This document shows, piece after piece, positions 1 through 64,000 of a DNA stretch of 64,000 nt (positions within the stretch are counted from its first letter, which is position 1; the number at the start of each line of letters is the position of its first letter). The position numbers and the translations under genes are program-made. Below the pieces are notes generated by a model. It ran no database searches. It had not been told where the DNA came from and saw only the letters and a program-made list of their open reading frames with translations. This stretch comes from Sphaerochaeta sp. GTDB taxonomy: Bacteria; Spirochaetota; Spirochaetia; Sphaerochaetales; Sphaerochaetaceae. The stretch covers positions 1 through 64,000 of the forward strand of contig JAGYOG010000002.1 of the NCBI GenBank assembly GCA_018399495.1. Direction: 5' to 3'.

Positions 1-1009
1 AACATCCAATGAGAAAGGTAACGAGAAGAGATGCCTTGAGTACCCGGGAGACCTCCTCATTCCGCTGCGCTCCGGCGTGATAACCAACGATCGGCTGAAA
101 TCCCTGGACAATACCTGAGATCGGCATATTGAAAAACATCAATAGGGTCCAGATGATTCCATAGGCAGCAATGGCAAGGGTGTCTCCATAGAGAAGCAAG
201 CTTCGGTTGACCACAATGGTCACCACACTGGTCCCAAGCTGTCTTACCAGCGTAGGAGAACCAAGAGAAGCAATCCGACCAAACAGCTGAAAGAACGGAG
301 TCCCTTCCCCTTTTCTGATTGAGAATGCAGAACGACGAGAGGAAAGGATGTAAAAGGCAAACAAAGCTGAGGCTGATTGGCCAACCACCGTTGCAACGGC
401 AGCCCCCATCACCCCCCAATCAAGGACAATGATCAGCAGGAAATCCAGAAGGATATTGCATCCATTTCCGATGATGCTTGCAATCATCGATTCCTTTGCC
501 TTCCCTTGGGAACGCAAGAGTGCATTCAGTACGGTGGAGAGGGTTAGGAAGGGGGCCCCAGCAAGCAGAACTCCCAAGTAGCTTCTAACCAATGGATACG
601 TCTCAGCATTAGAGCCCAGCATTGTTGCAAGCTGCGGAAAAAAAAGAAGGCCTCCTACACCAAGTGTTACCGAGATGATGAACATACCACCCACACTGAC
701 AAAGGCAGTCCTCTCAGCTGATACAATCTCTCCTGAACCTAGCTGGCGAGAAACAAGGGAAGCTCCCCCAATGCCCATCATAAGCGCTGTTCCTGTAAGA
801 ATCAGGTAACCACCCATAGAAATACCGAGAGCTGCAAGACCGGCAGGCCCGACTGCCTGACCGACAAACAGCATATCGACCATCGTATAGAGGGTATTCA
901 CCAAGAGACCGATCATGGCCGGTAGGGAGAGCTTTGCGAGGAGACGAAGGACTCTTCGGTCATCCAATAGTGTATGTTGCCCATCTACTTTTTCTTTTTG
1001 GTTTTCCAT
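1..1009 (-). CDS. MATE family multidrug/Na+ antiporter, 3' end beyond left edge
   Basis: The frame is open from an ATG at 1009 to the window edge, giving 336 residues of an integral membrane protein; the C-terminal part lies outside. Hydrophobic segments recur throughout. The MATE signature pattern is visible: a first helix with LPAMIGLLVNTLYTMVDM, then GLAALGISM, SRQLGSGE, and LLRSQGKAK before the middle of the protein. MATE proteins export cationic drugs or metabolites in exchange for Na+ or H+. A GGGGAG motif lies 9 bases before the start. The gene is preceded by a terminated short transcription unit (1204-1283, same strand), which could be its leader or a separate RNA. The exported substrate cannot be told from sequence. 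Confidence 0.88.
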   Translation of the reverse strand, partial: MENQKEKVDGQHTLLDDRRVLRLLAKLSLPAMIGLLVNTLYTMVDMLFVGQAVGPAGLAALGISMGGYLILTGTALMMGIGGASLVSRQLGSGEIVSAERTAFVSVGGMFIISVTLGVGGLLFFPQLATMLGSNAETYPLVRSYLGVLLAGAPFLTLSTVLNALLRSQGKAKESMIASIIGNGCNILLDFLLIIVLDWGVMGAAVATVVGQSASALFAFYILSSRRSAFSIRKGEGTPFFQLFGRIASLGSPTLVRQLGTSVVTIVVNRSLLLYGDTLAIAAYGIIWTLLMFFNMPISGIVQGFQPIVGYHAGAQRNEEVSRVLKASLLVTFLIGC

Positions 1010-1059
1010 GTTCTCTCACTCCCCTGTTCCTGCTCTAGAAACCATATGGACATGCATGG

Positions 1060-1088
1060 ATGATACTGGAGAATATCCTTCGTCACAA
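1060..1088 (-). promoter_or_regulatory. Possible promoter for the MATE gene
   Basis: On the minus strand, TTGTGA (1088-1083), a 17-base spacer and TATCAT (1065-1060) make a plausible sigma-70 promoter. It is about 50 bases before the MATE start and downstream of the terminator at 1204-1229. If real, the terminated unit upstream is an independent small RNA rather than a leader. Confidence 0.4.
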
Positions 1089-1203
1089 CTCAAAAAGGCT
1101 TAAGATAGAAAGCTTTGGAAAGAGAGCGTATTCCAATTTATGACAGGACTGGATGAATATTTGGGATCGATTATGAAGCATTTGGGGCCTCAGGAAAAGG
1201 CCA

Positions 1204-1229
1204 AATAAAAACCCTCCGACCGGGAGGGC
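1204..1229 (-). terminator. Rho-independent terminator of the short minus-strand unit
   Basis: Read on the minus strand, CCCTCC, a short loop and GGAGGG are followed directly by TTTTTATTT. No protein gene on this strand ends here, so it belongs to the short RNA starting near 1283. Confidence 0.7.
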
Positions 1230-1283
1230 TTCTCTGGCTACTCAGGGTTATTTCCTTCGGTTATTCCCCTTCTTCGCCACCAC
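1204..1283 (-). ncRNA. Candidate structured small RNA or terminated leader upstream of the MATE gene
   Basis: A minus-strand promoter (1290-1318) would start RNA near 1283. The roughly 80-base RNA can fold into a long hairpin: GGC/GCC, AGGG/CCCU and CC/GG helices separated by purine-rich internal loops (GAAGA facing GAGUA, GAAUAA facing AAAUA) with a GAA cap. It then ends in an intrinsic terminator with a U run. No riboswitch family known to me matches. It could be a free small RNA or a premature-termination leader controlling the exporter. A 13-codon ORF lies inside, but its ATG touches the -10 element and it is probably not translated. Confidence 0.42.
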
Positions 1284-1289
1284 AACCAT

Positions 1290-1318
1290 ATCGTATCACC
1301 GTTCAGGAAAACCGTCAA
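1290..1318 (-). promoter_or_regulatory. Minus-strand promoter of the short terminated RNA
   Basis: TTGACG (1318-1313), a 17-base spacer and TACGAT (1295-1290) on the minus strand. The near-consensus -35 and ideal spacing make it a good sigma-70 promoter, firing toward the terminator at 1204-1229. Confidence 0.55.
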
Positions 1319-1348
1319 ATTTTTTCGTATAAGGAATATACTTTGTTC

Positions 1349-1378
1349 TTGACATTACTGTGTGACACACACTATTAT
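1349..1378 (+). promoter_or_regulatory. padR promoter with palindromic operator
   Basis: TTGACA at 1349-1354 and TATTAT at 1373-1378 are spaced 18 bases apart. The spacer contains a perfect 13-base palindrome, TGTGTGACACACA (1359-1371), where a bound repressor would block RNA polymerase. Autoregulation by the PadR protein encoded just downstream is the simplest reading. Confidence 0.6.
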
Positions 1379-1396
1379 AAATATACGAGGTGTCGC

Positions 1397-1741
1397 ATGG
1401 ATAGTAGAGAACTTCTTATCAACTTTGTAACAGAACTTAATAGAGGTACCTTGACGCTCTGTGTTCTCAGTCAACTCACCAATCCACAGTACGGCTACTC
1501 CCTATTGCAGATACTTTCAGAAAAAAACATAGACTTGGAAGCCAACACGCTTTACCCCATGCTCAGGCGGCTGGAAAGCCAAGGGGTACTGGAGAGTAGC
1601 TGGAATACCAGTGAAAACAGACCGAGAAAGTTCTATCAACTCACTGAGGAAGGAAAAGCAATCTACGCAGCACTTACAAACAAATGGAAAGAGCAACAAT
1701 CGCACATAGAAGCGTTGCTCGGGGAGGAGAGCCATGCATGA
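1397..1741 (+). CDS. PadR family transcriptional regulator
   Basis: A 114-residue winged-helix protein. The core holds the typical PadR pattern: GTLTLCVLSQLTNPQYGYSL, then LYPMLRRLESQGVLES and the YQLTEEGKA wing. The ATG at 1397 is chosen because GAGG lies just before it and because the upstream in-frame start (1343) lies inside the promoter. It overlaps the next gene by 8 bases, and PadR proteins are commonly co-encoded with DUF1700/HAAS membrane proteins, as here. The partner is now broken. The ligand is unknown. Confidence 0.88.
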   Translation: MDSRELLINFVTELNRGTLTLCVLSQLTNPQYGYSLLQILSEKNIDLEANTLYPMLRRLESQGVLESSWNTSENRPRKFYQLTEEGKAIYAALTNKWKEQQSHIEALLGEESHA

Positions 1742-2717
1742 GCTTATCAGCCGATATATTGCAGATACGATCCGTCATTTAAAACCTGCAGAAAGAATGG
1801 AAGTAGAGAAGGAGCTCAAGGCAAACATTCAGGATATGTTGTCAGAAAACCCCAGTGAAGAAGAGGTTGCACAAACGCTCTTGTCAATGGGATCGCCCTC
1901 TTCACTGGCAGCGAAATACCGAGGCAGTGAGCAGTACCTCATCGGGCCAGCTACCTATGATACCTATATCATGGTGCTCAAGATTGTTGCCTTGGTGGTC
2001 TCTCTGGTTACCATGGTTTTCACAACGCTCTCCTTTTTCTTTTCCCCATCCGGTCTCTCAATCTTTGAAATGATCGCAAAACTACTTGCCTCAATCTTCA
2101 GTGCTGCATCAGGAGCATTCCTGTGGGTGACCATCACCTTCGCCATACTCGACAGGTATCAGGTAAAGACAGATTTGAAGGAGTGGAACCTCACTGAGTT
2201 GCGCAACCTTGAGGAAATAGCTACCAGAGAAATCAAGAAAAAGGACAGTATCGCTGACCTGGTAGGCTTATCGCTCTTCTTCCTGTTCCTGGGATTCATG
2301 TACATGAGAAATGATCTACTGGGCCTAAATCTACACACAAGTCAGGGAGCCTATCCCCTATTTGTTGCAGAAGTCGTGCGTCCTTACTCGTGGGTTGATG
2401 CTGACAACCACCATCGCATTCTTTGTTGCCATGTTTAAGATGGTAGGAGGGAGATGGACAAGACCCCTGCTGGGGATTCAGTATAGTTTCCGATTTACTG
2501 GGAGTCTTTACTTCATCTTTCGTTGCTACACGATGGAGCATTTCCTACAACAGAGAAGCGTTGCTCTATTTCACCTTCTCTGGAGCGGTGGCAGATCATC
2601 ATCAAGGCAGCATGTGTGGTGCTGCTTATCCTGACCCTTATCAGCATCGGGGAGGATGTCTACACTACACTCAAGAGAAGCGAACCAGCCGAATCTGGGA
2701 AAGTACCCGTTCAGTGA
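1734..2717 (+). pseudogene. Frameshifted DUF1700/HAAS-type membrane protein, PadR partner
   Basis: The first 200 or so residues from ATG 1734 read well: an acidic helical N-terminal domain (KPAERMEVEKELKANIQDM) of the DUF1700/HAAS type, then membrane helices. The frame then changes three times. Coding sense moves to the next frame near 2362-2400 (TTTIAFFVAMFKMVGGRW), again near 2478 (IVSDLLGVFTSSFVATRW) and again near 2592 (WQIIIKAACVVLLILTLI), ending at the stop at 2715-2717. All three changes go the same way, as from one extra base each. The product would be truncated at 2438. Either decay or a local sequence error would explain this. Confidence 0.75.
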
Positions 2718-4867
2718 TCTGTTTTGACCTTGATGAATGGATTATCATCAAGGCCAATGAGCGACTGCGTCCCGCTCCTTAGTAGTGCGCGATAGGTACT
2801 CGAAGCGGAACCGGTTGTTGAAATCCTTCTCCTTGGTCTTGAACACCTGATTCTCAATTTCAATGCGGATTGTATACCTCATCAACCACCTGCTCCCACT
2901 GTCCTTCATTGACTCCATGGCAACCCATGACTATGCAACGTGTTGCAAGTGCATGGACTGCACGGTCCTCTCATACAGGGAGAACCAGTAGGCATGTGCA
3001 TATGTACCCGTCCCAAAGAGCTACTGATCCTTTCCTTCAAGCCATCCCTAAGTGCTTCAAAACGATGTTCGGGACCCATCTTGCCCCTCCAATATTGAGC
3101 CAAGTCGAGTACCGCTTCATGAGTCTGTGCTGGAACTCACTGGTTATACTATTCGCAATGGCCACAATAGTCGCTTTCGAGTGTCTTCACAGCGTAGTAG
3201 CGTAACATCTGCTGATATGCCTGAGATTTCCACGGTCTTGAGTACCTCAACTGGTTCGTTGCTGTTCTCCAGCTCCCAGACATACATCTGCATTGGACTG
3301 TACCTCGGAAGGCTTGGTGGTGATCATGCTCCGCCTCTGGTTGATAAGATCACTTCGTTCCTTGGGAAGTAGGACGGGTCCTGTTGTACTTGATACCCAC
3401 CCACTCACAAAGCAGGTCGCAGGCTTCAAGAATCTCATTGACCGTATCGGGAGCAAGGTAGTCGGTCTCACCTGTTGCCGGATAACCTTTCGCTTATCAC
3501 GCTTACGGTACTTAGAAGAAAGCATGTTCCAGAGCATACAGGTTATACATCCAACCAATACGCAGGCATTACTACCCTTTCGCCCCTCCTTAGGGTCTGC
3601 ACCAAGTAGGTTGAATGGAAGGGGATGTTCAACTCATGGGGATACTCACCCTTGGCGATCAGGACATAACTTGCAAACTTGCAGTCATACTTGAGCGTAC
3701 GTTGTAAGCAGGCCAGAAACCCTGCCTGCAACCATCTCTCCGTCATTCCCGCGACTGTTGTGATTGAGCCGATATTTGCACCGGCGGCCATATTCGACTG
3801 TCCCATGATCATACTTGGGTAATCAGGAAGGAATCAATTGTTGTGATGTTGTTCATGCCTCACCAAAGATAAGGTTGCTGAGTAGCTCACAACAGCTGAC
3901 CGTTGAGTTATCTCCAAGGAATGAGTGGATAAGACGAGCCCCATACTTGAGATTGCACACTTCCCATGATAAAAACGGATTGCCTTGCATCCGTGGTAGA
4001 ACACCCTACTTCCTGCACCGATAATGCCGTTGACCAGCTCAACGCCCCTCCCCCACCTGTATTGTCTCAGCCAAAGTTGAACGGAGACGGAGATTCTTGA
4101 GTTTGTTGGCTCCCTTGATATAGGTACCTTCCCCTACCCAGACATCCTTTACGGTATCACACGATTTGATCACTGACTGCTGACCGACAAATCCGTAGTA
4201 CCCACGGCGTGTATCGCAGGTCTGTTCGTCAACGTCTTCAAAGATATTCATCAACTCAATTATCATCCCGGTAGGTGCCCCAGAGATAGGCATCGGAGGG
4301 AAGCATTCCATCAAAGGTCTGATTGTCCTCCTGCCTCATTCATGATATCAATGGTGGTCAGTACCCTGGGTCCTCTCCATCCTTGAGAATACCACTGCCA
4401 AACTTTGCATGGTTGGTGGTCTGCATCTCTCCGATACGGTAGATGATGACATGATGGTCTAGAATATAGTGACTGAGATAGCTGCAATCGAGAATGGCAC
4501 AGCTGTCCCCGATATCACAACTGACAATTCTGCTGTTGGTAATCCCCACAGGCACAGAGAAGTCATGGAAACTGATAATCTCTCGAGCCATACTTCCGAT
4601 ACGTACCAACCCATAGAATTCGCTGTTCTTGATCAAGGAAGGATCGAAGGGATCACTCACCAGCACATCATCCCAACAGGGAGAGGTGTTCAAATTCTCC
4701 TCGAGGAATACTATTTCCTCTTGATTCAGATGCCGATAACTTCCTGGGTCTTTCTTGTTCTGGATGTTCCTTAGATAATATTCATCCTTTCCCTCGGGAA
4801 GAAATTCTGAGGGGATGAACCCGTAACCAAAACGCATCTCTGGTAATACCATCACTATGTCATTCAT
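2711..4867 (-). pseudogene. Heavily frameshifted DUF4954 family protein
   Basis: Fragments in all three minus-strand frames line up in order with a DUF4954 protein (hexapeptide-repeat, left-handed beta-helix type). In order: VLVSDPFDPSLIKNSEFYG and SRIVSCDIGDS (near 4650-4510), TTNHAKFGSGILKDGED (near 4400), RRGYYG and TYIKGANKLKNL (near 4200-4100), YGARLIHSFLGDNST (near 3930), IMGQSNMAAGANIGS (near 3800), FASYVLIAKGEYPHELNIP (near 3650), YLAPDTVNEILEACDLL (near 3440), KTKEKDFNNRF (near 2830), ending DDNPFIKVKTDH at 2711. I count about ten indels, both insertions and deletions. Start 4867 is chosen because a promoter lies right before it. The stop overlaps that of the convergent, also broken, gene. 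Function of the family is unknown to me. Confidence 0.82.
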
Positions 4868-4873
4868 GAAAGA

Positions 4874-4903
4874 AGTATAGCAAGACCTATCATGTATGCG
4901 CAA
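4874..4903 (-). promoter_or_regulatory. Promoter of the DUF4954 gene, leaderless type
   Basis: TTGCGC (4903-4898), an 18-base spacer and TATACT (4879-4874) on the minus strand. Only 6 bases separate the -10 from ATG 4867, and there is no ribosome binding site, so transcription would begin at or next to the start codon. Confidence 0.5.
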
Positions 4904-5161
4904 GAAACCCAGGGTAGCGCCATTGCTTGTTTGGTTTTTTTCTTTTGGATACAGTATCGATAGGGGCACTTTTGCTACACTTGCAGTCGGAGGAAGAGGA
5001 TTTCCTAGCAGGAGCTACTACAACATTGGAATTTTAGAAAAATCATAGCGGAGAGTGAAAAATAGCATACTCTTTGTGTTTAATGCTTACCAATTGAATA
5101 TACAAATGGCCTAATCGTACCAACTCGACGACTTGCGTCGCGCTGGTGGATATACTACCAT

Positions 5162-6244
5162 GTGATCACTATGGCAGACTATGATTTGTCTCCGAAGATG
5201 AAACGTATGGTCGCCCTGATAAACAAGATCGCAGTAACAGATCCTGAAGGGCTTACACCAAAACGCATCGAGGAGCTTAACGATATATCGATTCCTAATA
5301 ATCTGGTGATCCGCAGACTTCTAGGCAAAAGCGCGAAGAACATCACCACCAAGACCTTTATCATCCCTGTCACCGATGGGATGATCAGTGGCTATCTTTT
5401 TGAGAATCAAGGCTCGCGTGGCATCAGTGATCTCACCCCTTTGATTATCTTCTACCATGGAGGTGGCTGGGTTTGGGGAAATATGGACCTCTACAATTTT
5501 CTCTGTGCTCATCTTGCCGATATTACTGGGGCAGCAGTGCTTTCCGTGGACTATCGACTTGCTCCAAAGTACAAGTTCCCAACAGCGGTTGAGGACTGTT
5601 ATGATACGTTGGTATGGGCAGCTGCAGGATGCCGATATTGGAAGACAGACCCTGATCGCATTTTCTTGATTGGAGACAGCGCAGGAGGCAATCTTGCCGC
5701 AGTAGTAAGTCGTCTTGCACGTGACAGAAAGGGTCCTGCCATAGCTGGCCAGGTCCTACTCTATCCTGTAACAGACGGCCGGATGAGGACCAATAGCTAT
5801 GAAAAGCACAAGGATGCCCCTTCCTTAACCGACAAGCAAATGGCTTTCTTCATCAACAGCTACCAACGGGAACCAAAGGATATCCTCAATCCGAACTTCT
5901 CCCCCTTGTTGGCAAAAGATCATAGCAGACTTCCCGAAACCCTAATCATCGGAGCTGAGTACGACCCGCTTCATGATGACGGGATGCTCTATGCCGATGC
6001 CTTGGCTTCAGCTGACACCCCGGTAAAATATCTTGAGGTAAAGAAGACCATCCATGGCTTCATCAATTACCCAAAGGCTACCGGGACAGAGGAAACCGAA
6101 AGTGCCATCATCCAGTTCATCAGTGGCAGGCCGGTTGACCAAGTAGCGTTGATCAGCCGAAAAGAGTGGGCAAGAGCACAAAAGAAAGAGCTGAAAAAGA
6201 TAAAGAAGCAAAGCAAGCATTATATCGATGCACGCGTGCAATAG
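5162..6244 (+). CDS. Alpha/beta hydrolase, acetyl-esterase/HSL type
   Basis: 360 residues with the marks of the hormone-sensitive-lipase group (alpha/beta hydrolase fold 3): oxyanion-hole HGGGW at residues 99-103 and nucleophile elbow GDSAGG with Ser173. Later come the acidic (AEYDPLHDDG) and histidine (TIHGFINY) triad regions. It would hydrolyse short-chain acyl or acetyl esters, probably in the cytoplasm since no signal peptide is seen. The C-terminus adds a lysine-rich tail after the fold. The start is uncertain: GTG 5162 lies 5 bases after a TATACT; ATG 5171 is in frame. There is no clear Shine-Dalgarno. Confidence 0.88.
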   Translation: MITMADYDLSPKMKRMVALINKIAVTDPEGLTPKRIEELNDISIPNNLVIRRLLGKSAKNITTKTFIIPVTDGMISGYLFENQGSRGISDLTPLIIFYHGGGWVWGNMDLYNFLCAHLADITGAAVLSVDYRLAPKYKFPTAVEDCYDTLVWAAAGCRYWKTDPDRIFLIGDSAGGNLAAVVSRLARDRKGPAIAGQVLLYPVTDGRMRTNSYEKHKDAPSLTDKQMAFFINSYQREPKDILNPNFSPLLAKDHSRLPETLIIGAEYDPLHDDGMLYADALASADTPVKYLEVKKTIHGFINYPKATGTEETESAIIQFISGRPVDQVALISRKEWARAQKKELKKIKKQSKHYIDARVQ

Positions 6245-6451
6245 ATTAACGATGTTAACTCTAAAAATGAGCTATCGCAGATTTTCCCTTGCCCCTTTCT
6301 CACCCATGAAACCTTCCAGGTAGAGGCCATTGTGATAAGATCATGATACGAAGGGCAATACAGCCGGTATTGGCAAGCAGCCCTCATTTCATGATCCCAG
6401 GCCAGGTGCTCTCTGACCACTGGCCGGTTGCAGCGGTATTGAAACTCCTTC

Positions 6452-7162
6452 CTAGCGTTTAAAGAACGGGAACCTGAGTGCACGGGAAGCCGTACGTTCT
6501 TCCTTCTTTTCCTGAGGCTCCTCTTTCTGCACATTGAAGTGTGAAAAAATGAGAGAGGACAGTCCTTCTCCAACCGCCTGATGGGCTTCCTTTTCCATAT
6601 GTAGCTGGTCAATACTGCTTGGTCCGGCAACACTGCTTGCATCGAAATAGAGTAGATCATTCTCTTCAGCCATACCCCTTATGGCTGTAGCAAGGTGTTT
6701 ACTTGTGATGACGGAGTTGGAGTTGAAACTGACGAACGGGGATTGTTCTATCTCATCTCCAATATGAATGGGGGAGACCACCAACACCTGTGGTATCGGA
6801 TATCCCTCCCCATAGGGGTGGGCCTTGATGAGAGAAGCTAATTGTTGTAGGGCTTTTGCGATAATTCGAGCATCAGCATTGAAGAATGCCTTGCAATCGT
6901 TGGTACCCAGGGAAAGGATTACCAGATCCAGTGGGCGATGACTGTGTAGCACAACAGGCAAGAACTCCCGACCCGAACGATTAGGTTCGAGTGGGTCATC
7001 AAATACGGTGGTTCGCCCACCGAGGCCTTCTTCAATAATCTGGAAATCAGGACCAAGGAGAGATAAGAGTACTCCTGTCCACCGCCTATCGTACTGCCAC
7101 CTTCCCCCACTTGGGTTGGTCCCGAATGTATTTGAGTCACCATAACAGAGTATTCTTCGCAT
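6452..7162 (-). CDS. SGNH/GDSL hydrolase (arylesterase/acetylesterase-like)
   Basis: 236 residues with SGNH blocks in order: GDSN with the nucleophile Ser10 at the N-terminus, a block III GTND near residue 86 and DQLHM near 195 holding the Asp-x-x-His pair. The family hydrolyses esters of carbohydrates, lipids or aryl alcohols. No signal peptide is present, so it is probably cytoplasmic. The C-terminal 25 residues are a charged KEEPQEKKEER-type tail. It is monocistronic, with a long leader that contains a terminator-like hairpin (7249-7275). It runs convergently toward the alpha/beta hydrolase, leaving 207 bases between the stops in which I see nothing. Confidence 0.86.
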   Translation of the reverse strand: MRRILCYGDSNTFGTNPSGGRWQYDRRWTGVLLSLLGPDFQIIEEGLGGRTTVFDDPLEPNRSGREFLPVVLHSHRPLDLVILSLGTNDCKAFFNADARIIAKALQQLASLIKAHPYGEGYPIPQVLVVSPIHIGDEIEQSPFVSFNSNSVITSKHLATAIRGMAEENDLLYFDASSVAGPSSIDQLHMEKEAHQAVGEGLSSLIFSHFNVQKEEPQEKKEERTASRALRFPFFKR

Positions 7163-7248
7163 GGTATTCAGTATACAGAAGAGAAATGATCAACGAAAGT
7201 AGGTTGGATATTGCTCCCTGATTGCAGATTTGAAAGAAACAAGAAAGA

Positions 7249-7275
7249 GGCCAGTGATTGGGATAACCACTGGCC
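7249..7275 (-). terminator. Terminator-like hairpin in the leader of the SGNH hydrolase gene
   Basis: GGCCAGTG and CACTGGCC form an 8-base stem. On the minus strand it is followed by a T-rich stretch (CTCTTTCTTGTTTC). No gene on this strand ends here, so it lies between the promoter at 7458-7487 and the hydrolase start at 7162 and may act as an attenuator. Confidence 0.45.
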
Positions 7276-7457
7276 CAAGAGATTCGCGTTGCTTGGTAGA
7301 AAAAGTAGAACCAAGATGTAGTACCGGACAATCGCGAAAGAGAGAAACACCCAACATATAGTAGATCCAAGCAGTAGAATATTGCTGGGACTGAAGGGCT
7401 TTATCCCTGCCAGCTAACCTTCTATTCCTCTCTTTATCATATCCCTTCCTAGGTATC

Positions 7458-7487
7458 AGCATATGCCAGATTGTTTGAAATTGTCAA
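7458..7487 (-). promoter_or_regulatory. Promoter upstream of the SGNH hydrolase gene
   Basis: Minus-strand consensus TTGACA (7487-7482), an 18-base spacer and TATGCT (7463-7458). The transcript would carry a leader of about 290 bases. Confidence 0.45.
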
Positions 7488-7686
7488 TATACCAAGATAT
7501 TATACCATTTGCATATATAAATTTATCAATTTTCTTTAGCACTATTTATTTACTTTGAAAAAGTTATCGCTTCTGTCAGAACCTTTCTCGATTTGCATGC
7601 AAGATTCGCCGCTTTTCCCACGCCAATATATTTTCTACTTCCAGCTATGTCACAGCAAAATAAGTCACTCTTTTTTTATCTACATA

Positions 7687-7715
7687 TTGACCAAAAGAAG
7701 CACTTACCCTTATAT
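7687..7715 (+). promoter_or_regulatory. Promoter of the marR-CoA-disulfide reductase operon
   Basis: TTGACC at 7687-7692 and TTATAT at 7710-7715 with a 17-base spacer. The start of transcription would fall near 7722, at the edge of the palindrome 7724-7736. Confidence 0.55.
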
Positions 7716-7723
7716 TTGTCTAT

Positions 7724-7736
7724 AGCAATTATTGCT
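7724..7736 (+). promoter_or_regulatory. Palindromic operator, probable MarR site
   Basis: A perfect 13-base palindrome, AGCAATTATTGCT, sits at the expected transcription start and 27 bases before the marR start codon. Its position and size fit autorepression by a MarR dimer. Confidence 0.5.
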
Positions 7737-7762
7737 TACTAAAATTATTTATGGAGCTTTAC

Positions 7763-8119
7763 ATGATTGATCTCTGTGCCATCCGAAAATTGCAGACTTC
7801 CCTTCGCAACTTCGAAGAACAGTTAAAACAACAAACAGGGCTTTCATTCAACGATGCCTTGTTGTTATGTGCTGTGAACAAGGGAATCTGTGAACCCAGT
7901 ATCTTGGCTAAGGAACTGGAACTCTCACCATCACGACTTACCCGTATCCTTGATAGTCTGGAAAACCGGAAACTTGTTGAAAGAACCTTGAGTATCATGG
8001 ATCGAAGAAGCCTTACCGTTGCCTTGACTGAAGCAGGCCGTGAAATGGTACAAACCTATAGTTGTTCTGAACTCACCCTTCCGAACGAACTACAGTTCAC
8101 CCAAGCACCCACCCCCTAG
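7763..8119 (+). CDS. MarR family transcriptional regulator
   Basis: 118 residues of winged-helix fold: recognition-helix region LAKELELSPSRLTRILDSLENRKLVER and wing DRRSLTVALTEAGREM. ATG 7763 is chosen because GGAG ends 6 bases upstream; the earlier ATG at 7751 has no such site. It lies 8 bases before the CoA-disulfide reductase gene and very likely controls it, through the palindrome at 7724-7736. Three cysteines (C5, C22 in the hydrophobic core region, and a C-terminal YSCSE) could make it thiol- or persulfide-responsive; that is an inference. Confidence 0.85.
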   Translation: MIDLCAIRKLQTSLRNFEEQLKQQTGLSFNDALLLCAVNKGICEPSILAKELELSPSRLTRILDSLENRKLVERTLSIMDRRSLTVALTEAGREMVQTYSCSELTLPNELQFTQAPTP

Positions 8120-8127
8120 GAGAATCT

Positions 8128-10635
8128 ATGGAAAAGAAATATCTCATCATTGGAGGAGTCGCAGGAGGGGCAGGTACTGCCGCCAGACTCAGAAGACGGG
8201 ATGAAAAAGCCCAAATCATCATGTTTGAACGCGGCGAGTACATCAGCTACGCGAACTGTGGTCTACCCTACTACGCAGGCAATGTAATAACTGAACGCTC
8301 CCGACTCTTTGTCATGACTCCAGACAAATTCATGGAGTCATTGAATGTTGAGGCTCGTATTCAGAGCGAAGTCGTAAGGGTCGATCGTGAAGCAAAAACC
8401 ATCCATGTAAAAGACCTAAAACACAACACCGAATATGATGAGCGTTATGACGTACTCATCCTCTCTCCTGGTGCAAGCCCAGTAAAACCACCCATCCCAG
8501 GCATTGAGCACTCAGCAATCATGTCTCTTCGATCTGTCAGCGATATTGACACCATAAAGGAGAAGGTGGACAGTCCAGCCACCAAGCGGGCGGTGGTTGT
8601 CGGAGGAGGCTTCATCGGCCTCGAAATGGCAGAAAATCTGAAGGAACGTGGTCTGCAGGTATCGGTTGTGGAAGCGCTTAACCAAGTCATGAACATCATT
8701 GACTACGACCTGGCATCGGAAGTACAGCAACATCTTAGGGCAAAAGGAGTCAATCTCTTCCTGAAAGATGGAGTAGCGTCCTTTGAACATCATGGCTCGT
8801 TGGTCAGTGTACGCCTGCAATCGGGTACCTTGATCGATGCAGATTTGGTAATCCTCTCAATAGGAGTGAGACCAGATACGGCATTCCTCAAGGACTCAGG
8901 TATTGCCCTCGCAAAGAGTGGAGCGATTAAGGTAGATGAATACTTCACCACCAATGATCAGGCTATCAGGGCAGTGGGAGACGCCATTATCTTTGACAGT
9001 CCTCTCTCAAAGAATCCGGTCACCATTCCCCTTGCTGGGCCTGCAAACAAACAAGCCCGTCTCTGTGCAGACAATATCGTGGACGGGAACAAGAAGCCCT
9101 ACACCGGGATCATCGGTACCAGCATCGCAAAGATTTTTGACTTGACGGTAGCATCCACTGGCCTGACCGAGAAAGGCTTGAAAGCCTCTGGTCTTCCTTA
9201 TCGTTGCGCCATTACCCATGTGGGTAATCATGCAGGATACTATCCCAATGTAAGGCAGCTTTCCCTAAAAGTGCTCTATCATCCAGAGACAGGTAAAATC
9301 TGGGGCGGACAGTCTGTAGGATATGGTGGGGTCGATAAACGTATCGACATCATCTCCGCTTTCATCGGGAAGGATGGAACGGTCTATGACCTGGGAGAAT
9401 TCGAACAAGCGTATGCTCCTCCTTTCTCAAGTGCAAAGGATCCTATAAACATGGTCGGCTTCATTGCCGTCAATGTCCTCGAAGGCATGAGTGACACCAT
9501 CAGTTGGGATGAAACTGAGGAAGCACAAAAAAACGGTGCTTATATGCTTGATGTCAGAAGCGAGGAGGAGTTCGAACTCGGTGCCATCGAAGGGGCTGTA
9601 AACATTCCCAACACAGATCTCCGTAACCGCTTGAAGTATGTACCAAAGGACCGCGATATCATTCTTTACTGTGCCATGGGCCTACGAGGCTACTTTGCAG
9701 AACGCATCCTCCGGCAGAATGGTTTTACCCGGGTGAGAAACCTCACAGGAGGCTTCAAGACTTATGACAATGCAATCCGCGAACATGCATTGCTTGAGCA
9801 TAAGACGGTACTTAACATCAAGGAAGAAAATGCTAGAATTGACAATCTCAACGAGGATGGATCATTCCGCAAGAGAACAGAGAACAAAATCTTCAAGGTA
9901 GATGCCTGTGGATTGCAGTGCCCTGGTCCGATCATCCGGCTCAAGAAAGAAATCGACAAACTGGAAGAGGGTGACCGTATTATCATCAAGGCATCCGACC
10001 CAGGCTTCGGCGTTGATGTTCAATCCTGGAGTAAGCTCACCGGCAACAACCTTGTTTCTGTTACCACCACCGAAGGGGTTATCGAGGCAGTTGTTGAGAA
10101 GGGAAATGCAAATATTTGCTCGATGCCTGACTCAGCTGGTGAGAAACCTGCTATTTGCTCTCCCGATAACGGTGCAACGATGGTTGTATTCTCCAACGAT
10201 CTGGACAAGGCCTTGGCTTCCTTCGTGCTCGCAAATGGAGCTGCTGCCTCTGGAAAGCAAGTAACAATGTTCTTTACCTTCTGGGGCTTGAGTGTGCTTC
10301 GAAAGAAACACGCACCAGCAGTGAAGAAAGACTTCATGGGCAAAATGTTCTCCTCAATGCTTCCCAAAGGAATGGATGAGCTTGGGCTCTCCAGCATGAA
10401 TATGGGAGGATTGGGAGCGAAGATGATGAAAGGACGCATGAAGAAGAAACATGTCGACCAAGTCGCCCAGATGTTCGAAGATGCAAAGAATTCAGGAGTA
10501 CGCATGGTGGCCTGCCAGATGTCGATGGACATTATGGGCATCACCAAAGAGGAACTTCTTGACGGCATTGAGGTCGGAGGCGTTGCCACCTACATGGGTG
10601 CCGCATCCGAGAGCAAAGTTAATCTGTTTATCTAA
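8128..10635 (+). CDS. CoA-disulfide reductase/rhodanese/TusA/DsrE four-domain fusion
   Basis: 835 residues. Residues 1-450: FAD/NAD(P)-disulfide reductase of the CoA-disulfide/persulfide reductase type, with the single active-site cysteine C44 in SYANCGLPYY. Residues 465-555: rhodanese domain with catalytic C515 in ILYCAMGLRG. Residues 590-665: TusA/SirA domain with CxxCPGP (C594, C598). Residues 685-835: DsrE-like domain (MFFTFWGLSVLRK) ending in MGAASES. Together these move sulfane sulfur between thiols and reduce CoA disulfide or persulfide with NAD(P)H, a cytoplasmic thiol-homeostasis or sulfur-reduction role. AGGAGA precedes the start. Co-transcribed with marR. Confidence 0.93.
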   Translation: MEKKYLIIGGVAGGAGTAARLRRRDEKAQIIMFERGEYISYANCGLPYYAGNVITERSRLFVMTPDKFMESLNVEARIQSEVVRVDREAKTIHVKDLKHNTEYDERYDVLILSPGASPVKPPIPGIEHSAIMSLRSVSDIDTIKEKVDSPATKRAVVVGGGFIGLEMAENLKERGLQVSVVEALNQVMNIIDYDLASEVQQHLRAKGVNLFLKDGVASFEHHGSLVSVRLQSGTLIDADLVILSIGVRPDTAFLKDSGIALAKSGAIKVDEYFTTNDQAIRAVGDAIIFDSPLSKNPVTIPLAGPANKQARLCADNIVDGNKKPYTGIIGTSIAKIFDLTVASTGLTEKGLKASGLPYRCAITHVGNHAGYYPNVRQLSLKVLYHPETGKIWGGQSVGYGGVDKRIDIISAFIGKDGTVYDLGEFEQAYAPPFSSAKDPINMVGFIAVNVLEGMSDTISWDETEEAQKNGAYMLDVRSEEEFELGAIEGAVNIPNTDLRNRLKYVPKDRDIILYCAMGLRGYFAERILRQNGFTRVRNLTGGFKTYDNAIREHALLEHKTVLNIKEENARIDNLNEDGSFRKRTENKIFKVDACGLQCPGPIIRLKKEIDKLEEGDRIIIKASDPGFGVDVQSWSKLTGNNLVSVTTTEGVIEAVVEKGNANICSMPDSAGEKPAICSPDNGATMVVFSNDLDKALASFVLANGAAASGKQVTMFFTFWGLSVLRKKHAPAVKKDFMGKMFSSMLPKGMDELGLSSMNMGGLGAKMMKGRMKKKHVDQVAQMFEDAKNSGVRMVACQMSMDIMGITKEELLDGIEVGGVATYMGAASESKVNLFI

Positions 10636-10638
10636 ATT

Positions 10639-10845
10639 CTAATAGTGGGGTGGCCTCTGGTCTGAAGGGGCTACGCCATCCCCCATTTCATCAACCATTA
10701 CAGAAACACGTTTTTCCAATGATTCGAGACGGCTCTTCAGAAGTCCGATTTCTTTGGCTTGTTCGGTGACCACAGAATCGAGGGTTACAATCGTCTCTTC
10801 CGCATAGGCAAGTTTCATTTCAAGCTTCGTCAGACGTTCTTCCAT
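10639..10845 (-). CDS. slyX: SlyX family coiled-coil protein
   Basis: 68 residues, almost all one heptad-like coiled coil (MEERLTKLEMKLAYAEETI and so on) ending in a proline-rich tail with PPHY, the SlyX signature. AAGGAG lies upstream of ATG 10845. The role of SlyX is not established. Its stop is 4 bases from the stop of the convergent disulfide reductase gene; a GGGGTGGC/GCCATCCCC repeat inside its 3' end may serve as shared termination signal. Confidence 0.85.
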   Translation of the reverse strand: MEERLTKLEMKLAYAEETIVTLDSVVTEQAKEIGLLKSRLESLEKRVSVMVDEMGDGVAPSDQRPPHY

Positions 10846-10942
10846 AGTAGTTGCTCCTTAATAAGCATATCCTATCATGAGTGGGTTTCCTCGACAACTC
10901 TCAGGGGATGTTGCAAAACCACGCTCATTTGTGCAAATAAGC

Positions 10943-10971
10943 CTTGTAAGATAGTACATCCATGGTATACT
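10943..10971 (+). promoter_or_regulatory. Promoter of the WYL regulator gene
   Basis: TTGTAA at 10944-10949, 16 bases, TATACT at 10966-10971. Flanking inverted copies of CTCATTTG (10924-10931 and, reversed, 10998-11005) and a palindromic ATTTGTGCAAAT (10927-10938) may be an autoregulatory operator. Confidence 0.45.
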
Positions 10972-11017
10972 GACTTGTATTTTGTTGCAGAATGGTGCAA
11001 ATGAGAGGAATTATGGT

Positions 11018-11986
11018 ATGAAAGGCGAACGTGTTGCACAACTAGAGCTGTTACTTCACTCCCATCCGGAAGGATTGAGGAGAGCCGAGATTGCACGCCG
11101 TCTTGGCGTCCATCGCTCGACGATCAGCAGATATGTTGATGAGCTGAAGCAGTACATCGACATCTATGAGGAAAACAACCTCATCAAGATCAAGAACCGG
11201 GAAGAAGATGAGAACATTGCCCTCAGTGTCTATGAGAGTCTTGCCTTCAACCTCTCTGCGGAGATGCTGGCAACCAGTAGTGAGTACCAGAACCCTCACC
11301 TTGCATCAGGCCTGAGAAAGATTGCAATGAACATGCGATCCTACGCTCCAAAAATCAGTGAGAATGTAGTCAATCTTGCCGAGCAAATTGATAAGAAGGT
11401 CCAAGAAAAGAAGGAGTGCAGCAAATTCAACTCTGTGTTGGAAGTCCTTATTGACTCCTGGGTATCTGGTCGTATTGTGAGAATAGTACAGAGCCTGAAA
11501 GGCTTTGACCCCATAGAGACTGAACTTGCCCCCTACTTCATAGGCTTTCGTGAAGAAGATACTGGAGGCAGACATCCGATCAGTGTGACAGGAAGATTAC
11601 GCCATACCACTGAGATTGTTACCATTGACATCAGTACTATCACCAGTGCCATCATCCTTAATGAGACCTATACCATCCCGGACAACCTCAAACCATTCAA
11701 GTTCCATGAAACCGAAGAACATTATGAGGCAATCGATATGATTCCTCTGAGCCTTAGGCTCAAGGAACGTTCGGCCATGAACGTCTTCCGCTCGGTAGTA
11801 CACGGAACTCCTGTCTTTGAGAAATTGGAAGATGGGACCCTTATTTGCAATATGGATGTAGAGAACTCGATCGAACTCTACCTGAGAATCATTCAGTGTG
11901 GTGATTCAGTGGAGATATTGGAACCTGATAGTTTCAGGAAGAAATTCTGTAGAATGCTGAATAAAATCCTGGCCCTCTATCAGTAA
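11018..11986 (+). CDS. HTH and WYL domain transcriptional regulator
   Basis: 322 residues. An N-terminal winged helix-turn-helix (RRAEIARRLGVHRSTISRYVDEL, about residues 18-42) is followed by a long middle region and a C-terminal half of WYL type, where a ligand or nucleic acid usually binds. The family controls operons in answer to metabolites or DNA damage. ATG 11018 is chosen because GAGAGGA lies 8 bases before it; the in-frame start at 10982 is far from any such site. It is monocistronic or reads into the rubredoxin gene 57 bases downstream. The ligand cannot be inferred. Confidence 0.8.
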   Translation: MKGERVAQLELLLHSHPEGLRRAEIARRLGVHRSTISRYVDELKQYIDIYEENNLIKIKNREEDENIALSVYESLAFNLSAEMLATSSEYQNPHLASGLRKIAMNMRSYAPKISENVVNLAEQIDKKVQEKKECSKFNSVLEVLIDSWVSGRIVRIVQSLKGFDPIETELAPYFIGFREEDTGGRHPISVTGRLRHTTEIVTIDISTITSAIILNETYTIPDNLKPFKFHETEEHYEAIDMIPLSLRLKERSAMNVFRSVVHGTPVFEKLEDGTLICNMDVENSIELYLRIIQCGDSVEILEPDSFRKKFCRMLNKILALYQ

Positions 11987-12043
11987 TAATTATCTTGCCC
12001 CTTGGCATTAATATAGGTATGCTAAGGAAAGGAGGAAACAACT

Positions 12044-12205
12044 ATGAAAGAGTACGAATGCGATCTTTGTGGGTATGTATATGACCCGAAAGTAGGTGAT
12101 CCCGATAACGGAATCAAGCCCGGAACAGCCTTTGAAGATCTCCCCGAGGATTGGGTTTGCCCTCTCTGTGGAGCTCCTAAGTCTGACTTTTCACCCCGCG
12201 ACTAA
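12044..12205 (+). CDS. Rubredoxin
   Basis: 53 residues with the two iron-binding knuckles CDLCGY and [11 protein letters not shown] and the intervening [12 protein letters not shown] and DLPEDWVCP, the standard rubredoxin sequence. It is a small cytoplasmic one-electron carrier holding an Fe(Cys)4 centre, used by anaerobes for reductive oxygen and peroxide defence. A strong AAAGGAGG site precedes the ATG. An intrinsic terminator follows at once. The adjacent flavin and nitroreductase genes may be its redox partners, which is inference. Confidence 0.96.
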
Positions 12206-12222
12206 TCACGTGGGTTTCTAAG

Positions 12223-12253
12223 AACGGGGATGGTACTACCTTCCCCGTTTTTT
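12223..12253 (+). terminator. Rho-independent terminator after rubredoxin
   Basis: AACGGGGA and TCCCCGTT pair across an 11-base loop and are followed by a run of six T. It separates the rubredoxin gene from the split-barrel gene 24 bases downstream. Confidence 0.85.
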
Positions 12254-12276
12254 AATACCCAAAAAAGAGGATTTTC

Positions 12277-12756
12277 ATGTTCAGAGCGATGCGCAGGGCA
12301 CAGCAACAACTCACTGAGAGCCAAACTGCAACCATTCTTGAAGAAGGTTCCTATGGTATTCTTGCCTGCCTTGGGGACGATTCCTATCCGTATGCGATCC
12401 CCCTCAATTACGTCTACCTTGATGAAAAATTATACATGCACAGTGCAAAGCATGGCCACAAGGTTGATGCTATCACCAACCACCAAAAGGTTTCCTTCAC
12501 CGTTGTTGGTCAGGACCAGATTGTAAGCAAGGAATACACCACCTATTATTCCAGTGTCATTGCTTTTGGAAAAGCACGACAGGCGGAAGGGGATGAATAT
12601 ATGAGAGCCTTTACAGCCCTTGTTGATACATATGCGAGCGACCAACCAAAACAGGAACGGACTGAACAGATAAGCGATTGTACGCAGGCAATCATCATCG
12701 CCATTGATATAGAACATCTTTCGGGCAAGCAAGCAAAAGAGTTGTCTCAGAACTAA
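12277..12756 (+). CDS. Pyridoxamine 5'-phosphate oxidase-like flavin split-barrel protein (NimA-like)
   Basis: 159 residues of the FMN-binding split-barrel type. Visible marks: MRRAQQQLTE at the start, GSYGILACLGDDSYPYAIPLNYVY, HSAKHGHKVDAI and FTVVGQDQIVSKEYTTYYSSVIAFGKA. This order is typical of NimA-like proteins that bind FMN or heme and reduce small substrates. AGAGG precedes the ATG. It follows the rubredoxin terminator directly and leads, after about 100 bases, into a nitroreductase gene, so it may be part of a reductive-defence group. The substrate is unknown. Confidence 0.85.
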   Translation: MFRAMRRAQQQLTESQTATILEEGSYGILACLGDDSYPYAIPLNYVYLDEKLYMHSAKHGHKVDAITNHQKVSFTVVGQDQIVSKEYTTYYSSVIAFGKARQAEGDEYMRAFTALVDTYASDQPKQERTEQISDCTQAIIIAIDIEHLSGKQAKELSQN

Positions 12757-12861
12757 CATACAATACAAAACAAATAGTTACCTCAGAACAAAAAACACGT
12801 TTCCATGTACACGGTCAGGTAAAACCATAGTACATTGAATGGAGATGAAATGGAGGAATGT

Positions 12862-13434
12862 ATGGCAATGCTAGAAGCTATTGAAAAGAGAAGAGCCTAT
12901 CGTGCGCTCGATACCAAACCTGTTGATAAGGAGATCCTGTTGCGTCTTGCTGAAGCAGCACACAGCGCTCCTTCATCCATGAATAATCAACCCTGGAGGC
13001 TGGTGACCGTCTCTGATGAACCTGTGCTGGAGAAGCTCAAGGAAGCCTTGGCTCCCGGCAACTACTGGGCGAAGAAAGCACCTGCCTTGGTAGCGGTTGT
13101 AACCAACAACTCCTGGGGAATGACCCTTGGAGAACGCAACTATGCACCTTTTGAACTGGGTATGGCTGCCATGGCATATCAAATCCAGGCAGTACAGGAA
13201 GGACTCTATGTGCATCCGATTGCTGGATTCAACGCAGATCTTGCGAAGAAGGTGTTAGGCATTGCTGATGAAGACTCCATCATGATATTGATGGTTGTAG
13301 GTTATCCAGGAGATAACTCCCACCTGAGTGAGAAACACCTGGAGAGTGAAAACGGCAAACGGAAACGCCTCCCCTTGGAGAAAGTTCACGCATTCAACCG
13401 TTTTGACAAACAGCTGAAACCAGAAGGCAAGTAA
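12862..13434 (+). CDS. Nitroreductase family protein
   Basis: 190 residues of FMN-dependent nitroreductase type: AIEKRRAYRALDTKPVD at the N-terminus (phosphate-binding RR), APSSMNNQPW (flavin contact), a middle helix GMAAMAYQIQAVQEGLYVHPIAG, and MILMVVGYPGD near the C-terminus. It would reduce quinones, nitro compounds or similar with NAD(P)H. ATG 12862 has TGGAGG 7 bases before it, so it is preferred over the in-frame TTG at 12835. It ends 2 bases from the stop of the convergent MFS gene. Confidence 0.9.
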   Translation: MAMLEAIEKRRAYRALDTKPVDKEILLRLAEAAHSAPSSMNNQPWRLVTVSDEPVLEKLKEALAPGNYWAKKAPALVAVVTNNSWGMTLGERNYAPFELGMAAMAYQIQAVQEGLYVHPIAGFNADLAKKVLGIADEDSIMILMVVGYPGDNSHLSEKHLESENGKRKRLPLEKVHAFNRFDKQLKPEGK

Positions 13435-13436
13435 AC

Positions 13437-14750
13437 CTACTGCAGATGCACAATCTCCTGGTTGATTGCCTCTTTGAGCCGCTCTTCTTCAGTGATGATC
13501 ATCTCACTCTCCTTAAGGAAGGAGCTACCGATCATTCCTGCTGCCATGAGAGCGGCCAAGCTCGCAAGCAACATGGGGGCATACTGTTCAGTTATCACCA
13601 GAGAGAAAACAAGGATGGCGGCACAGGCAGCTTGGCTATACAGCAAAAGCATTCCCTGAATAACCTCTTCGCTGATCCCCTGTCCCAATTCAGCAGCATA
13701 CTGAGTCCCTATAGGAATTGCAGAGAGCAGAGAAAGTCCAACGATTGAAGAGCCGATCAAGGCAATCGCCTCACTGTTCAGGAGAACTGCACCAATTTGC
13801 TGGCAGAATACCAGAAGCAGGATCCCTGGGATCGAGCAGACATTACAAAACACAAAGAAAAGTTTTCTCCTCCGAAAACGGTCAGAGAGGGCAGGCAGCA
13901 CAATTGCTCCCACCATACCTCCTGCAAGCATTGCAATACCTAGGAATCCATTCGAATCCGCAAAGCCAAGAAACTCACTGATTTCATCAATCTTGATGAA
14001 TAAGGTCATCAGAACACCCCAGCCAATTGCAAAAATAATCATCAAGCCACGAAGGGATGGAATGGTATTTATCGCCCTAAATGAGGATTTATAGTGCACC
14101 TTGTTGTTGGTTGGCAAGGCTGAAGAAGGAGAGGGAGGGTTCTCCCTGACCAGAAGTGCTGCAGCAAGGGCAAGGGTCGAACTGAGGATCGCATAGAAGC
14201 GCATCAACTCCTCAAAGCCACTCCCCCATGCGGGATCATTCGCCTTGGTCACAACCAAGATCGGGGAAACAATCATCACCACTGCAAGCGATAAGTATTG
14301 ACTGGCACTGGTAAGACCAACAGCCATACCACGCTCACGAATGGGGAACCATCGACTGACAATTTCTGTGATACTGGTAAGAACCAACGCCTGTCCAATC
14401 GCAAGGATGAATTGGCCAAGAAGAACCAGTGAAAACGTAGGGAGATAGATCCACTTGGTCATGGACCCAAATATAATCAAACCACTGGCTATCCAGGTTG
14501 CCGTACGGACACCAAGGCGGTGCAACACATAGGAAGCAGGGATACTTGCCACCACAAACACTATAAGATACGTCAATGAGAGCAAGTCCACAGGACGAGC
14601 ATACGTGAGAGTCAGTTGAGATGCATAGTATTCATTTGCAACCCTACCAACAGGAGAAAGGTTCAGCCAGTGAACCTCCACCGAAAGAATCAGAAGTATC
14701 AAAGAGAGTAGAATCAACCATCGGTAGCGATATGCCTTCACACTTTTCAT
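13437..14750 (-). CDS. Major facilitator superfamily transporter (FLVCR-like)
   Basis: 437 residues, about twelve hydrophobic helices with the MFS internal repeat. The first half has VASIPASYVLHRLGVRTA, GQFILAIGQALVLTSITEIVSRWFP and RERGMAVGL, resembling FLVCR-type carriers. The second half starts near residue 230 with a cytoplasmic link, and DRFRRRK is the loop after helix 8. The substrate is unknown. The C-terminus carries a charged helix (ESEMIITEEERLKEAI). It is flanked by two nitroreductases, one convergent and one divergent; the link to them is only positional. Confidence 0.85.
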   Translation of the reverse strand: MKSVKAYRYRWLILLSLILLILSVEVHWLNLSPVGRVANEYYASQLTLTYARPVDLLSLTYLIVFVVASIPASYVLHRLGVRTATWIASGLIIFGSMTKWIYLPTFSLVLLGQFILAIGQALVLTSITEIVSRWFPIRERGMAVGLTSASQYLSLAVVMIVSPILVVTKANDPAWGSGFEELMRFYAILSSTLALAAALLVRENPPSPSSALPTNNKVHYKSSFRAINTIPSLRGLMIIFAIGWGVLMTLFIKIDEISEFLGFADSNGFLGIAMLAGGMVGAIVLPALSDRFRRRKLFFVFCNVCSIPGILLLVFCQQIGAVLLNSEAIALIGSSIVGLSLLSAIPIGTQYAAELGQGISEEVIQGMLLLYSQAACAAILVFSLVITEQYAPMLLASLAALMAAGMIGSSFLKESEMIITEEERLKEAINQEIVHLQ

Positions 14751-14816
14751 ACCGTATAGGATAGACCATTATATTTGATTTGTATATCTCCACTGGAAGA
14801 AGAGCCCACAGTACCG

Positions 14817-14822
14817 TATACT
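14817..14822 (+). promoter_or_regulatory. -10 element of a leaderless nitroreductase promoter
   Basis: TATACT ends 6 bases before ATG 14829. The matching -35 (TGGAAG, 14794-14799) is weak. There is no ribosome binding site before the gene. Confidence 0.4.
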
Positions 14823-14828
14823 CTTGCC

Positions 14829-15614
14829 ATGCAAGAAACACTGGAACTATTACAAAATCGACGTAGCGTCCGCGCCTTCCAGGAGCGGCCCATCGAGGAG
14901 GAGCATCTCTCGCTCCTGAAACAGGCAACCCTTCGTGCCCCTACGGCAGGGAACATGGCTCTCTACTCAGTAGTTGAAGTCAGCGACAGCGAAAAGAAGA
15001 AAACCCTTGCTGGAATATGCGACAACCAGAACATGATCAGCAAGGCTCCCTTGGTCTGGGTATTCCTCGCTGACATGCAGAAGTGGGTGAACTATTTTCA
15101 TGAAAGCGGTGCTGTAAAGAGGGGAAAAGAGCAAAAGAACGTTTCCTATCGCAAACCTGGACTGGGTGACCTACATCTCTGTATGCAGGATGCGATCATA
15201 GCAGCACAGAACGCCGTAGTGGCCGCAGAAGCCCTCGGCATAGGCTCCTGTTATATCGGGGACGTCATCGAGCAGTTCGAGGACCTGAGGGACCTCTTGG
15301 AACTGAAGCAGTACACCATACCTGCATGTATGCTCATTTTCGGCTACCCCAAAGGAAAAGGCCCCATAAAGGTAACCCCTCGTTGCCCTGCCCCTTCCAT
15401 CTTCATGGAAAACCGGTATGAGGAGCCCCATATTGAGGATTTGGAGAATGCATTCAAGGAGCATGAAAGGCAGAGAAGAGCAACACACGCTCTCCCCTAT
15501 GAGAACAGTGGAACTCTAGCAGACTACTACTACCTGAGAAAGCATACCAGCACGTTCATGGAAGAGATGAACCGCTCCACCAAGGTCATGTTCGACTGGT
15601 GGTGTGGAGACTAA
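14829..15614 (+). CDS. Nitroreductase family protein, NfsA/FRP-like
   Basis: 261 residues with LLQNRRSVRAFQERPIEEEHL, RAPTAGNMALYSVVEV, VWVFLADMQKW, an ALGIGSCYIGDV motif and a C-terminal PRCPAPSIFMENRYE and long tail, the layout of flavin reductase/NfsA-type nitroreductases. It would use FMN and NAD(P)H to reduce nitro compounds, quinones or flavins. ATG 14829 is chosen because a -10 hexamer lies 6 bases before it and homology begins here; upstream in-frame codons would overlap the promoter. The response regulator gene follows after 41 bases with a promoter of its own. Confidence 0.88.
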   Translation: MQETLELLQNRRSVRAFQERPIEEEHLSLLKQATLRAPTAGNMALYSVVEVSDSEKKKTLAGICDNQNMISKAPLVWVFLADMQKWVNYFHESGAVKRGKEQKNVSYRKPGLGDLHLCMQDAIIAAQNAVVAAEALGIGSCYIGDVIEQFEDLRDLLELKQYTIPACMLIFGYPKGKGPIKVTPRCPAPSIFMENRYEEPHIEDLENAFKEHERQRRATHALPYENSGTLADYYYLRKHTSTFMEEMNRSTKVMFDWWCGD

Positions 15615-15619
15615 AAAAC

Positions 15620-15648
15620 TTGCTTACTCCCTCGTTTCCCTCTACCAT
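15620..15648 (+). promoter_or_regulatory. Possible leaderless promoter of the response regulator gene
   Basis: TTGCTT at 15620-15625, a 17-base spacer and TACCAT at 15643-15648, 7 bases before ATG 15656. No ribosome binding site is seen. The -10 is weak. Confidence 0.35.
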
Positions 15649-15655
15649 GATAGCT

Positions 15656-17011
15656 ATGCCGTATTCAATACTTCTGGTTGATGATGAGTCTGCTGTACGA
15701 GAAGGAATTCGCTCCCGCACTCCGTGGGAGCGGTATAACTTCTCCGTAGTCGGAGAAGCAAGAAATGGTATTGAAGCCCTTGAACTGGTTGAGGACCTTC
15801 ATCCTGACGTTGTCATCACCGATATCAGGATGCCCTACCTTGACGGCATGGATCTGATCAAGGAAATACGGCTTGCCCATCCTGCAACCACTTTGGTAAT
15901 ACTCAGTGGGTATGATGAATTCACCTACGCCCAACAGGCAATGCACTATGATGTCAGCGAATATGTCTTAAAACCAGTCTCTGTTGATGATCTTTGTAGG
16001 CTATTGGAACGATTAGGCAATCGTTTGGATCAAGAGATCAAAAGGACACAGGACCAAGAAAGGTTAAAAGAGGTCTACCAACAAGCGCTCCCCCTCATCA
16101 GGGAGAAGTTTCTCCTCTCTCTTCTCACCACCACCCAAGCCACCAGTGACCAGACACTGATCACCAAGGCAAGGGAGTATGGTCTTGATCTGGATAAAGA
16201 TGAATTCATGGTAGCACTTATCGAAAGTGACCACCTACAAAACGACCCGCTGCAGACCTTGGCAATGTTCGAGGTAGTCGATGAGGTGTGCAAGAAAGAA
16301 GAAGGTTCCCTGGTTTTTCAGTTTGAGAATCAGATAGCAATAATTTTCAGTGCCAATAGCCATAGCCAGGCACACTATGATTCAGTATTCAAGAAACAGA
16401 CATACCGAAAAGCTGAGCAGGTCCAAGCCTATCTGGAGAAGTACAACTTCCCTGTTGTTCTTGGAATCGGAAACCAAGTACATAGACCATCAGCAATCTC
16501 CCAATCCTATAGACAGGCACTCAAGGCTCTCAACTATAGTTCTTGCTACCCCGAGCAGTCTCTCCTATTCATCAGCGACCTGGAAAGCGACCCCCCTGAT
16601 GAGCAGCCTGGAGTCCTCCAGGAATTGCAAGCAAATATAGTGCTCTCGGTAAAGATGGGAAATGAGCAACAGGTCAGTGAAGCAGTCTCTAATCTGTTTG
16701 GGGAAGCACTCGCCTCCCTCAGCCTTACCCAGATTCAGGAGCTAGTCCTCTCCTTGGCCGTCTCACTCCAAGATCTGGCCCACGGCTATGGGCACACCAT
16801 CTTCACCCTCTCAGAGAATGAGGGAAGGAATCTCTTTGCAGAGCTCGCCTCGCTCACCACCTTGGGCAAAGCACGCCGGTGGTTCACCCATGTTTGTCTG
16901 GAGGTCAGGCAGAAGATTGCTGGACAGAGAGAACGGGGAAAATTCCTGTCGCTCGTCGCTCTTCGGTCAACAGAGCCATACCATACTTCTTGGCATCATA
17001 GGAATTATTGA
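15656..17011 (+). pseudogene. YesN-like response regulator lacking its DNA-binding domain
   Basis: The N-terminal receiver domain is complete: ILLVDDE, VVITDIRMP with the phospho-acceptor Asp, LSGYDEF and the YVLKPVS lysine. A coiled-coil linker and a 250-residue middle domain follow, as in YesN/AraC-type regulators paired with sugar-sensing kinases. At about residue 425 (WFTHVCLEVRQKIAGQRER) homology ends where the AraC helix-turn-helix should begin. The last 25 residues are read from the antisense of the adjoining mglA fragment. So the output domain was lost at a junction near 16915-16935. The protein may still be made and phosphorylated but should not bind DNA. Confidence 0.72.
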
Positions 17012-17981
17012 TCGTTACTTTCTTTCCTCTCACATACAGGGCCCCTTCATTATGGAGTCTCAGTCCGAAGACTGCCTCCATCACCTCGGTTCTCTGGGCA
17101 CCAACAAGGCCCCCTAGTCCCAAGATTTCTCCCTCATGAAGTGTCAAGGATACATGCTTGAAACTCCTTGGATTTGGGGAAGTATAGTTTTCAACGCGGA
17201 GCAACTCCTTTCCGATGTTGCTTTCACCGGACGGGAACCGATGGGTAAGATCACGGCCCACCATCCGCTTGATGATGGTCGCCGTGGTAAGCTCACTTGC
17301 TTCCCAGGTTCCTACATAGTGTCCGTCACGCATGATCGTCACTTCATCGGAGATCTTGAGGATCTCCTCCATCTTATGGGAAATATAGATGATGGCGACT
17401 CCACGCTGCCGGAGAGAACGAATAATGGAAAACAGATGTTCCACCTCATTCTCCGTCAGCGACGAGCTTGGCTCATCCATGATGATTATTTTCGAATCAT
17501 AGGAAACTGCCTTTGCTATCTCAACACTCTGCGCTTTTGAAACACTCAAGGTTCGTAGCAAATCATTCGGAGTGATGCTGTTAAGATTCAAATCCTTCAG
17601 CAATTGATCGGTCCTTTCATACATAGCCTGGTGATCGATCACCGGACTCTTGGCTCCCCCTATTCTAGGAAACCTTCCCAACCAAATATTCTCCATCACC
17701 GATCGATAGGGGATGAGATGGAGTTCCTGGTGGATCATGGAAATTCCCAAGGAAAGTGCTTCCTTAACGTTGTTGATGGCAACTGGCTCCCCATTGAAGC
17801 GAATTTCTCCCTCGTCCATGGAGTAGAGCCCAAAGAGGCACTTCATCAACGTGGATTTGCCTGCTCCATTCTCGCCCATCAGAGCGTGTACCGTCCCAGA
17901 TTTTACCTTCAGGGTGACATCGTCCAGAGCCTTGACTCCAGGAAACGATTTGGAGACATGGTTCATTTCTAGTACATACAT
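16905..17981 (-). pseudogene. mglA: Galactose/methyl-galactoside ABC transporter ATPase, C-terminally truncated
   Basis: 358 residues. The first ABC domain is complete: Walker A GENGAGKST, LSVSKAQSVEIAKAV signature, Walker B IIIMDEPSSSL. The second begins with LGLGGLVGAQRTEVMEAVFGL and stops after TEERRATGIFPVLSV, where intact MglA/RbsA proteins (about 500 residues) continue for some 130 more. Five foreign residues (QQSSA) lead to a stop inside the truncated response regulator gene. The usual next gene, mglC (permease), is absent. ATG 17981 is chosen for its GAGGGA site. Function as an importer is doubtful without permease and complete second domain. Confidence 0.78.
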
Positions 17982-18027
17982 GACTTCCCTCGCCTCCCCG
18001 ATATGTATCGGGGGTGTAGTTTTCTTG

Positions 18028-18062
18028 AAAAAACCCTCCGGATCACGTTGCAACCCGGAGGG
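18028..18062 (-). terminator. Terminator-type hairpin between mglB and mglA
   Basis: On the minus strand CCCTCCGG and CCGGAGGG close a 12-base loop and are followed by TTTTTT. It lies just after the mglB stop, so it would cut most transcripts there and keep the ATPase below the level of the binding protein, as is common in such operons. Confidence 0.8.
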
Positions 18063-18082
18063 TATGTACTACATCTCAGCAC

Positions 18083-19096
18083 TTACTTGAACTGCTGATA
18101 ATTCTCCTTGGTAACCATCTGGTAGGGAACCCATACGTACTTGCCATCAGTAATGGTGTAACCAATGGAAGCATCGGTGGGGTTGTTTCCCTTTGCAAGC
18201 TCATAGGAGAGCGCGAAGGTTGCACGACCCTGGTTGACTGCATCATTGAGTACGGTACCGAGCAGGGTGCCTTCTTCAAGTGCCTGCAATGCAGGAGCGG
18301 TTGCATCAACACCAACAACGGGCATGAACTTGCCATCCTTGAAGTAACCAGCAGCCTTGAGGGCTTCGATTGCACCGAGGGCCATGTCGTCATTGTTTGC
18401 GAACACTGCCTCAATTTCATCACCCTGGCTGGCAATGAAAGCAGCCATCTTTTCCTGGCCCTTTACACGGTCCCACATGCCGGTATCTTCAGCAAGTTTC
18501 TCAACCTTGATACCTGCATCCTGCAATGCCTTGATCGAATATTCGGTTCTCAGCTCTGCATCCTGGTGTCCGGGCTCGCCTTTCAGCATGACATACTGCA
18601 GGACTCCGTCGCCATTCTTGTCCATCTTGGGATTGGCCTTCCAGTAATCAACAACAAGCTGACCACTCATGGTACCGGACTCTTCTGCGCGGGCTCCCAC
18701 GTAATAAATCTTGTCCCATTTTGCCATGTCTTCAGCCAAAGGTTCGCGGTTGAAGAACACTACAGGGATGTCAGCCTTTTTTGCCTTGTCGATGATGACT
18801 CCAGCTGCAGTGCGGTCAACTGGGTTAATCTGCATTGCATCCATACCTTTGGTAATGAACAGGTCGACTTTCTCATTCTGGGTAGCCTGGATGTTCATGG
18901 AGTCAACAACCTCGACCTTTGCATCTGTCTCTGCTGCTGCAGCGACGATTGCGTTACGAACACCAGTCATAAAGGTGTCGTCAAACTTGTAGATTGCACA
19001 TCCGATTTCAATGGCTCCAGCCTCTGCCTGTCCTTGGGCAAAAACGGGAGTAACCAGAGCGAGTGCCAAGCACATGATAGCCATAAACTTTTTCAT
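18083..19096 (-). CDS. mglB: Periplasmic galactose/glucose-binding protein
   Basis: 337 residues. A signal peptide (MKKFMAIMCLALALVTPVFAQ) is followed by a periplasmic sugar-binding fold of the MglB type: GCAIYKFDDTFMTGVRNAI, GMDAMQINPVDRTAAG, IPVVFFNREP, YYVGARAEESGTMSGQ, and late NNDDMALGAIEALKAAG with VVGVDATAPAL. It delivers galactose or glucose to an ABC importer. A strong AGGAGG precedes the start. Downstream mglA is truncated and mglC missing here, so the protein now lacks its local transporter. It could serve another permease or chemotaxis. Confidence 0.92.
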   Translation of the reverse strand: MKKFMAIMCLALALVTPVFAQGQAEAGAIEIGCAIYKFDDTFMTGVRNAIVAAAAETDAKVEVVDSMNIQATQNEKVDLFITKGMDAMQINPVDRTAAGVIIDKAKKADIPVVFFNREPLAEDMAKWDKIYYVGARAEESGTMSGQLVVDYWKANPKMDKNGDGVLQYVMLKGEPGHQDAELRTEYSIKALQDAGIKVEKLAEDTGMWDRVKGQEKMAAFIASQGDEIEAVFANNDDMALGAIEALKAAGYFKDGKFMPVVGVDATAPALQALEEGTLLGTVLNDAVNQGRATFALSYELAKGNNPTDASIGYTITDGKYVWVPYQMVTKENYQQFK

Positions 19097-19273
19097 AGAA
19101 CCCTCCTAGTGGATTTTCTCTGTATCCAGTTTTACACGGCCTTGGGGAGTCGTACATGCAAATTTTTTTGGTTAATCTTGGTTTTTTTTGGATATCAACA
19201 AAAATTTCTTATATACAAGAGTTTTCTGTACCTTCGAATGAGAGCAATAAACAAATTCACAAATAACAATGAG

Positions 19274-20191
19274 TTACAATAACGACTCGAAAGCTGCCAC
19301 TAAAGAAAGAGCCTCAATTTTCTTAAGATTATCGCGTTCAGCAGAAAAGCCAGGCCCCTTGCAAGCAGACTCATAGAATCGTGATTCCTCTGGGGTAAAG
19401 ATGACTTCTCCACCCTCTGGAGGGAAGGCATGCATCTGTGTCCAGCCTTCGATCTGGATGTGTGTATCAAGATAACACGCATATAAGAGAGCAAAGGACT
19501 CGATTGCAGGATCGGCTGCCGGATGCCATGGTCTACCAAGATACACTGAGTGGTCAGGTACCTCTTTCTTTTTGAGAAACCTGCATCGATGGAAACAGAA
19601 TCCCAACTGGTCACCAGGGGTTGAGGGGGCAGTAACATACCCCTGGCCATTGGAGATGATAGAACAATCGGTAAAGAGGGCAAGGCCTCCACCAAAGATG
19701 AAATCGATGTTTCCTTCAATCTGGCAGTTCTTGAGTTGGTGCATACCCTCATCAAGCAGCAATGTGTCCTGATATCCGAAGAAGGCACAATCTTCAAAGA
19801 TGGTGGTATCAGCGCTATCAGAGGTTCTAAAGGCAACGGCCTGCAATCCCTTTACTTTCCCCGGATTCTGCTCCACAAGATGACGAAATGAAGGATAGTC
19901 AAAATCGTTGACAAACGTCAGATGTGCTGCCCGGAAATTCACTTCCTTTACCGTACAGGTAGCAGAGGCAAAGGTTCCCATCATATCTGTCTGTGCAGCA
20001 TCACTAAAGCTAATCCGTGTCTCATCACGCCCAGATCCGTCAAGTGTTACGTTCGCTCGGTCAATAACCACTTTCTCTTTATAGGTACCCTTTTCCAGGG
20101 TGATGACAAGGGGTTTTTCATCTTTAGAAAATTGCTGGAGAGTATCATTGATGCTGTCTTTTGGGGTAAGTGTAATATGATGTGATTGCAT
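19274..20191 (-). CDS. Pectinesterase (pectin methylesterase), cytoplasmic type
   Basis: 305 residues of right-handed parallel beta-helix. Family motifs appear in order: GTYKEKVVIDRANVTLDGSG, the catalytic-region FFGYQDTLL, the second aspartate in GNIDFIFGGG, and YLGRPW with the substrate-binding arginine. It removes methyl esters from galacturonan. There is no signal peptide when started at ATG 20191, which fits action on imported oligogalacturonides. That start is preferred because TATGAT lies 6 bases upstream. An in-frame start at 20260 falls next to the terminator of the preceding gene and adds a basic, unconserved segment. Confidence 0.87.
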   Translation of the reverse strand: MQSHHITLTPKDSINDTLQQFSKDEKPLVITLEKGTYKEKVVIDRANVTLDGSGRDETRISFSDAAQTDMMGTFASATCTVKEVNFRAAHLTFVNDFDYPSFRHLVEQNPGKVKGLQAVAFRTSDSADTTIFEDCAFFGYQDTLLLDEGMHQLKNCQIEGNIDFIFGGGLALFTDCSIISNGQGYVTAPSTPGDQLGFCFHRCRFLKKKEVPDHSVYLGRPWHPAADPAIESFALLYACYLDTHIQIEGWTQMHAFPPEGGEVIFTPEESRFYESACKGPGFSAERDNLKKIEALSLVAAFESLL

Positions 20192-20197
20192 AGCTGT

Positions 20198-20226
20198 ATC
20201 ATACGACAAACGCTTTGGAATTTTAA
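20198..20226 (-). promoter_or_regulatory. Possible leaderless promoter of the pectinesterase gene
   Basis: TATGAT (20203-20198) lies 6 bases before ATG 20191; a weak -35 TTAAAA (20226-20221) is 17 bases further upstream. No ribosome binding site. Confidence 0.35.
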
Positions 20227-20251
20227 GACAATTGTTTCTCTTTTTCCTCAT

Positions 20252-20284
20252 ACAAGACAAAGGGCTGCCGCAATGCGACAGCCC
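20252..20284 (-). terminator. Terminator after pyruvate:ferredoxin oxidoreductase
   Basis: On the minus strand GGGCTG and CGC pair with GCG and CAGCCC around an ATT loop (one mismatch), followed by TTTGTCTTGT. It lies 27 bases after the nifJ stop. The U tract is imperfect. Confidence 0.65.
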
Positions 20285-20310
20285 CGAAATATCGAACAGT
20301 TTGCTGATAC

Positions 20311-23300
20311 TTACATCAACGGGCCAAGCTTCTCAAAGAAGCTCATGCGCTTCTTTGCATCTTCCTCGGCCTTGGCGAAGAGGGCCTCAGCATTCTCAGG
20401 ATTGGTCTTGTACAACGAAGTGTAGCGAACCTCACCCTTAATGAACTCCTGGTAGGAACCAGTAGCTGCCTTGGTATCCCAGCTGAATCTCTTGCCTTCC
20501 TCGAGTGCGGGGTTGAAGCGATAGAGCGGCCAGTAGCCAGCTTCCACTGCCTTCTTTTCCTCAACCTGGCTGAAACGCATGTTCATGCCGTGGTTGATAC
20601 ACGGGGAGTAACAGAAGATGATCGAAGGACCCTTCCAAGCGACTGCTTCCTGCAGAGCCTTCTGGGCATGCAAACGGTTGGCCCCAAGAGCGATGGATGC
20701 AACATAGGCATGTCCGTAGGTCATACACATGAAGCCCATGTTCTTCTTGCCAATCTCCTTACCAGCATTTGCAAACTTTGCAACAGCTGCAATTGGAGTA
20801 GCCTTCGAAGCTTGTCCACCAGTGTTGGAATAAACCTCGGTATCGAGCACCAGAATGTTGACGTTTCTGCCGGAGGCAACAACGTGGTCAACACCACCGT
20901 AACCGATGTCGTAGGCCCATCCGTCACCACCTATGATGAAGACGACCTTGTCAGCAAAGTAGTCCTTCAACTCGTCAATCTTGGCGAGCAAGGTCTTTTC
21001 CTCATCACTCTTTGCAGCGGCGATTGCCTCTGGAAGTACTGCCTTAACAGCCTTCTGAGCATCGTTGGCAGCCTCAGAGGACTCATCCCACAGTTCTAGG
21101 GATTTCTCGATGGCACTCTTGAGAGCATCGGTGGTTCCCATCTCAAACAGTTGATCGATATAAATCTTCAACTGTTCGCGGTTGGAATCTACAGCGAGGC
21201 GCATACCCAAACCATACTCTGCATTGTCCTCGAAGAGGCTATTACCCCAGGAAGGACCTTGGCTGTCACTCTGGCGGACAGTGTAGGGAGTAGTCGGGAA
21301 TGTACCACTATAAATGGAAGAACAACCAGTTGCATTGGCAGCAATCATGCGATCACCACAAATCTGGGAGACCATCTTAACGTAGGGGGTCTCACCACAA
21401 CCGGCACAAGCACCACTGAACTCAAAGAGCGGCTGCTTGAACTGCAGACCCTTGACTGTGGTTTCCTTGGTGCCGTCGAGCACATCATACGGAAGTTCCT
21501 CGAAGAACTCTGCATTGATCTTCTCGCCGCGCTCACGTTCAACAGCAATCGGGCTCATCTCAAGTGCCTTGTTCTTTGCAGGACAGGTCTCAACACATAC
21601 CCCACAACCCTGACAGTCTTCGGTGTAAATTTGAATCTTGAACTGGAGATCCTTGTCGTTCTTGCTATTGGACTTCAATACATTGAAAGTCTCAGGAGCA
21701 CCTTCAAGATGCTTGGGTTCAATCTGCTTAGCACGAATTGCTGCGTGCGGGCATGACTGGACACACTGGTTACACTGGATACAGTTCTCGGCAATCCAGT
21801 GAGGTATGAAGGGAGCAACACCACGCTTTTCGTACTTTGCTGTTGCAGTAGGCAGGGTTCCATCGAAAGACATCTTGGAAACAGGAATATTGTTGCCTTT
21901 GAGGTGCATAATTGGTTCCATGATATTCTTTGCGAAGTCGTCAGCATCCTCAGGGATCAAGCGAGCAGGATCATAGCTTTTGGTGATCTTCTCAGGAATA
22001 GCAACCTCGTGAAGAGCCTCACTGGCACCATCAACAGCTGCCCAGTTCTTCTTGACAATCTCTTCGCCCTTCTTGAGGAAAGTCTTCTTGATGTACTGCT
22101 TGACCAAATCGATGGCTTCAGTCTCAGGAAGAACCTGACTAATCTTGAAGAACGCAGCCTGCATAACGGTATTGATACGGGTACCAAGACCTGCTTTTTC
22201 TGCAATCTCAAGTGCATTGATATTGTAGAAACGGATCTTCTTCTCGATGATCTGTTCCTGCATCTCGCGGGTCAGGTGCTCAAAAATTTCCTCAGAAGGA
22301 ATTTGGCTGTTGAGAAGAAATACGCCGCCATTCTTAAGAGGCCCAAGCATGTCATAGCGACCAATGTAAGCAGGATTGTGACATGCAACAAAGTCTGCGT
22401 GGTCGATCAACCACGGCATGGTCAGCTGACCCTTACCAAAGCGAAGATTGCTGATGGTAATACCACCGCTCTTCTTCGAGTCGTAAGAGAAGTATGCCTG
22501 AGCATTAAGATCAGTGTTATCTCCAATGATCTTGATTGAGTTCTTGTTTGCACCAACGGTACCATCAGAACCAAGACCCCAGAACATGCATGAAACCACA
22601 CCTTCAGGAGAGACATCGATACTTTCCTTCACAGGAATCGAGCGATTGGTTACATCGTCGTTGATACCAACGGTGAAGTTGTGGAATGCCTTGCCTGCAA
22701 GGTGATCAAAGACAGCCTTTGCGTGGGAAGGAGTGAAGTCCTTGCTGGAAAGACCGTAGCGGCCGCCGTAGACCTTGATGTCGCTTCTGTTCATCTGGCT
22801 GAGAGCAGTGATGACGTCTTGGTAGAGAGGTTCTCCGAGGGAGCCGGGCTCCTTGGTGCGGTCAAGTACTGCAAGACGCTTCACAGAAGCAGGAAGAGCT
22901 TCTAGGAAGTACTTAGCACTGAACGGGCGATAGAGGCGAACCTTGAGAACACCGGTCTTACCACCCTTTTTGTTGATGTATTCACTGGCCCATTCCATGG
23001 TATCGGCACCAGAACCCATGATTACCACTACATCGGTTGCTTCAGAATCCCCAACGTAGTCGAAGAGGTGGTATGCTCTACCGGTGAGTTTTTCTACTTC
23101 ATCCATGTACTTCTGTACCATCTCAGGAAGTACATCGTAGTACTTGTTGACCGTTTCACGACCCTGGAAGTATACGTCTTCGTTCTGTGCTGCAACCTTA
23201 AGCATTGGCTGTTCAGGGCGCATTGCACGTTCGCGGAAGCGACGGATGTACTCTTCCCTAATCAACGGCTTGATATCATCATAGGAAATTTCCTCAACCT

Positions 23301-23847
23301 TCTGCAACTCGTGAGAAGTTCTGAATCCATCAAAGAAGCTGATAAAGGGAACCTGGGACTCCAGTGTGGCCAAATGTGCGACCAAGGCCATATCCATGGT
23401 CTCCTGTACATTGCTTGCACAGGTCATGGCAAACCCGGTGTTGCGACAGGACATGACGTCGGAGTGGTCACCAAAGATTGAAAGAGATTGTGCAGCAAGT
23501 GATCTTGCAGACACATGGAAAACGGTCGGCATCATCTCACCAGCAATCTTGTGCATGTTCGGAATCATTAGAAGCAATCCCTGACTAGCAGTAAACGTGG
23601 TAGTCAAAGCACCAGCAGAAAGAGCCCCATGAACGGCACCAGCCGCACCAGCTTCAGACTGCATCTCCATGATTTCTACCGTCTTTCCCCAAAGGTTCTT
23701 ACGCCCGGTGCTGGCCCAAGAATCCGCGAACTCACCCATCGGGGAGGACGGGGTGATCGGATAGATTGCGGCTACTTCACTGAAGGCATAGGCAATATGC
23801 GCTGCAGCAGTGTTTCCGTCAATAGTAACCCTTTTTTTGTTACCCAT
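20311..23847 (-). CDS. nifJ: Pyruvate:ferredoxin (flavodoxin) oxidoreductase, single chain
   Basis: 1178 residues, the normal length of the homodimeric NifJ-type enzyme. In order: domain I with YPITPSSPMGE, domain II and the gamma-type region (GLGSDGTVGANKNSIKIIG), a two-cluster ferredoxin domain with CIQCNQCVQSCPH and CQGCGVCVETCP, then the thiamine-diphosphate domain with the extra cluster CAGCGETPY, NATGCSSIYSGT and GGDGWAYDIGYGG. It oxidises pyruvate to acetyl-CoA and CO2, reducing ferredoxin, central to sugar fermentation. ATG 23847 is chosen for its GGAGTG site 5 bases upstream. Monocistronic, with its own terminator. Confidence 0.97.
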   Translation of the reverse strand: MGNKKRVTIDGNTAAAHIAYAFSEVAAIYPITPSSPMGEFADSWASTGRKNLWGKTVEIMEMQSEAGAAGAVHGALSAGALTTTFTASQGLLLMIPNMHKIAGEMMPTVFHVSARSLAAQSLSIFGDHSDVMSCRNTGFAMTCASNVQETMDMALVAHLATLESQVPFISFFDGFRTSHELQKVEEISYDDIKPLIREEYIRRFRERAMRPEQPMLKVAAQNEDVYFQGRETVNKYYDVLPEMVQKYMDEVEKLTGRAYHLFDYVGDSEATDVVVIMGSGADTMEWASEYINKKGGKTGVLKVRLYRPFSAKYFLEALPASVKRLAVLDRTKEPGSLGEPLYQDVITALSQMNRSDIKVYGGRYGLSSKDFTPSHAKAVFDHLAGKAFHNFTVGINDDVTNRSIPVKESIDVSPEGVVSCMFWGLGSDGTVGANKNSIKIIGDNTDLNAQAYFSYDSKKSGGITISNLRFGKGQLTMPWLIDHADFVACHNPAYIGRYDMLGPLKNGGVFLLNSQIPSEEIFEHLTREMQEQIIEKKIRFYNINALEIAEKAGLGTRINTVMQAAFFKISQVLPETEAIDLVKQYIKKTFLKKGEEIVKKNWAAVDGASEALHEVAIPEKITKSYDPARLIPEDADDFAKNIMEPIMHLKGNNIPVSKMSFDGTLPTATAKYEKRGVAPFIPHWIAENCIQCNQCVQSCPHAAIRAKQIEPKHLEGAPETFNVLKSNSKNDKDLQFKIQIYTEDCQGCGVCVETCPAKNKALEMSPIAVERERGEKINAEFFEELPYDVLDGTKETTVKGLQFKQPLFEFSGACAGCGETPYVKMVSQICGDRMIAANATGCSSIYSGTFPTTPYTVRQSDSQGPSWGNSLFEDNAEYGLGMRLAVDSNREQLKIYIDQLFEMGTTDALKSAIEKSLELWDESSEAANDAQKAVKAVLPEAIAAAKSDEEKTLLAKIDELKDYFADKVVFIIGGDGWAYDIGYGGVDHVVASGRNVNILVLDTEVYSNTGGQASKATPIAAVAKFANAGKEIGKKNMGFMCMTYGHAYVASIALGANRLHAQKALQEAVAWKGPSIIFCYSPCINHGMNMRFSQVEEKKAVEAGYWPLYRFNPALEEGKRFSWDTKAATGSYQEFIKGEVRYTSLYKTNPENAEALFAKAEEDAKKRMSFFEKLGPLM

Positions 23848-24017
23848 TTTGACACTCCATAATAACAGTATTTGATGTAGCCTTGAGTGGGCTACCCTTT
23901 GCGCGAGCAAAAAAAAATCCAACGAGATTTTTTCAGATTCCAATCTTAAACCAATAAGGAATCGTTTGCAACCTTCTCCAGATTGATTTCATTATTTGCC
24001 AAGCTTTTGGTTATATA

Positions 24018-25232
24018 TCAGCTCTTTAAGTATTTATTTAGTACAATATAACCGCACCCAAGGAGAAAACAGAGGCCTGCAGAGATACCCCAAAGCTGAG
24101 TATATCCACTCACCGCCAGCAACAATCCTCCGGCAGTTGGTGCAATGGAGTGTCCAAGACTGGAGGCAATGGTAAGCGATGAGTTGCAACGTGAACGTAA
24201 AGCAAGAGGCGCGTAGGCATTTACAAATACATTTGCATTTGTTGCCATCAAAATTTCCCCAAAGGTCCAAATACAGGTGGCAGCCAAGAAAAGAGGAAAA
24301 GCAGTGCATCTAGCATACATCCCATACCCAACGACATAAAACAACATGGCAAGCGCTATTGAAAACAGTTGTCCCATTCTATACGTCCATGTGGTGAGAA
24401 AAGCCGTTACAAGCAACACAGTCACTGCATTAACCGTCATCAACAACGCATAACGACTCGCCCCAAGCACACCCCCATACAAGGAGGCAAATTGTAGAGG
24501 TAGCGTAAAGGTGTTCTGTGCATAAGCAAGACCATAGAGCGCGAACAGCACAAAGAAAATTATCAAGATAGGGGGTATCCGTAGCTCTTTACTAGAATTT
24601 GCTGTTTCCCTGGTATATAGGGTTCCACTCTTCGGTATTCCAAGTAACAACAGAAGCGTAGAGAGAAAAATCAGTAAAGAGGAAAAAGCGAAGAGCAACA
24701 CGATTGAACGTGCATAGAGAAAGGAAGCTGCAACAGGACCAAGCGCCACCCCGATATTTGTCCCCAGATAGAGAAGACTGAATGACCTGGAGAGTTGCTC
24801 GCTCCGGCTGAAGTCAGCAACCATGGTATTGGTAAGAGGAGAGGTCCCTCCACGGAAAGGACTGGAGAGAAGAATAAGATACGGCACCAAATGAGGAACC
24901 GATCCGAACAACATTGCACAGATGAGATAGGAGAGGCTAACCACAGCCTGACAGATTACCAAAGGGATTTTCCTCCCCCATCGGTCTGCAATATATCCAC
25001 TGGAGAACTGGCCAAGCATGGTGGCGATGACGCTGAATGAAACAAAAAAACCAGCTTGAGCTGGAGAGAGATTGAGCTTGCCAGTAAGAATAAGAACTAA
25101 GAGAAGCTGCACAAAATCCCCGAACCTATTGATGATTCGGATAATGAACAGAATATAAATATTTTTCTCCAGACCCTTGTACAAAGAAAAACCCGTCACA
25201 GAAAGACGGGTAGTAGCACGTGCATTTCTCAT
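24018..25232 (-). CDS. Major facilitator superfamily transporter
   Basis: 404 residues with about twelve membrane helices. Marks: FFVSFSVIATMLGQFSSGYIADRWGRKIPL, the MFS loop 2-3 motif (G-x-x-x-DRxGRK), then FRGGTSPLTNTMVADFSRSEQLSRSFSLLYLGTNIG, typical of drug or metabolite exporters of the DHA1 kind. A GTAGGGAGAG site precedes ATG 25232. It follows the ribonucleotide reductase gene by 45 bases in the same direction and may be read from the same transcript; no functional link is evident. The substrate is unknown. Confidence 0.83.
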   Translation of the reverse strand: MRNARATTRLSVTGFSLYKGLEKNIYILFIIRIINRFGDFVQLLLVLILTGKLNLSPAQAGFFVSFSVIATMLGQFSSGYIADRWGRKIPLVICQAVVSLSYLICAMLFGSVPHLVPYLILLSSPFRGGTSPLTNTMVADFSRSEQLSRSFSLLYLGTNIGVALGPVAASFLYARSIVLLFAFSSLLIFLSTLLLLLGIPKSGTLYTRETANSSKELRIPPILIIFFVLFALYGLAYAQNTFTLPLQFASLYGGVLGASRYALLMTVNAVTVLLVTAFLTTWTYRMGQLFSIALAMLFYVVGYGMYARCTAFPLFLAATCIWTFGEILMATNANVFVNAYAPLALRSRCNSSLTIASSLGHSIAPTAGGLLLAVSGYTQLWGISAGLCFLLGCGYIVLNKYLKS

Positions 25233-25277
25233 GCTCTCCCTACCCTGTAAGGAGAGTAGGGATTGCTAGAGTTTTGG

Positions 25278-27776
25278 TCAACACTCGCTATGGCCACAAG
25301 AAAAACATTTCTTGCAACCTTCAATATTCACGAAGGTAGCATTACCACAAACTGGACAGATATCAGGTTTTACCGAAGTCGCTGAAGAATGAAGTCCGAG
25401 ATCGAGCTGTACCTCATCGCTCTCATCATCATCCTCATCAGGAAGACGGGAAGCATCCCTATCGGAGTCAGACGAACCAATATGCTGCTGCAACACCTGG
25501 GCCACTGCATCGGGGAGACTCATCACTCTGTTTCGTCCAAATCCCATGGAACGACCACTGCCAATACCTGAAAGCTGACTGATGATAGCCTGGGCTCGCT
25601 GATCAGGAGTCAAGGGAGACGGCATTCGAAGCAACAAACTGATCAATCTTCCAAGTCCCTCTGCATCAGCTGAAACATCACTACCGACCTTTGCCACATT
25701 GATGAAAATCTCAAAGATATCACTGGGATTCGGGCCATCACAATTAACCGTGATGTATGCGGTTCCAATTGGAGTTGCTTTGCGATACGTGGTCCCCTGC
25801 AGAACAGTAGAACGTACACGTGGCTTGGGCTCGCTGGAACGGGAGACTACAGGAGATTCCTTCTTTTCCTCTTTCTTGACCGTCAATACCTGGGTATCAC
25901 GTGAGCCGTCACGGTAGGTAGTCCCACCTTTACATCCAAGATCATAGAGCAACTCATAAAGATTTCCTGTTTGCTCAATCGTGTACTCCTTGGGAGTATT
26001 ACCTGTCTTGGAAATTGAAGAATCCACCCACTTTTGGATTGCTGCCTGCACCATGACATGCCCCTCGGGAGCAAGGTCCATTGCAGAAACAAAGTAGTCA
26101 GGTTTCTTCTGTCCTGGATGAGCTTTCACCCAATCATCGTACACTTTTACCCGTTCGAGGTTTGTTCCCATTCTACCGGTACGCTCCCATTCCCAGAAAT
26201 AGTAGGGCTCAATCCCGGTGGAGGTATTTACCATCGTACCGGTGGTACCCGTTGGGGCCTGGGTCAGGAGGGTGACATTCCTCAGACCTTGTTCACGAAC
26301 TTTCTTACGAATCTCTTCCGGCATCTGCTTCATAAAGCCACTCTCAAGCAACTTCTCAGCATCAAAGAGAGAAAATCTACCCTTCTCTTTCGCTAGGTCG
26401 CAGCTCTCAGCATATGCCTCTACGCAGATGAACTTGTATAGCTCCTCAATAAAGGTCAGGGACTCATCGCTTCCATAGCCAAGTTCCATCTTGATCAACA
26501 TATCGGCAAGACCCATGGTTCCGAGCCCGATACGACGCTCACTCTGCTGTTGTTTCTTGTTCTCCTCGAAGAAGTAGGGAGTATCATCAATGACATTATC
26601 AAGGAACCGGACTGCCAACCGGACTGCCTTTCCCAGATCCTTGTAGTTTACCTGCTTGTTCTTTACAAACCGGCTAAGGTTGATGGATCCAAGATTGCAC
26701 ACACCCCAAGGAGGAAGCCCCTGCTCCCCGCAAGGATTGGTGCTTTGGATGGAGGAGTAGTACCAGGAGTTGGACATCTTGTTGTAACGATCAATGAAGA
26801 ATACCCCAGGTTCGGCACTCGCCCAAGCACTTTCGATAATGGCGTCCCAAATCTTTCGTGCCTTCATTTTATGATAGACTTGGACTTTATGCCCATCCTT
26901 CTTCCACTTCTCAATATCCCCGTCCCACTTTTCGTTGTATTCAGGATCTGTGGTATCGGGGAAATAGGTTTGCCAATCCGCATCACTGCGAACAGCATCC
27001 ATGAAGTCATCAGTAATCCCGACAGAGATGTTTGCATTGGTTATCTTGCCCATCTCCCGCTTGGACTCAATAAAATCAAGGATGTCGGGATGCCAGACAT
27101 TGAGAATCAACATCAAAGCACCTCGGCGGGAGCCCCCCTGTTCAATCAGGCCGGTTACGAAGCTGAAGAGCCCGCCCCAACTTACTGAACCACTGGAACG
27201 GCCGTTTACGCCCTTGACGTAGCTGTGCCGTGGCCTGAGGGATGATATGTTCATGCCGACTCCACCACCTCGGCTCATAATTTCTGTCATCTGGCCCAAT
27301 GAGGCTATGATGCCACCACGACTGTCCTTCGGGGAAGGGATCACGTAGCAGTTGAAATAAGTCAGGTTCTGATCCGTTCCCGCACCAGTAAGAATCCTGC
27401 CTCCAGGGACGAACTTCCAGTCCTCCAGGAGCCAATTGAACTCTCTTTCCCATTGCTTTCGCACCTCCGGCTTCTCTTGGGAAGCAATACCTTTCGCTAC
27501 ACGAGCAAGCATCTGTGCTGGATCGGTCTCAAGCGGCTTGTCAACATCATCACGTTTCACATGCAAGATAGTGCCTTCATCAAGCTTGACGGTAATGGCA
27601 TCCTCATCGTTCAATTCGTTTACCACTCCAATCTCTCGCTGACCAGTCTTCGGGTTGCTCACGGCAACCACGACATCCCCAACCTCCAACGTCTCCTTCT
27701 GGACGTCTTTCAATGAGTATCGGTCAAGGAAAATCTTGCGACCCAACGGATTCAATTCATTCTTAACAACGCTCAT
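25278..27776 (-). CDS. nrdJ: Adenosylcobalamin-dependent (class II) ribonucleoside-diphosphate reductase
   Basis: 832 residues. Class II marks: GGRILTGAGTDQNLTYFNCYV, the loop STNPCGEQGLPPWGVCNLGSINLSRF with the thiyl-radical cysteine region and catalytic Glu, and LTQAPTGTTGTMVNTSTGIEPYY. The C-terminal region carries the family-specific extension and a zinc-ribbon-like tail with CPVCG and CKKCFSCGHSEC. It makes deoxyribonucleotides using coenzyme B12, needing no oxygen. GAGGA precedes the start. Upstream lie tandem NrdR-like boxes over the promoter and a 140-base leader with a strong stem-loop. Confidence 0.96.
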   Translation of the reverse strand: MSVVKNELNPLGRKIFLDRYSLKDVQKETLEVGDVVVAVSNPKTGQREIGVVNELNDEDAITVKLDEGTILHVKRDDVDKPLETDPAQMLARVAKGIASQEKPEVRKQWEREFNWLLEDWKFVPGGRILTGAGTDQNLTYFNCYVIPSPKDSRGGIIASLGQMTEIMSRGGGVGMNISSLRPRHSYVKGVNGRSSGSVSWGGLFSFVTGLIEQGGSRRGALMLILNVWHPDILDFIESKREMGKITNANISVGITDDFMDAVRSDADWQTYFPDTTDPEYNEKWDGDIEKWKKDGHKVQVYHKMKARKIWDAIIESAWASAEPGVFFIDRYNKMSNSWYYSSIQSTNPCGEQGLPPWGVCNLGSINLSRFVKNKQVNYKDLGKAVRLAVRFLDNVIDDTPYFFEENKKQQQSERRIGLGTMGLADMLIKMELGYGSDESLTFIEELYKFICVEAYAESCDLAKEKGRFSLFDAEKLLESGFMKQMPEEIRKKVREQGLRNVTLLTQAPTGTTGTMVNTSTGIEPYYFWEWERTGRMGTNLERVKVYDDWVKAHPGQKKPDYFVSAMDLAPEGHVMVQAAIQKWVDSSISKTGNTPKEYTIEQTGNLYELLYDLGCKGGTTYRDGSRDTQVLTVKKEEKKESPVVSRSSEPKPRVRSTVLQGTTYRKATPIGTAYITVNCDGPNPSDIFEIFINVAKVGSDVSADAEGLGRLISLLLRMPSPLTPDQRAQAIISQLSGIGSGRSMGFGRNRVMSLPDAVAQVLQQHIGSSDSDRDASRLPDEDDDESDEVQLDLGLHSSATSVKPDICPVCGNATFVNIEGCKKCFSCGHSEC

Positions 27777-27857
27777 GTAATTCCTCTATATGTTTAATTT
27801 AATTCGCAATTCATCTTGATAAGCTTGTTCACTCCCCCTGCCAAAAATACCAGGCAA

Positions 27858-27889
27858 GAAAGAGGGTCGACCCTAGTCGACCCTCTTTC
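27858..27889 (-). promoter_or_regulatory. Perfect 14-bp stem-loop in the nrdJ leader
   Basis: GAAAGAGGGTCGAC and GTCGACCCTCTTTC enclose a 4-base loop. It lies between promoter and start of nrdJ with no U run behind it, so it is not an ordinary terminator. It could stabilise the mRNA or act in attenuation. No B12-riboswitch box (such as GCCACTG) is visible in the leader. Confidence 0.5.
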
Positions 27890-27922
27890 ACCATAGCACG
27901 ACCAACTGAACTTGGCAAGCGG

Positions 27923-27951
27923 ACAATACAACATTTATAGCGCTATGTAAA
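27923..27951 (-). promoter_or_regulatory. nrdJ promoter
   Basis: TTTACA (27951-27946), a 17-base spacer and TATTGT (27928-27923) on the minus strand. The -35 lies inside the proximal NrdR-like box, so a bound repressor would exclude RNA polymerase. Confidence 0.5.
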
Positions 27952-27975
27952 GTTACATAGCGCTATATATAGTGT
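27938..27975 (-). promoter_or_regulatory. Tandem NrdR-like boxes upstream of nrdJ
   Basis: Two related sites, CTATGTAAAGTT (27943-27954) and CTATATATAGTG (27963-27974), are spaced exactly 20 bases apart, two helical turns. The second matches the NrdR box (ACACTATATATAGTGT) closely. NrdR represses ribonucleotide reductase genes when dATP is high and binds paired boxes in helical phase. The first box is also part of a 32-base perfect palindrome (27936-27967). Confidence 0.72.
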
Positions 27976-28214
27976 TATATAGGTTTTATAGTAATCATGT
28001 ATCATCTCTTAAATAATGCGTATTGGAGCCGTCGGAAAAGGACAAACAGGGATACGTATTTTTCTTGTTATTTCTTTCTGGGAATGAGTGAAGTACTGGA
28101 AAAATATTCCCTCAAGGAAGTAAAAAAACAAATGCACATTTTGTGCTTCTTTAGGAATCCTGACCTATGACCAAATGTGAAAATTTGTCTGATGGCTAGT
28201 GCTGTTTTTAATAC

Positions 28215-28238
28215 AGAGCCTCCAAAATTGGAGGCTCT
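28215..28238 (-). terminator. Stem-loop after gdhA, probable terminator
   Basis: AGAGCCTCCAA and TTGGAGGCTCT form a near-perfect hairpin 30 bases after the gdhA stop. The following minus-strand bases are not U-rich, so termination may be weak or rely on another factor. Confidence 0.5.
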
Positions 28239-28268
28239 CATGACACACACCCCGAAAGGAAAACACTA

Positions 28269-29606
28269 TTAATAACCTAGCTGCACCATGGTATTGGCAA
28301 CTTTCTTGAAGCCAGCGATATTCGCCCCCTTCACGTAGTTGATATATCCATCCTCTTCCTTGCCCTCATTGATGCACGCTTGATGGATCTTTCCCATGAT
28401 ACCCTTGAGCTTCTCATCGACCTCTTCGGCGCTCCAAGAAAGATGCATGGCATTCTGACTCATCTCAAGACCGCTGACGGCGACACCACCGGCATTGGCA
28501 GCCTTGCCAGGAGCGTAGGGAACACGATACTCAATGAAATACGTTGTTGCATCACTCGTGCATCCCATATTTGAAGTCTCAACGACATACTTGACCCCGT
28601 TTGCAACGAGTGTCTTTGCATCATCCATATTCAGTTCATTTTGAATAGCACAAGGGAATGCAAGATCTACAGGAACTTCCCAAGGCTTTTTTCCGGCAAC
28701 GAATTTCGCTCCAAATCGCTCAGCATAGGGTGCAACTACATCATTGTTTGAAGAGCGCAGGTACTGCATGAATGCCCACTTTTCAGGAGTCCCCACCCCT
28801 TCTTCGTCATAGATATACCCATCGGGACCACTGATGGCTACGACCTTGGCTCCCAACTCAGTCGCTTTCATAGCAGCTCCCCAAGCTACGTTTCCAAAAC
28901 CACTAAGCGAGATTCGTTTTCCTTCCAAGCTATCCTGATGCGTCTCAAGCATTGCCTGGGCAAAATACATAGTTCCGTATCCAGTTGCCTCCGGACGGAC
29001 CAAGGAACCACCAAAGCCGAGTCCTTTACCGGTCAAAACACCGGTATTCTCTCCTCTGATACGTTTGTACTGTCCATAAAGAAATCCAATCTCACGTGCC
29101 CCTACTCCAATATCTCCAGCAGGAACATCAGTTTCAGGACCGATATATTTCTGTAACTCAGTCATGAAGGAACGACAAAATCGAAGGATCTCACCGTCGC
29201 TCTTGCCACGGGGATTGAAATCACTACCACCCTTTCCACCGCCCATGGGGAGTGTCGTAAGGCTGTTTTTCAATGTCTGTTCAAAACCAAGAAACTTCAG
29301 TGTCCCGAGAGTAACACTGGAGTGAAAACGCAATCCTCCTTTATAAGGACCAATTGCATTGTTGAACTGTACGCGGTATCCACGGTTAACTTGCAGATTA
29401 CCTTCATCATCCTCCCACTCGACTCGAAAGGTGTACACCCGGTCGGGTTCGGTCATTCTCTCGAGAATCCGATACTTTTCATACACAGGATTCTCATTGA
29501 CCACGTCGAGGACACTCTCCACCACCTCGCTTACTGCCTGAATGAACTCAGGTTCGGAGGGATTCTTTCTCTCCAGTTCTTTCATTACTGATTCAAGGGT
29601 ATACAT
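28269..29606 (-). CDS. gdhA: NADP-specific glutamate dehydrogenase
   Basis: 445 residues, the length of the hexameric NADP-type enzyme. Marks: YRVQFNNAIGPYKGGLRFH, the catalytic-lysine region PMGGGKGGSDFNPRGKSD, DVPAGDIGVGAREIGFLYGQYK, Rossmann GFGNVAWGAA and the C-terminal NAGGVAVSGLEMSQN. It makes glutamate from 2-oxoglutarate and ammonia. ATG 29606 is chosen because homology starts here (MYTLESVMKELERKNPSEPEF); the in-frame ATG at 29675 would lie within the promoter TTGACA-17-TACGCT just upstream. Divergent from the PEP-binding-domain gene, with 170 bases between. Confidence 0.95.
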   Translation of the reverse strand: MYTLESVMKELERKNPSEPEFIQAVSEVVESVLDVVNENPVYEKYRILERMTEPDRVYTFRVEWEDDEGNLQVNRGYRVQFNNAIGPYKGGLRFHSSVTLGTLKFLGFEQTLKNSLTTLPMGGGKGGSDFNPRGKSDGEILRFCRSFMTELQKYIGPETDVPAGDIGVGAREIGFLYGQYKRIRGENTGVLTGKGLGFGGSLVRPEATGYGTMYFAQAMLETHQDSLEGKRISLSGFGNVAWGAAMKATELGAKVVAISGPDGYIYDEEGVGTPEKWAFMQYLRSSNNDVVAPYAERFGAKFVAGKKPWEVPVDLAFPCAIQNELNMDDAKTLVANGVKYVVETSNMGCTSDATTYFIEYRVPYAPGKAANAGGVAVSGLEMSQNAMHLSWSAEEVDEKLKGIMGKIHQACINEGKEEDGYINYVKGANIAGFKKVANTMVQLGY

Positions 29607-29776
29607 ACCTAGACTTTTCTCCTTGGTCTGTGCTGCAACAGGTCGTTGCTTGTCCAAAAAGCGTAAACCTGCCATACCAAGATGTCAACGTCAAATTGTG
29701 AAAAACATGATTATAAAAATTTTATTTACCCTATCTTACAATATTATACATATAAATTGAATTTTTAATCAATTTT

Positions 29777-32770
29777 ATGAATATATCGAAACAATATGCA
29801 AACCCCCTCTCTCATGATAAAATACCTAGTATGTATACACTTGACCCAACATGGTTGCCATTCAGCAACCTTATGCTAAGACATATCTACAACGTGCTTC
29901 TCATCTGCAACGATTATGACCGTTTTCTCTTGGAGGAAGACGGACGGGTTGAGGAAGAGTTATATCTTGAATATACCCAGCTTGGGCTGAACAACCCTCC
30001 AAAGTTTACCCATACCAGCACCGCGGAAGAAGCGCTTAACCTCTTGAGCCAGAGAACGTTTGACCTAGTCGTCACCATGCTCGACCTCGGGACCGACTCT
30101 GTTGAGCAGTTGGCTACAACCATCAAGAAGAACAATCCACAGATGCCGGTTATCGCTCTCTCTCCTTCCTCTAGCCACAAGAGAAACAAGATGATCAAGG
30201 GATCAGATTGCAAGGACATTGATTACTTTTTCTATTGGCAGGGGGATCCCACGATATTCCTCGCCATGATCAAGCTGGTTGAGGATAGGATGAACCTTGA
30301 ACACGATACCCAAGAAGCAGATGTACAGCTTATCATCCTGGTAGAGGACTCAGTACGATTCTACTCTTCCTACCTACCCATGATGTACACCACATTGATT
30401 CAGCAAAACCGCTCAGCCATCCTTGAAGCGCTGAACAACTGGGGAAAAACTCTCAGAATGCGTGGCAGACCAAAGATTGCTCTTGCCAGGACCTATGAGG
30501 AAGCCCAGAAACTCTATACCAAGTATCGACACAACATCCTGGGAATCATTACCGACATGTCCTATCTCAAAGAGGGTGAGCAGGATAAGTATGCAGGCCT
30601 GCATCTAACAAAAATGGTTCATGCAAATGATCCAGAACTTCCTATACTGATTCAAAGCAGCGACAACACTGCCCAGGAGATGGCAGAAGACGCAGGAGCT
30701 TACTTCCTCTGGAAAAACAATTCAGCACTCCTGTTTGAACTGAATAAATTCATGACCAAGCACTACGGATTCGGCCCCTTCATTTTCCGTGATCCTGATA
30801 CCATGAAAGAAATTGCCCGCGCTGAGACCATGCGCGACCTGCAGAGGGTCCTTCCCAAGGTCCCGACGAGAAGCTTTGATTTCCACTCTAGGCGAAATGA
30901 TTTTTCACGTTGGCTCAGGGCACAGAGTCTCTATGCCATTGCAGCAAGAATCAAGGACTTGAAAATTCCTGCCAATGGAGATGCAAGGGTAGTGCAGCAA
31001 CAGATGACTGAGATCATCCGCAACTACCGTAAAGAGAGAACCAAGGGAGTCATTGCACAGTTCAGCAGGAACAACTATGACGAGACACTGTTCTTCAGCC
31101 GAATTGGAGGGGGGTCACTGGGAGGAAAGGGCCGTGGGCTTGCTTTCATTGACATGGTGCTTAGAGCAGCCAACCTCCCAGAAAAATACCCGGATGTATA
31201 TCTCTCCATCCCACGTACGGTAGTGGTTACCACCGATCAGTTCATCCAGTTTCTTGAAGAGAATGATCTGAATGACATAGCCTCTGGAGACCTCCCTGAT
31301 GAGACCTTGCTTAAAATTTTCCTCTCTAAACCACTGAGCAATGAATTGGTTCTGAACCTCTCTGAAATTATCCAAGTCATCCATCAGCCTATCTGTGTAC
31401 GCTCTTCCAGCCTTCTGGAAGACTCTCACTACCAACCGTTTGCCGGGGTATATGAAACATGTATGCTCCCCAACCAAGGGTCTGACGAAGCGAGACTCCA
31501 AGAGCTCTGCGATGCGGTGCGAGCAGTCTGGGCTTCCACCTTCTTCAGGAGTGCAAAGGAGTACCTCAAGGCAACAGAGCATATGCTGGAAGATGAGAAG
31601 ATGGCTGTCATCATCCAGCAGGTCATAGGAAGCGACCATGGCCCTTACTGGTATCCAAACATCAGCGGGGTTGCCCGTTCCTTGAACTACTATCCCTTGG
31701 GAGGGGAGAAGCCAGAGGATGGTGTTGGGATGCTCAGCTTCGGCTTCGGCAAATCGGTAGTCGACAACGGCTCTGCCCTCCGCTTCAGTCCCACCCACCC
31801 AAAGCGACCGGCCCAGTTCCTTGGGGGCAACCAGACAAGCAGCCAGAACACCTTCTACGCCCTGAACATGGGAGGCGGTTACCATCCACTTGAAGAGGGT
31901 GGGCTTGAGAACCTTGATCTGCTCAATTTCCGTGAATCCTGGGCTTATCCCGATGCTATCAGATACATTGCAAGCACTTACGATATGGCAAGTGGTCAGC
32001 TCAGCGAGTCCGTCAGGACTGAAGGGGAAAGGGTAATAACCTTCAACGGAATACTCAAGTATGACGCCTTTCCCTTGGCCTCCATCGTCAGGGATGTACT
32101 TCATTTGGGAACAGAGGCAATGGGAAAACCGGTGGAGATAGAATTTGCAGTAAACCTTAATCGTGCTGCCCCCAAGATGAGGGAGTTCAGCCTTCTCCAG
32201 ATTCGTCCGATTGCAGCAGGGAATGAAGAGAGTGATGTCTCAATCAGTGAAAAGGAACGAGAAAATGCTGCCATCCATTCCCATGTGGTCATGGGAAACG
32301 GAAAGATTGACCATGTACAAGACATCATCTACTTGAAACTGGACCAGTTCTCTGCCTCCTCAATGAAAGGGATGGCAAAGGAACTCGACAAGCTCAATGC
32401 CTCAATGGTCATTGCAGAGAAAGACTATATCCTGGTGGTAGCCGGAAGATTGGGGAGTTGTGACCCATGGCTGGGCATCCCCGTGACTTGGTCACAGATA
32501 TCTCGTAGCAAGGTCATCGTTGAAACTGGTTTACAGGGGTTCCAAGTAGAACCAAGCCAGGGGACCCACTTCTTCCAGAACATGACAAGCCTTGGATGTC
32601 TCTACCTCACAATAAACCCAACTTACCAATCTGGTTCAATGCAGTATGAAAAACTTGAAGCACTTCCGGTGGTCTCAGAGACAGAACACTTCATTCATGC
32701 AAGAAGCGAAAAGCCATTGACCATAAAGGTCAACGGCTTCGATGGAGAGGGAGTAGTCCTAGTCGATTAA
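29777..32770 (+). CDS. Two REC-like domains fused to a PEP/pyruvate-binding ATP-grasp domain
   Basis: 997 residues. Residues 30-190 and about 200-350 look like two response-regulator receivers of degenerate kind (IYNVLLICNDYDRFLLEEDGR; LIILVEDSVRFYSSYLP; GIITDMSYLKEG). From about 430 comes a PEP-synthase-type ATP-grasp: SRIGGGSLGGKGRGLAFID, then PICVRSSSLLEDSHYQPFAGVYET and a late LLQIRPI. The phospho-histidine swivel (TSHxA) and PEP-binding barrel of real PEP synthase are absent, so it cannot make PEP alone. It may transfer phosphate in signalling. Starts at 29777 and 29831 are both possible; neither has a ribosome binding site. The latter matches where relatives begin (LPFSNLMLRHIYNVLL). 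Confidence 0.8.
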   Translation: MNISKQYANPLSHDKIPSMYTLDPTWLPFSNLMLRHIYNVLLICNDYDRFLLEEDGRVEEELYLEYTQLGLNNPPKFTHTSTAEEALNLLSQRTFDLVVTMLDLGTDSVEQLATTIKKNNPQMPVIALSPSSSHKRNKMIKGSDCKDIDYFFYWQGDPTIFLAMIKLVEDRMNLEHDTQEADVQLIILVEDSVRFYSSYLPMMYTTLIQQNRSAILEALNNWGKTLRMRGRPKIALARTYEEAQKLYTKYRHNILGIITDMSYLKEGEQDKYAGLHLTKMVHANDPELPILIQSSDNTAQEMAEDAGAYFLWKNNSALLFELNKFMTKHYGFGPFIFRDPDTMKEIARAETMRDLQRVLPKVPTRSFDFHSRRNDFSRWLRAQSLYAIAARIKDLKIPANGDARVVQQQMTEIIRNYRKERTKGVIAQFSRNNYDETLFFSRIGGGSLGGKGRGLAFIDMVLRAANLPEKYPDVYLSIPRTVVVTTDQFIQFLEENDLNDIASGDLPDETLLKIFLSKPLSNELVLNLSEIIQVIHQPICVRSSSLLEDSHYQPFAGVYETCMLPNQGSDEARLQELCDAVRAVWASTFFRSAKEYLKATEHMLEDEKMAVIIQQVIGSDHGPYWYPNISGVARSLNYYPLGGEKPEDGVGMLSFGFGKSVVDNGSALRFSPTHPKRPAQFLGGNQTSSQNTFYALNMGGGYHPLEEGGLENLDLLNFRESWAYPDAIRYIASTYDMASGQLSESVRTEGERVITFNGILKYDAFPLASIVRDVLHLGTEAMGKPVEIEFAVNLNRAAPKMREFSLLQIRPIAAGNEESDVSISEKERENAAIHSHVVMGNGKIDHVQDIIYLKLDQFSASSMKGMAKELDKLNASMVIAEKDYILVVAGRLGSCDPWLGIPVTWSQISRSKVIVETGLQGFQVEPSQGTHFFQNMTSLGCLYLTINPTYQSGSMQYEKLEALPVVSETEHFIHARSEKPLTIKVNGFDGEGVVLVD

Positions 32771-33471
32771 TGCTCTGGATGGGTCTCCTTGTAGGCCCAG
32801 ACCCATATTGCAGTGTGAGAACGGACTGCTTCTACTGCCTTCTCACTATTTCTATCCATAATTGCCTGATGCAATTGTTTATGCACCTCATCAACTCCTT
32901 CATGAATGGGGTTGATGGTCTTGGTGAACAAATCAATTACAAAGGTATAGATATTTTCAACGATGCTGTTATGAGAAAACCGTGCAAGCAAGCGATGATA
33001 TTGCAAGTCTAGGATACCTGCTTTTTGGACAGAAGGATGATCATCACTGAGTTCCTTCTGGAATTCCTTCATTGATTGATCGAGCAACGCCAGTTCTTCA
33101 TCACTTGCCGACTCGATGACCAATTTGACGATACCCTCTTCCAGCAACTGCCTGACCTGAGTCAGTGATTTGTAATCACGGTCTTGTACAAGTATCTGGA
33201 ACAGCTGGGGGTCGAAAAGTCGCTTGTTTGAAGCACTGGAAACAAACGTTCCATGTCCTTGCTTAATCTCAACCACCCCATAGGCAGAAAGAATCTTCAA
33301 GGCTTCCCGCACCGTACCACGCCCAACTTTCAGGCTCTCGGCAAGGGAGATTTCATTGGGAATCATATCCCCGGGAGAAAGCTTCTGGTCGATCAAGAGC
33401 TCCTTGATCTTCTCTATCACCCATTCAACCGCTGATGGACGGCCTTCGCGTACCCTGAACATGTCTTCCAT
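32767..33471 (-). CDS. GntR family (FadR/FCD subfamily) transcriptional regulator
   Basis: 234 residues. N-terminal GntR winged helix with IPNEISLAESLKVGRGTVREALKILSAYGVVEIKQGHGTFV (about residues 35-75), then an all-helical FCD ligand domain with the metal-binding histidines expected in the family (QYHRLLARFSHN, and a final RSHTAIW). It is the last gene of the TRAP/transketolase group and probably its repressor, answering a sugar acid or intermediate. ATG 33471 has AGGGGGA 9 bases before it. A GTATCATAC palindrome lies 29 bases upstream. It overlaps the convergent PEP-domain gene by 4 bases. Confidence 0.88.
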   Translation of the reverse strand: MEDMFRVREGRPSAVEWVIEKIKELLIDQKLSPGDMIPNEISLAESLKVGRGTVREALKILSAYGVVEIKQGHGTFVSSASNKRLFDPQLFQILVQDRDYKSLTQVRQLLEEGIVKLVIESASDEELALLDQSMKEFQKELSDDHPSVQKAGILDLQYHRLLARFSHNSIVENIYTFVIDLFTKTINPIHEGVDEVHKQLHQAIMDRNSEKAVEAVRSHTAIWVWAYKETHPEH

Positions 33472-33499
33472 GGAAATTAATCCCCCTGCATACAGCACT

Positions 33500-33508
33500 G
33501 TATCATAC
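33500..33508. promoter_or_regulatory. Possible GntR/FCD operator before the gntR gene
   Basis: GTATCATAC is a 9-base palindrome of the kind bound by FadR-type GntR proteins. A related repeat (CATCATACATCATACATATG, 40291-40310) lies before the first gene of the operon. Confidence 0.35.
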
Positions 33509-33537
33509 CAAGAGCTCTTGATGAAAGCAAGGAATCA

Positions 33538-33879
33538 TCAATCCTTGTAATCATCCCTCGAGGGGGAGAAACACTCAATAAGTTCTGTATCCTCAAGAAT
33601 CTTGGAACCATGGGGATCCATGGAAGCAAAGTAGTACGCATCTCCAGCGTGGAGATCCAAGACCTCACCATCTCCCTTGATGAAATGGATATGCCCCTTT
33701 ACCACAAAGCCATTCTGGCTTTCAGGGTGGGTATGCATCTCCAGCGTGGATCCTTTCTCGAGGTAGAAATAGCAGATCATGCTATCCTTGTCATAGGTCA
33801 AGGTAACCCGTTCAATTCCCTTCGCCCGTTCCACTTTCTTGTCTGTATGCAGATTTCCTCTGTGTTTTTTCTGATCCAT
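33538..33879 (-). CDS. Cupin domain protein
   Basis: 113 residues, one cupin barrel. Metal-site motif 1 is MHTHPESQNGFVVKGHIHF (two His, Glu, then His) and motif 2 is AGDAYYFASMDPHGSKIL with the fourth ligand. Such small cupins act as sugar or sugar-acid isomerases, or as sensors. Its ATG overlaps the stop of the transaldolase-like gene by one base, so the two are translationally coupled. Being inside a sugar-cleavage operon, an isomerase or mutarotase role is a reasonable guess. Confidence 0.85.
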   Translation of the reverse strand: MDQKKHRGNLHTDKKVERAKGIERVTLTYDKDSMICYFYLEKGSTLEMHTHPESQNGFVVKGHIHFIKGDGEVLDLHAGDAYYFASMDPHGSKILEDTELIECFSPSRDDYKD

Positions 33880-34928
33880 TATTTGTTTCCCCTTCTCTCA
33901 GCAATCAAGGCGAGCAAGGCATTCCATCCCTTTTGGAATGAGGTACGGAATAACTCAACCCCACCATAGTCGTAGTACTCATCAACAGACATTCCATCCG
34001 TCTCAAGGGCTCGCTGGTAGTCAGGAAGTTCCTTGCAGAGCGTCTGGATCTGCAGCTCATTCAGCGTACTGCCTATTCGCTCAACTACTTCCTTGTCTTG
34101 TTCAATCAACACCTCGGCAGTTCCCTTCCAGTTGATGGTGATGCTCAAATCCCCACCCACCAGTTCGGTGAAGTCTTCGAGTTTTCTTGCTCCTCCACCG
34201 ATCATGATTCCTGGATAACCTCTATCCTTCATCATCTCATATTCTTTCTTTGCGATGGAGAGTCCTGCATATTTGACCAACTCCTCATCAATGGAAAGCT
34301 GTTGTTCCTTGATGACACGCTTGAAATGATCATCAAGGATACCGGTGATGTGGGTCACATAGAAAGGAGGGGTCTTTCCACTCTTCTGGCTAACCTTCTG
34401 ATAGGCTTCACAAATGGAAATTGTCTGACTCAGACTCATAACCTCTGTTGCCATCGTGGGAATAGTATGATCCACCATGGTGCTGATTGCCTCGATACCC
34501 CACTGAGTAACCGGTATCTTGATACAGATATTTTCAGCAATCTCATGGTTCTCCAACCCTTCCTTTACGATCAAACTGGTATCGGTCTCAGCAAAAGGAT
34601 CTCCTTGGATGGTAACCAAGCCATCTGTACCGCCACTGGATCGGTAAAGCGGAAGAAATACATCTGCGATGCGGCCTACCATCATCTGTTGCACCTTGGA
34701 GGCAAGAACTGAATCATCCTTCTCATAGGGAAGCAACAGATCAATCATTCGCCTCACAACACGCATGTCCTCTTCTGATTCAAAGAGCTTTGAAACATAA
34801 CTCGGATTGGTGGTGCAACCAATGGCACCCTCTTCTATCGACCGCTGGGCTTGCTCCATGGTCGGGTTGTTGATCCAGAACCGAGTCTTGGTCTGTTGAT
34901 GCACACGGTGAAAATACGTAGATTTCAT
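33879..34928 (-). CDS. Transaldolase-like class I aldolase
   Basis: 349 residues of transaldolase type. Visible: FWINNPTMEQAQRSIEEGAIGCTTNPS (the family TNPS strand), IKIPVTQWGIEAI with the Schiff-base lysine, and later GIMIGGGARKLEDFTELVGGDLSITINW. It is longer than the 215-residue short forms and its C-terminus (DGMSVDEYYDYGGVELFRTSFQKGW) is distinct. It would move or release a three-carbon unit. ATG 34928 has AGAGG 7 bases upstream and starts 10 bases after the dctM stop; an in-frame start at 34985 would overlap dctM. With the split transketolase it defines a non-oxidative pentose-type route for an unknown substrate. Confidence 0.82.
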   Translation of the reverse strand: MKSTYFHRVHQQTKTRFWINNPTMEQAQRSIEEGAIGCTTNPSYVSKLFESEEDMRVVRRMIDLLLPYEKDDSVLASKVQQMMVGRIADVFLPLYRSSGGTDGLVTIQGDPFAETDTSLIVKEGLENHEIAENICIKIPVTQWGIEAISTMVDHTIPTMATEVMSLSQTISICEAYQKVSQKSGKTPPFYVTHITGILDDHFKRVIKEQQLSIDEELVKYAGLSIAKKEYEMMKDRGYPGIMIGGGARKLEDFTELVGGDLSITINWKGTAEVLIEQDKEVVERIGSTLNELQIQTLCKELPDYQRALETDGMSVDEYYDYGGVELFRTSFQKGWNALLALIAERRGNK

Positions 34929-34938
34929 ACACATACCT

Positions 34939-36219
34939 CTACTTGAATAATAACGACGGAAGCCACAGGGAAATCTGCGGAACATAGGTGAGAATCACCA
35001 ATGCCACCAGAAGGGAGAACAGGTATGGCAAGACTGCCTTGAATACCTTCCCCACAGGAAGCTTCACGATCGGACTAAGCATATACACACTCATGCCAAC
35101 GGGAGGGGTGATCATTCCAATCATCAGGTTGAATACCATCACCAGACCGAAGTGGACAGGATTAACACCACTGGCCATTAAGGGCGGCAACAGAATCGGA
35201 GTCAAAATCATGATTGCAGCAGTAGACTCCAGGAACATTCCAGCAATCAAGAGAATTACATTGGCAAGAATCAAAAGCACAACCGGGTTGTCTGAGATAC
35301 CGAGCATCAAGGCTGAGACTTGCTGGGGAAGCTGTTCTACAGTCAACACCCATGCAAAAATGGCAGCGGAGGCAACAATAAACAGTACACTTGCTGTTGA
35401 TTGCAATGTCTCCTTGCACGTCTTGATAAAGGAAGCAAAACTAAGCTCCTTGTATATGGCACTCAGCACCAATGCATAGGAGACAGCAATTGCTGCAACC
35501 TCAGTCGGGCTGAACCAACCAGAGAGCATACCCCCCATCATGATCAAAGGCATGAACATGGAGGGAAGGCCCCTCTTAACAATAGTGAGAACCTCTGTAG
35601 GTGAATACTTGCTATCCACTCCCTTGGGATAGTTGTACCGCCGAGCAAAAAAGGCCACTTGGACCATCAAAGCAAAGGCGATGATCAGTGCAGGCACAAT
35701 CCCTGCAATAAGGAGCTGCATAGAAGACGTTTCAGCGGCAGCCGCATAGATGATCAAGGGAATCGAAGGAGGAAAGATCGGACCAATGACTGCAGAGGCT
35801 GCAGTAATGGCAGCGGCATGCGTCTTAGGATACTTCTGTTTCTCCATCGCATCCAGCTCGATGTTCCCCAGCCCACCAACATCGGCAAGAGCCGCTCCTG
35901 AAATTCCACTAAAGATCAGGGAAGCCACAATATTTACCTGGGCCAAGCCACCTCTTAAGCGACCTACCAACAATTTTGCAAATTCAAACAACCGTTCGGT
36001 AATACCCGAACTATTCATCAACCCTGCTGCCAAAATGAACAAGGGAACGGCGAGCATGGGAAATGAATTAAGACTGGTTACCATTCTTTGAATCAACTGA
36101 CTGGGAGGAATATTTGCCATAATCAGATACAAGGCAGAGGGAATCCCCATGCTAACAGCAATAGGAAGCCCAGTGGTCAGCAAAACCAGAAACAGGAGTA
36201 CCACCATAGAACCACTCAT
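34939..36219 (-). CDS. dctM: TRAP transporter large permease subunit
   Basis: 426 residues, very hydrophobic, about twelve or thirteen helices. Typical DctM stretches: FPMLAVPLFILAAGLMNSSGITERLFEFAKLLVGRLRGGLAQVNI, SAVIGPIFPPSIPLIIY, FLESTAAIMILTPILLPPL and MIGMITPPVGMSVYM. It is the Na+-driven transport subunit of a tripartite carrier for carboxylates or sugar acids. It overlaps dctQ by 4 bases. The whole TRAP set is complete here (dctP, dctQ, dctM). Confidence 0.95.
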   Translation of the reverse strand: MSGSMVVLLFLVLLTTGLPIAVSMGIPSALYLIMANIPPSQLIQRMVTSLNSFPMLAVPLFILAAGLMNSSGITERLFEFAKLLVGRLRGGLAQVNIVASLIFSGISGAALADVGGLGNIELDAMEKQKYPKTHAAAITAASAVIGPIFPPSIPLIIYAAAAETSSMQLLIAGIVPALIIAFALMVQVAFFARRYNYPKGVDSKYSPTEVLTIVKRGLPSMFMPLIMMGGMLSGWFSPTEVAAIAVSYALVLSAIYKELSFASFIKTCKETLQSTASVLFIVASAAIFAWVLTVEQLPQQVSALMLGISDNPVVLLILANVILLIAGMFLESTAAIMILTPILLPPLMASGVNPVHFGLVMVFNLMIGMITPPVGMSVYMLSPIVKLPVGKVFKAVLPYLFSLLVALVILTYVPQISLWLPSLLFK

Positions 36220-36692
36220 TGGGTACCCCCCTGCTTACGAAGCGTTATGATGACACTAGCTAGGGAAAAGATGCACATGGCAAGCACTCCCAGTGTGATG
36301 GGTATGTAAAACACCACATTCGGCATTGCTAATGCGGGTGTCCGAACATTCCAATTGAATTCCATGATGGTCACTATGGCATTAAGCACATACAGACCAA
36401 AGATCATGACCAGGAGCTGGGTAATGACTGAAAACCAACGCTTCATCTCTTCGTTCATATAAAGCACAACAATATCCACAATGATATGTTGGTTTCTCCA
36501 GGTTAAAACAGGTATCATCAGGAACACCAACGAGACCAAGGAAAACCGAGCAAGCTCTTCCAACTGAATCGACCCGGCATTAAATACATTTCTCATGATA
36601 ATCTGTATAAGTACTGAGAGGAACAACATCAATAGGAAGATGATGCCGAAAAACTCATACAAACCAGCCATCTTTTTCAAGAACCTTTGCAT
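36216..36692 (-). CDS. dctQ: TRAP transporter small permease subunit
   Basis: 158 residues with four membrane helices: FFGIIFLLMLFLSVLIQIIMRNVFN, then LEELARFSLVSLVFLMIPVLTWRNQHIIVDIVV, the conserved E-x-x-R and H-x-x-x-D motif of DctQ. ATG 36692 is chosen as AAGGA lies 8 bases before it; longer in-frame starts would overlap the hairpin and end of dctP. It bridges the binding protein and DctM. Confidence 0.9.
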   Translation of the reverse strand: MQRFLKKMAGLYEFFGIIFLLMLFLSVLIQIIMRNVFNAGSIQLEELARFSLVSLVFLMIPVLTWRNQHIIVDIVVLYMNEEMKRWFSVITQLLVMIFGLYVLNAIVTIMEFNWNVRTPALAMPNVVFYIPITLGVLAMCIFSLASVIITLRKQGGTQ

Positions 36693-36721
36693 AAGAGTAT
36701 TCCTTGTAATAGAGAACATGT

Positions 36722-36749
36722 GTGGAAGCAGGACAAGTCCTGCCTCCAC
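36722..36749 (-). promoter_or_regulatory. Stem-loop between dctP and dctQ
   Basis: GTGGAGGCAGGA and TCCTGCTTCCAC (minus strand) form a 12-base stem with a 4-base loop and no U run. It follows the dctP stop by 14 bases. Such hairpins shield the binding-protein mRNA from decay, giving more DctP than membrane subunits. Confidence 0.65.
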
Positions 36750-36763
36750 CTCTGAAATCACAA

Positions 36764-37786
36764 CTACTTGATTGCGTGGATCATCTCGTAGTACTTGCCC
36801 CAAGCATCCCCGAAACGTTCGTTGACAACTTTACTCACGGCTGAACGGAACTCATCAACCTTCAGTCCATCGGCTGCGGTGATGATGGTCATACCCTTGT
36901 CCTTGAGCGTCTGAACGTCCTTAGCCTCATTCTCCTGTACATAGGTAGAGGCCCAGTCACGTGTCTCACGAGCAACTTCACTGAAAATCTGCTTATGCTC
37001 TTCACTCAGCGACTGCCATACTTTCTCATTAATCACCACAGGTTCGCTGCCCATGATATGGTCGGTCATCATCGCATACTTCTGCACTTCGTAGATGTTG
37101 CTGGTGACCAACGTACTCACTGGGTTCTCCTGTCCATCGGCAACACCGGTGGAGAGAGCAACAGGAACTTCTGCCCAATCAATGGGAACTGCTACCGCCC
37201 CCATACCTTCCACTGCTGCAAGATAGATAGGGGAAGGAATAGCACGAATCTTCTTTCCAGCCAAGTCAGCTGGGGAGTAGACAGGGAAATTCGCAGTCAA
37301 CTCACGGGTGCCGAAGTAGAAGGAGTAGAGAATCCTGACGTTTCTGGTATCAATCAACTTCTGGTTCAGTTCCTTGAGAGCAGGACTGGTCTCGGGATCA
37401 GTTGCCTTAAGCAGGTGGTCGACATCCCGATACAGGTACGGGGTGTCAAACAGACCCAGATCATTGAGCAAAGGTTGCAAACCACCATACGTGTTGTGGT
37501 GTAGTGCAATCGATCCCATGGAAACAGCTTCCGCCATCTCACTAATGGATCCCAACTGACTTGCTGGATACACTTCAATCTTGATGACCCCACCGGTCTT
37601 CTCTGCTACCTTATCAGCAAAATAGGTAGCCTGTAGTCCATTCGGACTGGATGCTGGATTCATGTGAGCATATCGCAATACCAATGGATTTTCTGCAGTC
37701 GGACCACTCTTTTCCACCTGCCCCTGCGCAAACAAAGCCGTTGCCAACAACGTGACAAGCACTAATACAACAATCTTCTTTTTCAT
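36764..37786 (-). CDS. dctP: TRAP transporter substrate-binding protein
   Basis: 340 residues. Signal peptide MKKKIVVLVLVTLLATALFAQG, then a DctP fold: LRYAHMNPASSPNGLQATYFADKV, KIEVYPASQLGS, PADLAGKKIRAIPSPIYLAAVEGMGA, IDWAEVPVALSTGVADGQENP with the conserved arginine-containing carboxylate site. It binds a carboxylated ligand such as a sugar acid in the periplasm. AGGAGA precedes the start. It is the fourth gene of the operon, 45 bases after the transketolase C subunit. Confidence 0.94.
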   Translation of the reverse strand: MKKKIVVLVLVTLLATALFAQGQVEKSGPTAENPLVLRYAHMNPASSPNGLQATYFADKVAEKTGGVIKIEVYPASQLGSISEMAEAVSMGSIALHHNTYGGLQPLLNDLGLFDTPYLYRDVDHLLKATDPETSPALKELNQKLIDTRNVRILYSFYFGTRELTANFPVYSPADLAGKKIRAIPSPIYLAAVEGMGAVAVPIDWAEVPVALSTGVADGQENPVSTLVTSNIYEVQKYAMMTDHIMGSEPVVINEKVWQSLSEEHKQIFSEVARETRDWASTYVQENEAKDVQTLKDKGMTIITAADGLKVDEFRSAVSKVVNERFGDAWGKYYEMIHAIK

Positions 37787-37831
37787 CTGTTTTATCTCCT
37801 TTTGTTTGTATCCTCAGGTAAGCCTGAAGAA

Positions 37832-38782
37832 TTATACCTTTTTTTGCTTAATGGCCTTCTTGGCTCCCTCGATGATATCTTGTACAGACATACCGTAGGC
37901 ATCAAGCAGCTCATCAGGGAAGCCGGACTCACCATACACATCCTGCAATCCCAAACGTACCAAATAGGCAGGGTTGCCCTCTGCTATCACTTCAGCGACT
38001 GCACTACCGAGACCATTAATGATGGTATGGTCTTCAATAGTAACCGCGCATTCTGTCTCACCGAGAATACCTACAATTCCCTCTCGGTCCAATGGTTTGA
38101 TGGTTGCAACCTCCACAACCTTCACCCCAATACCTTCTTCCTTCAGGCTTTTTGCAGCTTCGATAACACGACCAGTAATAAAACCATGACAGAAGAGTGC
38201 TACATCACTCCCTTCATCTACCAAGGTTCGAATCTTGCCCAAGGGAAATGGTGTTCCATCTGGGAATACTTTTTCTTCCCGTCCGCTACCAATTCGTATG
38301 TATACTGGTCCATCAACATCAGCACTTACCAACATCGCTTGATATACCTGGTTCCCATCTGCAGGACAGAGAATAGTGAAATTCGGCATCGTCCTGAGGA
38401 TTCCTACATCCTCAATGAACTGATGGGAAACCCCTTCCCGGTTTCCTCCATGCAAGCCACCGTTGGCGCCAACGAAACGGACTTTCAGGGCAGGATAGGA
38501 GACAAAGGTCCGCATCTGTTCACAGGCGCGCATCGTCAAAAATCCTGCATACGTGCAGATGTAGGGCAAGAGTCCACTGGAAGCAAGCCCACTGGAAACC
38601 CCCACCCCGTTCTGCTCGGAAATTCCAAGCTCAATGACACGATCAGGATATGCTTCCAAGAACGGTTCACCCTTGACCACCTTCAGTGAGTCAGTGGAAA
38701 CGAATACGATATCATCACGCTCTTTTGCCAAGTGCATCAGTGCATCTCTAAATCCAATTCTGGTGCTGTCAACACTACTCAT
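37832..38782 (-). CDS. Transketolase, C-terminal subunit
   Basis: 316 residues, equal to the pyrimidine-binding and C-terminal domains of transketolase: IELGISEQNGVGVSSGLASSG (cofactor-activating Glu), HGGNREGVSHQFIEDVGILRTMPN and the C-terminal VKVVEVATIKPLDREGI. It works with the N-terminal subunit encoded just upstream, with which it overlaps by 4 bases. Split transketolases of this sort move two-carbon units from phosphorylated ketoses and often serve special sugars (for example apulose 4-phosphate or sulfofructose) rather than the housekeeping pathway. Confidence 0.92.
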   Translation of the reverse strand: MSSVDSTRIGFRDALMHLAKERDDIVFVSTDSLKVVKGEPFLEAYPDRVIELGISEQNGVGVSSGLASSGLLPYICTYAGFLTMRACEQMRTFVSYPALKVRFVGANGGLHGGNREGVSHQFIEDVGILRTMPNFTILCPADGNQVYQAMLVSADVDGPVYIRIGSGREEKVFPDGTPFPLGKIRTLVDEGSDVALFCHGFITGRVIEAAKSLKEEGIGVKVVEVATIKPLDREGIVGILGETECAVTIEDHTIINGLGSAVAEVIAEGNPAYLVRLGLQDVYGESGFPDELLDAYGMSVQDIIEGAKKAIKQKKV

Positions 38783-39597
38783 ACCACACCTCCCAGTTCC
38801 TTCATGGCTATACTGTACTCTTCATCGGTATAGACCCGTTTATGCCAAGAGTTCTCTCCCACCATGAAAGAAACACCGTTTCCCTTGATGGTCTTGCAGA
38901 TGATTGCCGAAGGTCGCTCTGTTTCTGCTTTGGCTTTCTCAACCGCACTCAGAATCTGGGAAATATCATGTCCGTCAATGCTTTGGGTATGCCAACCGAA
39001 AGCCTTCCACTTATCCTCGATTGGGTACGGTCCTGAAACTTCTGAGACAGTTCCCCCACTTTGGTAGTTGTTGTTGTCAATGAAAACCGTCAGGTTTGCT
39101 GCCTTCTGGTGACTTGCAGCCATTGCTGCTTCCCAGATCATTCCTTCTCCAAGTTCACCGTCCCCGGTGATTACATACACCCGGTTTGTTTGCCTCTGGA
39201 TCCGAGCTGCCAAAGCCATGCCCAACCCAATGGAGACACCGTTTCCAAGCGAACCTGTGGTTGCATCAAGACCTTTCGTCTTTGGTGCATAGGGGTGGCC
39301 TTGCAAATTGGAATGAAGGTACCGAAGCGTATACAGATCATCAACAGGGAAGTAACCCCTTCTTGCAAGTGCTGCATACAGTACAGGACAGGAGTGTCCC
39401 TTTGAGAGTACAAAGCGGTCGCGGTCGCTCATATCTGGTTTGGATGGGTCTATATTCATCACCTCAAAGTAGAGGGCGGTAATAATATCTGCAACTGAAA
39501 AACTGGGGCTTGGATGGCCGTCCTTCGTTCGGTAGACCATCTCCACGACATCTCTCCTGAGCTGCAAAGACATCGCATTCAAAGCTTCAAGATCCAT
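38779..39597 (-). CDS. Transketolase, N-terminal (thiamine-diphosphate) subunit
   Basis: 272 residues. Thiamine-diphosphate fold with LSKGHSCPVLYAALARRG, TTGSLGNGVSIGLGMALAARI, the Mg-binding GDGELGEGMIWEAAMAASH and FIDNNNYQSGG. GAAGGAGGA precedes ATG 39597. It lies 12 bases after the racemase-like gene and overlaps the C-subunit gene. Together they form one catalytic transketolase. Confidence 0.93.
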   Translation of the reverse strand: MDLEALNAMSLQLRRDVVEMVYRTKDGHPSPSFSVADIITALYFEVMNIDPSKPDMSDRDRFVLSKGHSCPVLYAALARRGYFPVDDLYTLRYLHSNLQGHPYAPKTKGLDATTGSLGNGVSIGLGMALAARIQRQTNRVYVITGDGELGEGMIWEAAMAASHQKAANLTVFIDNNNYQSGGTVSEVSGPYPIEDKWKAFGWHTQSIDGHDISQILSAVEKAKAETERPSAIICKTIKGNGVSFMVGENSWHKRVYTDEEYSIAMKELGGVV

Positions 39598-39609
39598 AGC
39601 TTCCTCCTT

Positions 39610-40266
39610 CTACAACAGTCCCTTGATCTGCTCAACACCCAGGCGGGGACTACTGAGCACCGTCTTGCCGGTAAGTTCTGCAAGCGGCTTCTCCATTCTC
39701 GCCATCGAACCTTGGGCAAGAAGAATCACATCACAGGAATCTGCTACTCTTTTTGCCGTCTCTGCAATGAGTCGATCATGGGTTTCAGCATCGCCTGATG
39801 TGATGGCGGGGAATGCACCCTCAGCTAGGGCACTGATGGTCCTGATTGATTTCCCTGCCTCCCGTGCACACCTCTCCAATAATCGGATGGTTGGATCCAA
39901 GGTGGTAGGAAGGGTGGCCAGCACGGCGATTGAGTCAGTGAGTTCAATAGCCCGACGAGCCATGGGTTCATCAATTCTGATAATTGGGATGGGAAAAAAC
40001 TCCCGTGCACCATAGACAGCATCCCCGATGGAGGAGCAGGTGTTGAGAATCAGCTCAGCACCTGATGCACAAGCAATCTCATAATATCCATAAAGCCGTC
40101 TCTTCACAGCCTTGGTCATTCCCCCGGCCTCAATGATGTCAGCAATCATACTGTCATCGAGTATGTTCATTATCTTGTAATCGCCAAGGGTTTCTTTCAT
40201 CAGATCTGACAGTGGTTTCACCAAGGCAGCTCCGGTATATATTGCAGCAATCGTATGTTCAGCCAT
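39610..40266 (-). CDS. Aspartate/glutamate racemase family protein
   Basis: 218 residues of the Asp/Glu/hydantoin racemase fold. The first catalytic cysteine is in ILNTCSSIGD; the second half has VILLAQGSMARM, where true racemases have a second cysteine, so it appears to lack the usual cysteine pair. A one-cysteine enzyme could isomerise or cleave rather than racemise. ATG 40266 has GGGAGGAG 5 bases upstream. It is the first gene of the transketolase/TRAP/transaldolase operon. The substrate is unknown. Confidence 0.8.
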   Translation of the reverse strand: MAEHTIAAIYTGAALVKPLSDLMKETLGDYKIMNILDDSMIADIIEAGGMTKAVKRRLYGYYEIACASGAELILNTCSSIGDAVYGAREFFPIPIIRIDEPMARRAIELTDSIAVLATLPTTLDPTIRLLERCAREAGKSIRTISALAEGAFPAITSGDAETHDRLIAETAKRVADSCDVILLAQGSMARMEKPLAELTGKTVLSSPRLGVEQIKGLL

Positions 40267-40290
40267 GAATACTCCTCCCAATTCCTATAA

Positions 40291-40310
40291 CATCATACAT
40301 CATACATATG
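40291..40310. promoter_or_regulatory. Possible operator repeat before the catabolic operon
   Basis: CATCATACATCATACATATG contains overlapping ATCATACAT repeats resembling the GTATCATAC palindrome before the operon's gntR gene. It lies 25-45 bases before the first start codon, downstream of a minus-strand TTGACA (near 40340). Confidence 0.35.
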
Positions 40311-40407
40311 AAGAATGAGGCATCTTTTCAAATCTGTCAAGGAAAAATTATTCTGCCCCTCTCCCTAAGGCTATAAGACTGAATACGAGATGATGCCGCA
40401 AAGAGCC

Positions 40408-40436
40408 TTGTATTTTAATTGAGGTGCTTGTAACAT
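40408..40436 (+). promoter_or_regulatory. Promoter of the three-gene AT-rich cassette
   Basis: TTGTAT at 40408-40413, 17 bases, TAACAT at 40431-40436, followed by AGGAG and the first start codon at 40455. One promoter could serve all three genes. Confidence 0.4.
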
Positions 40437-40454
40437 ATTATTAGGAGATAGAAA

Positions 40455-40817
40455 ATGAATAAAGAAATTAAATTCAAATATATTTTTGAAGAAGGATATA
40501 ATCCTAAGTATGTGAATGGTGCATATGGTGGAGTATCTCCCATGGGAGAAATAATAGTTAATTTCTATCTTGAGAGGATTCCATTGCCTAAAGAGGATAT
40601 TCATGAGCTTAATACTGAAGGTCAAATTGGTTCAATCAAAGAAAGAAATCCTAAAGACTTCAACAATATTATGATTCGTTACATCCAAAGTGGTATAGTC
40701 TTATCGCTTGAACAAGCGAAATCCATTTATGCCTGGTTGGGCAATAATATTGAAGAAGCTGAAAAAATTGAAAACATGAAACAAAAAGCTTTGAAGGAAC
40801 AATCAGACCAGGAGTAA
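40455..40817 (+). CDS. Small protein of unknown function, cassette gene 1 (DUF3467-like?)
   Basis: 120 residues. The N-terminal half is beta-rich (YVNGAYGGVSPMGEIIVNFYLERIP) and the C-terminal half helical (SGIVLSLEQAKSIYAWLGNNIEEAEK) with a charged end. The order (gained-function or no-function loop, strand, then LSxxxAKxxxxxLxxNIxxxE helix) recalls DUF3467 proteins; that match is weak and from memory. ATTAGGAG precedes the ATG. Gene 2 begins 4 bases after the stop. Base composition is much richer in A+T than neighbouring genes, suggesting acquisition from elsewhere. Confidence 0.65.
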   Translation: MNKEIKFKYIFEEGYNPKYVNGAYGGVSPMGEIIVNFYLERIPLPKEDIHELNTEGQIGSIKERNPKDFNNIMIRYIQSGIVLSLEQAKSIYAWLGNNIEEAEKIENMKQKALKEQSDQE

Positions 40818-40821
40818 AATT

Positions 40822-41313
40822 ATGTTAAATGAAGCATCTTTAACCCAACCACTACGATTTGAACCTAAAACATCTGTGACAAAATTGATATATACTAGGT
40901 TACCATCAGGAGACAAAGTTAATACCAACTCTTTCTTAAGTATTTTTTCTAAAAACAGTTCGTCTTCAGGAGTGATTGATAGTCCTGTACGAAAATTAGA
41001 AAGACTGATGAAATCCTTCAAAGACCTAGAGTACGGTTGGAATGGAGATTCAGCTAAACCTATTCCGGATTCAGTAATAAAAACTTCTCAAGAAATATTA
41101 TTTTCGATATCATCAAAACTACCTGAAGTATATCCTACAGGTAGAGAATCAATACAACTCGAATATGATAAAAATGAAAAATCTCTCGAAATTGAAATCT
41201 TTGAAGATAGGTTTGAAATCGCAATATTTGATCAAACAGACCTCTTATCTGAAGACGTTTTTAGGCTAGATGAAAAGAGTAAAATTAATGAGCATATAGC
41301 AAAATTCATATGA
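40822..41313 (+). CDS. Protein of unknown function, cassette gene 2
   Basis: 163 residues. A disordered, serine-rich first third is followed by a compact domain: LMKSFKDLEYGWNGDSAKPIPDSVIKTSQEIL, then VYPTGRESIQLEYDKNEKSLEIEIFEDRFEIAIF. The W-N/D-x-x-x-A-x-P-I helix and the PT(G)-x-x-(S/G)-x-QLEY...LEIEI strands recur, as far as I recall, in many bacterial hypothetical proteins that sit beside a partner like gene 3. AGGAG precedes the start. It overlaps gene 3 by 4 bases (ATGA), so the two products are probably made in equal amounts and may bind one another. Function unknown. Confidence 0.72.
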   Translation: MLNEASLTQPLRFEPKTSVTKLIYTRLPSGDKVNTNSFLSIFSKNSSSSGVIDSPVRKLERLMKSFKDLEYGWNGDSAKPIPDSVIKTSQEILFSISSKLPEVYPTGRESIQLEYDKNEKSLEIEIFEDRFEIAIFDQTDLLSEDVFRLDEKSKINEHIAKFI

Positions 41314-41696
41314 ATTCTAATGATATTGAACCTCATGAGATTCTATACCGGGGTATAACGATAAATCCCGATATGTGGAAACCTTCTAAAGGAAGGCCTT
41401 CCTCTGCTGCATTCAAGCAAACTTCATCTCTATCTGTTGATAGGGATGGGAATCGAGAGTTTGATGAAATAAAGACCAATCTCTCTAAAAATATAAAATC
41501 ACAACTTAAGGCTATTGCTTTTTTTTCTGCTAAAAGTTGCATTGAAAAAAAAATGCATCTTCGTCCAGACCCAAACCCTAATGGAAAGAATAATCCCTAT
41601 CATGCATTGATCGATGATTCTAAAAACATTCAAGGAATTAGTCGAGCAAATGCAAAATATTTAGCCTCTATCTGTAAATTTAAATTGATTAACTAG
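41310..41696 (+). CDS. Protein of unknown function, cassette gene 3
   Basis: 128 residues. Near the N-terminus: ILYRGITINPDMWKPSKGRPSSAAFKQTSSLSVDR. The tract R-PSSAAF-K....LSVDR is a hallmark I associate with a widespread uncharacterised family encoded beside gene-2-like proteins. The C-terminal half has an invariant-looking HLRPDPNPNGKNNPYHALI with two histidines and an arginine that could form an active site, then a lysine-rich end. Translation is coupled to gene 2. It might be an enzyme or toxin and gene 2 its partner; nothing in the sequence proves this. Confidence 0.72.
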   Translation: MNSNDIEPHEILYRGITINPDMWKPSKGRPSSAAFKQTSSLSVDRDGNREFDEIKTNLSKNIKSQLKAIAFFSAKSCIEKKMHLRPDPNPNGKNNPYHALIDDSKNIQGISRANAKYLASICKFKLIN

Positions 41697-41865
41697 GATT
41701 ACCTCCAATAATGGTCACGTCAAGTAATGTTTTCAATTTCAATAGGATAGGTTCCCCAGCTTTTCCCATATCTGATTGAAAGTCATGAATCTTTACCTAG
41801 CTTCTTGCAATGATCAAGACCAGAACTATACAGTGATAGGACTTTTCTGTTCAGATACTTATTGA

Positions 41866-42849
41866 CTAATAAGGACCACGGATGTGTTGTGCCACCTTGT
41901 CCTGATAGAACTTCTCCAATTGCTTATGCAGCTCATCTGAAAGAGGAGGAAGATCTGAGATTGCAGCATTATCCACCACCTGGGATGGTCGGCTGGCACC
42001 AGGGATTACCACAGAGACAGCATCAAAGTCGAGAATCCAACGCAGTGCCATCTGAGCAAGACTCATTCCCTCCGGCTTCATTGCCTTGAGCTCTTCAGCA
42101 AGTTCAACTCCCTTTTCAAAAGGAACACCTGCAAACGTCTCCCCAACATTAAAAGCTGCCCCATCACGATTGAAGTTGCGGTGGTCGCTTTCATCAAAGG
42201 TGGTATTCTTCTTCATCTTTCCAGAGAGAAGCCCACTTGCCAATGGAACACGGGCAATGATGGAAACATCCCTCTCCTTGGCCTTGCCAAAGAGGTCGGT
42301 GATCAATTTCTGTCGGAACATATTGAAGATAACCTGAAGGGAAGCAATTCCCTCCTGCTTGAGACAGATAATTCCCTCTTCGACAGACTCAACACTTGCC
42401 CCAAAGTCGGCAATCTTTCCCTGCTTTTTCAAATCCCTGAGGACATCAAAGACAGCGCCCTCTTCCAAAACCTCCTGGGGAATACAGTGCAGCTGGATTA
42501 AATCCAAGCGTTCAACCCCTAGGCGGGAGAGTGAGGCATCGGTGTGGCGAATCATCGCTTCCGGGGTGAAATTACCAGGCCATCCAGGATCTCCACCACG
42601 TCCCAATTTGGTTGCAACAAAGAAGGAATCACGATTGGATTTGAGAAATTTCCCAATAAATTTCTCGCTTCTTCCATCTCCATACACATCGGCTGTATCA
42701 AAAAAGGTAATACCAGCATCAGAGGCGGTCTGGAGGATATTCATGGCAGTCTCATCCTCAACGGTACCCCACGATCCACCGATCTGCCAGGTCCCCAAGC
42801 CAACCTCGGAAATCATAGTCTTATTCGTACCAAACGGCCTTTTCCTCAT
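41866..42849 (-). CDS. Aldo/keto reductase
   Basis: 327 residues, an (alpha/beta)8 barrel. Catalytic tetrad region: FFDTADVYGDGRSE (Asp, Tyr), ATKLGRGG (Lys) and LIQLHCIP (His). The cofactor end has VIPGASRPSQVVDNA. It reduces aldehydes or ketones with NAD(P)H; the substrate is unknown. ATG 42849 has GGAGGAG just upstream and starts the conserved MRKRPFG; a longer in-frame start lies before this site. Between it and the AT-rich cassette are 170 bases with no feature seen. Confidence 0.92.
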   Translation of the reverse strand: MRKRPFGTNKTMISEVGLGTWQIGGSWGTVEDETAMNILQTASDAGITFFDTADVYGDGRSEKFIGKFLKSNRDSFFVATKLGRGGDPGWPGNFTPEAMIRHTDASLSRLGVERLDLIQLHCIPQEVLEEGAVFDVLRDLKKQGKIADFGASVESVEEGIICLKQEGIASLQVIFNMFRQKLITDLFGKAKERDVSIIARVPLASGLLSGKMKKNTTFDESDHRNFNRDGAAFNVGETFAGVPFEKGVELAEELKAMKPEGMSLAQMALRWILDFDAVSVVIPGASRPSQVVDNAAISDLPPLSDELHKQLEKFYQDKVAQHIRGPY

Positions 42850-42921
42850 AATTACTCCTCCATTTTGTGTATCTCTCTTCATCTTAGGAAGCTCTCACAC
42901 AAAAAGCAAGGAATTCATACC

Positions 42922-43611
42922 TTAGAGCTGAGAGAGAAACGCATCCCACAAATTATCTTGTGGAGGATCGGCAACAATGGTTATCTCTTCCTTGCGTACC
43001 GGATGAACAAATGTGATAGATCGTGCGTGGAGGCAGATACCCCCATCGGGATTGGAACGAGGAGACCCATACTTGAGATCTCCCTTTATATGGAGACCAA
43101 TTGCAGCAAGCTGCGCCCTGATCTGATGGTGCCTTCCCGTATGCAGCAGTACCTCCAATAGAAAATAGGTCTTGCTCGCTGCAATAAGACGGTAATCCAT
43201 CTTTGCGAGCTTTCCTTTCTGTCTCTCCACAGGAAGTGCAACACTCTTGTTTGCCTTGGTATCGCGGATAATGTAGTGAAGCAAGGTACCCTCTGTATCA
43301 TTGGGGACCTTATCCACAATCGCCCAGTAGGTCTTCTTCACGGTATTGCCCTTGAAGAGCTCATTCATTCTAACCAGAGCCTTCTCAGTCTTGGCAAAAA
43401 TCACCAACCCACTGGTAGGACGATCCAAGCGATGAGGAATTCCCAGATAGACATTCCCTTGCTTATTATAGGTATCCTTCAAGTACTCTTTAACGAGGTC
43501 TGCGAGCGTTTTATCTCCTGTCTTGTCCCCTTGTACCAATTCACCACCACGCTTGTTCACCACAATCAAGTGATTGTCTTCATACAGGATCCGGCCTTCC
43601 AGTTGCTCCAT
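42922..43611 (-). CDS. RluA family pseudouridine synthase
   Basis: 229 residues, catalytic domain only, no S4 domain. Signature GIPHRLDRPTSGLVIFAKT with the catalytic aspartate; also LIVVNKRGGELVQGD at the start and LHTGRHHQIRAQLA and GICLHARSITFVHPVRKEE later. It isomerises uridine in rRNA or tRNA. Start codon overlaps the parC stop by one base, so it is read as the third gene of a parE-parC-rluA-like operon, an unusual but plausible coupling. Confidence 0.92.
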   Translation of the reverse strand: MEQLEGRILYEDNHLIVVNKRGGELVQGDKTGDKTLADLVKEYLKDTYNKQGNVYLGIPHRLDRPTSGLVIFAKTEKALVRMNELFKGNTVKKTYWAIVDKVPNDTEGTLLHYIIRDTKANKSVALPVERQKGKLAKMDYRLIAASKTYFLLEVLLHTGRHHQIRAQLAAIGLHIKGDLKYGSPRSNPDGGICLHARSITFVHPVRKEEITIVADPPQDNLWDAFLSQL

Positions 43612-45590
43612 TATTTCTTCTCCATCTCATCATCGAAGAGCGACGGTTCCCGCTGGTCTTCGTGTACCACTTCTTTGACTGCCCTGAGCCGTATGGATGC
43701 TACTTCCTTGACCGCAAGGCGAATCCCGTTTGCCTTTACTCCCCTCAGCCGGTAATCGGAGAAGTAGAATTTCTCCTCCAGAATACGTAATCCTGGCTTT
43801 TTCTTATAGGTAAGGTTCATCTCAGCATTTTCAAAGGTGGACAGCTTTACTATCTTGAAGTTACCTTCTGGAACCAAGGGGTAGAGCTTCTTCAGCTGAT
43901 AGCTTGTAATCTGGCACCGCTTGATAAACAGGTACTTGTAGGTTTTTTCCTGGTAGATGACCGTAAAGGTAACCTTGGCAAGCTCATCCTTATCAGCAAG
44001 CCCACAAAACTGCATTCCCTTCCCGACGAATTCCTTCTCAGGGGCATCAATTACCTGATAGTTACCATCCTTACGTATCACCAGAATACGGTCAAAGGGA
44101 CTGACATCCAGTATGATGTTACCCTTTTTAACCTCATATCCCAGATACCCAGCGGCAGCATCATACCGCAGGGGCAAATTGCGCTCTGCAACTTCTTTTA
44201 CATCAATCATCTCAAATTTCTTGATGGTACTTTTACGCTTATGATCCTCAACAGACATGAGCTCTTTCAATTCAGCAATGAAAGCAAGCGCATACCCTGT
44301 AAGGTCTGCAAGCTTCTTCTCAATAGCTGCAAGCTGATCATTAATCGAATCGATCTCCTGATGGTTCTTCTCAATGTCAAACAAACTGATGCGTCGGATG
44401 GGAATCTTCAGCAAACGTTCAACATCCTCACCATCAAGCGGGCGAAGCAATTTTTCTGTGAATGGTTTGAACCCACTGACAACTGCTTTGTTCACATCTT
44501 CAGCACTCTTTTTCTGTTCAATGCGCTTGTAGATCCGCTCTTCGATGAAGATTCTTTCCAGTGTCCGGTAATGGAGCTTGTCCAACAGATGGCCCTTCTC
44601 CAGCTTCAACTCCGCTTCAAGGACATCAACCAAGTGATGTGCATGGAAATCCAGGATCTCATGCACCCCCATGATGGTCGGGGTATTATCCCTGATGACA
44701 AGCGGGTTGACTGAGAGCTTGGTCTCACATGCCGTATAGGCATACAAGGCATCCACAATCTCCTTTGAATAGGTATTACGGGCAAGGCTGATCTCGATGT
44801 TTACCTTCTCAGCGGTATAGTCAGTAATGGAGCTGATCTTCAGCTTCCCTTTCTTGGCTGCATCCTCGACCGAGCGGATCATCATCTCACTGGTGGTTCC
44901 ATAGGGAAGTTCTTCAATGATGATGCGCTTGGGATCCTTGGTATTCAGTTTTGCCCTAATCGAAACAGAACCCCGCCCATCATTGTAGTCATCAACATCA
45001 ACAATGCCTCCACCAGGGAAATCGGGATAGAGTTCATAGGACTCTCCCCTCAATGATGCGGCCATTCCATCAAACACCTCAAGCGGGTTATGGGGAAGGA
45101 TGTAGGTACTCATTCCTACAGCGATACCACTTACCCCTTGTATCAGGACAACCGGAATCTTGGCAGGGAAAGCTACAGGTTCCTTGTTCCTTCCATCATA
45201 GGATTCCACAAACTCGGTGAGCTCGGGATTGTACAACACCTTCTTAGCAAAAGGGAGAAGACGACATTCAATGTATCGTGCCGCTGCAGCTCTGTCCCCG
45301 GTTAAAATATTTCCGTAATTTCCCTGCCGCTCAATAAACAAGTCACAGTTAGCAAGGTTTACCAAGGCCTCATAGATAGAAGAATCCCCGTGGGGGTGAT
45401 AGCGCATCGCCCATCCTACTACATTGGCAACCTTGTGAAACTTACCGTCATCCATCTCAAACAGCGTATGGATGATACGTCTCTGTACGGGTTTGAATCC
45501 ATCAACAAGATCGGGGATTGCCCGTTCCTTGATGACGTAGCTTGCGTATTCCAGGAAGTTCTCTTTGAAAATAGCGTGTGCCTGGGTCAT
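43611..45590 (-). CDS. parC: DNA topoisomerase IV subunit A
   Basis: 659 residues, shorter than GyrA. Start: FLEYASYVIKERAIPDLVDGFKPVQRRIIHTLFEMDDG; active-site tyrosine in AAAARYIECRLLPFA; MRYHPHGDSSIYEALV. The C-terminal region lacks an evident full GyrA-box beta-pinwheel, fitting a decatenase rather than gyrase. It cleaves and passes DNA with ParE to separate daughter chromosomes. Its start overlaps the parE stop (TGATG). Confidence 0.92.
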   Translation of the reverse strand: MTQAHAIFKENFLEYASYVIKERAIPDLVDGFKPVQRRIIHTLFEMDDGKFHKVANVVGWAMRYHPHGDSSIYEALVNLANCDLFIERQGNYGNILTGDRAAAARYIECRLLPFAKKVLYNPELTEFVESYDGRNKEPVAFPAKIPVVLIQGVSGIAVGMSTYILPHNPLEVFDGMAASLRGESYELYPDFPGGGIVDVDDYNDGRGSVSIRAKLNTKDPKRIIIEELPYGTTSEMMIRSVEDAAKKGKLKISSITDYTAEKVNIEISLARNTYSKEIVDALYAYTACETKLSVNPLVIRDNTPTIMGVHEILDFHAHHLVDVLEAELKLEKGHLLDKLHYRTLERIFIEERIYKRIEQKKSAEDVNKAVVSGFKPFTEKLLRPLDGEDVERLLKIPIRRISLFDIEKNHQEIDSINDQLAAIEKKLADLTGYALAFIAELKELMSVEDHKRKSTIKKFEMIDVKEVAERNLPLRYDAAAGYLGYEVKKGNIILDVSPFDRILVIRKDGNYQVIDAPEKEFVGKGMQFCGLADKDELAKVTFTVIYQEKTYKYLFIKRCQITSYQLKKLYPLVPEGNFKIVKLSTFENAEMNLTYKKKPGLRILEEKFYFSDYRLRGVKANGIRLAVKEVASIRLRAVKEVVHEDQREPSLFDDEMEKK

Positions 45591-47392
45591 CAGATTAGAT
45601 TCTCCATAATGAATTCGCGTCGTTCAGGGGTATTGCTACCCATATAGAACTCCATGGTTTTATGCATCTCATTCATTCCTGCGATGGAGACCGGTAATAG
45701 ACGCATATCCTCCCCGATGAATTGACCGAACTCCTTGGGGTCTATTTCACCAAGACCCTTGAACCTCGTCACTTCAGAATTTCGAATCTGGCTTGTGGCG
45801 TGATTCCTCTCCTTCTCACTGTAACAGTATACCGTCTGAGTCTTGTTACGTACACGGAACAGTGGAGTCTCCAGAATATAAAGACGACCGGCGAGCACAA
45901 GATCTTCAAAATACGTCAAGAAATAGGTCATCAACAGGTTACGGATATGAAACCCATCGGTGTCGGCATCGGTTGCGATAATGACTTTGCCGTACCGCAG
46001 TCCTTCCACACCGTTCTCTATGCCAAGCGCCACCATCATATTATAGAGCTCGGCGTTCTTGTATATTTCAGTCTTCTTCTTTCCGAATACGTTGACAATC
46101 TTTCCTCGTAGGCTGAATACCGCCTGGGTCATGACATCCCGTGTCTTGGTAATCGTTCCACTTGCACTATCTCCCTCGGTAAGGAAAATCATGGAGTTTT
46201 CACACGCTTCCTGGTGGGCGCTGCTTTGGCCCAGATGGTACTTGCAGTCCTTGAGCTTGGGAATATTCAGGCTGACTTTCTTGGCAGACTCTCTTGCACC
46301 TTTCTTAACCTCATTCAACTCTTTGCGAAGTTTCTCGTTGTTGAGAATCTTCTGATTGAGTTTCTCAGCTTCTTTTGTGTTTTTCAACAAAAAATCGACA
46401 ATGGCATCCTTGACTTCATTGACAATCCAGGTCCGGATTTCCGTATTACTGAGTTTGTTCTTCGTCTGGGATTCAAACACCGGTTCCTTGATCTTGACAG
46501 CAATTGCCCCAACTACTCCTTCCCTCACATCCTGTGGTGCCCAGTTCTTCTTGAAGCACTCATTTATGCCTTTAAGAATACCCTCCTTGAAAGCACTTTG
46601 ATGGGTTCCCCCATCGGTGGTATGTTGGCCATTCACATAGGAGAAGTAGTTTTCCCCATAGGATCCAGTTACATGGGTCAAAGCAAACTCAAGCTGTTTG
46701 CTCTGGTAGTGGATGATTGAGTAGAGGTTTTCCGTGCCTACCTCTTTATCCAGAAGATCATACAGGCCATTGGAAGATTTATAGGCACGATTGTTGTAGT
46801 TGATTGTGAGGCCCGTATTCAAATAGGCATAGCTCCATATCCTGGAGATGACAAAATCCTCATTATAAGAGTATTCACCAAACAATTCCGGGTCAGGGGT
46901 GAAAAGAACTTCAGTTCCATTAGCTTCCTCTGTTTTGCCGGTCTTTTCTCTGATCAGTATTCCTTTTTCAAAGATTGCTGTACTGTATTTCCCTTCACGA
47001 TAGCTGGTGACCTGAAAGTGGGAAGAGAGTGCATTCACCGCCTTGGTACCAACTCCGTTGAGACCAACAGAGAACTGGAAGACATCATCACTGTATTTGG
47101 CACCGGTATTGATGATTGAAACACAATCGACAACCTTCCCGAGAGGGATACCTCGACCAAAATCTCTTACCGACACCTCGCTCTCTTTCAGGCGGATAAC
47201 GACACGATTGCCATAGCCCATGATGAACTCGTCAATGCTGTTATCCACAACCTCCTTAAGCAAGATGTAGATGCCATCATCGACATGGGTACCGTTTCCC
47301 AACCGCCCAACGTACATTCCTGGACGTTTTCGAATATGTTCCAACGCACTAAGCGTAAGAATTTTCGATTCATCATATGTTGTCTTCGCCAT
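45590..47392 (-). CDS. parE: DNA topoisomerase IV subunit B
   Basis: 600 residues. GHKL ATPase: HIRKRPGMYVG, LLKEVVDNSIDEF, VRDFGRGIPLG, VGLNGVGTKAVNALS. Toprim domain: FLTEGDSASGTI and ATDADTDGFHIRNLLMTYF with the Mg-binding acidic triad. It supplies ATP-driven gate closure for the enzyme with ParC. ATG 47392 follows a TATAAT by only 8 bases with no ribosome binding site, a leaderless arrangement. Confidence 0.94.
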   Translation of the reverse strand: MAKTTYDESKILTLSALEHIRKRPGMYVGRLGNGTHVDDGIYILLKEVVDNSIDEFIMGYGNRVVIRLKESEVSVRDFGRGIPLGKVVDCVSIINTGAKYSDDVFQFSVGLNGVGTKAVNALSSHFQVTSYREGKYSTAIFEKGILIREKTGKTEEANGTEVLFTPDPELFGEYSYNEDFVISRIWSYAYLNTGLTINYNNRAYKSSNGLYDLLDKEVGTENLYSIIHYQSKQLEFALTHVTGSYGENYFSYVNGQHTTDGGTHQSAFKEGILKGINECFKKNWAPQDVREGVVGAIAVKIKEPVFESQTKNKLSNTEIRTWIVNEVKDAIVDFLLKNTKEAEKLNQKILNNEKLRKELNEVKKGARESAKKVSLNIPKLKDCKYHLGQSSAHQEACENSMIFLTEGDSASGTITKTRDVMTQAVFSLRGKIVNVFGKKKTEIYKNAELYNMMVALGIENGVEGLRYGKVIIATDADTDGFHIRNLLMTYFLTYFEDLVLAGRLYILETPLFRVRNKTQTVYCYSEKERNHATSQIRNSEVTRFKGLGEIDPKEFGQFIGEDMRLLPVSIAGMNEMHKTMEFYMGSNTPERREFIMENLI

Positions 47393-47400
47393 GACTGAGC

Positions 47401-47429
47401 ATTATAACAGAATTCTACAATGATGGCAA
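47401..47429 (-). promoter_or_regulatory. Promoter of parE-parC operon, leaderless type
   Basis: TTGCCA (47429-47424), 17 bases and consensus TATAAT (47406-47401), ending 8 bases before the parE ATG at 47392. Confidence 0.6.
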
Positions 47430-47487
47430 AATAGTCGATAGAATTATACTCTTGCGGGAAGAGAGGTCAATACACTACCCTATATAT

Positions 47488-48084
47488 ATGAACACCATCC
47501 TCTTATTCTATCTTGGCATCTCTTTTGCACACCTCAGCTTCCGCTCTGAAGGCTACCAAATTCTTGGAGATCTAACGAAGATTCTGCTGATGCCAATCCT
47601 AATCCTTTTCGTCATGCAGCGTGGATCTTTTCCCCTGCTTGTCGCTGCGTTACTCTTTGCCACCCTCGGAGATGCCTTATTAACCAAGGGACATCAAGAC
47701 AAATATTTTCTCTGGGGAATGAGTAGTTTCGCTGTTTGCCATATTTTCTATAGCATCCACGTGCTGTCCTTGGGTGTGGATTGGATACTTACAGCAATTG
47801 CCTTCGCAGGGCTTCTGATTCCCTATGGTTTGCTCTATCGTTTAATCGGGAAGCAAAAGGGTAATGGGAAATATCTTGTGTATTCAGCACTGCTTTGTAT
47901 GCTTGCATCCCTGCTGACAGGACTCTCTTCGCTACTCTGTATCTTTGGTGTATTGCTGTTCATAGTCAGTGATGTCATGATCGGTCTGGATAGTCTTAAT
48001 ATGAAACAGGTAAGCGGTACCAGTGAAATGGGTAGTTATATCCTTGCCCAACTTTTTCTGATTCTCGGATTAACCGCTCTGTAG
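47488..48084 (+). CDS. YhhN family membrane protein (lysoplasmalogenase-like)
   Basis: 198 residues, about eight short hydrophobic helices. YhhN marks: LTKILLMPILILFVMQRG, then ALLFATLGDALL and the C-terminal GVLLFIVSDVMIGLD, the two acidic residues in helices thought to form the site that cleaves vinyl-ether bonds of lysoplasmalogens. ATG 47488 begins the first helix; an in-frame TTG at 47452 adds unconserved residues. The ribosome binding site is unclear. It is followed at 9 bases by corA. Confidence 0.82.
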   Translation: MNTILLFYLGISFAHLSFRSEGYQILGDLTKILLMPILILFVMQRGSFPLLVAALLFATLGDALLTKGHQDKYFLWGMSSFAVCHIFYSIHVLSLGVDWILTAIAFAGLLIPYGLLYRLIGKQKGNGKYLVYSALLCMLASLLTGLSSLLCIFGVLLFIVSDVMIGLDSLNMKQVSGTSEMGSYILAQLFLILGLTAL

Positions 48085-48093
48085 GAGAACACA

Positions 48094-49146
48094 ATGAAAG
48101 CTCATCACATACATCAAACTCATCATACCTTGCATAAGAAAAAAGAAGGACTGGCAGCCGGTTCGCTTGTCTTTGTGGGAGATGGACAACCCGAGACGAC
48201 CAGGATTCGCACCCACCTCTACACCGCAAAATCGTATGAGATGGTGGAAGGATTTGTACTACCGACAGAAAACCAACGTTGCTGGGTCCAAATTAGCGGG
48301 CTCGCTAATATCATGTCCATCGTGGAGGTGGCAAAGGCCTTTTCCCTCTCCACCCTTAGTCTTGAGGATGTATTCTCAACAGACCAGAGACTAAAACTCG
48401 ACAGCTATGAGCAGTATCTTGCCGTTACGCTGAGAATCCTTCCAACGGCAACCACAGAGGATCAGCAGCTCTCCCTCTTTCTCGGAAAGCATTGGGTGCT
48501 CTCCATCACAGAGTATACCAGTGATGTATTTCTTCCTGCCATTCGCCAGCTGGAAGACAACCAAACAAAGTTACAGGGAGGAGCAAGCAGCTTACTCTTC
48601 CACACCCTCGTCGACCGTGTCGTTGACCAATACCTGGTGAGGGCTGATGAATTGGAGAATGAAACCGATGAACTGGAACAACTGGTGATCACCTCTCCCG
48701 GTAATACGGATGCTCCTACCATCCATCGGCAAAAGGCAAAGATACTTGCACTCAGGAGAATGACCAGTCCACTAAAGGATATTCTCGCTACCTTGATCAG
48801 GGTGGAGCACCCATTCTTGGATAAGAATACCAAGATATTGCTCAGTGATATCCAAGACCATGCCCTCTGGCTTGCTGAGGAGTGTGAAATGCTCAGGGAA
48901 ACTGTCAGTAGTGTTATGGAGGTCTATCTCTCCAGCCTCGATACCAAAATGAACTCCATCATGAAAGTCTTGACGATTATTAGCACCATCTTCATCCCTC
49001 TGACCTTCTTGACTGGACTGTATGGAATGAATTTCTCCTATATGCCACTTGCAACCTACAGGTGGGGATTCTACGGAATGTTGGTATGTTGTATGCTGGT
49101 GGTCTTTGTTATGGCATTTTATTTCTGGAGGAAGCGCTGGTGGTAA
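48094..49146 (+). CDS. corA: CorA-type magnesium/divalent cation transporter
   Basis: 350 residues. A long cytoplasmic N-terminal domain (beta then coiled helices, including TLSLEDVFSTDQRLKLDSYEQYL) leads to two C-terminal helices with the channel signature YGMNFSYMP (CorA GMN motif). It forms a pentameric Mg2+ or Co2+ channel in the inner membrane. TAGGAGA precedes the start. The 3' end overlaps the start of the double GNAT gene. Confidence 0.93.
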   Translation: MKAHHIHQTHHTLHKKKEGLAAGSLVFVGDGQPETTRIRTHLYTAKSYEMVEGFVLPTENQRCWVQISGLANIMSIVEVAKAFSLSTLSLEDVFSTDQRLKLDSYEQYLAVTLRILPTATTEDQQLSLFLGKHWVLSITEYTSDVFLPAIRQLEDNQTKLQGGASSLLFHTLVDRVVDQYLVRADELENETDELEQLVITSPGNTDAPTIHRQKAKILALRRMTSPLKDILATLIRVEHPFLDKNTKILLSDIQDHALWLAEECEMLRETVSSVMEVYLSSLDTKMNSIMKVLTIISTIFIPLTFLTGLYGMNFSYMPLATYRWGFYGMLVCCMLVVFVMAFYFWRKRWW

Positions 49147-49952
49147 CGTCCCCTCTCACCCATATATCTATTGAGACACTCACCCAAGTCCTCAATGAGG
49201 CCTTCAGTAACTACGAGGTTCCCATCCACATGAGCGAGGCACAACTGGGAGCACATCTCCATGCCCTGGGATACTCACCGGAAGACTCCATCGGACTTTT
49301 CGATGGCAACACACTGGTTGGGTTCATCCTGGTTGCGATCAGGGGAACAACCGCGTATGACGCCGGAACAGGCATCATTCCTTCCTATCAAGGAAATGGA
49401 TATGCCCACCAATTGATTGAGGCTACCCTTGAGCACGTAAAACAACGTGGATTCACCTCCTTCTTCCTGGAAGTCATCGATACGAATCAACGAGCAAAAA
49501 CCCTGTACCTTCGTCACGGGTTTTCCATCACCAGAAGCCTGCTTTGCTACCAGATACAAAAAGATGCGTTGGAAGACACATCCTCTGTACGATTGCAGAA
49601 ACAGGTCCATGTCAGCATCCCCTCCGGAGAATGTACCCCCAGCTGGCAGAACAGCGATGCCTGTATTAAACGCGGGGGATTCACTGCCTATTACATTGTG
49701 CATGATTCAGTAAAGCACGGCGTTCTCTGCTTCAACCCCAGCAAAGGTTCAATAGCCCAGATCTATATAGAACCACAATACAGGAGGCAAGGTTTCGCCA
49801 AGCAGGCTATCATTGCAGCAAAAAATTATACAGAGACTCCAACACTGGGAATGCTGAATATTACAGAGGATTGTGTGGACATCAATGGTCTATTAACCCA
49901 CATGGGTTTCTCTGTACTGCTTACCCAGAGTGAAATGATCTACACCTTCTAG
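49140..49952 (+). CDS. Tandem GNAT N-acetyltransferase
   Basis: 270 residues holding two GNAT folds. The first has the acetyl-CoA loop IIPSYQGNGYAHQLIE and FFLEVIDTNQRAKTLYLRHGF; the second is weaker, with IYIEPQYRRQGFAKQAII and NGLLTHMGF. The first half resembles acetyltransferases acting on small metabolites. GTG 49140 is chosen because GGAGGA lies 8 bases upstream and the corA stop overlaps it; no ATG is suitable. It is likely co-translated with corA. The substrate is unknown. Confidence 0.82.
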   Translation: MVTSPLTHISIETLTQVLNEAFSNYEVPIHMSEAQLGAHLHALGYSPEDSIGLFDGNTLVGFILVAIRGTTAYDAGTGIIPSYQGNGYAHQLIEATLEHVKQRGFTSFFLEVIDTNQRAKTLYLRHGFSITRSLLCYQIQKDALEDTSSVRLQKQVHVSIPSGECTPSWQNSDACIKRGGFTAYYIVHDSVKHGVLCFNPSKGSIAQIYIEPQYRRQGFAKQAIIAAKNYTETPTLGMLNITEDCVDINGLLTHMGFSVLLTQSEMIYTF

Positions 49953-50006
49953 AAACCAAAGCATCTGGATAGGGAGACCTTTTTCCTTCCCTCCTAGTCA
50001 TTCCAC

Positions 50007-50036
50007 TTGTCTGGTTGGGTAAACTGTTGCTATACT
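50007..50036 (+). promoter_or_regulatory. Promoter of the CBS/CorC-type membrane protein gene
   Basis: TTGTCT at 50007-50012, 18 bases, TATACT at 50031-50036. The RNA would start near 50043 and include a terminator-like hairpin before the gene. Confidence 0.45.
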
Positions 50037-50069
50037 GGTTTCATTATGGAAGACCCGTTACCTAGTATG

Positions 50070-50098
50070 GGGTGCTCAATTGAACACCCGTTTTGTTT
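50070..50098 (+). terminator. Terminator-like hairpin in the leader of the CBS/CorC-type gene
   Basis: GGGTG and CACCC, with an inner TC/GA pair, close a small loop and are followed by GTTTTGTTT. It lies between the promoter and ATG 50120, so it may attenuate that gene; alternatively it ends transcripts of the GNAT gene. Confidence 0.45.
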
Positions 50099-50119
50099 AT
50101 CAGTGGTCGGGAGTTGTAC

Positions 50120-51382
50120 ATGCATGTACAATTAACCGCCATCATCATTCTGTTGATTCTCTCTGGAGTATTTTCTGCCACAGAGACGGCATTCACCTCA
50201 CTCTCCTTCGTGCAACTCAAAATACTGGAAAACCGCAAGAAGCGTGCAGCTAGACTGGTATATAAACTCAGCCAAAAGCCTGAGGAGCTCATCACGACCG
50301 TCCTGGTGGGAAACAACGTAGTGAATATCACGGTTTCTTCCTTGGTTACCACGTTCTCCATTGAGTTCTTTTCCAGTCAGCCAGTGGGGTATGCCACCGG
50401 ATTGCTTACGCTGGTTATTCTCATATTTGGTGAGATTACCCCAAAACAATTAGCGCTCACCCATAACATGAAGATTGCAGTTTTCATGGCTTATCCCTTG
50501 CGTTTTCTCGAGGTGGTACTGTTTCCTGTGGTCTGGTTGCTCAGGCATTTATCTGCGATCATCACCCGATTCTTTGCTTCCCACGCTGAACCAACTATCA
50601 CCACTGAAGGGGTAATGCACATGGTCGACGCCGCCGAGGATGTCGGTCTGGTAGACCGCTATGAGTCCGACCTTATGCAGAGAGCAATCCACTTCAGCGA
50701 AACCCAGGTAAGAACCATCATGACCCACAGAACCAATGCATTCTGCATCAGTGACGAGCTCACGATCCGTGATGCATTCCCTTCCATTGTAAAAGCTGGT
50801 TTCAGTCGTATCCCTGTTTTTCATGGCAGCCCGGAGAACATCATCGGTATAGTGCTGGTCCGTGATATTCTTCGCACTCAGCTGAAAAAGCAGATGGGAA
50901 AGCCAATCTCTTCCATTATTCGTGAGCCTATTTTTGTACCTGAACAAATGCATCTTGATGATGTTTTTTTCCGCTTCAAGAAAGCCAAGCTCCAACAAGC
51001 GATTGTTCTTGATGAATATGGTGGTTTCAGTGGAGTTGTCACCATGGAAGACGTAGCCGAACAACTTTTTGGAGAGCTGTATGATGAGCATGAGCGAAGG
51101 TATCCTGACCGCATCGTGGAACGTGAGAAAAACCCAGGAACCTTCCTCGTTATGGCAGATACACCCTTCCAGCAACTTGTTGATGAACTGGATCTCGACC
51201 CTGATGTATGCAAGCAGAAAACCAGCACGGTCGCTGCATATCTGCTCGACCAGATTGGGAACATCCCTGATGAAGGGGATGTGATGCAGTCACAGCTCGG
51301 TACCTTTAGAATCATCTCCATGAAGGGAAACAGGATGGAAGCAGTGGAATTTTCCCCCACTGTGGATGATGGAACCCTCTGA
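50120..51382 (+). CDS. CNNM/CorC-type membrane protein with CBS pair (hemolysin family)
   Basis: 420 residues. N-terminal DUF21 membrane domain (ILSGVFSATETAFTSLS, LVGNNVVNITVSS, LVILIFGEITPKQLAL), then two CBS domains (VRTIMTHRTNAFCISDE; FRFKKAKLQQAIVLDEYGGFSGVVTMEDVAEQLFGEL) and a CorC/HlyC-type C-terminal domain (FLVMADTPFQQLVDELDLD). The family takes part in Mg2+ export or sensing rather than hemolysis. ATG 50120 has GGGAG 6 bases before it. The gene is followed directly by leuS. Confidence 0.92.
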   Translation: MHVQLTAIIILLILSGVFSATETAFTSLSFVQLKILENRKKRAARLVYKLSQKPEELITTVLVGNNVVNITVSSLVTTFSIEFFSSQPVGYATGLLTLVILIFGEITPKQLALTHNMKIAVFMAYPLRFLEVVLFPVVWLLRHLSAIITRFFASHAEPTITTEGVMHMVDAAEDVGLVDRYESDLMQRAIHFSETQVRTIMTHRTNAFCISDELTIRDAFPSIVKAGFSRIPVFHGSPENIIGIVLVRDILRTQLKKQMGKPISSIIREPIFVPEQMHLDDVFFRFKKAKLQQAIVLDEYGGFSGVVTMEDVAEQLFGELYDEHERRYPDRIVEREKNPGTFLVMADTPFQQLVDELDLDPDVCKQKTSTVAAYLLDQIGNIPDEGDVMQSQLGTFRIISMKGNRMEAVEFSPTVDDGTL

Positions 51383-51398
51383 GAAAGGCTTTCATGCG

Positions 51399-51428
51399 TT
51401 GACTGAATAGTACATCCAAAGGTATGAT
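51399..51428 (+). promoter_or_regulatory. Promoter of leuS, leaderless type
   Basis: TTGACT at 51399-51404, an 18-base spacer, TATGAT at 51423-51428, and 7 bases to ATG 51436. The in-frame ATG at 51424 is part of the -10 and cannot be the start of this transcript. Confidence 0.55.
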
Positions 51429-51435
51429 TGCTCCC

Positions 51436-53952
51436 ATGAGCAAATATCCCTTCAGTGAAATTGAGACGAAATGGCAAAAATACTGGGAAGAGAACCAGAG
51501 TTTTGCTGTAACCGAGGACGAGAGCGTACCAGCTGAGAAACGCATGTACGTTTTGGACATGTTCCCCTACCCATCCGGGGCAGGGCTGCACGTAGGACAC
51601 CCAGAAGGGTATACCGCAACCGACATCTACTGCCGTTACCTACGTATGAACGGCTACAACGTCCTGCATCCGATGGGATTCGATTCATTCGGTCTACCTG
51701 CTGAAAACTATGCAATCAAGACGGGTACCCATCCCAAGGTAACCACTGAGAATAACATCGAGAATTTCCGAAAGCAGATCAAGCGTTTAGGTTTCAGCTA
51801 CGACTGGAATAGGGAAGTCTCTACCCATTCAAGTGAATATTACCGCTGGACCCAGTGGATTTTCCTCCAGCTCTACAAGCAGGGGTTAGCCTACGAGTCC
51901 CGCACCCCTATCAACTGGTGTGACAACTGCAAGACCGGCTTGGCGAATGAAGAAGTGAAGGACGGTAAGTGTGAACGTTGTGGAACAGCTGTTGTGCGTA
52001 AAAGCATCCGCCAATGGGTTCTCAAGATTACTGAATATGCAGACAAGCTGCTCGCTGACCTGGACAGTGTAAACTGGCCGGAATCAGTGAAGCTCATGCA
52101 GCAAAACTGGATTGGAAGAAGTGAAGGCGCCTCAGTCGTCTTCCAGATAGATGGCATGGATGACCAGCTTGAGGTATATACCACCCGACCTGACACCCTC
52201 TTTGGAGCCACCTATATGGTTGTTGCTCCAGAACACCCCTTGGTAGGTAAACTTACCAGAGGGGAACAGAAGAGCGCTGTAGAAGCGTATCTTGAGGCTA
52301 CAGCCAAAAAGAGTGATCTCGAGCGCACCGATCTGGCAAAAGACAAGACCGGTGTTTTCAGTGGCAGTTATGCGATCAACCCAGTGAATGGGAAGAAAAT
52401 TCCCATCTGGGTTGCTGACTATGTACTGATCAGCTACGGTACCGGCGCCATTATGGCAGTTCCTGCCCACGATACTCGTGACTGGGAGTTTGCAAAGAAG
52501 TTCAATCTTCCAATCGTCGAAGTACTCAAAAGTGCTGTTGATGTCCAGGAAGAAGCATGGACCAAGGATGGAATCCACGTAAACAGTGATTTCATCAATG
52601 GTCTCAATAAAGAAGATGCCATCGAAAAAATGATCACCTGGCTGGAAGAGAGAAAGGTGGGAACCAAGTCCGTAAACTACAAGTTACGCGACTGGATCTT
52701 CAGTCGCCAGCGATACTGGGGTGAACCAATCCCCTTGGTACACTGTCCAACCTGCGGTACGGTTCCTATTCCAGAGGATCAATTGCCATTGCTGCTCCCA
52801 GAAGTGTCCAGTTATGAACCTAGCGGCACTGGCGAAAGCCCGCTTGCAAAGATTGATAGTTGGGTACATACCACCTGTCCGGTCTGTGGTGGAGCGGCAA
52901 AACGGGAAACCAATACCATGCCCCAGTGGGCTGGATCATGCTGGTACTACCTGCGCTATCTTGATCCAAATAATGAAACAGAATTTGTAAGCAAGGAAAA
53001 GGAACAGTATTGGATGCCGGTCGATCTGTATGTCGGCGGAGCTGAACACGCTGTACTGCACCTCCTCTACGCCCGATTTTGGCACAAGGTACTCTTTGAC
53101 CTGGGATTGGTTTCCACCAATGAGCCGTTCAAACGACTGGTCAACCAGGGAATGATTACCAGCTACGCGTATCAGAGGCCAGACAAGAGCCTTGTCCCAA
53201 CCGACATGGTAGAAGAAGTCGAAACCGATGTCTTTGTGGAAAAGGAAACCGGGCAGAAGCTCGAACGAGTCATTGCAAAGATGTCCAAAAGCCTGAAGAA
53301 CGTCATCAACCCTGATGAGATCATCCAGGAGTTTGGTGCCGACTCCATGCGACTGTATGAAATGTTTATGGGCCCCCTTGAGGTTTCAAAGCCATGGGCA
53401 ACCGCCGGATTGAATGGTATCTACCGATTCCTGGACAGGGTATGGAGACTCTATGAGGAGAGAACCATCACTGATGACGAGCCTTCCAAGGATCTGAACA
53501 AGACCCTGCATAAGACCATCAAGAAGGTAACCCATGATACGTCGACATTGAACTTCAATACCGCTATCAGCCAGATGATGGTGTTGGTCAACGAACTATA
53601 CAAGGTCCAGGAGTTCCCCAGTGTGATAGCCGAGACCTTGGTGAAACTGCTTGGCCCGTATGTACCACATATCGCTGAGGAACTCTGGGAGAAACTCGGT
53701 CATAAGGATAGCCTTACCAAGGTAAGCTGGCCTACCTTTGATGAGAAGCTGACCATCGATGATGAGATCGAGATGGTATTCCAGGTCAACGGAAAAGTCC
53801 GAGACAAACAGACAGTCTCAAAAGACATGGATAAGGCATCAGCCCTTGCGATGGCTAAAGAGAGTGAGAAAATCCAGCAGTGGATTGAAGGAAAAACCAT
53901 CGTCAAGGAGATTGTGGTTCCTGATAAGCTGGTGAACATTGTAGTTCGCTAG
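51436..53952 (+). CDS. leuS: Leucyl-tRNA synthetase
   Basis: 838 residues, bacterial length. Class I marks: [12 protein letters not shown] (HIGH box) near residue 50 and KMSKS near 618. Between them lie the zinc domain, CP1 editing domain ([20 protein letters not shown], with the editing-site [19 protein letters not shown]) and [14 protein letters not shown]. It charges tRNA-Leu and hydrolyses mischarged products. Start chosen at ATG 51436 because transcription would begin there; no ribosome binding site and no T-box leader. A strong terminator follows. Confidence 0.95.
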
Positions 53953-53959
53953 GATAGAG

Positions 53960-53987
53960 CAGGAGGCTTCGCGCCTCCTGTTTTTTT
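53960..53987 (+). terminator. Rho-independent terminator after leuS
   Basis: CAGGAGGC and GCCTCCTG close a TTCGC loop and are followed by seven T. It lies 8 bases after the leuS stop. Confidence 0.93.
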
Positions 53988-53988
53988 G

Positions 53989-54459
53989 TTACAACTCAAC
54001 TGAGAGATTGAGGATTATGGTACTTTTCAGATTAGTTTCCTCCTCCCGTAAGGGGCAAAAAAGAAGAGCCTTCAGCGAACAAAGCCGATAGGTTCTTCTC
54101 TGTTGCTTGTTTGCCATGTATTCCGCACAAAAACCACCACCTATCTGCCTTCCATCATCTTTCACCATTTGATACAGCACTGAAGCAGTACCATTGGTGA
54201 GAGGGGTATACGTTATTGAGACGTTTCCCTTTCCACGGTGTTTTGCTTGAATGTACAATTCGGCGATAGGCAGTTCCTGTATAGAACTACGTTCACCACC
54301 CTGAACAAGGACAAATTTTGCATCTGAGGGAGAGAGGTCCTGCAATGTAATAGCTGCACCGAGCGGTAAAATTGAAACCATATAGGCTATAAAAAACAAA
54401 CCAAAGCGAATTGTTTGGCTACGCCTTGAGAGTTTTCGGTATCTTCTCCTCTGTCTCAT
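53989..54459 (-). CDS. Unknown membrane-anchored protein
   Basis: 156 residues. A very basic start (MRQRRRYRKLSRRSQTIR) precedes one hydrophobic segment (FGLFFIAYMVSILPLGAAI), then a domain rich in strands (FVLVQGGERSSIQELPIAELYIQAKHRG, NVSITYTPLTNGTASVLYQMV) with three cysteines near the end. It looks like an anchored periplasmic domain, like small spirochaetal exported proteins. I do not recognise a family. ATG 54459 has ATAGG 6 bases upstream; the longer in-frame start lacks one. It runs toward the leuS terminator. Confidence 0.6.
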   Translation of the reverse strand: MRQRRRYRKLSRRSQTIRFGLFFIAYMVSILPLGAAITLQDLSPSDAKFVLVQGGERSSIQELPIAELYIQAKHRGKGNVSITYTPLTNGTASVLYQMVKDDGRQIGGGFCAEYMANKQQRRTYRLCSLKALLFCPLREEETNLKSTIILNLSVEL

Positions 54460-54596
54460 AGCATACCTATCTAACAAACCTATGTCAGCAGTATCGCGAA
54501 TATATGTATATTCTATAATAAAGAGCATACAAATAATCCATCTATATTAATCCTATAGAATAGATTAGAAAATTTATATCTTATGTCATATTATTC

Positions 54597-55805
54597 CTAT
54601 CCAAGTACTTTTGCAAGGCCACCCTTACTTGTTTCTCGATAGAGAGAAGGAAGCGCTTGCCCGGTCTCCATCATCACCTCAATGACGCTGTCAAAAGAGA
54701 CTTTGTGACGACCATCTCCCAAAAGAGCATACGTACAATGGTCAATGGAGCGCATGGTAGCGAGCGCATTTCGTTCGATACAGGGAATCTGAACAAGACC
54801 ACGCATTGGGTCGCAAGTAAGGCCGAGATGGTGTTCCAGCCCCATCTCTGCAGCGTACTCTATCTGAAAGATAGATCCACCGAGCAACTGTGTAGCAGCA
54901 GCTCCCGCCATGGCACACGCCACCCCGATCTCTCCTTGGCATCCAACCTCTGCACCGCTTATCGAGCCATTGGTCTTAACCACATTGCCAATAATTCCAG
55001 CCGTTAGAAGCGCTCGCAGGATACGGACCTTGGGAAACTTATACTGCTTAGCTAAGTAGTACAGCACACCAGGAAGCACACCACAGCTTCCACAGGTCGG
55101 AGCAGTGACTATTTTCCCACCACCTGCATTCTCCTCACTGACGGCAAGGGCATAGCTGATGGCAAAAGCGGGATTTCCCATTGCAGCGGTGAATTCACCA
55201 GCCTTGGAGTTGAACTGGCTCGCCTTGCGTGGGAGCTTCAGACCTCCAGGAAGTACACCCTCGGCATTCACCCCTCGCTCGATTGCATCGCACATTACAC
55301 TCCAGATTTCGTCCATATAGGTCAAGATTTCCGAATCTTCAAACTGGAGTGCAAACTCCCAGATCTGTATTCCTTCTTCCCCACAGTAGTCCAGGATCTG
55401 GCGCATTTTGGAATACGCTTTAGGATATACTTCCGCAGCCTGGTCGGATTGCTCTCCTTCCAGAACAATTTTCCCCCCTCCAACACTGTAATAGGTGTTC
55501 TCATAAATCACTTCACCTGTATCAGAAAGGGAGCGGATCGTAAGTGTATTCGGATGGAAGGATTTCTCAATTTCTGGGTACCAGACAATCTCGACATTTT
55601 TTCCCGCAGAGGAAAACACCTCTCGCAAGGCTTTGTCGGTCAAGTGTCCCTTCCCGGTAGCTGCCAGACTTCCGAACAAGTTTGCTTCAAACCGTTGGCA
55701 ATCGGCATGATGGGAGAGAAAGTGTTGTGCCGCAGAGCGCGGGCCCATGGTATGGCTACTCGAGGGGCCATACCCGATTCTATAGAGTTCACGCAAGGAT
55801 TCCAT
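54597..55805 (-). CDS. sdaA: L-serine ammonia-lyase (iron-sulfur, single chain)
   Basis: 402 residues, beta and alpha regions fused. YGPSSSHTMGPRSAA at the start, then TAPTCGSCGVLPG with cluster cysteines, the GSISGAEVGCQGEIGVACAMA stretch and GLTCDPMRGLVQIPCIERNA. It converts L-serine to pyruvate and ammonia with an oxygen-sensitive 4Fe-4S cluster, cytoplasmic. ATG 55805 has GTAGAG upstream; the TTG two codons before is less likely. Monocistronic; about 40 bases separate it from the lipoprotein gene upstream. Confidence 0.93.
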   Translation of the reverse strand: MESLRELYRIGYGPSSSHTMGPRSAAQHFLSHHADCQRFEANLFGSLAATGKGHLTDKALREVFSSAGKNVEIVWYPEIEKSFHPNTLTIRSLSDTGEVIYENTYYSVGGGKIVLEGEQSDQAAEVYPKAYSKMRQILDYCGEEGIQIWEFALQFEDSEILTYMDEIWSVMCDAIERGVNAEGVLPGGLKLPRKASQFNSKAGEFTAAMGNPAFAISYALAVSEENAGGGKIVTAPTCGSCGVLPGVLYYLAKQYKFPKVRILRALLTAGIIGNVVKTNGSISGAEVGCQGEIGVACAMAGAAATQLLGGSIFQIEYAAEMGLEHHLGLTCDPMRGLVQIPCIERNALATMRSIDHCTYALLGDGRHKVSFDSVIEVMMETGQALPSLYRETSKGGLAKVLG

Positions 55806-55846
55806 GTCCAAACTCTACCGGTTTATACCAATAATGGGAAGCTCTT

Positions 55847-56575
55847 TTACCAAGGAGGAGCTTTTGAAAGACTACTCAAGTACTCTCCCTTCTTGAGGTC
55901 TGCATACAGTGAGAGACAGAGAGCAGCTTCTCTATTGAGAAATCGCTGCAGCCCTCCCTCTAATTCCAGTGAATAATCCTCCCCCCATCTACTCCAAAAG
56001 GGTTGTTGGCTTATACGCTCAGGGACCCAGTACCCAGCGGGGATATCCCGCACGATGGCCTCAAGTTTTCCATAGTGCTCCAAATCTGGGGGAATTCCCT
56101 CTCCATTAAGCAGTGAGATCACCAAGGTATTCCCGTCGAGCAGGGAAGCATCCCCTACCTCCTCACCTAGGTAGGTGGCGTTGATATGCTCCACCGCTTC
56201 AGGATTGAATTGATAGGAGTCGAGAAGCAGTTTTGCAAGCTCTCCTTGTTCCTGGGTAAGCGTTACAGAATCATTACCCCCTGGGTGGTAAAAGCCACCA
56301 TAAGGATGTAGGTAGGAGAGGGGATACGCACAGAGTACTGTCAGAGAATCTCTCGGAACTGCTAGCGTGATTGTATTTTGTCCCTCTGTAAGATGAATGG
56401 TACTGCGTAATCCTTCCCCATTGGTGTACACCAGGGTATGCCATAAAGGACGATGAGATGCCTCCCCCCAAGGATGGGCTTCCTGCAAAGAGACGGTAAT
56501 ACGTTGTTCGTGTAAAAAATTTGCCTCACACCCAATACAAAGAAAGAGCAGGAGGCAACAAACTATTGCTCTCAC
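55847..56575 (-). CDS. Putative lipoprotein of unknown function
   Basis: 242 residues. A signal peptide ends in the lipobox FLCIGC, so the mature protein should begin at cysteine 16 and be lipid-anchored. The domain is rich in strands and aromatic residues (HTLVYTNGEGLRSTIHLTEGQNTITLAVPRD; YLHPYGGFYHPGGNDSVTL), perhaps carbohydrate-binding or a cell-wall component. No family is recognised. It starts with GTG close behind GAGG, 12 bases from the DUF4416 gene stop, so it is probably part of the aro-DUF4416-lipoprotein operon. Confidence 0.65.
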   Translation of the reverse strand: MRAIVCCLLLFLCIGCEANFLHEQRITVSLQEAHPWGEASHRPLWHTLVYTNGEGLRSTIHLTEGQNTITLAVPRDSLTVLCAYPLSYLHPYGGFYHPGGNDSVTLTQEQGELAKLLLDSYQFNPEAVEHINATYLGEEVGDASLLDGNTLVISLLNGEGIPPDLEHYGKLEAIVRDIPAGYWVPERISQQPFWSRWGEDYSLELEGGLQRFLNREAALCLSLYADLKKGEYLSSLSKAPPW

Positions 56576-56587
56576 ACCTCATAAGAA

Positions 56588-57124
56588 CTATAAGAGGGAT
56601 TCTTGCTTCAGCTGCGTTCGATACCGCTCTCTCCAAGAGGCAAAAAGAAGCTTCACTTCTTCACTTTTATAATCGGCATAGGTCCAGGAAAAGCTTTGGA
56701 ACTGTTTTTCTGCATACAACAAAGTGAGTTCAACATAGATGCCATCAACCAACGGAATGCGATGGGCACGATTCTTTGTAGTGGCAAGAACGAGGTTGGC
56801 CAGGCTCAGTAACCCGGGATCCAGGTTTACCCGCCTCCCTCCATGCTCTGAGAACTCCACCTCCAACGCATTGGTCTCTCGTTTTATTGCAGAGAGCCTA
56901 GATGGATCGATGAGATGGGCAAAACTCAGATAAAACCGCAAGGGTTTCCCTCCCATCTCATCGTCGTAGTAATCAGTATAAGTGAAGGGCTTGGGCTCTG
57001 TACTATCCAAAAGAGGACCGTAGCACACAACGAGGTGCTCGATCACAAGAGGAATCATTTCCTGCTGTGAGACCAACACCCCCATCACCAGCCGATGAGG
57101 CAGGAATCCCTGCTCCCTACCCAT
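56588..57124 (-). CDS. DUF4416 family protein
   Basis: 178 residues. The pattern YTDYYDDEMGGKPLRFYLSF, LSAIKRETNALE, GRRVNLDPGLLSLANLVLATTKNRAHRIPLVDGIY and WTYADYKSEEV is characteristic of DUF4416, a family of unknown function common in thermophiles and spirochaetes. The ATG lies 1 base after the stop of the aromatic-pathway fusion gene (TGACATG), so translation is coupled. No catalytic role is known to me. Confidence 0.87.
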   Translation of the reverse strand: MGREQGFLPHRLVMGVLVSQQEMIPLVIEHLVVCYGPLLDSTEPKPFTYTDYYDDEMGGKPLRFYLSFAHLIDPSRLSAIKRETNALEVEFSEHGGRRVNLDPGLLSLANLVLATTKNRAHRIPLVDGIYVELTLLYAEKQFQSFSWTYADYKSEEVKLLFASWRERYRTQLKQESLL

Positions 57125-57125
57125 G

Positions 57126-59036
57126 TCAGAGTGTACTGGAGTAGGTCCCTAAGACCCGAATCGAGTGACAGATACCACCAAGCTCCTCAAGAGCAACCCT
57201 GAATGCACCTTCCTCGCCGAGTTCCGTCTCCACAAAGAAGGAATACTCCCATGGCTTTCCAGGAATAGGACGGCTTTCCAGCTTCTTCATATTCAAGCCA
57301 TGCTTGGTAAGAACCAACAGGGTTTGGAAGAGAGAACCTGGACGGTCGGGAACCGTGAACCGCAAGGAAGCACGGTTGACCTGGCTTGCCGAGCGGAACA
57401 CACTGCTGCGCTCTTCACGACAAATGATATAGAACCGGGTGTAGTTGCTGGAGTTGCTTTCGATAGCTTCGTCAAGCACCTCAAGACCATGTACTTTTGC
57501 TGCAGGAATACCTGCAATGGCTGCCTTGTGTATATCACCGCACTCTTTCACATAGGCAACAGCACCAGCGGTATCAAAGAAGGGAATCGCCTTTGCGTGA
57601 GACATCTCCTTTGCAAGATAAACGGTACACTGGGCCAGACCCTGCGGGTGTGAGTAAATCTCCTTGATTTCTTCCTTCTTTGCTCCTTGCAGCGCAATGA
57701 GATTATGGATGATCCTTATCTGCTGCTCTCCTACAACCTCGATACCTGGATGCCTATCCAGAAGATCAAGATTCTCATACAACGTACCACCCAAGGTATT
57801 CTCCATGGGGATCATGCCATAGGAAGCCTTACCTTCCATGACCGCCTCAAAGACATCTGCAAAATCAGTACAGGGAAGCACCTTGGTACTCTCATCAAAC
57901 GCCCGCTGGATTGCAAGTTCGCTGTAGGCCCCTCGCTCCCCTTGGAATGCAACCACCAACTGGTCCTTCTCGAGAACCTGTTCCTTTGCATGGGAAACCG
58001 TAATAGAAGCAAGGCGGGGAATACGTTCCAATGACTTTCCCACCACCGGGCTCAGTGCCTGGATGTCACGCATCAATTTCTCGAACTGGGAAGGATAGAG
58101 GGATTGAGGGCCATCACTGAACGCTTTTTCAGGATGGTTGTGTACTTCAACAATCAAGCCGGAGGCACCACTAGCGACCAAGGCGAGGCTCATTGGGGAA
58201 ACCATGTCCCGTACCCCTGTTGCGTGGCTTGGGTCGCCGATGACCGGCAAATGGGTCATCCTCTGTACCATGGGGATTGCTGAGATGTCGAGGGTATTCC
58301 TTGTTGCCCGCTCATAGGTACGAATTCCTCTTTCGCACAGTACAACCTGGTCGGTACCACTGCTCATCAGGTATTCGGCAGCCATCAGCCACTCCTCAAT
58401 GGTAGCACAGAGACCTCGCTTGAGTAGAACCGGCATACCGGTCTTGCCTACTGCCTTGAGTAGTTCAAAATTCTGCATGTTCCTTGCACCAACCTGGAAC
58501 ATATCTATGTACTTTGCCATCATTGGTGCATCTGAAGGGTTTACTATTTCACTGATAATCGGCATACCGAACGTTTCGCCGGCTTCCTTCAAATACTGCA
58601 AGCCTTCCTCACCCAATCCTTGGAATGCATAGGGACTGGTTCTGGGCTTGAATGCGCCTCCCCGAAGGATGACCGCCCCTGCCTCTCGTACTGACTCAGC
58701 GATGCTCATGATCTGCTCACGTGACTCTACTGCACAGGGACCAGCAAAGATGGCGATACGGTTGCCACCAATCTTCACCTTGCCAACGGACACAATGGTA
58801 TCTTCTTTCTTAAGTTCTCGTGAAGCAAGTTTATAGGGTTTGCTGATGGGGACCACACTGGCCACGCCTTCAATCATTTCCACTTCCCTAATATCCAAGG
58901 TACTCCGGCCCACCGCACCAAAGACAGTCTCTTCCTGTCCAATAATTTCTTTGACGGTGTAACCCTTTTTAACAAGGAAGGATCTAATTACTTCCCTCTG
59001 TGTGTCCCCAATGTTTTTCTGCAGTACGATTATCAT
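57126..59036 (-). CDS. DAHP synthase-prephenate dehydratase fusion with ACT domain
   Basis: 636 residues. Residues 1-345: type I-beta DAHP synthase with a ferredoxin-like start, FAGPCAVESREQIM, ILRGGAFKPRTSPYAFQG, VLLKRGLCATIEEWL, VIGDPSHATG and IVEVHNHPEKAFSDGPQSL. Residues 365-545: prephenate dehydratase with VAFQGERGAYSELAIQ, IPMENTLGGTLYENLDLL, SHPQGLAQC and NYTRFYIICRE. Residues 560-636: ACT domain (VPDRPGSLFQTLLVLTKHGLNMKKLESRPIPGKPWEYSFFVE) for phenylalanine inhibition. It joins the first step of aromatic synthesis to the phenylalanine-branch step. There is no chorismate mutase domain. The start follows a -10 by 6 bases, without a ribosome binding site. Confidence 0.93.
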   Translation of the reverse strand: MIIVLQKNIGDTQREVIRSFLVKKGYTVKEIIGQEETVFGAVGRSTLDIREVEMIEGVASVVPISKPYKLASRELKKEDTIVSVGKVKIGGNRIAIFAGPCAVESREQIMSIAESVREAGAVILRGGAFKPRTSPYAFQGLGEEGLQYLKEAGETFGMPIISEIVNPSDAPMMAKYIDMFQVGARNMQNFELLKAVGKTGMPVLLKRGLCATIEEWLMAAEYLMSSGTDQVVLCERGIRTYERATRNTLDISAIPMVQRMTHLPVIGDPSHATGVRDMVSPMSLALVASGASGLIVEVHNHPEKAFSDGPQSLYPSQFEKLMRDIQALSPVVGKSLERIPRLASITVSHAKEQVLEKDQLVVAFQGERGAYSELAIQRAFDESTKVLPCTDFADVFEAVMEGKASYGMIPMENTLGGTLYENLDLLDRHPGIEVVGEQQIRIIHNLIALQGAKKEEIKEIYSHPQGLAQCTVYLAKEMSHAKAIPFFDTAGAVAYVKECGDIHKAAIAGIPAAKVHGLEVLDEAIESNSSNYTRFYIICREERSSVFRSASQVNRASLRFTVPDRPGSLFQTLLVLTKHGLNMKKLESRPIPGKPWEYSFFVETELGEEGAFRVALEELGGICHSIRVLGTYSSTL

Positions 59037-59042
59037 GAAAAT

Positions 59043-59071
59043 ACGCTAGAGCGTAATAGTAAAAAGGTCAA
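59043..59071 (-). promoter_or_regulatory. Promoter of the aro-phe fusion gene, leaderless type, with palindrome
   Basis: TTGACC (59071-59066), 17 bases and TAGCGT (59048-59043), 6 bases before ATG 59036. A palindrome TACGCTCTAGCGTA (59042-59055) covers the -10, a likely operator. Confidence 0.55.
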
Positions 59072-59114
59072 GTAATCATTGCCTATTTTGCCTTTCCATG
59101 GTAGGAGAATGCCT

Positions 59115-59777
59115 ATGAATGATATATATTGGGATTCAGTTTTTACCCAGTTCAAGCAAGCAATCGAAAAAGAAGGAGGCATCTTGCCATCGGTCTCAGT
59201 GATTGCAGAGCGGGAAAATGATCCATTTCGTGTACTTATTGCTACCATTATTTCCTTGAGGACCAAGGATGAAGTGACCCTCGATGCAAGCACAAGACTC
59301 TTTTCGATTGCGAAAGACACAGAAAGCATGCTGGAGCTCAGTGAAGAGGAAATCCAAAAGGCAATCTATCCATCAGGATTCTATAAGACAAAAGCAAGGA
59401 ATATCAGAACCATCAGCAGAATTCTCCTGGAGCAATATGGAGGAATTGTCCCAAACGACCAAGCATTGTTGCTCTCCCTCCCTGGGGTCGGTATCAAAAC
59501 CGCAAACCTCACCCTCAACCTAGGATTCCAGGTTGAGGCCATCTGCGTAGATTGTCATGTCCACCAGATCGCCAATCGTATGGGATGGGTGGAGACAAAA
59601 ACCCCAGAGCAGACAGAGAAAGACCTTAGGGGCATTATGCCAAGAAGGTTCTGGATTCCTCTCAATGAACTATTAGTGCGATACGGACAGTTGATATGTA
59701 CCCCGATAAGCCCATTCTGCAGCAAATGTCCACAGTCGGAGGACTGCCCAAGGATTGGGGTACAACGTAGTCGTTAG
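59115..59777 (+). CDS. nth: Endonuclease III
   Basis: 220 residues. Helix-hairpin-helix with catalytic lysine LPGVGIKTANLTL, catalytic aspartate in CVDCHVHQIANRMGW, and the 4Fe-4S loop CxxxxxxCxxCxxxxxC (CTPISPFCSKCPQSEDC). It removes oxidised pyrimidines and cuts the abasic site. ATG 59115 has GTAGGAGA 7 bases before it. It ends by overlapping the stop of the convergent metF by 4 bases. Confidence 0.95.
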   Translation: MNDIYWDSVFTQFKQAIEKEGGILPSVSVIAERENDPFRVLIATIISLRTKDEVTLDASTRLFSIAKDTESMLELSEEEIQKAIYPSGFYKTKARNIRTISRILLEQYGGIVPNDQALLLSLPGVGIKTANLTLNLGFQVEAICVDCHVHQIANRMGWVETKTPEQTEKDLRGIMPRRFWIPLNELLVRYGQLICTPISPFCSKCPQSEDCPRIGVQRSR

Positions 59778-60727
59778 AACACTTCCCTGACAATCTTGGC
59801 TACCCTGTCTGCCTTTCCCAAGGTATAGAAATGTACCCCAGGAACGTTATTGGCAACCAAATCCTTCGCCTGCTTGATACACCAATATTCACCAATCTCC
59901 CTGATTTCAGCAAGTTTCTTTGCACCATTCAGCAGAGAAACAAGCTCATCAGGAAAGTCCACATGGAACGTCTGGGGAATGGTGGCAAGATCCCGCTTAC
60001 TTCCAATGGGTTTGATACCGGGAATGATTGGCACCGTAATGCCTTCCTTTCTGCAAGCATCAACAAAGCGGTAGTACACACTATTGTCAAAGAACATCTG
60101 GGTGACAATATACTCAGCCCCACTATCTACTTTCTTCTTCAACATCTGGATATCATGCGTGAGGTTTGGAGCCTCCCCATGTTTCTCCGGATACCCGGCA
60201 ACACCGGTACAAAAGTGGGTTTTCTGAGCATTCTGGAGTTGTTCGTCCAGATAAACACCCTCATTGAGACGTGCAATCTGGCTAACTAGATCACTTGAGT
60301 GGTCATATCCGCCTTTTACCGGTACGAACCGCTTCACCCCATTTGGAGGATCGCCTCTCAATGCCAGGATATTCTCAATTCCCAGGAAATTAAGTTCTAC
60401 CAAGGCATCCTCAAGCTGGTCAGCATCCATTCCCCCACAAATCAGGTGCGCTACTACGGGAATACCGAATGTGTATTGGATCAGAGCTGAAAGCGCAACC
60501 GTTCCAGGACGCTTATGGACGGTACGTCGCTCCAAGAGCCCATCTTCCCGCTCCACATAGACCACCTCCTGCTGGTGGTTGGTCACATTGATGTAAGCCG
60601 GGTTAAATTCACTGAGTGTGCGCACTGATTCCAGAAGTGTCTGGACATCCCCGCCCTTTAATGGGGGAACCAGTTCGAATGTAAACAGGGGTTTCTTTGC
60701 CTCGTTGAGGATGTCGATTACTTGCAT
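59774..60727 (-). CDS. metF: Methylenetetrahydrofolate reductase
   Basis: 317 residues, TIM barrel with FTFELVPPLKGGDVQTLLE, ALSALIQYTFGIPVVAHLICGG, NILALRGDPPNG and the FAD-binding YIVTQMFFDNSVYYRFVD and PGIKPI. It makes 5-methyltetrahydrofolate, the methyl donor for MetH encoded immediately upstream. ATG 60727 lies 4 bases after the metH stop; earlier in-frame codons overlap metH. Translation is probably coupled. Confidence 0.94.
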   Translation of the reverse strand: MQVIDILNEAKKPLFTFELVPPLKGGDVQTLLESVRTLSEFNPAYINVTNHQQEVVYVEREDGLLERRTVHKRPGTVALSALIQYTFGIPVVAHLICGGMDADQLEDALVELNFLGIENILALRGDPPNGVKRFVPVKGGYDHSSDLVSQIARLNEGVYLDEQLQNAQKTHFCTGVAGYPEKHGEAPNLTHDIQMLKKKVDSGAEYIVTQMFFDNSVYYRFVDACRKEGITVPIIPGIKPIGSKRDLATIPQTFHVDFPDELVSLLNGAKKLAEIREIGEYWCIKQAKDLVANNVPGVHFYTLGKADRVAKIVREVF

Positions 60728-60731
60728 GGCT

Positions 60732-63700
60732 TCAGTATTCCATACCACTGAGGAGTGTGGCAAGCATCTGCCTGTCCATACTTTTCTGCTTAGCGTAGAG
60801 AGAAAGCTGTTCTTCACTGATATGCTTGAGGGCAAAATAACGAAGGCTCTCCCCTCCGATCAGCATTCCGCACACAGAAGAGGGAGGGTCCATAGCAAAA
60901 CTTTCAGTAAGCTTCACACCGATTCTATCGGTTGCATCAAGCAATCTGAAGAGGGTTCCCTTCTCGTTATGGTCATTCCAGGAAGGATACCCTGGGGCGG
61001 GCCGAAGATAGGATGGAAGTATATTTCCCCACATGGCAACAATCAACTGCTGCGCTTTCTCTGCAAGTGCTTCAGCAAGGCGATCGGCAAGGAGCTTTAT
61101 CGAAAGGTGCCGCATGGTTTCCCCTTGCTCTTCCAACTCCTTGAGATAAGGGGTCAAGAAAAGTGAACTGGTTGTTACAAACAACCCGACAGTGTCCTCC
61201 TTCGCAATCATATCAGCAATACAGAGCCCACTCTTCTCATCTCGAAGGAAGTAGAAGGACTCTTGCCCTACCTGTACCGACAACCGATTACTCTTGGCAG
61301 GGAATACCCCATAGACAATCTTACATCCACTTTCAAAGAGAAGTCGGATTTTTTCCTCTTCAAGAAGCGCTTTCCCTTGTTTGATGAGTTTCACTCCCTC
61401 TTCACTGGAAGGAGGAACCTTCCATGCAGCACAGTACATGTTCCAGTTGATGAGATCAATCAAATCAGTGAGGGGAATGTCGGTCAGCGTATTCACCCCA
61501 TAGGTTTTGGCCTTGGTTCCCACTCTTTTTTGCTCACTATTTTCCAGCGAGAAAGCATACCTTCCAGAGCGGAGAATTCTCTTATCCTCTTTTGCCTCCT
61601 GATGATCTTCCCTGAGTTGACGATAGCGCTCTGTAACCTTATGGAGGAACGTGAGACGATTGGGCCCCACCACCTCATTGGCTGCCAAGGCCATGGCAGA
61701 GGCATCCTTCGTCTGGATGACAGGATTCGAGTAGCGTACAGAAAGTTTTACAGCGGTGTGCAGTTCACTCGTAGTTGCCCCTCCCACAAAGATGGGAATG
61801 GAGGAACCTCTTTCCTCGAAGAGGGCGATGACACCCTCCATCTCTTTCAGGGAAGGTGTGATCAAACCACTAAGCCCGACTATGTCTGCCTGGTACTTGA
61901 TAGCTGCATCATAGATGGCCTGGGAGTGGACCATCACCCCAAGATCAATGACTTCAAATCCATTGCACTTAAGGATGAGAGCAACAATATTCTTGCCAAT
62001 ATCGTGTACATCTCCCTTCACGGTAGCAAGCACAGCAAGCTTCTTTTGATTCCCTGTTTCGTGCAAGTTCTTCTCTAGATATGCAGTAATTCGCGGTTGG
62101 AGGATATCAACAGCGATTTTCATCGTTCTCGCACTTCGAACCACCTGGGGCAAGAACAACTTTCCTTTCCCAAACAACCGACCAACTTCCTTCATACCAT
62201 CCATCAAGGGACCTTCCACCAAGGAGAGAGGATTTTCTTCAGCCGCCGCTTCCAGATCTTGGGCGAGGTAGGTATGGTCCCCGGATATCACGGCATCATA
62301 AAGTCGCTCAGTAGCACTTCTCTCAGTCCGAGGGGCAACCTTCTTCTTTGGTGTATCCTCGCTTTGCATCGTCAGAGCCAGATTGATGAGCTCAGCCCTG
62401 ATATCTGCCAAATCTCCGCCTTCTGCCATCAAGGCATGCTCAATAGTGGTACGAACGTCCTTGTTCAATGTTTGAACATCAATAAGGCTTGCAGGATTGA
62501 TGATTGCCATATCCAAGTCCGCCAACTCCAACAGAAGTGCATGCATGGCAGAGCGAAGGGCATCATTGCCACGGAAGGAGAAGGAGAGATTGCTCACCCC
62601 TCCACTGGTATGGCAACGAGGATAGAGACGCTTGATCTTACGGGTGGCAAGAATAAAATCACGTGCATAGGTATCATGCTCCTCGATACCGGTAGCAATA
62701 GATAGGACATTGGCATCAAAGATAATATCCTCATCCCTGATTCCTGCCTGCCCAAGCAGAGCATAGCTTCTTTTTGCTATGGCAATCTTCCGCTCATAGG
62801 TAGCGGCTTGTCCCTCTTCATCAAACAACATTACCACCATGGCATGGCCATAGCGGGCAATTTGCTTGGCGTGGGAAATGAAGAGTTCCTCCCCCTCTTT
62901 CAAACTGATTGAGTTAACGATTCCTCGTCCCTGAACCTCTCCCATCGCGGAAGAGATAACTTCCCAATCTGAAGAGTCGATCATGATTGCAGCCTTTGCC
63001 ACTGAAGGATCACTTGCGATATGACGCAGGAAGTTCGTCATACTTCGCTTTGCATCAAGCATGGACGCATCCATGCAGAGATCCAAGACAGAAGAACCGT
63101 GAGCTACTTGTTCACGGGCAATTTGTAAAGCCTCTTCCCACTTTTCTTCCTTGATCAGGCGGGCAAACTTCCTCGATCCTGCCACATTGGTTCGCTCTCC
63201 AATCAAGAGCAGTTTCCCCTCTTCCTTTCTCACAAGGTCCATCCCGCTCAGGGAAAGAGAGGAGGCGAACGTGGGAAGTTCTCTTACCAAAGCCTGCCCA
63301 GATACTTCCTTCAATGCCTTGATATGGAAGGGGGTGGTACCACAGCATCCACCGAGAATATTCAGATAGCCTTTTTGCAGGGCAGGAGCAAGATCCTTTG
63401 CCATCTGCTGTGCCTGTAGCTGATAATTTCCTTCCTTATCCGGGAAGCCGGCATTGGGATGTGCACTGACATAGAAGGGACAGACCTCAGAGAGCTTCTC
63501 GATAAGGGGAAGCATCTCATTCGGCCCGGTGGAGCAGTTGAGCCCAAGACTGAATAAGGGAAAGGGTACAAGGCTTGCGACAAAAGCCTCCAGGGTCTGA
63601 CCACTAAGTGTCCTTCCACTCTGGTCACTGAAGGTTACGCTTACCATTAAGGGAATATTCCTCTGCTGCTCTTCCATTTCTTGCAGACAGGCTATAATGG

Positions 63701-64000
63701 CACTTTTGGCTACCAAGGTATCAAAGACCGTCTCAATGAGGAGAAGGTTAACACCTCCCTGCAACAGTGCACGCGCCTGTTCACGATACATATCCAGAAA
63801 GGATGAAAAGTCTTTCTGTCTGTATGCGGGATCTTCTACCTTCTCAGAGAAGGATAGGGACCGGTTGGTAGGACCAAGAACCCCGGCAACGAAGGCATAC
63901 CCGTCATGAGTTGCTTCAAAGTCTGCCGCTGCTTCACGAGCAATTTCACACGCTGCCAGGTTGATAGGTTCCACTTCTCCCGAAAGGCCATACTCTGCAA
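60732..64000 (-). CDS. metH: Cobalamin-dependent methionine synthase, N-terminus beyond right edge
   Basis: 1089 residues are visible and the frame is open to the edge. In order: homocysteine domain with zinc-site cysteines (LGLNCSTGP; ILGGCCGTTPFHI), pterin domain with LLLIGERTNVAGS, cap, B12 domain with DVHDIGKNI (cobalt-ligand histidine) and the activation domain with RPAPGYPSWNDHNEK, where most relatives have RPAPGYPACPDHTEK. It transfers methyl from methyltetrahydrofolate to homocysteine. Precedes metF in the same operon. Confidence 0.95.
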   Translation of the reverse strand, partial: AEYGLSGEVEPINLAACEIAREAAADFEATHDGYAFVAGVLGPTNRSLSFSEKVEDPAYRQKDFSSFLDMYREQARALLQGGVNLLLIETVFDTLVAKSAIIACLQEMEEQQRNIPLMVSVTFSDQSGRTLSGQTLEAFVASLVPFPLFSLGLNCSTGPNEMLPLIEKLSEVCPFYVSAHPNAGFPDKEGNYQLQAQQMAKDLAPALQKGYLNILGGCCGTTPFHIKALKEVSGQALVRELPTFASSLSLSGMDLVRKEEGKLLLIGERTNVAGSRKFARLIKEEKWEEALQIAREQVAHGSSVLDLCMDASMLDAKRSMTNFLRHIASDPSVAKAAIMIDSSDWEVISSAMGEVQGRGIVNSISLKEGEELFISHAKQIARYGHAMVVMLFDEEGQAATYERKIAIAKRSYALLGQAGIRDEDIIFDANVLSIATGIEEHDTYARDFILATRKIKRLYPRCHTSGGVSNLSFSFRGNDALRSAMHALLLELADLDMAIINPASLIDVQTLNKDVRTTIEHALMAEGGDLADIRAELINLALTMQSEDTPKKKVAPRTERSATERLYDAVISGDHTYLAQDLEAAAEENPLSLVEGPLMDGMKEVGRLFGKGKLFLPQVVRSARTMKIAVDILQPRITAYLEKNLHETGNQKKLAVLATVKGDVHDIGKNIVALILKCNGFEVIDLGVMVHSQAIYDAAIKYQADIVGLSGLITPSLKEMEGVIALFEERGSSIPIFVGGATTSELHTAVKLSVRYSNPVIQTKDASAMALAANEVVGPNRLTFLHKVTERYRQLREDHQEAKEDKRILRSGRYAFSLENSEQKRVGTKAKTYGVNTLTDIPLTDLIDLINWNMYCAAWKVPPSSEEGVKLIKQGKALLEEEKIRLLFESGCKIVYGVFPAKSNRLSVQVGQESFYFLRDEKSGLCIADMIAKEDTVGLFVTTSSLFLTPYLKELEEQGETMRHLSIKLLADRLAEALAEKAQQLIVAMWGNILPSYLRPAPGYPSWNDHNEKGTLFRLLDATDRIGVKLTESFAMDPPSSVCGMLIGGESLRYFALKHISEEQLSLYAKQKSMDRQMLATLLSGMEY

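Follow-up and report, generated by a model that had tools for sequence, protein, structure and literature searches.

The window analysed here, 64,000 nucleotides of a Sphaerochaeta contig, contains nine adjacent minus-strand genes (32767-40266) that encode a split transketolase, a transaldolase-fold aldolase (TalL) and a TRAP carrier. This locus raises the question of which compound is cut, and whether it is phosphorylated first. We give about even chances to the reading that these genes form a catabolic operon in which an imported, unphosphorylated, carboxylated sugar is cut by the transketolase and TalL.

Organization and distribution of the operon

Each of the nine families scores above its Pfam cut-off. 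Coordinates and Pfam assignments agree with a preliminary description that grouped a racemase-like protein (AGR), split transketolase (TKN and TKC), TRAP carrier, transaldolase-like enzyme, cupin and GntR/FCD regulator into one minus-strand unit (Table 1). AGR and TKN are separated by 12 bp, TKN and TKC overlap by 4 bp, and 45 bp separate TKC from DctP. DctQ and DctM overlap by 4 bp, DctM and TalL are about 4-10 bp apart, and TalL and the cupin gene overlap by 1 bp. The most likely start of AGR is the ATG at 40266. TalL starts at ATG 34934 or 34928 within a longer ORF, and its residues are numbered here from codon 34931. The DctQ ORF opens at a TTG (36803) inside dctP. For the regulator, the ATG at 33471 is more likely than the GTG at 33498 where the ORF opens; the choice sets the distance to the cupin gene at 66 bp or 39 bp.

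Table 1. Coordinates of the operon genes, upstream elements and neighbouring reductase gene.
Feature	Position	Strand	Basis
AGR, Asp/Glu/hydantoin-racemase fold	39610..40266	-	PF01177, E=2.6e-18
TKN, ThDP-binding subunit of split transketolase	38779..39597	-	PF00456
TKC, pyrimidine/C-terminal subunit of split transketolase	37832..38782	-	PF02779/PF02780
DctP, TRAP periplasmic binding protein	36764..37786	-	PF03480
DctQ, TRAP small permease (start uncertain)	36216..36692	-	PF04290
DctM, TRAP large permease	34939..36219	-	PF06808
TalL, transaldolase-fold class I aldolase subfamily	33879..34934	-	PF00923, E=3e-22
KdgF-like small cupin	33538..33879	-	Cupin_2
GntR/FCD regulator	32767..33471	-	PF00392+PF07729
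-35-like box TTGACA of operon promoter, conserved	40335..40340	-	alignment
TATGATG element, repeated (candidate operator)	40291..40311	-	conservation
Aldo/keto reductase (candidate accessory enzyme, not part of the operon itself)	41866..42882	-	PF00248

In 11 aligned upstream regions TTGAC is invariant and the full -35-like box nearly so. A TATGATG repeat is also conserved in the region where transcription probably starts, most clearly in Sphaerochaeta. These data support a single transcription unit of nine genes with a conserved promoter-like region. The GntR/FCD protein, present in nearly all full loci, would probably repress the operon from the TATGATG element.

Comparison of gene neighbourhoods, as proposed in the preliminary description, showed that the operon recurs: about 15 spirochaete loci from several genera carry the same gene set. 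In a family-level search, the operon transketolase and TalL occur jointly in 18 of 139 genomes; a single further genome has just one of the two, so that 18 of 19 carriers hold both (Fisher p about 1e-21, the genomes not being independent); a phylum-wide search for the transketolase (E<=1e-70) matched this genome only. The operon thus behaves as one accessory unit. Cultured Sphaerochaeta carry it, with the TRAP genes missing in S. halotolerans, and in two Treponema loci an ABC-type set adjoins it. Relatives of TalL are found in Spirochaetota, Chloroflexota, Clostridia, Bacteroidota and Planctomycetota. Plasmid sequences searched with TalL gave distant relatives alone (<=31% identity) and no annotated close homologue.

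Phosphate-end residues of the transketolase and TalL

The preliminary description regarded a split transketolase as the sign of an unusual route. However, all five transketolases of this genome are split, so splitting is ordinary here and was rejected as a special marker. The ThDP-site and catalytic histidines are conserved (His28, His68, His101 and His252 of TKN, His120 of TKC, equivalent to H26, H66, H100, H261 and H473), as expected of a transketolase. The nearest solved chains, 6YAK for TKN and 6YAJ for TKC, belong to the split transketolase of Carboxydothermus hydrogenoformans, which has the same two-gene layout, domains and catalytic histidines. Unlike that enzyme, the operon transketolase has three of the four phosphate-orienting residues replaced (S385→V, H461→N and R520→S) and has gained Arg115 and a clade-specific Lys253 (TKN), located beside catalytic-site positions in an alignment rather than a structure. 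The position of Arg520 is occupied by Ser (S166) in all 20 operon transketolases, compared to Arg in 13 of 13 others. One phosphate-end residue, Arg8 (Arg358), is retained. The operon enzymes form one clade (100/100) and share the TKC signature R-V-Y-N-E-H-S in place of R-S-F-H-D-H-R, the V being I or A in three of them. The motifs RSFHR and RAFDR have been assigned to phosphate and sulfonate substrates, respectively (PMC11659671). Operon transketolases carry R-V-Y-N-S, and thus neither the phosphate-orienting set nor the RAFDR of the sulfofructose transketolase SqwGH. Loss of the phosphate site is not general to the association of AGR, transketolase and TalL, since the Chloroflexota and Sumerlaeota transketolases encoded beside TalL and AGR still have both Ser385 and Arg520 (signature R-S-F-Y-A-H-R).

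The AlphaFold model of TalL (pLDDT 95) has transaldolases as its best fold matches (Foldseek E=1.5e-16). TalL shares with transaldolases and fructose-6-phosphate aldolases (FSA) of PF00923 the TIM barrel, the Schiff-base lysine (Lys138, present in all members compared) and the equivalents of Asn35 and Thr156. Unlike them, it has Asn21 for Asp17, Ile198 for Arg181 and an invariant new Glu163; Gln109 replaces Glu96, as it also does in an FSA-like protein of the same genome, and Arg228 is kept as Arg249. Asn for the catalytic Asp17 and Ile for the phosphate-binding Arg181 are found in 87 of 87 TalL family members. For TalB, phosphate binding by R181 has been confirmed (PMC3962226). The nearest sister subfamily (Asp/Gln/Arg), 24-30% identical to TalL, retains the Asp and the Arg in 8 of 8 members. 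Identity of TalL with the second Faecalicatena transaldolase (F2) was considered and dropped, as F2 has Asp23 and fits this sister subfamily. The TalL residue pattern is common to members in quite different gene contexts. A GarL-like aldolase and an IolN-like lactonase adjoin other TalL genes. Taken with the transketolase replacements, the loss of Arg181 makes it doubtful that these enzymes serve ketose phosphates, as had been supposed.

AGR, the carrier, the cupin and neighbouring genes

AGR was modelled with a pLDDT of 95 and its fold matches glutamate, aspartate and allantoin racemases (Foldseek). It has Cys77 and His163, with Gln185 where the second catalytic Cys stands in the Asp/Glu/hydantoin/allantoin racemases of PF01177. 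The single cysteine had been pointed out before; since Cys77 is kept and the second Cys is Gln in 48 of 48 homologues, it is a family trait and not a defect of this gene. Unlike those racemases, the AGR family sits in catabolic operons, with TalL, TRAP or TTT carriers, DUF1537 kinases or RuBisCO-like proteins.

Relatives of DctP presumably bind erythronate, pantoate and galactonate, which we take as leads only. Aligned to 4P47, DctP keeps an Arg/Arg/Asn carboxylate triad (R161, R181 and N221) of the kind that PMC11668362 describes in proteins of this class; the same paper mentions pantoate and erythronate among related structures. DctQ and DctM complete a TRAP system for carboxylates. From the triad, the operon substrate is likely to be acidic, in keeping with the earlier suggestion of a carboxylate or similar charge. 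Use of a plain dicarboxylate was rejected because it leaves the transketolase and the aldolase without a reason.

The cupin matches 9bwf, 2pfw and KdgF (5fpx, 5fpz and 5fq0). It shares with KdgF, which opens uronates and ketonises unsaturated ones, its length, near-full-chain similarity and a C-terminal SPxRxDY-type motif; unlike the KdgF context, the operon has no unsaturated-uronate lyase or KDG genes. The cupin is a candidate aldose/ketose isomerase or ring opener.

The nine genes encode no kinase, as the preliminary description had stated for this locus, and the full-type loci have none either. Its further statement that no isomerase or dehydrogenase is encoded needs amending: the cupin and AGR could each plausibly act as an isomerase, and the first minus-strand gene upstream of the operon encodes an aldo/keto reductase. 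In three sister genomes (L055-L057) a gap of about 145-150 bp separates this gene from AGR downstream of it, and the L064 locus also holds a family member. Of the loci compared, 12 have a BKACE gene in the vicinity of TalL, and in one of these, L062, it lies immediately downstream of the regulator gene. In two divergent loci (L069 and L117) GH127 adjoins the end of the operon, with GH106-type, GH42 and GH29 genes nearby; no glycosidase adjoins it in the Sphaerochaeta loci.

Proposed pathway and alternative substrates

In the proposed pathway, the TRAP carrier (in two Treponema loci the neighbouring ABC-type set) would import an acidic sugar and the cupin, judging from its family, could convert this acid from an aldose to a ketose. 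TalL would release or transfer a three-carbon keto unit through a Schiff base on Lys138, the split transketolase would remove a two-carbon ketol unit, and between these two steps AGR may isomerise or epimerise the keto-acid fragment. Both the identity of the substrate and the order of these reactions we infer. Any phosphate would come in solely on an acceptor drawn from central metabolism, if it is involved at all; since the phosphate-holding residues are mostly lost in both cleaving enzymes, we propose that a substrate kinase is unnecessary. The loss of distal-phosphate residues and the gain of Arg115 and Lys253 suggest that the negative charge of the substrate probably sits closer to the bond being cut, as it would in a keto acid that is short or branched. 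The plant-wall hydrolases and BKACE (beta-keto-acid cleavage) near some loci are a hint in the same direction. Some distal anion binding remains, through TalL Arg249 (Arg228 of TalB) and Arg8 of the transketolase. One point against is that G3P or E4P as transketolase acceptor, as in the sulfo-transketolase, fits poorly with the lost Arg520 and His461. Open-access texts yielded no characterised pathway with this gene set, an absence that is weak evidence but consistent with the earlier suggestion of a new pathway.

A close parallel is sulfoquinovose (SQ) degradation in Faecalicatena, which uses an isomerase, a split transketolase, a tetrose isomerase and a transaldolase (PMC11659671). This bifurcated sulfo-TK/sulfo-TAL pathway (SqwGH, SqwI, SqvA) resembles the operon in its split transketolase, transaldolase-fold enzyme and isomerase, in acting on a charged unphosphorylated ketose (as we propose for the operon) and in needing no substrate kinase. 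The operon differs in having R-V-Y-N-S instead of RAFDR, Asn/Gln in TalL where BmSF-TAL has Asp/Glu, a racemase-fold protein for the RpiB-like isomerase, a KdgF-like cupin for DUF4867 and a TRAP for an ABC carrier.

A carboxylate analogue of that pathway acting on a linear hexuronate-like acid is unlikely, even though the enzyme logic is that of PMC11659671, the cupin is KdgF-like and the GarL-like and IolN-like genes lie by other TalL genes. The cupin would form a 5-keto-hexonate, from which the transketolase takes C2 units and TalL a C3 unit. However, UxaC and an altronate-dehydratase-like gene already give the genome a classical uronate route, the lost distal anion site of the transketolase is easier to reconcile with a charge close to the reaction centre than with a C6 carboxylate, and a phosphorylated acceptor would require the lost residues.

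Somewhat less probable is a route through an unusual ketose phosphate, with kinase, isomerase and dehydrogenase encoded elsewhere in the genome. The genome does hold kinases (e.g. one DUF1537-type and one FGGY), TalL Arg249 and Arg8 of the transketolase are retained, and a Rhizobium plasmid locus pairs a split transketolase with an FGGY kinase. Against this, the whole family has substitutions at TalL Arg181 and at three phosphate ligands of the transketolase, and in about 15 loci of several genera the operon is not accompanied by a kinase, although it behaves as one accessory unit. The apiose/apulose-4-phosphate route, which pairs a sugar kinase with a split transketolase, does not match because neither the nine genes nor the full-type loci include a kinase.

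We consider it about as doubtful as the ketose-phosphate route that the transketolase and TalL both work without substrate phosphate on a plant-wall sugar acid, branched or short (e.g. aceric acid), with single-cysteine AGR as a keto-acid isomerase or decarboxylase; this would make three new enzyme activities in one operon. Aceric acid itself (3-C-carboxy-5-deoxyxylose), or a like branched acid from rhamnogalacturonan II, is quite improbable. The cupin would form the 2-ketose, TalL would split C3-C4 with release of acetaldehyde, AGR would act on 3-oxotetronate and the transketolase would cleave it; no kinase, dehydrogenase or dehydratase is needed. A charge near the scissile bond and the hydrophobic Ile for Arg181 fit this scheme, and the BKACE genes near TalL point to a beta-keto acid. 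GH127 and the other glycosidases adjoin the operon at L069 and L117, and among characterised GH127 enzymes BT1003 is known as an aceric acid hydrolase (PMC10850190). On the same tree, however, the characterised GH127/GH146 enzymes are otherwise beta-L-arabinofuranosidases almost without exception. Moreover, the Sphaerochaeta loci have no adjoining glycosidases and the TalL residue pattern recurs in quite different contexts.

Another cluster of the same genome (G000:C6) encodes an RAFDR-type transketolase, an RpiB-like isomerase, an Fe-ADH, a TauE exporter and DUF4867, and is probably a separate sulfo-transketolase route; the RAFDR pattern is found in two other transketolases of the genome. Candidates for the RpiB-like isomerase, sulfoacetaldehyde reductase, exporter and SQ isomerase all lie in this cluster and none in 32767-40266. 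A sulfosugar or other sulfonate route, raised in the preliminary description, is thus very improbable for the operon, which lacks RAFDR, a sulfonate exporter, a sulfolyase and an SQ isomerase, despite its split transketolase and transaldolase logic and the binding of isethionate by TRAP proteins with the same triad (PMC11668362).

If the reading of an unphosphorylated carboxylated sugar is true, cutting of a charged ketose without prior phosphorylation extends from sulfosugars to carboxylated sugars, and a function can be named for a racemase subfamily that also adjoins DUF1537 kinases and RuBisCO-like proteins. The operon can be recognised by R-V-Y-N-E-H-S in the transketolase, N-Q-K-E-I-R in TalL and a single-cysteine AGR with AQxSM.

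Gene content and conservation of the operon

The nine genes of the operon form one minus-strand series, with overlaps or less than 50 bp at most junctions, confirming the gene set named in the preliminary description. Counterparts in Sphaerochaeta sp. S2 and in a Sphaerochaetaceae MAG are mostly 86–99% identical to their products. The genome under study (G000) is a 2.6 Mb draft, and the window covers positions 1-64000 of its contig C12. A promoter-like region is conserved upstream of AGR, the single-cysteine racemase-fold protein, and the GntR/FCD gene is the last of the operon in nearly all full loci. The operon is separated from the aldo/keto reductase by an interval that holds three ORFs in the window and is only ~145–150 bp long in sister genomes (L055–L057); other small ORFs occupy this spot in L058.

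Coordinates of the operon, its upstream region and related loci (C, contigs of G000; L, gene neighbourhoods compared; TK, transketolase)
Feature	Location	Position	Strand	Content
Operon	window	40266 to 32767	-	AGR, TKN, TKC, DctP, DctQ, DctM, TalL, cupin, GntR/FCD
TTGACA box	window	40335-40340		promoter-like region upstream of AGR; alignable in 11 loci
TATGATG repeat	window	40291-40311		same region; alignable in 11 loci
Three ORFs	window	40455-41696	+	between aldo/keto reductase and operon; first DUF3467-like
87-aa ORF	L057	9681-10004		between TKC and TalL
Split TK locus L149	C6	1890-6745		RAFDR-type TK, RpiB-like isomerase, Fe-ADH, TauE exporter, DUF4867; ROK-like regulator and ABC genes divergent
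Split TK locus L150	C40	1-9867		RAFDNHR-type TK, FGGY kinase, GAPDH-like, phosphoglycerate-kinase-like and LarA-like proteins, ABC transporter
Split TK locus L148	C56	1510-7787		response regulator, TRAP carrier, phosphate-type TK in a row; no other enzyme in that row
Split TK locus L147	C13	203-6524		tripartite tricarboxylate-type carrier, TIM-barrel isomerase-like protein, phosphate-type TK; apparently one unit
Second AGR-family gene, L160	C48	7006-7692		TCS...AQASM; at contig end, beside TctC-like and TIM-barrel genes

An alignment of eight relatives of the transaldolase-like enzyme TalL was scanned against 84,980 genomes and gave 160 relatives, of which 80 were kept. Essentially the whole operon gene set is present in about 15 spirochaete loci. 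It is arranged in L073 and L075 as two divergent units, AGR-TKN-TKC-TRAP and TalL-cupin-GntR. Two Treponema loci (L068 and L069) are devoid of TRAP genes and adjoined by a divergent ABC-type transporter set, and dctPQM has been lost from the operon of S. halotolerans (L057). Of 139 family genomes, 19 have operon-type TK (at least 45% identity) and 18 have TalL (at least 60% identity), these 18 all having both; the sole genome with TK but without TalL, G395, is a fragmented draft. The Fisher value for this co-occurrence, 1e-21, overstates independence because the genomes are related. About ten congeneric genomes have neither gene; thus the operon genes are accessory and are gained or lost together.

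Active sites of the transketolase and TalL

The closest solved chains to the split TK (subunits TKN and TKC) are those of the Carboxydothermus split TK (6YAJ/6YAK). The head-group motif is RSFHR in phosphate TKs and RAFDR in sulfofructose TK (PMC11659671); operon TKs carry R-V-Y-N-S, together with Asp469 to Glu. The Arg520 position is occupied by Ser in 20/20 operon TKs and by Arg in the 13/13 other TKs compared. Operon TKs form a single clade (support 100/100), with new clade-specific positive charges at Arg115 (TKC) and at Lys253 (TKN), which adjoins the catalytic His252. TK, AGR and TalL also occur together in Chloroflexota and Sumerlaeota, where the signature is R-S-F-Y-A-H-R: His461 and Asp469 are altered while Ser385 and Arg520 are retained, so that complete loss of the TK phosphate site is specific to the spirochaete operon.

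Four further split TKs are encoded in G000. Those of L147 and L148 retain His461/Asp469/Arg520 and those of L149 and L150 carry R-A-F-D-N-H-R; the motif therefore varies with context inside one genome. L149 is probably a sulfo-TK sulfoquinovose cluster; according to a review, carriers of sulfo-TK include Spirochaetes (PMC12890257).

TalL has a transaldolase fold (AlphaFold pLDDT 95; top Foldseek matches are transaldolases). Compared with FSA/TAL (PF00923) sequences, Lys132 is kept as K138 and Arg228 as Arg249, Asp17, Glu96 and Arg181 correspond to Asn21, Gln109 and Ile198, and Glu163 is new. This pattern is invariant across 87 family members. R181 is a confirmed phosphate ligand in TalB (PMC3962226). 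These residues suggest that the TalL substrate would lack a phosphate at its aldehyde end, and that TalL is more likely an aldolase than a transaldolase. A sister subfamily (eight sequences, L041–L048, 25–29% identity to TalL) keeps Asp and Arg181; its Asp/Gln/Arg pattern fits F2, the second transaldolase of the Faecalicatena sulfoquinovose cluster (PMC11659671).

AGR, carrier and cupin

AGR shares the fold of glutamate, aspartate and allantoin racemases. The single catalytic cysteine noted earlier is a family-wide trait: Cys77 is kept, Gln185 replaces the second Cys in 48/48 sequences, and His163 is nearly invariant. In other phyla, AGR adjoins DUF1537 kinases, with RuBisCO-like proteins (L054, L138) or with a class II aldolase and a dehydrogenase (L052). 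Such contexts are known for 3-oxo-acid chemistry in the threonate, erythronate and apionate routes. AGR may thus act on a 2-oxo or 3-oxo acid as an isomerase, epimerase or decarboxylase. The cupin, similar to KdgF and to other cupins of small size, could be an isomerase. The residue triad reported in TRAP binding proteins is retained in DctP (PMC11668362). In line with the charged import proposed in the preliminary description, it indicates an acid, but not which acid, since the triad also binds isethionate.

Genomic contexts and candidate substrates

AGR lies near TalL in 38/80 loci, and a beta-keto-acid cleavage enzyme (BKACE) in 12. Other neighbours are HpaI/GarL-type aldolases, Ldh_2 and tartrate/isopropylmalate-type dehydrogenases, lactonases and TctA carriers; carboxylate metabolism is thus the common theme. 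A fructose-type PTS and a class II aldolase, identified from sequence only, are found near TalL in L096 and L123.

We give about even chances to a catabolic operon in which an imported, unphosphorylated, carboxylated sugar is cut by TK and TalL; its substrate class, use without phosphorylation and order of steps are those we infer. Any single candidate is unlikely. The BKACE neighbours suggest a beta-keto acid, and a short or branched keto acid would be consistent with a charge near the TK scissile bond. At their regulator ends, L069 and L117 each have a GH127, accompanied in L069 by GH42 and GH29 and in L117 by GH106-type and MGH1-like enzymes; aceric acid hydrolase activity is reported for one characterised GH127, others in that tree being mostly arabinofuranosidases (PMC10850190). 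Ordinary hexuronates are less likely, since UxaC and a UxaA-like gene are already present in G000.
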